Assembly (NCBI GenBank): GCA_017430675.1
Contig: JAFRMM010000221.1
Coordinates: 1 to 7,421 of the forward strand
Source: Prevotella sp.
Lineage (GTDB): Bacteria; Bacteroidota; Bacteroidia; Bacteroidales; Bacteroidaceae
DNA length: 7,421 nucleotides
Direction of reading: 5' to 3'
Position 1 is the stretch's first letter; each line of letters starts with the position of its first letter. The notes beneath the pieces are model-generated. The model saw nothing but the letters and a program-made list of their open reading frames with translations. It was not told where the DNA came from and made no database searches. The translations under genes and the position numbers were made by a program. This document shows, one piece after another, positions 1 to 7,421 of this stretch.

Positions 1-461
1 CCATCGGCATCGGCGCAGGGCAGCAGAGCCGTATCCACTGTACCCGTCTGGCTGGCAACAAGGCCGACATCTGGTGGCTGCGACAGCATCCGAAGGTGAT
101 GGACCTGCCCTTCGTGGATGGTATCCGCCGTGCTGACCGCGATAACACCATCGACGTGTATATCTCTGAGGACGAGCACGACGACGTGCTCCGCGACGGT
201 GCCTGGCAGCAGTTCTTCAAGACACAGCCCGAGGTGCTGACGATGGAGGAGAAGAAAGCGTGGATCGCCCAGAACACGAAGGTGGCACTTGGTTCTGATG
301 CCTTCTTCCCCTTCGGCGACAATATCGAGCGCGCCCACAAGAGCGGTGTGGAGTTCATCGCCCAGGCTGGTGGCTCCGTGCGCGATGATCATGTCATCAT
401 GACCTGTGACAAATACGGTATCGCCATGGCGTTCACTGGCGTCAGACTTTTCCACCATTAA
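1..461 (+). CDS. purH: AICAR transformylase (phosphoribosylaminoimidazolecarboxamide formyltransferase), C-terminal part
   Basis: Partial gene: the reading frame is open from base 3 and its start lies left of the window. It ends at TAA 459-461, leaving about 152 residues. The enzyme transfers a formyl group from 10-formyl-tetrahydrofolate to AICAR, giving FAICAR, the penultimate step of IMP synthesis in the cytoplasm. Visible family blocks are GAGQQSRIHCTRLAGNKAD near the left edge, SDAFFPFGDNIERA, GGSVRDDHVI and the terminal TGVRLFHH. The WWLRQHP stretch and the LFHH ending resemble the stand-alone transformylase of clostridia and Bacteroidales more than the classical bifunctional PurH. That assignment is from memory, and the missing N-terminus prevents checking for a fused IMP cyclohydrolase domain. 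The symbol purH is therefore used loosely. A decamer repeat array starts immediately after the stop codon. A small gene on the same strand follows 70 bp downstream and may be co-transcribed. Confidence 0.93.
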   Translation, partial: IGIGAGQQSRIHCTRLAGNKADIWWLRQHPKVMDLPFVDGIRRADRDNTIDVYISEDEHDDVLRDGAWQQFFKTQPEVLTMEEKKAWIAQNTKVALGSDAFFPFGDNIERAHKSGVEFIAQAGGSVRDDHVIMTCDKYGIAMAFTGVRLFHH

Positions 462-526
462 ACTAGGATTGCCTAGGATTTCCTAGGATTGCCTAGGACT
501 GCCTAGGATTTCCTAGATTATCTAAG
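462..526 (+). repeat. CCTAGG decamer tandem array 1
   Basis: About seven units of a 10-bp repeat, consensus CCTAGG-ATTK. Cores start at 462 (ACTAGG), 472, 482, 492 and 502 (all CCTAGG), then 512 (CCTAGA) and about 521 (TCTAAG). Spacing is exactly 10 bp up to 512 and then shifts by one. Edge units are degenerate and central ones perfect. The linkers are ATTG, ATTT, ATTG, ACTG and ATTT. The array begins directly after the TAA of the transformylase gene and ends 6 bp before the ATG of the 63-residue gene, so it fills almost the whole gap. The core is a perfect palindrome. The strand given is the orientation in which the consensus is written. Related arrays lie at 4627, 5950 and 7270. Confidence 0.9.
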
Positions 527-531
527 TAACT

Positions 532-723
532 ATGGACGATTTTCAGCATATCCTCGAAAACGGCATCAACTTCGGACGTGGAGGTGACAAGCCGAAAGAC
601 GATGGCAAGGTAAAGACCAAGGCCAAGAAGAAGCAGTATATCACTGGCGCTCACGGTAGCGGCTCTGCACGGCAGAAGGCCAAATACCGTGAACAGCGGG
701 CTAATCGCCACAAGAAAGGGTGA
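532..723 (+). CDS. Small lysine-rich basic protein, 63 aa, function unknown
   Basis: I do not recognise a family. The N-terminal 20 or so residues (MDDFQHILENGINFGRGGDK) are mixed and slightly acidic. Residues 20-35 are rich in Lys with the run KTKAKKK. The C-terminus is basic too, with ARQKAKYREQRANRHKKG. There is no signal peptide, membrane segment or cysteine, so it is presumably cytoplasmic. The charge pattern would suit binding to RNA, the ribosome or DNA, but that is inference. The start at 532 is the only sensible ATG and lies 6 bp after the decamer array, with no Shine-Dalgarno and no A-rich leader. The codons look ordinary for the region (many GGC, AAG, CGT). A 72-residue frame on the opposite strand covers the same DNA, but it runs through the repeat array and is judged a shadow. 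The gene may depend on the purine gene upstream for transcription. Confidence 0.65.
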   Translation: MDDFQHILENGINFGRGGDKPKDDGKVKTKAKKKQYITGAHGSGSARQKAKYREQRANRHKKG

Positions 724-777
724 TCAGGCGACGACAGATGGAATCTGCAAACAATTCTCAAATTTTTTCCTGATTTC

Positions 778-808
778 TTGGAAAGACGGATAAAAACGAC
801 TATCTTTG
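778..808 (+). promoter_or_regulatory. Bacteroidota-type promoter for the GH53 galactanase gene
   Basis: TATCTTTG at 801-808 matches the TAnnTTTG -7 element of the Bacteroidota housekeeping sigma factor. A TTG at 778-780 lies 20 bp upstream, in the range expected for the -33 element (TTTG-like). Transcription would start near 813-816, leaving a leader of about 25 nt that is A-rich and lacks a Shine-Dalgarno, ahead of the ATG at 840. No operator or repeat is visible around it. The elements are seen directly; the start site is inferred. Confidence 0.75.
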
Positions 809-839
809 CAGACAGAAATAAACTAACACTAATGATAAT

Positions 840-2108
840 ATGAAACGATTCAGACTACTTTTAGCCTCAGCCCTGCTCTTTGGCCTGACATCAACTGATG
901 CCCAGAAATACGTGGGCGGCGATATCTCGCTGTTACCCACCTATGAGGAACATGGCGCCAACTACATGGACCAGGACGGCCAGCCCATCAGCGACATGCT
1001 TACTTTTCTGAAAGAACAAGGTTGGAATACGATGCGTGTACGACTGTTCGTGGATCCCAGTCTGGCCTCTGACGAAGCAAAGGGCCAAGGCGTTCGCCAG
1101 GATCTGGAATATGTGAAGGCCTTCGGCAAGCGTATCAAGGAGGCAGGTCTGAAGTTCATGCTCGATTTCCATTACAGCGACACGTGGGCAGACCCCGGCC
1201 AACAGGGTACACCTACCTCTTGGACTCCTGCTCCCAATGAGAATACGCTCCCCATCGAAGAGATTGTCTATCAATATACCAAGGAATGCCTGGAAGCCCT
1301 TGTGGCAGCCGGAGCCACTCCCGACTTTATCCAAACGGGCAATGAGATCTCTTTCGGTATGTTGTGGGACAGCGGCTGCAAGGTGGATGCCAACAGCGAC
1401 TGGAATGACTATAAGGATGACAACTGGGATCGTTTCTCAACTGTACTGAAGAATGCCAGCAAGGCCTGTCGTGAGGTGTGTCCAGAGGCCAAGATCATCA
1501 TCCATACGGAGCAGTGCGCCAACAACCCCACGCTCGATGTGGCCTTCTTCAAGCATATCGAGAAGTATGAGATCGACTATGATATCATCGGCACGTCGTA
1601 CTATCCTTATTATAAAGGTCCCATCTCAAACCTCGACAAAGGCTTGAAAGAGTTGGAGACCAACTTCCCTGACAAACAGATCATGGTGGTGGAGACGGGA
1701 TGCGCCTACCACTGGGCCGTGGGCGACCAAGACCAAGGCTACCCCACCACCTACGAAGGTCAGCGCCAATTTACAGAAGACCTCATCACCATGCTGAACA
1801 AGCATGCCAACGTAAACGGTCTCTTCTGGTGGTTCCCTGAGGCCAACGAATACGGGCTTGACTGGGACACCCAGCGCGTGACTGACGGCTGGTATAACGC
1901 AGGGCTCTTCGACAACGAGACAGGCCGCGCCCTCCCTGCCCTCTATGAGTTGAAGAATTTCAACGATGGCGGCACAGACATTGGAGCCATCAGACAGGAA
2001 AGAAAAAAAGATGATGCCTGGTTTAACCTCAAAGGCAACATGCTTAACGGTAAACCAGGCACCAGCGGATTATATATCAATCATGGTCAGAAACTCATCG
2101 TCAGATAG
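840..2108 (+). CDS. Secreted arabinogalactan endo-beta-1,4-galactanase, glycoside hydrolase family 53
   Basis: A 422-residue protein that should cleave beta-1,4-galactan side chains of pectin (type I arabinogalactan). Residues 1-21 form a signal peptide with a likely cut after TDA21. No lipobox cysteine is present. The TIM-barrel domain spans about residues 24-375. Family marks are GGDIS at 26-30, MRVRLF at 65-70 and DFHYSDTWADPGQQ at 109-122. TGNEIS holds the likely acid/base Glu169, VVETG the likely nucleophile Glu285, and FWW lies at 329-331. The last 32 residues lie beyond the barrel and carry FNLKGN and GLYINHGQKLIVR, a short tail seen on many Prevotella secreted proteins. The gene has its own promoter. 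No SusC/SusD pair or other carbohydrate gene is in the window, so a polysaccharide utilisation locus is not evident here. The stop lies 10 bp from that of the convergent tolC-like gene. The family call is firm; the exact substrate preference is inferred. Confidence 0.95.
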   Translation: MKRFRLLLASALLFGLTSTDAQKYVGGDISLLPTYEEHGANYMDQDGQPISDMLTFLKEQGWNTMRVRLFVDPSLASDEAKGQGVRQDLEYVKAFGKRIKEAGLKFMLDFHYSDTWADPGQQGTPTSWTPAPNENTLPIEEIVYQYTKECLEALVAAGATPDFIQTGNEISFGMLWDSGCKVDANSDWNDYKDDNWDRFSTVLKNASKACREVCPEAKIIIHTEQCANNPTLDVAFFKHIEKYEIDYDIIGTSYYPYYKGPISNLDKGLKELETNFPDKQIMVVETGCAYHWAVGDQDQGYPTTYEGQRQFTEDLITMLNKHANVNGLFWWFPEANEYGLDWDTQRVTDGWYNAGLFDNETGRALPALYELKNFNDGGTDIGAIRQERKKDDAWFNLKGNMLNGKPGTSGLYINHGQKLIVR

Positions 2109-2118
2109 ATCTTAGAGT

Positions 2119-3483
2119 TTAGAAATTCATGTCCCTACCTCGATAGAACTCTATGAGCGCATGCTGGTAGAGGTTCTCGTAACGGGCCTGAACGAGGTCT
2201 GACTCCGACTTCAGGTAGTTGTTCTTCGACTCGTTGAACTCCGTGATGGTAGCCTTGCCGTTCTCATACTTCGCCTGCATCAGTTGGAAGGCATCCTTCG
2301 AACTCTGCAGGGCCTCCTCAGAAGAACGTTCCTTCGACAGCGCATTCTGGGCATTGTAATACACCTGCTGAATCTCCTTATAGAGCGTCTTCTTCGTATT
2401 GTCGAGTTGCAACTGCTGGTTCTCCAGATCAATCCGTGCACTGCGGATGTTGTTGCGTGTCTGGAAGCGGTTGAAGATGGGGATGCTCAGGTTCAGGCCG
2501 ATATACTGGCTGAAATTATTCTTCAACTGCTTGCCAAAGCCATCCGAGGGGAAGCCCGAGGTGGTGTAATAGTTCGTACTCAAACCACCACTCAACGAGA
2601 GGGACGGATAGTTGGCTGCCTGTGCAATCTTGATGCTGTGCTCAGAACCCCTCAGTCTCAGTTGCTGGGAGACAATCTCCGGCTTCACGCCCAGTGCCTC
2701 GGCATAGATCTGGTCTGGGGTGATCAGTCTGTCTAGTCCCACTAGCCCCGTTAGTTCGTCCAGACTAGGTTTGACGATACTGAATCCCTCTGGCGTGGGG
2801 AGTTCGAGCAACTGTGTGAGGTTCAGGACAGCCAGACGGGTGTTGTTCTCGGCCTGTGTGGCAGTGAGTTTGCTATTTGCCAGAGTAGCCTTTTGCTGGG
2901 AGAGTTCCGCCTCCGCTGCCTTGCCATTATTGACAAAGGCCTGCAGACGGGTGACCTGAGCAGAGTCGATCTCTATCTGGCGACGCGCCACATCAGCGAT
3001 CTCCATGTCATAGAGAATCTGTACGTAAGCCTCTGCCACCTGCATACGGATATCATTCTTCGCCTTCTCGAGATCGGCTGTGGCAACCTCCAGGTTCAAC
3101 TTGTCCAGTTTGATCTGATTAGGAATCTGGAAACCCGTGAAGAGCGGCACGCTGGTGCCAAGCGAGAGCGATGTACTACTCGTATTCGTGTTGGTATAGG
3201 TGTTATCTGCCGTCAAACCACGTCCAAAGGAGAAATTCTGTCCCATGGAGGCACTGAGGTCTGGCAGACGGGAGTTCTTCGACGTCGAGAGTTGGAGTTC
3301 CCTCTGGCGGCACTGGTTCTCCTGCTGCTTGATGCTGATGTTATGCTCTACGGCATAGTCACAGCACTCACGCAGACTCCACTGATGGGGCTGAGCCCCT
3401 AAAGGTAAAAGGGTAAGAAGGTAAAAAGGTAAAACCTTTACCCTCCCTTGAACCTTCATTGAATATATTGACTTCATCATCAT
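2119..3483 (-). CDS. TolC-family outer-membrane efflux channel
   Basis: A 454-residue outer-membrane factor, the exit duct of the tripartite exporter encoded upstream. The fold is the usual internal duplication of two OEP repeats. The first begins near WSLRECCDYAVEHN (residues 35-48) and the second near the YAEALGVKPEIVSQQLRLRGSE region. Each has long Gln/Ala-rich helices and a beta-strand segment, with PLFTG and IPIFNR as typical strand turns. Residues about 10-30 form a signal peptide cut after LGA30, and its hydrophobic core is encoded by an 8-bp tandem repeat (3401-3432). Three ATG codons in a row (residues 1-3) and another at residue 9 make the exact start uncertain. The first, 5 bp after the adaptor's stop and behind a purine-rich AAAAAG, is chosen. 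It is the last gene of the operon and the only junction without a CCTAGG array. There is no N-terminal lipid-attachment cysteine. Confidence 0.93.
   Translation of the reverse strand: MMMKSIYSMKVQGRVKVLPFYLLTLLPLGAQPHQWSLRECCDYAVEHNISIKQQENQCRQRELQLSTSKNSRLPDLSASMGQNFSFGRGLTADNTYTNTNTSSTSLSLGTSVPLFTGFQIPNQIKLDKLNLEVATADLEKAKNDIRMQVAEAYVQILYDMEIADVARRQIEIDSAQVTRLQAFVNNGKAAEAELSQQKATLANSKLTATQAENNTRLAVLNLTQLLELPTPEGFSIVKPSLDELTGLVGLDRLITPDQIYAEALGVKPEIVSQQLRLRGSEHSIKIAQAANYPSLSLSGGLSTNYYTTSGFPSDGFGKQLKNNFSQYIGLNLSIPIFNRFQTRNNIRSARIDLENQQLQLDNTKKTLYKEIQQVYYNAQNALSKERSSEEALQSSKDAFQLMQAKYENGKATITEFNESKNNYLKSESDLVQARYENLYQHALIEFYRGRDMNF
3401..3432 (-). repeat. 8-bp tandem repeat (TTACCTTT) inside the tolC-like signal peptide
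   Basis: Four contiguous octamers on the + strand: AAAGGTAA, AAGGGTAA, GAAGGTAA and AAAGGTAA (consensus RARGGTAA). On the coding strand they read as TTACCTTY-like units. They encode residues 18-28 of the TolC-like protein (LPFYLLTLLPL), the hydrophobic core of the signal peptide. A perfect 6-bp inverted repeat, GGTAAA-acc-TTTACC, lies at the right end (about 3428-3442). On the coding strand the unit has no stop codon in any frame, while the opposite strand carries TAA in every unit. Confidence 0.8.
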
Positions 3484-3488
3484 TCTTT

Positions 3489-4601
3489 TTACTTTTCGTC
3501 ATCGTCTGTGATAATCTCAGGACCACGTACCTTGTCCTTGGCAGTGATACCCTTCTTGATCTCGATGTTCACACCGTCAGAGAGGCCAGTGGTGACCTGG
3601 GTACGCTCGTAGGTCTTATTCTTACCCTCACCCTTGATAATATAGACGAAGGTGGAGTCGCCGCTGAACTCGATGGCACTCTCCGGGATGCTGAGGGCTT
3701 TTGTGACAGAGGCCAGCACAATCTCCGCATTGGCACTGTAGCCAGAGCGGATCTTACCGCCCTCCGCGAGTTTGACGGCGGCCTTGATCTCAAACTGGTT
3801 GGCACCGTTTGATTCCACAGCCTTCGGAGAGATATACTCCAAAGAGGCGTCGAACTTCAGGTCCTGCAGGGCGCCGATGGTGATCTTCATATTCATGCCA
3901 TTCACCAACTGTCCCACCTCCGTCTCGTCGATATTCCCACGGAAGATCAGGTCGTTCATGTTTGCCACGGAGGCGATTGTCGTACCGTCATTGAAGGTAT
4001 TCGAGAGGATCACCGAGTTACCTACCTTCACGGGGATGTCGAGGATCACGCCAGAGATCGTGGAGCGGATGAGCGTCGAGGATGCCTTGGCATTCGACTG
4101 TGACACACCATCGCGCACCACCTGCAGGGCATCGATGGCGGCAGCCTTCTCCTCCTTTGCCTGACGCAAGGCCTGACGGCTCTTGTCGAACTCATCGTCA
4201 GAGACCAGTTTCTGGTTGTGGAGGTTCTCTTCACGGTTGTAATCCACCTGAGCCTGTTGCAGGTTGATCTCTGCCAGTCGCACGCGGCTCTCTGCTGACG
4301 ACAGCGACCCCATGTCAGGAATCACCTTCACCTTGGCAATCACGTCACCAGCATTCACATAGTCACCTGGTTCCTTGTAGAGGTCGGTGATGATACCAGA
4401 GATCTGGGGCTTCACGTTCACCTCGTTACGAGGTTCGATCTTTCCTGTGATGATCGTTGTCTTCTGGATGTCCTCCGTCTTAGGGGTAAACTCGTTATAG
4501 ACAACTTCCTTGGGCTGGCTCTTCTGCCAGAGGAACACGAATGTTCCGATGAAAATCAGCGCAATAATCGCTGCGATGATCAGTTTTGAATACTTCTTCA
4601 T
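3489..4601 (-). CDS. Periplasmic adaptor (membrane fusion protein, HlyD/MacA type)
   Basis: A 370-residue adaptor that should link the inner-membrane ABC permeases to the TolC-like channel. Residues 7-24 are one N-terminal membrane anchor after MKKYSK, with no lipobox cysteine. The first lipoyl half spans about residues 53-91 (GKIEPRNEV to DVIAKV). An alpha-helical hairpin follows at about 100-166, rich in Ala, Gln, Glu and Arg, and the second lipoyl half is near 175-198 (STISGVILDIPVKVGNSVI). Beta-barrel and membrane-proximal domains follow. The hairpin tip carries R123, L127 and S134, spaced exactly as the R-x3-L-x6-S motif known in AcrA-type adaptors to contact TolC. The C-terminus ends in the acidic DDDEK. 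The start at 4601 follows an A-rich leader (about 4602-4626) without a Shine-Dalgarno. It is separated from the upstream permease by decamer array 2 and from the downstream tolC-like gene by only 5 bp. Confidence 0.94.
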   Translation of the reverse strand: MKKYSKLIIAAIIALIFIGTFVFLWQKSQPKEVVYNEFTPKTEDIQKTTIITGKIEPRNEVNVKPQISGIITDLYKEPGDYVNAGDVIAKVKVIPDMGSLSSAESRVRLAEINLQQAQVDYNREENLHNQKLVSDDEFDKSRQALRQAKEEKAAAIDALQVVRDGVSQSNAKASSTLIRSTISGVILDIPVKVGNSVILSNTFNDGTTIASVANMNDLIFRGNIDETEVGQLVNGMNMKITIGALQDLKFDASLEYISPKAVESNGANQFEIKAAVKLAEGGKIRSGYSANAEIVLASVTKALSIPESAIEFSGDSTFVYIIKGEGKNKTYERTQVTTGLSDGVNIEIKKGITAKDKVRGPEIITDDDEK

Positions 4602-4626
4602 AATTATATTGTTTTTTTATTTGTTT

Positions 4627-4674
4627 CTAGATATTCTAGGTATTCCTAGGATGGCCTAGGATAGCCTAGGATTA
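4627..4674 (+). repeat. CCTAGG decamer tandem array 2
   Basis: Five cores: TTCTAG ending at 4630, TCTAGG at 4635, and CCTAGG at 4645, 4655 and 4665. The last four are spaced exactly 10 bp; the outer one is degenerate and slightly out of phase. The linkers are TATT, ATGG, ATAG and ATTA. The final linker supplies the TAA stop (complement of 4672-4674) of the permease gene. In the direction of transcription (- strand) the order is stop codon, array, A-rich leader, adaptor ATG. Orientation matches arrays 1, 3 and 4. Confidence 0.88.
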
Positions 4675-5925
4675 CTCATCCCTCATCGCATCCACGGGCT
4701 TGATGCTCATGGCCCTGGCGGCTGGGGCCAAGCCAGCGAGCACGCCCATGGCCGACACCATGAGGGCTGCGAAGATGGCCGTCCAGAAGCCTACTTGGAA
4801 ATGGGTGGTGATGATGCCGTCCTCCATGCTGTTCATCTCCAGCATTTGGAGGATCATCACGCCGAAGAGGATGCCACTCATACCCGCGACCAGTGTCAGC
4901 ACAATACTTTCAGATATAATCTGCGAGAGGATCATCTTGGGCGTGGCACCTATGGCTCGGCGGATGCCTATCTCCGTGGTTCGCTCACGCACAGTGACCA
5001 TCATGATGTTCGACACACCGATAGCACCTGCCAGGAGGGTTCCAAGACCCACAAGCCAGATGAGGAAGTTGACACCCTTCATGAGATTGTCGAACATCTG
5101 GAATATCAGTTCTGTATTCATCACCATCGCACCCTGCTCATCGGCGGGGTCCACATAGTGGGCCCTGGCCACCGTCTCACGGATACGATCGGTAATCGTA
5201 CTCATCACGATATTACCACGACCTGTAGCGGCTATCATATCGACCTGGTTACCACGATTAAACATGGCCTGCATCAGTGTCAGTGGCAGGGTGATTTTCT
5301 CCTCAGCACGTCCGTTAATGTTGATACCACCAGTAGCATAATCCACGCCCACCACCTCGAAATAGGTAGAATCCACGCGGATCTTCTTGCCACAGGGGTC
5401 ACCTCCCCCCTTGAAGAGATCTTTATACACCTTCTTACCGATGACACACACCTTACGCTGCTCACGGATGTCCATCTCATTGAGGTAGCGGCCATAGTAC
5501 ATCTTTGGTTGGATGACGTTTGCCAGTTCGGGGATGGTGCCCTGGATGCGGGGCGTCGTCTTCTGGTCGCCATAGTAGGCAGTGTTTCCACTTCGCCAAC
5601 CAGAGAAGATGACAGGTACCACGTTCTCGAGTTCTGGCACGCGCTGCTTCAGTCGCTCGACATCCTTATAGTCCATCTCCCACCAGCGACCCTTACGGAA
5701 GCCCTTATAGGGTTTGGTGGTCTGCTGGGCCCATATCATGACGGTGTTCTGAGCGAAGCCCTCGAAGTTCTTGTCGAGCATCTCCTTCATAGCCATGCCA
5801 CCACCCATGAGACCTATGAGCATGAACACACCCCAGAACACTCCGAATCCCGTGAGGAACGAGCGCGCCTTATTGCGCGTCAGCGTGTCGAGGATCTCTC
5901 TGTAAGTATCGATATCTAGTCTCAT
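4672..5925 (-). CDS. MacB/FtsX-family ABC transporter permease, second of two
   Basis: A 417-residue inner-membrane permease of the mechanotransmission type. It has four predicted membrane helices, at about 23-46, 286-311, 333-359 and 380-402. A large MacB-like periplasmic domain of roughly 240 residues lies between the first two. After helix 2 comes the conserved cytoplasmic ERTTEIGIRRAIGATP (314-329), the FtsX-family coupling segment. The C-terminus is IKPVDAMRDE. There is no ATPase domain, unlike E. coli MacB, where ATPase and permease are fused, so it must use the separate ATPase encoded upstream. It is clearly related to but different from the other permease, with the same topology and different periplasmic sequence, which suggests a heterodimer (inference). 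The ATG at 5925 follows the A-rich leader AAAAAATAAGAAAAAGATTAAG. The gene sits between decamer arrays 3 and 2, and its stop codon comes from the end of array 2. The exported substrate is unknown. Confidence 0.93.
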   Translation of the reverse strand: MRLDIDTYREILDTLTRNKARSFLTGFGVFWGVFMLIGLMGGGMAMKEMLDKNFEGFAQNTVMIWAQQTTKPYKGFRKGRWWEMDYKDVERLKQRVPELENVVPVIFSGWRSGNTAYYGDQKTTPRIQGTIPELANVIQPKMYYGRYLNEMDIREQRKVCVIGKKVYKDLFKGGGDPCGKKIRVDSTYFEVVGVDYATGGININGRAEEKITLPLTLMQAMFNRGNQVDMIAATGRGNIVMSTITDRIRETVARAHYVDPADEQGAMVMNTELIFQMFDNLMKGVNFLIWLVGLGTLLAGAIGVSNIMMVTVRERTTEIGIRRAIGATPKMILSQIISESIVLTLVAGMSGILFGVMILQMLEMNSMEDGIITTHFQVGFWTAIFAALMVSAMGVLAGLAPAARAMSIKPVDAMRDE

Positions 5926-5949
5926 AATCTTAATCTTTTTCTTATTTTT

Positions 5950-6003
5950 TAGGTCTTCCTAGGATTGCCTAGGATTTCCTAGGGTTTCCTAGGATTGTCT
6001 AAT
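5950..6003 (+). repeat. CCTAGG decamer tandem array 3
   Basis: Four perfect CCTAGG cores start at 5958, 5968, 5978 and 5988, exactly 10 bp apart, with linkers ATTG, ATTT and GTTT between them and ATTG after the last. Decayed units flank them: TTAGG at about 5949-5953 and TCTAAT at 5998-6003. The right-hand decayed unit is in phase, and its CTA (5999-6001) is the complement of the TAG stop codon of the upstream permease gene, so repeat and gene overlap. An A-rich leader (about 5926-5950 on the - strand) separates the array from the next ATG. Confidence 0.9.
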
Positions 6004-7255
6004 CCGCCCTCAGCGCTTCTATCGGCCTGATGCGCGAGGCTTTGAAGGCTGGGATCAGTCCTGCGATGGTGCCAGCGACAACCATCACCATCGTGGCCTC
6101 GAAACACACATCCAGTCCGACGGTGGGATTAATGAAGAAGGTGATCTTCTCCACGCCCAGGTCTGTGACCTGATGTCCCAGCGTGGCATCCATATACTCA
6201 TTGGCTGCAATACCAAACAACATACCCAGATAGCCGAAGAACGTCGTGATGATCACACTCTCGATGATAATCAGTTTCAGGATGCTCCAGGGCTTGGCGC
6301 CAATGGCCTTACGGATGCCAAACTCATGGGTGCGCTCCTTTACGGTGATAAGCATGATATTCGACACACCCACAATACCTGACAGGAGTGTAAACAGTCC
6401 TACGACCCAGAGGAAGGTACGGATAATAGACATGGCCGACTCCATCGTCATACTCTCTGTGTAATTATTCCAGATCCATATACTGCGCTCGTCTTCCGGA
6501 TGGGCCTGATGGTTGGCATTCAACTTACGACGATAAGTCTTCTCGAAGGCCTCGTTGGCTTTCTCCGTGGGAAGTCCGTGGAACGTGAACTCGATATTTC
6601 CAATGTAGGGTGTGTTGGCTGCAAAGATACTCTTGATGGTGGAATAGGACGAGAAGGCATTACCCCCACCGTCGTCACGACCCTTATAGATACCTACCAC
6701 CTTAAAGGCGATGTTGGACACCTTGACATACTTGCCCACGAGTCTTTTGTAATCCTTGGGCTCGAGTTCCTTGGCCTGCTTGTGAGTGAGCACGAGCACC
6801 TTGCGCTTCTCCTTGATGTCGATATCGTTGATGAATCGGCCTTCGATCATGGTTTGCTTCACGATCTGCGTGTGAACGGGATAGACTCCTGCTATCTGCA
6901 TGCTCATATACTCCTCGCCATTGGTGACGGTAGCACTGGTATAGTAGCAGGCACCCACCTCGTCGATATGTTCCGTAAACCCAGTCTCTGTGTCAGAGAG
7001 GTCACGCTTGTTCAGACTGATATCGCGGCCTTCGTTCAGACCGTTATAGGCCTTCGACGTCTGACCTCCATACACCTCAATGGAGTTGGTGAGGAAGTCG
7101 CCCATCATCTTCATGTTGGCATTGATGAGACCATTGCCTGCTCCCAGCAGCACGATGAGCATGAAGATGCCCCACGCCACGGCGAAACCCGTAAGCGTCG
7201 TGCGGAGTTTATTCCTCCGCGCCGTACTCCATATTTCTGTGATTATATCTCGCAT
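5999..7255 (-). CDS. MacB/FtsX-family ABC transporter permease, first of two
   Basis: A 418-residue permease with the four-helix MacB layout. The N-terminus is a cytoplasmic basic segment (TARRNKLRTT), followed by helix 1 at about 20-43, a periplasmic domain of roughly 235 residues, helix 2 at about 280-304, helix 3 at about 325-350 and helix 4 at about 383-404. ERTHEFGIRKAIGAKP at 307-322 is the conserved segment after helix 2, and the tail is IRPIEALRAD. There is no nucleotide-binding domain. It follows the ATPase gene after a 55-bp gap holding array 4, and its own stop codon lies in array 3. The start at 7255 is preceded on the - strand by AAAAAACCAGATAAT, an A-rich leader without a Shine-Dalgarno. 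The known role of the family is to convert ATP hydrolysis in the cytoplasm into movement of the periplasmic domains that pushes substrate towards adaptor and TolC. Pairing with the second permease is inferred from adjacency. Confidence 0.93.
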   Translation of the reverse strand: MRDIITEIWSTARRNKLRTTLTGFAVAWGIFMLIVLLGAGNGLINANMKMMGDFLTNSIEVYGGQTSKAYNGLNEGRDISLNKRDLSDTETGFTEHIDEVGACYYTSATVTNGEEYMSMQIAGVYPVHTQIVKQTMIEGRFINDIDIKEKRKVLVLTHKQAKELEPKDYKRLVGKYVKVSNIAFKVVGIYKGRDDGGGNAFSSYSTIKSIFAANTPYIGNIEFTFHGLPTEKANEAFEKTYRRKLNANHQAHPEDERSIWIWNNYTESMTMESAMSIIRTFLWVVGLFTLLSGIVGVSNIMLITVKERTHEFGIRKAIGAKPWSILKLIIIESVIITTFFGYLGMLFGIAANEYMDATLGHQVTDLGVEKITFFINPTVGLDVCFEATMVMVVAGTIAGLIPAFKASRIRPIEALRAD

Positions 7256-7269
7256 ATTATCTGGTTTTT

Positions 7270-7315
7270 TCTAGGATTTCCTAGGACTGCCTAGGATTGC
7301 CTAGGTATTCCTATT
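7270..7315 (+). repeat. CCTAGG decamer tandem array 4
   Basis: Cores at 7270 (TCTAGG), 7280, 7290 and 7300 (all CCTAGG), then a decayed CCTATT at 7310, all exactly 10 bp apart. The linkers are ATTT, ACTG, ATTG and TATT. The CTA inside the last unit (7311-7313) is the complement of the TAG stop of the ATPase gene. The array therefore overlaps the end of that gene, and the rest of the gap is the A-rich leader of the first permease. Confidence 0.9.
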
Positions 7316-7421
7316 TCATTATTCCTCCGCTGCCGAAAGGCGAGGCATCGTGGTTCAGGTTCTCTTCGATCTCGCCGATGATGCCGTCCTTGATGTGTAC
7401 TATCTTGTTCGTCTCATTCGC
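7311..7421 (-). CDS. ABC transporter ATP-binding protein (MacB/LolD type), C-terminal fragment
   Basis: Partial gene running off the right edge; only 36 codons and the TAG stop are present. Translating the - strand from 7421 gives ANETNKIVHIKDGI, then IGEIEENLNHDASPFGSGGIMK. The TNKIVHIKDGII stretch is the usual last beta-strands after the H-loop in MacB/LolD-type ATPases (compare T-x-R-I/V-I-x-I/L-x-D-G-x-I). The Walker A, signature, Walker B and H-loop lie outside the window. Its position directly ahead of two permeases lacking an ATPase domain supports its role as their energy source. It would be the first visible gene of the five-gene efflux operon; any promoter is beyond the edge. The stop codon is embedded in the last unit of array 4. 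Confidence 0.85.
   Translation of the reverse strand, partial: ANETNKIVHIKDGIIGEIEENLNHDASPFGSGGIMK

Follow-up and report, generated by a model that had tools for sequence, protein, structure and literature searches.

The window examined here, a 7,421-nucleotide stretch of Prevotella sp. DNA, contains four intergenic tandem arrays of the core CCTAGG, which probably belong, as its dispersed cognate repeats, to a repeat-plus-protein system, with a four-helix-bundle (4HB) protein of the S23/23S-rRNA-IVP family as the likely partner. Arrays of this kind are scattered across Bacteroidota genomes just 3' of stop codons, at some loci adjoin the gene for this protein, differ in their core according to the protein clade, and are found chiefly in genomes that encode it.

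The window arrays have a period of 10, each unit comprising a 6-bp core and a 4-bp spacer, and their edge units are frequently half-cores of the form nnTAGG or CCTAnn. A search for CCTAGG-N4-CCTAGG allowing up to 2 mismatches recovered 16 matches in the window, all 16 of them inside the four gaps, as against a mean of 0.23 and a maximum of 2 in 200 dinucleotide shuffles of the same DNA. Likewise, 19 of the 23 CTAG tetranucleotides of the window fall inside these four intervals. The arrays named in the original prediction are hence real, with coordinates right to within a few bases. The relevant features are:

3 to 461, plus strand: ORF 5' of array 1, no Pfam match at 1e-5, which we take to resemble the PurH C-terminus
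462 to 526, plus strand: array 1, with core units ACTAGG, four copies of CCTAGG, CCTAGA and then a degenerate unit; directly 3' of the TAA of the ORF ending at 461 and 5' of the ORF starting at 532
532 to 723, plus strand: 63-aa basic ORF 3' of array 1, no Pfam match at 1e-5
2119 to 3483, minus strand: outer membrane efflux protein (OEP), encoded by the final gene of the efflux operon
3489 to 4601, minus strand: HlyD-type periplasmic adaptor of the efflux operon
4627 to 4674, minus strand: array 2, between a MacB-type permease gene (stop 4672-4674) and the HlyD-type adaptor gene (start 4601)
4672 to 5925, minus strand: MacB_PCD/FtsX permease of the efflux operon
5950 to 6003, minus strand: array 3, between the two MacB-type permease genes
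5999 to 7255, minus strand: MacB_PCD/FtsX permease of the efflux operon
7270 to 7315, minus strand: array 4, upstream of the first MacB-type permease gene, starting at the TAG of the preceding ORF

All four gaps lie between co-directional genes, a feature that the original prediction left unmentioned, as it did the half-cores and the nearness of array starts to stop codons, and in array 3 the stop codon of the upstream permease gene is itself the TAG of a degenerate first core. The 5-bp gap before the OEP gene of the same operon is without an array. An Rfam search of the window at gathering scores gave zero matches, and a known Rfam element was accordingly rejected. In CRISPR arrays the repeats measure about 23-50 bp and the spacers are unique and of comparable length; this identity too was rejected for the window arrays, given their 6-bp core and 4-bp spacer.

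A search of genome contigs for three CCTAGG cores with N4 spacing recovered at least 120 further stretches (among the matches listed, 112 with Bacteroidota titles and 8 others), so that the pattern is by no means restricted to the four gaps. The 112 listed Bacteroidota loci together with the window furnish 132 arrays, of which 118 are in co-directional or convergent gaps, 2 (at L005 and L011) in divergent gaps and just 1 inside a called ORF, the ORFs being those of a simple longest-ORF script whose starts near arrays may be wrong. This is the dispersed, intergenic family that had been predicted, and it does not occur as often in coding DNA. When 12 stretches were scanned for palindromes, a multi-unit array was present in 12 of their 84 gaps of at least 30 bp. 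Across genomes the distribution is patchy, with arrays in 28 of 301 Bacteroidaceae genomes (the backward control giving 0 among the matches listed) and with CCTAGG-N4 dimers numbering 7 in P. communis and 162 in another genome, counts in draft genomes being lower bounds. A search of open-licence papers gave no published name for the arrays, in agreement with the earlier statement that no named repeat family is known to have this form, and none of the papers listed connects dispersed arrays to S23 or TIGR04258 genes. A tRNA scan of 60 of the 112 listed loci found three tRNAs.

The gaps with an array comprise 84 co-directional, 21 convergent and 2 divergent ones, as against 167, 38 and 54 without (p=3.2e-7 for the avoidance of divergent gaps). 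The arrays most often have 5 units. They start near stop codons, and 46 of 131 genes end on the TAG of a core; TAG accounts for 73 of the 131 stops within 120 bp of an array versus 107 of 540 in the background, and 46 of these 73 are in phase with the core, with the caveat that the unit rule of at least 4 of 6 core bases, used here and in the orthologous-gap and flank comparison, biases core identity upward. These figures might recall a three-frame stop insulator, in which a period of 10 places a TAG in every frame on both strands 3' of genes. Such a function is scarcely credible and was rejected: it leaves the CC and GG positions and the 4HB gene unexplained, and a gene that reaches an array of this kind has to terminate there in any case. 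Moreover, sister arrays have a period of 9, which serves one frame only, or stop-less cores such as TCCGGA; stop insulation is therefore refuted as a general function and is a by-product at most.

The same observations bear on the original prediction of a binding array for a nucleoid or segregation protein with helical phasing. While the core is palindromic and its spacing in the window is about one helical turn, the arrays that flank sister genes show periods of 8, 9, 10 and, in one case, 11, so that phasing is not supported as the reason for the period. Furthermore, the arrays lie at 3' ends, avoid divergent gaps, and are absent from most sampled relatives, as is seen from the patchy distribution above. 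A nucleoid or segregation role is hence very improbable, and nucleoid phasing was rejected. The notion of a protein target fares better, and a protein-binding array is the best-supported reading because a specific protein family goes with the arrays.

At 10 of the 112 listed Bacteroidota loci one common gene adjoins the array, encoding a 4HB protein of the S23/23S-rRNA-IVP family that carries, in addition, a coiled coil and a TIGR04258 suffix. TIGR04258 and TIGR02436 score over their curated cut-offs in all 4 copies scanned, PF05635 in 2 of them (36 and 34.2 bits) and just under in the other 2; the profile scans made gave no match to an enzyme family. The structure model (pLDDT 89.8) displays an Xcc0516-like four-helix fold. 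Its best fold match is 2gsc, with a probability of 1.00 and a TM of 0.87 by target but an E of 0.13, and a profile match of the protein to 2gsc is obtained at 7.3e-5. The excerpted text of PMC4990558 reports Xcc0516 as pentameric and describes the S23 proteins as being without a known function.

TIGR04258 is present in 25 of the 28 Bacteroidaceae genomes with CCTAGG arrays versus 80 of the 273 without (p=5.6e-10), and the gene of the CCTAGG clade in 17 of 36 array-positive genomes (one copy broken; 18 of 36 with an ambiguous fragment at L212, left out here) versus 1 of 36 array-negative ones (p=1.5e-5). In P. communis E15-14 the CCTAGG-clade gene lies beside the array at 3.1995 Mb. Individual genomes depart from this trend: no clear CCTAGG-clade gene is seen in the drafts of G002, the genome with most CCTAGG, or of G099; TIGR04258 is missing from G078, where three cores form arrays; and G031 has 126 TCTAGA and 79 CTATAG triples, yet the one TIGR04258 gene found in it is CCTAGG-flanked. 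A partial TIGR04258 match in G009 (contig C67) is not in the gene set. The arrays might alternatively be REP-like palindromes moved by a Y1 (RAYT) transposase, with the 4HB gene incidental, and they do share the preference of REPs for co-directional and convergent gaps (excerpt of PMC3733652). However, the transposase profile PF01797 matches 19 of the 36 array-positive genomes and 12 of the 36 array-negative ones (p=0.15), and the array-rich G012, G099, G115, G126 and G271 show no PF01797. This origin was rejected as having hardly any likelihood.

Other members of the 4HB family are flanked by other short-period arrays, including TCTAGA-N3, ACTAGT-N3, CTATAG-N3, TCCGGA-N3 and 8-bp CG types. 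In a tree of 72 4HB proteins the 25 CCTAGG-flanked ones form a single clade with support of 100/100, and the 11 flank classes, assigned by eye, require 15 changes on this tree as compared with 44 in shuffles, none of 200 shuffles being as low. Periodic flanks (score at least 0.75) are seen in 45 of the 72 genes of the first set and 10 of 20 genes fetched later, the corresponding share being 8.2% for 304 ORFs that lie away from arrays; these ORFs replaced a control of 789 ORFs from array loci (22.6% at or above 0.75) that was contaminated by arrays. Among the later genes, 8 of 20 have a periodicity score below 0.70, and clade-typical cores are apparent in part. Other cores are likewise dispersed: TCTAGA-N3 triples occur in 15 of 72 genomes, namely 4 of 6 with a TCTAGA-flanked gene and 11 of 66 others, and CTATAG-N3 triples in 14 of 72, namely 5 of 6 with a CTATAG-flanked gene and 9 of 66 others. 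G020 and G099 have a TCTAGA-flanked gene but no TCTAGA triple. Some triples of both types adjoin the 4HB gene itself.

The congruence of flank core and protein clade could stem in part from simple linkage. At its extreme this would make the 4HB gene a passenger in a slippage-prone repeat, the core following the tree through co-inheritance, and flank and gene are indeed neighbors by construction. Unit number also varies locally, differing between two genomes that are 96.6% identical at the locus, and neighboring spacers are alike at 2.23 of 4 positions within an array versus 1.38 of 4 between arrays. Against this, the cores persist while the spacers turn over (98 kinds among 394 spacers in the listed arrays), 9 of the 11 family-sample genomes having five or more triples carry the matching CCTAGG-clade gene versus 1 of 36 array-negative genomes, the later-fetched genes show clade-typical cores in part, and S23 genes of two other phyla again show inverted or periodic flanks. 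Linkage alone is thus an unlikely explanation. Slippage, which had been among the predicted origins, does seem to be a source of local change in unit number; by itself it is insufficient because the core type follows the protein clade.

Comparison of the same gaps in relatives reveals that arrays are present in some related species and absent from others. The gap of array 1 has a CCTAGG array with other spacers in the orthologous locus L097, whose flanks are 84% identical; the gap of array 2 also has CCTAGG in L097 and other sequence in the remaining loci read; and that of array 3 has no array in L280, L281, L298 and L303. Several orthologous gaps retain arrays with intact cores and other spacers. 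Two relatives, 84-86% identical in the aligned DNA, are without an array in a gap that is filled in the window, and therefore no single array can be essential. In 30 relatives read, the gaps of the window operon hold arrays of other cores, or none. Of the 13 genomes that have both this operon and TIGR04258, the gap arrays agree with the flanks of the resident gene in three (G520, G484 and, loosely, G586), disagree in G508, G412, G312 and G345, agree partially in G510 and offer nothing to compare in five; in G520, two efflux-operon arrays match the flanks of its two 4HB genes.

These comparisons also bear on a host regulon, in which the 4HB protein would be a post-transcriptional regulator and the arrays putative mRNA sites setting the stability or translation of operon neighbors. 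This alternative, which shares the preferred explanation up to the binding step, is a real though doubtful possibility. It is consistent with the placement of arrays in transcribed gaps, the avoidance of divergent ones and the intact-core arrays kept at several orthologous gaps, and a similar idea has been proposed for TAACTGA repeats (excerpt of PMC4679880). The other cores, or none, in the same operon gaps of the 30 relatives speak against it, as do inconsistent G-U wobble tests for RNA pairing (6 v 5; 19 v 38; 116 v 78). Edge-to-edge pairing of whole arrays was complementary in 14 and 19 of 36, not above permutation.

In the preferred reading of a repeat-plus-protein system, the 4HB gene is itself bounded by arrays of the same kind as the dispersed ones, and its product, a putative pentamer, would recognize regularly spaced copies of the core, which is CCTAGG in this clade, in either RNA or DNA. 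An analogy is provided by TRAP, a ring protein that meets evenly spaced short RNA motifs with free spacers; it is an analogy only, as the fold, spacing and motif are different. Copies of the arrays may have spread to, and been kept at, sites just 3' of stop codons, where they would do least harm and be co-transcribed with the gene. They are then probably cognate sites, or solo arms, of S23-type elements colonizing gene 3' ends. We lean towards a family of selfish, IVS-like elements in which the arrays may have a secondary role in tuning mRNA and affecting neighboring genes. Intergenic short tandem repeats have long been described without a known partner, for which the widespread S23-type proteins are now a candidate, and the pairing reduces to a single question that can be put to the test, namely whether each S23-type protein binds the array that belongs to it. 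In that case these would be a new class of repeat-spreading element with ready protein-array pairs of differing specificity, and possibly a further level of regulation at the 3' ends of genes in major gut bacteria.

The proposed system is reminiscent of several known ones. Like the 23S rRNA IVS, in which an S23-family ORF lies between complementary arms with heptamers before it and which is held to be selfish, as in Coxiella (excerpt of PMC4990558), it couples repeats to an S23-type gene. Unlike the IVS, the arrays here lie outside rRNA as far as seen, are short-period on one or both sides of the gene, occur as many solo arrays at gene ends, and go with a protein bearing the extra TIGR04258 suffix and coiled coil. 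In 12 annotated S23-type gene copies read, the neighbors are protein genes rather than 23S rRNA, and an ORF between complementary arms is found in part, trivially so where palindromic arrays flank both sides. REPtrons (REP/BIME with RAYT) similarly show dispersed palindromes in co-directional and convergent gaps and a gene bounded by the same repeat (excerpt of PMC3733652), whereas CCTAGG-type arrays are short-period tandem arrays lacking a significant Y1 transposase association, and their partner has no enzyme-family match. The TAACTGA repeats of Beggiatoaceae likewise form short tandem arrays between genes, with no function known and with an overlap of stop codons in some cases; their unit is 7 bp versus 10 bp in the window, whose arrays are not direct 7-bp repeats, and the excerpted text proposes other binding proteins, with 0 matches for four helix, S23 or 23S rRNA (PMC4679880).

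It is an even question whether the short-period tandem repeats that lie between genes across bacteria have their missing partners in S23/IVP 4HB proteins, as one ancient class of repeat-bounded element in which the clade dictates core and period and solo arrays spread to stop codons genome-wide. This class would take in the CCTAGG type of Prevotella, STRR-like heptamers of cyanobacteria and perhaps TAACTGA, with the 23S rRNA IVS and Avd of diversity-generating retroelements (DGR) as specialized offshoots. The STRR heptamers, too, are short tandem arrays between genes with no function known, some of which overlap stop codons. S23 genes of other phyla are flanked by heptamers, and many bare S23 genes of Pseudomonadota and cyanobacterial plasmids have inverted 7-8-bp flanking arrays recalling those of STRRs. 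Inverted flank matches of at least 12 nt are seen for 9 of the 19 Pseudomonadota genes and 5 of the 11 cyanobacterial ones, as against 22 of 342 and 2 of 110 mismatched pairs, respectively. PF05635 also resembles Avd (excerpt of PMC10053308).

The CCTAGG core forms four arrays at 10-bp spacing in the window, and the original prediction that these could not be due to chance is upheld: with up to two mismatches allowed, CCTAGGNNNNCCTAGG has 16 matches in the window, every one inside the four gaps, against a mean of 0.23 and a maximum of 2 in 200 shuffles of the window. Likewise, 19 of the 23 CTAG tetranucleotides lie inside the four array intervals. The array-bearing gaps are all between co-directional genes:

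462-526, plus strand: array gap 1, directly 3' of the ORF ending at 461
4627-4674, 5950-6003 and 7270-7315, minus strand: array gaps 2-4, within an efflux operon (two MacB/FtsX permeases, HlyD adaptor, OEP)

The pattern extends beyond the window. A scan of genome contigs (genome_contigs) recovered at least 120 stretches with CCTAGG triples (three cores in a row), which by record title comprise 112 from Bacteroidota and 8 from unrelated records, the latter being excluded from later counts. Many of the Bacteroidota titles mention ruminant guts, and the complete genome of Prevotella communis E15-14 is among these records. In an even sample of Bacteroidaceae, triples were present in 28 of 301 genomes, with 1 to 115 matches each. 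Eighteen viral contigs also match; three viral contigs (L122, L126, L134) have a near-identical three-core stretch in common. Separately, CCTAGGCAGN-like arrays occur in two mycobacterial records with homologous surroundings (L055:7864-7889 and L060:1540-1575).

Spacers between perfect cores are nearly free (98 kinds among 394). Since neighboring spacers within an array are more alike than those between arrays (2.23 versus 1.38 of 4 positions), and since the unit number of one array differs between two genomes 96.6% identical around it, the arrays seem to grow and shrink via tandem duplication. The commonest size is five units (38 of 132 arrays), and the outer halves of the edge units are decayed, which suggests that the element is the dyad TAGG-N4-CCTA. 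At L139:2400-2900 and L140:4033-4560 the CCTAGG array is adjoined on its 3' side by further short tandem arrays, whose units are different and about 11 bp long, the length of this stretch being unequal between the two 96.6% identical genomes.

Simple ORF calling placed the 132 arrays of the 112 loci and the window in 90 co-directional, 28 convergent and 2 divergent gaps; of the remaining 12, 11 lie at the edge of a locus and 1 falls within an ORF. When every gap of 40 bp or more across the 112 loci is counted, the co-directional, convergent and divergent gaps number 84, 21 and 2 with an array versus 167, 38 and 54 without; thus, divergent gaps are avoided (p=3.2e-7), with no significant difference between convergent and co-directional ones (p=0.76). 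The first perfect core lies a median of 15 bp from the stop codon in the 90 co-directional arrays. Of 131 stop codons lying no more than 120 bp from an array, 73 are TAG (background 107 of 540); for 46 of these 73, the gene ends on the core's own TAG. The usual mRNA-sense layout, from inspection of 70 gaps, is stop(TAGG)-N4-(CCTAGG-N4)n-CCTA-A-rich-ATG.

All-against-all comparison recovered a single gene of about 220 codons adjoining the array in 10 of the 112 scan loci and in L140, an additional locus fetched via its array. TIGR04258 ('four helix bundle suffix') and TIGR02436 scored above cut-off in all four copies scanned, and PF05635 (23S-rRNA-IVP, S23) in two. The predicted structure of this four-helix-bundle (4HB) protein (pLDDT 89.8) is closest in fold to Xcc0516 (2gsc) and BT_0352 (2rld), with E-values above 0.1; its closest profile match is to 2gsc (7.3e-5), and it has at least 7,999 relatives. 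In the cultured, named species Prevotella nigrescens (NZ_CP082843.1, L357:5959-6648) a CCTAGG/ACTAGG-like array lies 3' of the gene for WP_004367454.1, annotated as a four helix bundle suffix protein. In five loci (L147, L148, L149, L150, L152) the 4HB gene and arrays adjoin ORFs recognized by eye as putative type I restriction HsdS/HsdR.

Gene and array are associated across genomes. TIGR04258 is present in 105 of the 301 Bacteroidaceae genomes, namely 25 of 28 with CCTAGG triples versus 80 of 273 without (p=5.6e-10). In a set of 36 array-positive genomes (12 hand-picked from the scan) and 36 array-negative ones (first in list), it is present in 31 and 6, and the CCTAGG-flanked 4HB clade in 17 (counting one broken copy) and 1, respectively (p=1.5e-5). 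Of the 11 family-sample genomes that have at least five triples, 9 carry this clade. No clear CCTAGG-clade gene was found in the drafts of G002 (115 triples) and G099 (18), nor TIGR04258 at all in that of G078; in the draft of G031, TCTAGA and CTATAG arrays are numerous, yet the sole 4HB gene found there is CCTAGG-flanked.

Periodic flanks are seen in most of the 80 4HB copies gathered and are absent from some (e.g. L145, L169, L208); in the more distant proteins, their cores differ from CCTAGG:

Period 9: TCTAGA-N3, ACTAGT-N3, CTATAG-N3, TCCGGA-N3, GTCGGAC and TTAATGGGG types
Period 8: CG-centred units

Scripted flank periodicity reached 0.75 in 45 of 72 distinct 4HB genes (10 of them found through their arrays) and in 10 of 20 fetched later, with a slightly different upstream window, versus 8.2% of a control set of 304 ORFs not near any array; it was below 0.70 in 8 of the later 20. 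Maximum-likelihood analysis of 72 proteins places the 25 with CCTAGG flanks in a single clade (100/100), and on this tree 11 flank classes, assigned by eye, require 15 changes versus 44 in shuffles. This congruence could partly be simple inheritance, flank and gene being linked; yet spacers differ while cores stay. Dispersed TCTAGA-N3 and CTATAG-N3 triples occur in 15 (up to 179) and 14 (up to 79) of 72 genomes, the backward-sequence control giving 0 save for one genome with 2, and show the same stop-array-ATG layout as CCTAGG where ORF calls are clear. Where a TCTAGA-flanked gene is present, 4 of the 6 genomes have TCTAGA triples, versus 11 of the 66 others; for CTATAG the figures are 5 of 6 versus 9 of 66, some triples in both cases adjoining the gene itself; the agreement of dispersed core and resident gene, albeit loose, looks above chance. 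In a divergent 4HB clade, all ten copies seen (L203, L205, L206, L207, L315, L316, L317, L321, L322, L326) have arrays of period 8 about a CG step, the L206 protein ending in a CxxC zinc-ribbon-like tail.

Comparable flanks occur beyond Bacteroidota. In the phylum of Nitrosomonas, TIGR02436 matched in 19 of 120 genomes; 21 of 30 loci bear the family's motif, and 8 of these 21 have flank periodicity of at least 0.70, almost always of 7 or 8 bp. The same value was reached, in a shorter window, by 9 of 11 cyanobacterial-plasmid S23 genes picked out of 34 matched records. The 5' and 3' flanks are often reverse complements of each other, with inverted matches of at least 12 nt in 9 of 19 cases in the former phylum (22 of 342 mismatched pairs) and 5 of 11 on the plasmids (2 of 110). 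Such heptamer-type flanks are reminiscent of the cyanobacterial STRR repeats. One of these heptamers, as GTAGGCA x3, occurs in 4 genomes out of 60, each of which has S23 genes. In the Anabaena plasmid locus L379 the S23 gene is flanked by annotated cas6 and cas4. The S23 flank repeats outside Bacteroidota also recall the TAACTGA repeats of PMC4679880, which proposes candidate proteins other than S23-type ones. In the Coxiella 23S rRNA intervening sequence (IVS), termed selfish in PMC4990558, the S23 ORF is reported to be surrounded by heptamer repeats and a terminal stem of 28 bp.

What can be inferred most safely is that S23-type protein and array constitute a single functional unit. By themselves the arrays would be one more short-period repeat. 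They are, however, paired with a protein family that has a name but no function, core and period being specific to the clade. No report of this pairing was found in the open-licence literature, although absence is not proven thereby. We favor a selfish, IVS-like element, whose arms would have turned into short-period arrays and whose solo arrays would settle 3' of stop codons; a ring protein meeting the core repeatedly would suit tandem units with free spacers. On whether RNA or DNA is bound, tests for G-U-tolerant change give contradictory outcomes. The arrays may also have a regulatory role, since several orthologous gaps have kept arrays whose cores are good.

The window operon is present in 232 of 299 Prevotella-genus genomes. 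Its gaps, compared in 30 loci of these, contain arrays with other cores, other sequence or nothing, and none of the three keeps an array across all 30, a point against the regulatory reading. The site of array 3 (5950..6003, between the permease genes) is a four-base gap in L280, L281, L298 and L303, and the window sequence reads as such a gap opened inside GATTA. Insertion accompanied by a short duplication would account for this, although the evidence falls short of proof. TIGR04258 matched in 13 of the 30 genomes. G520 has two 4HB genes, and their flanks are matched by two operon arrays (period 8 CATCGAAA and period 9 CCTAGT), with agreement also in G484 and, loosely, in G586; it is only partial in G510 and was not found in G508, G412, G312 and G345, and the remaining five of the 13 are without a clear array for comparison. 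A/G-rich GGTAAAA-like repeats lie within the start of the OEP ORF (3401-3436, plus strand); in L280, L298, L301 and L303 the macB-macA gap is filled by stretches like these, which may represent another class of gap array.
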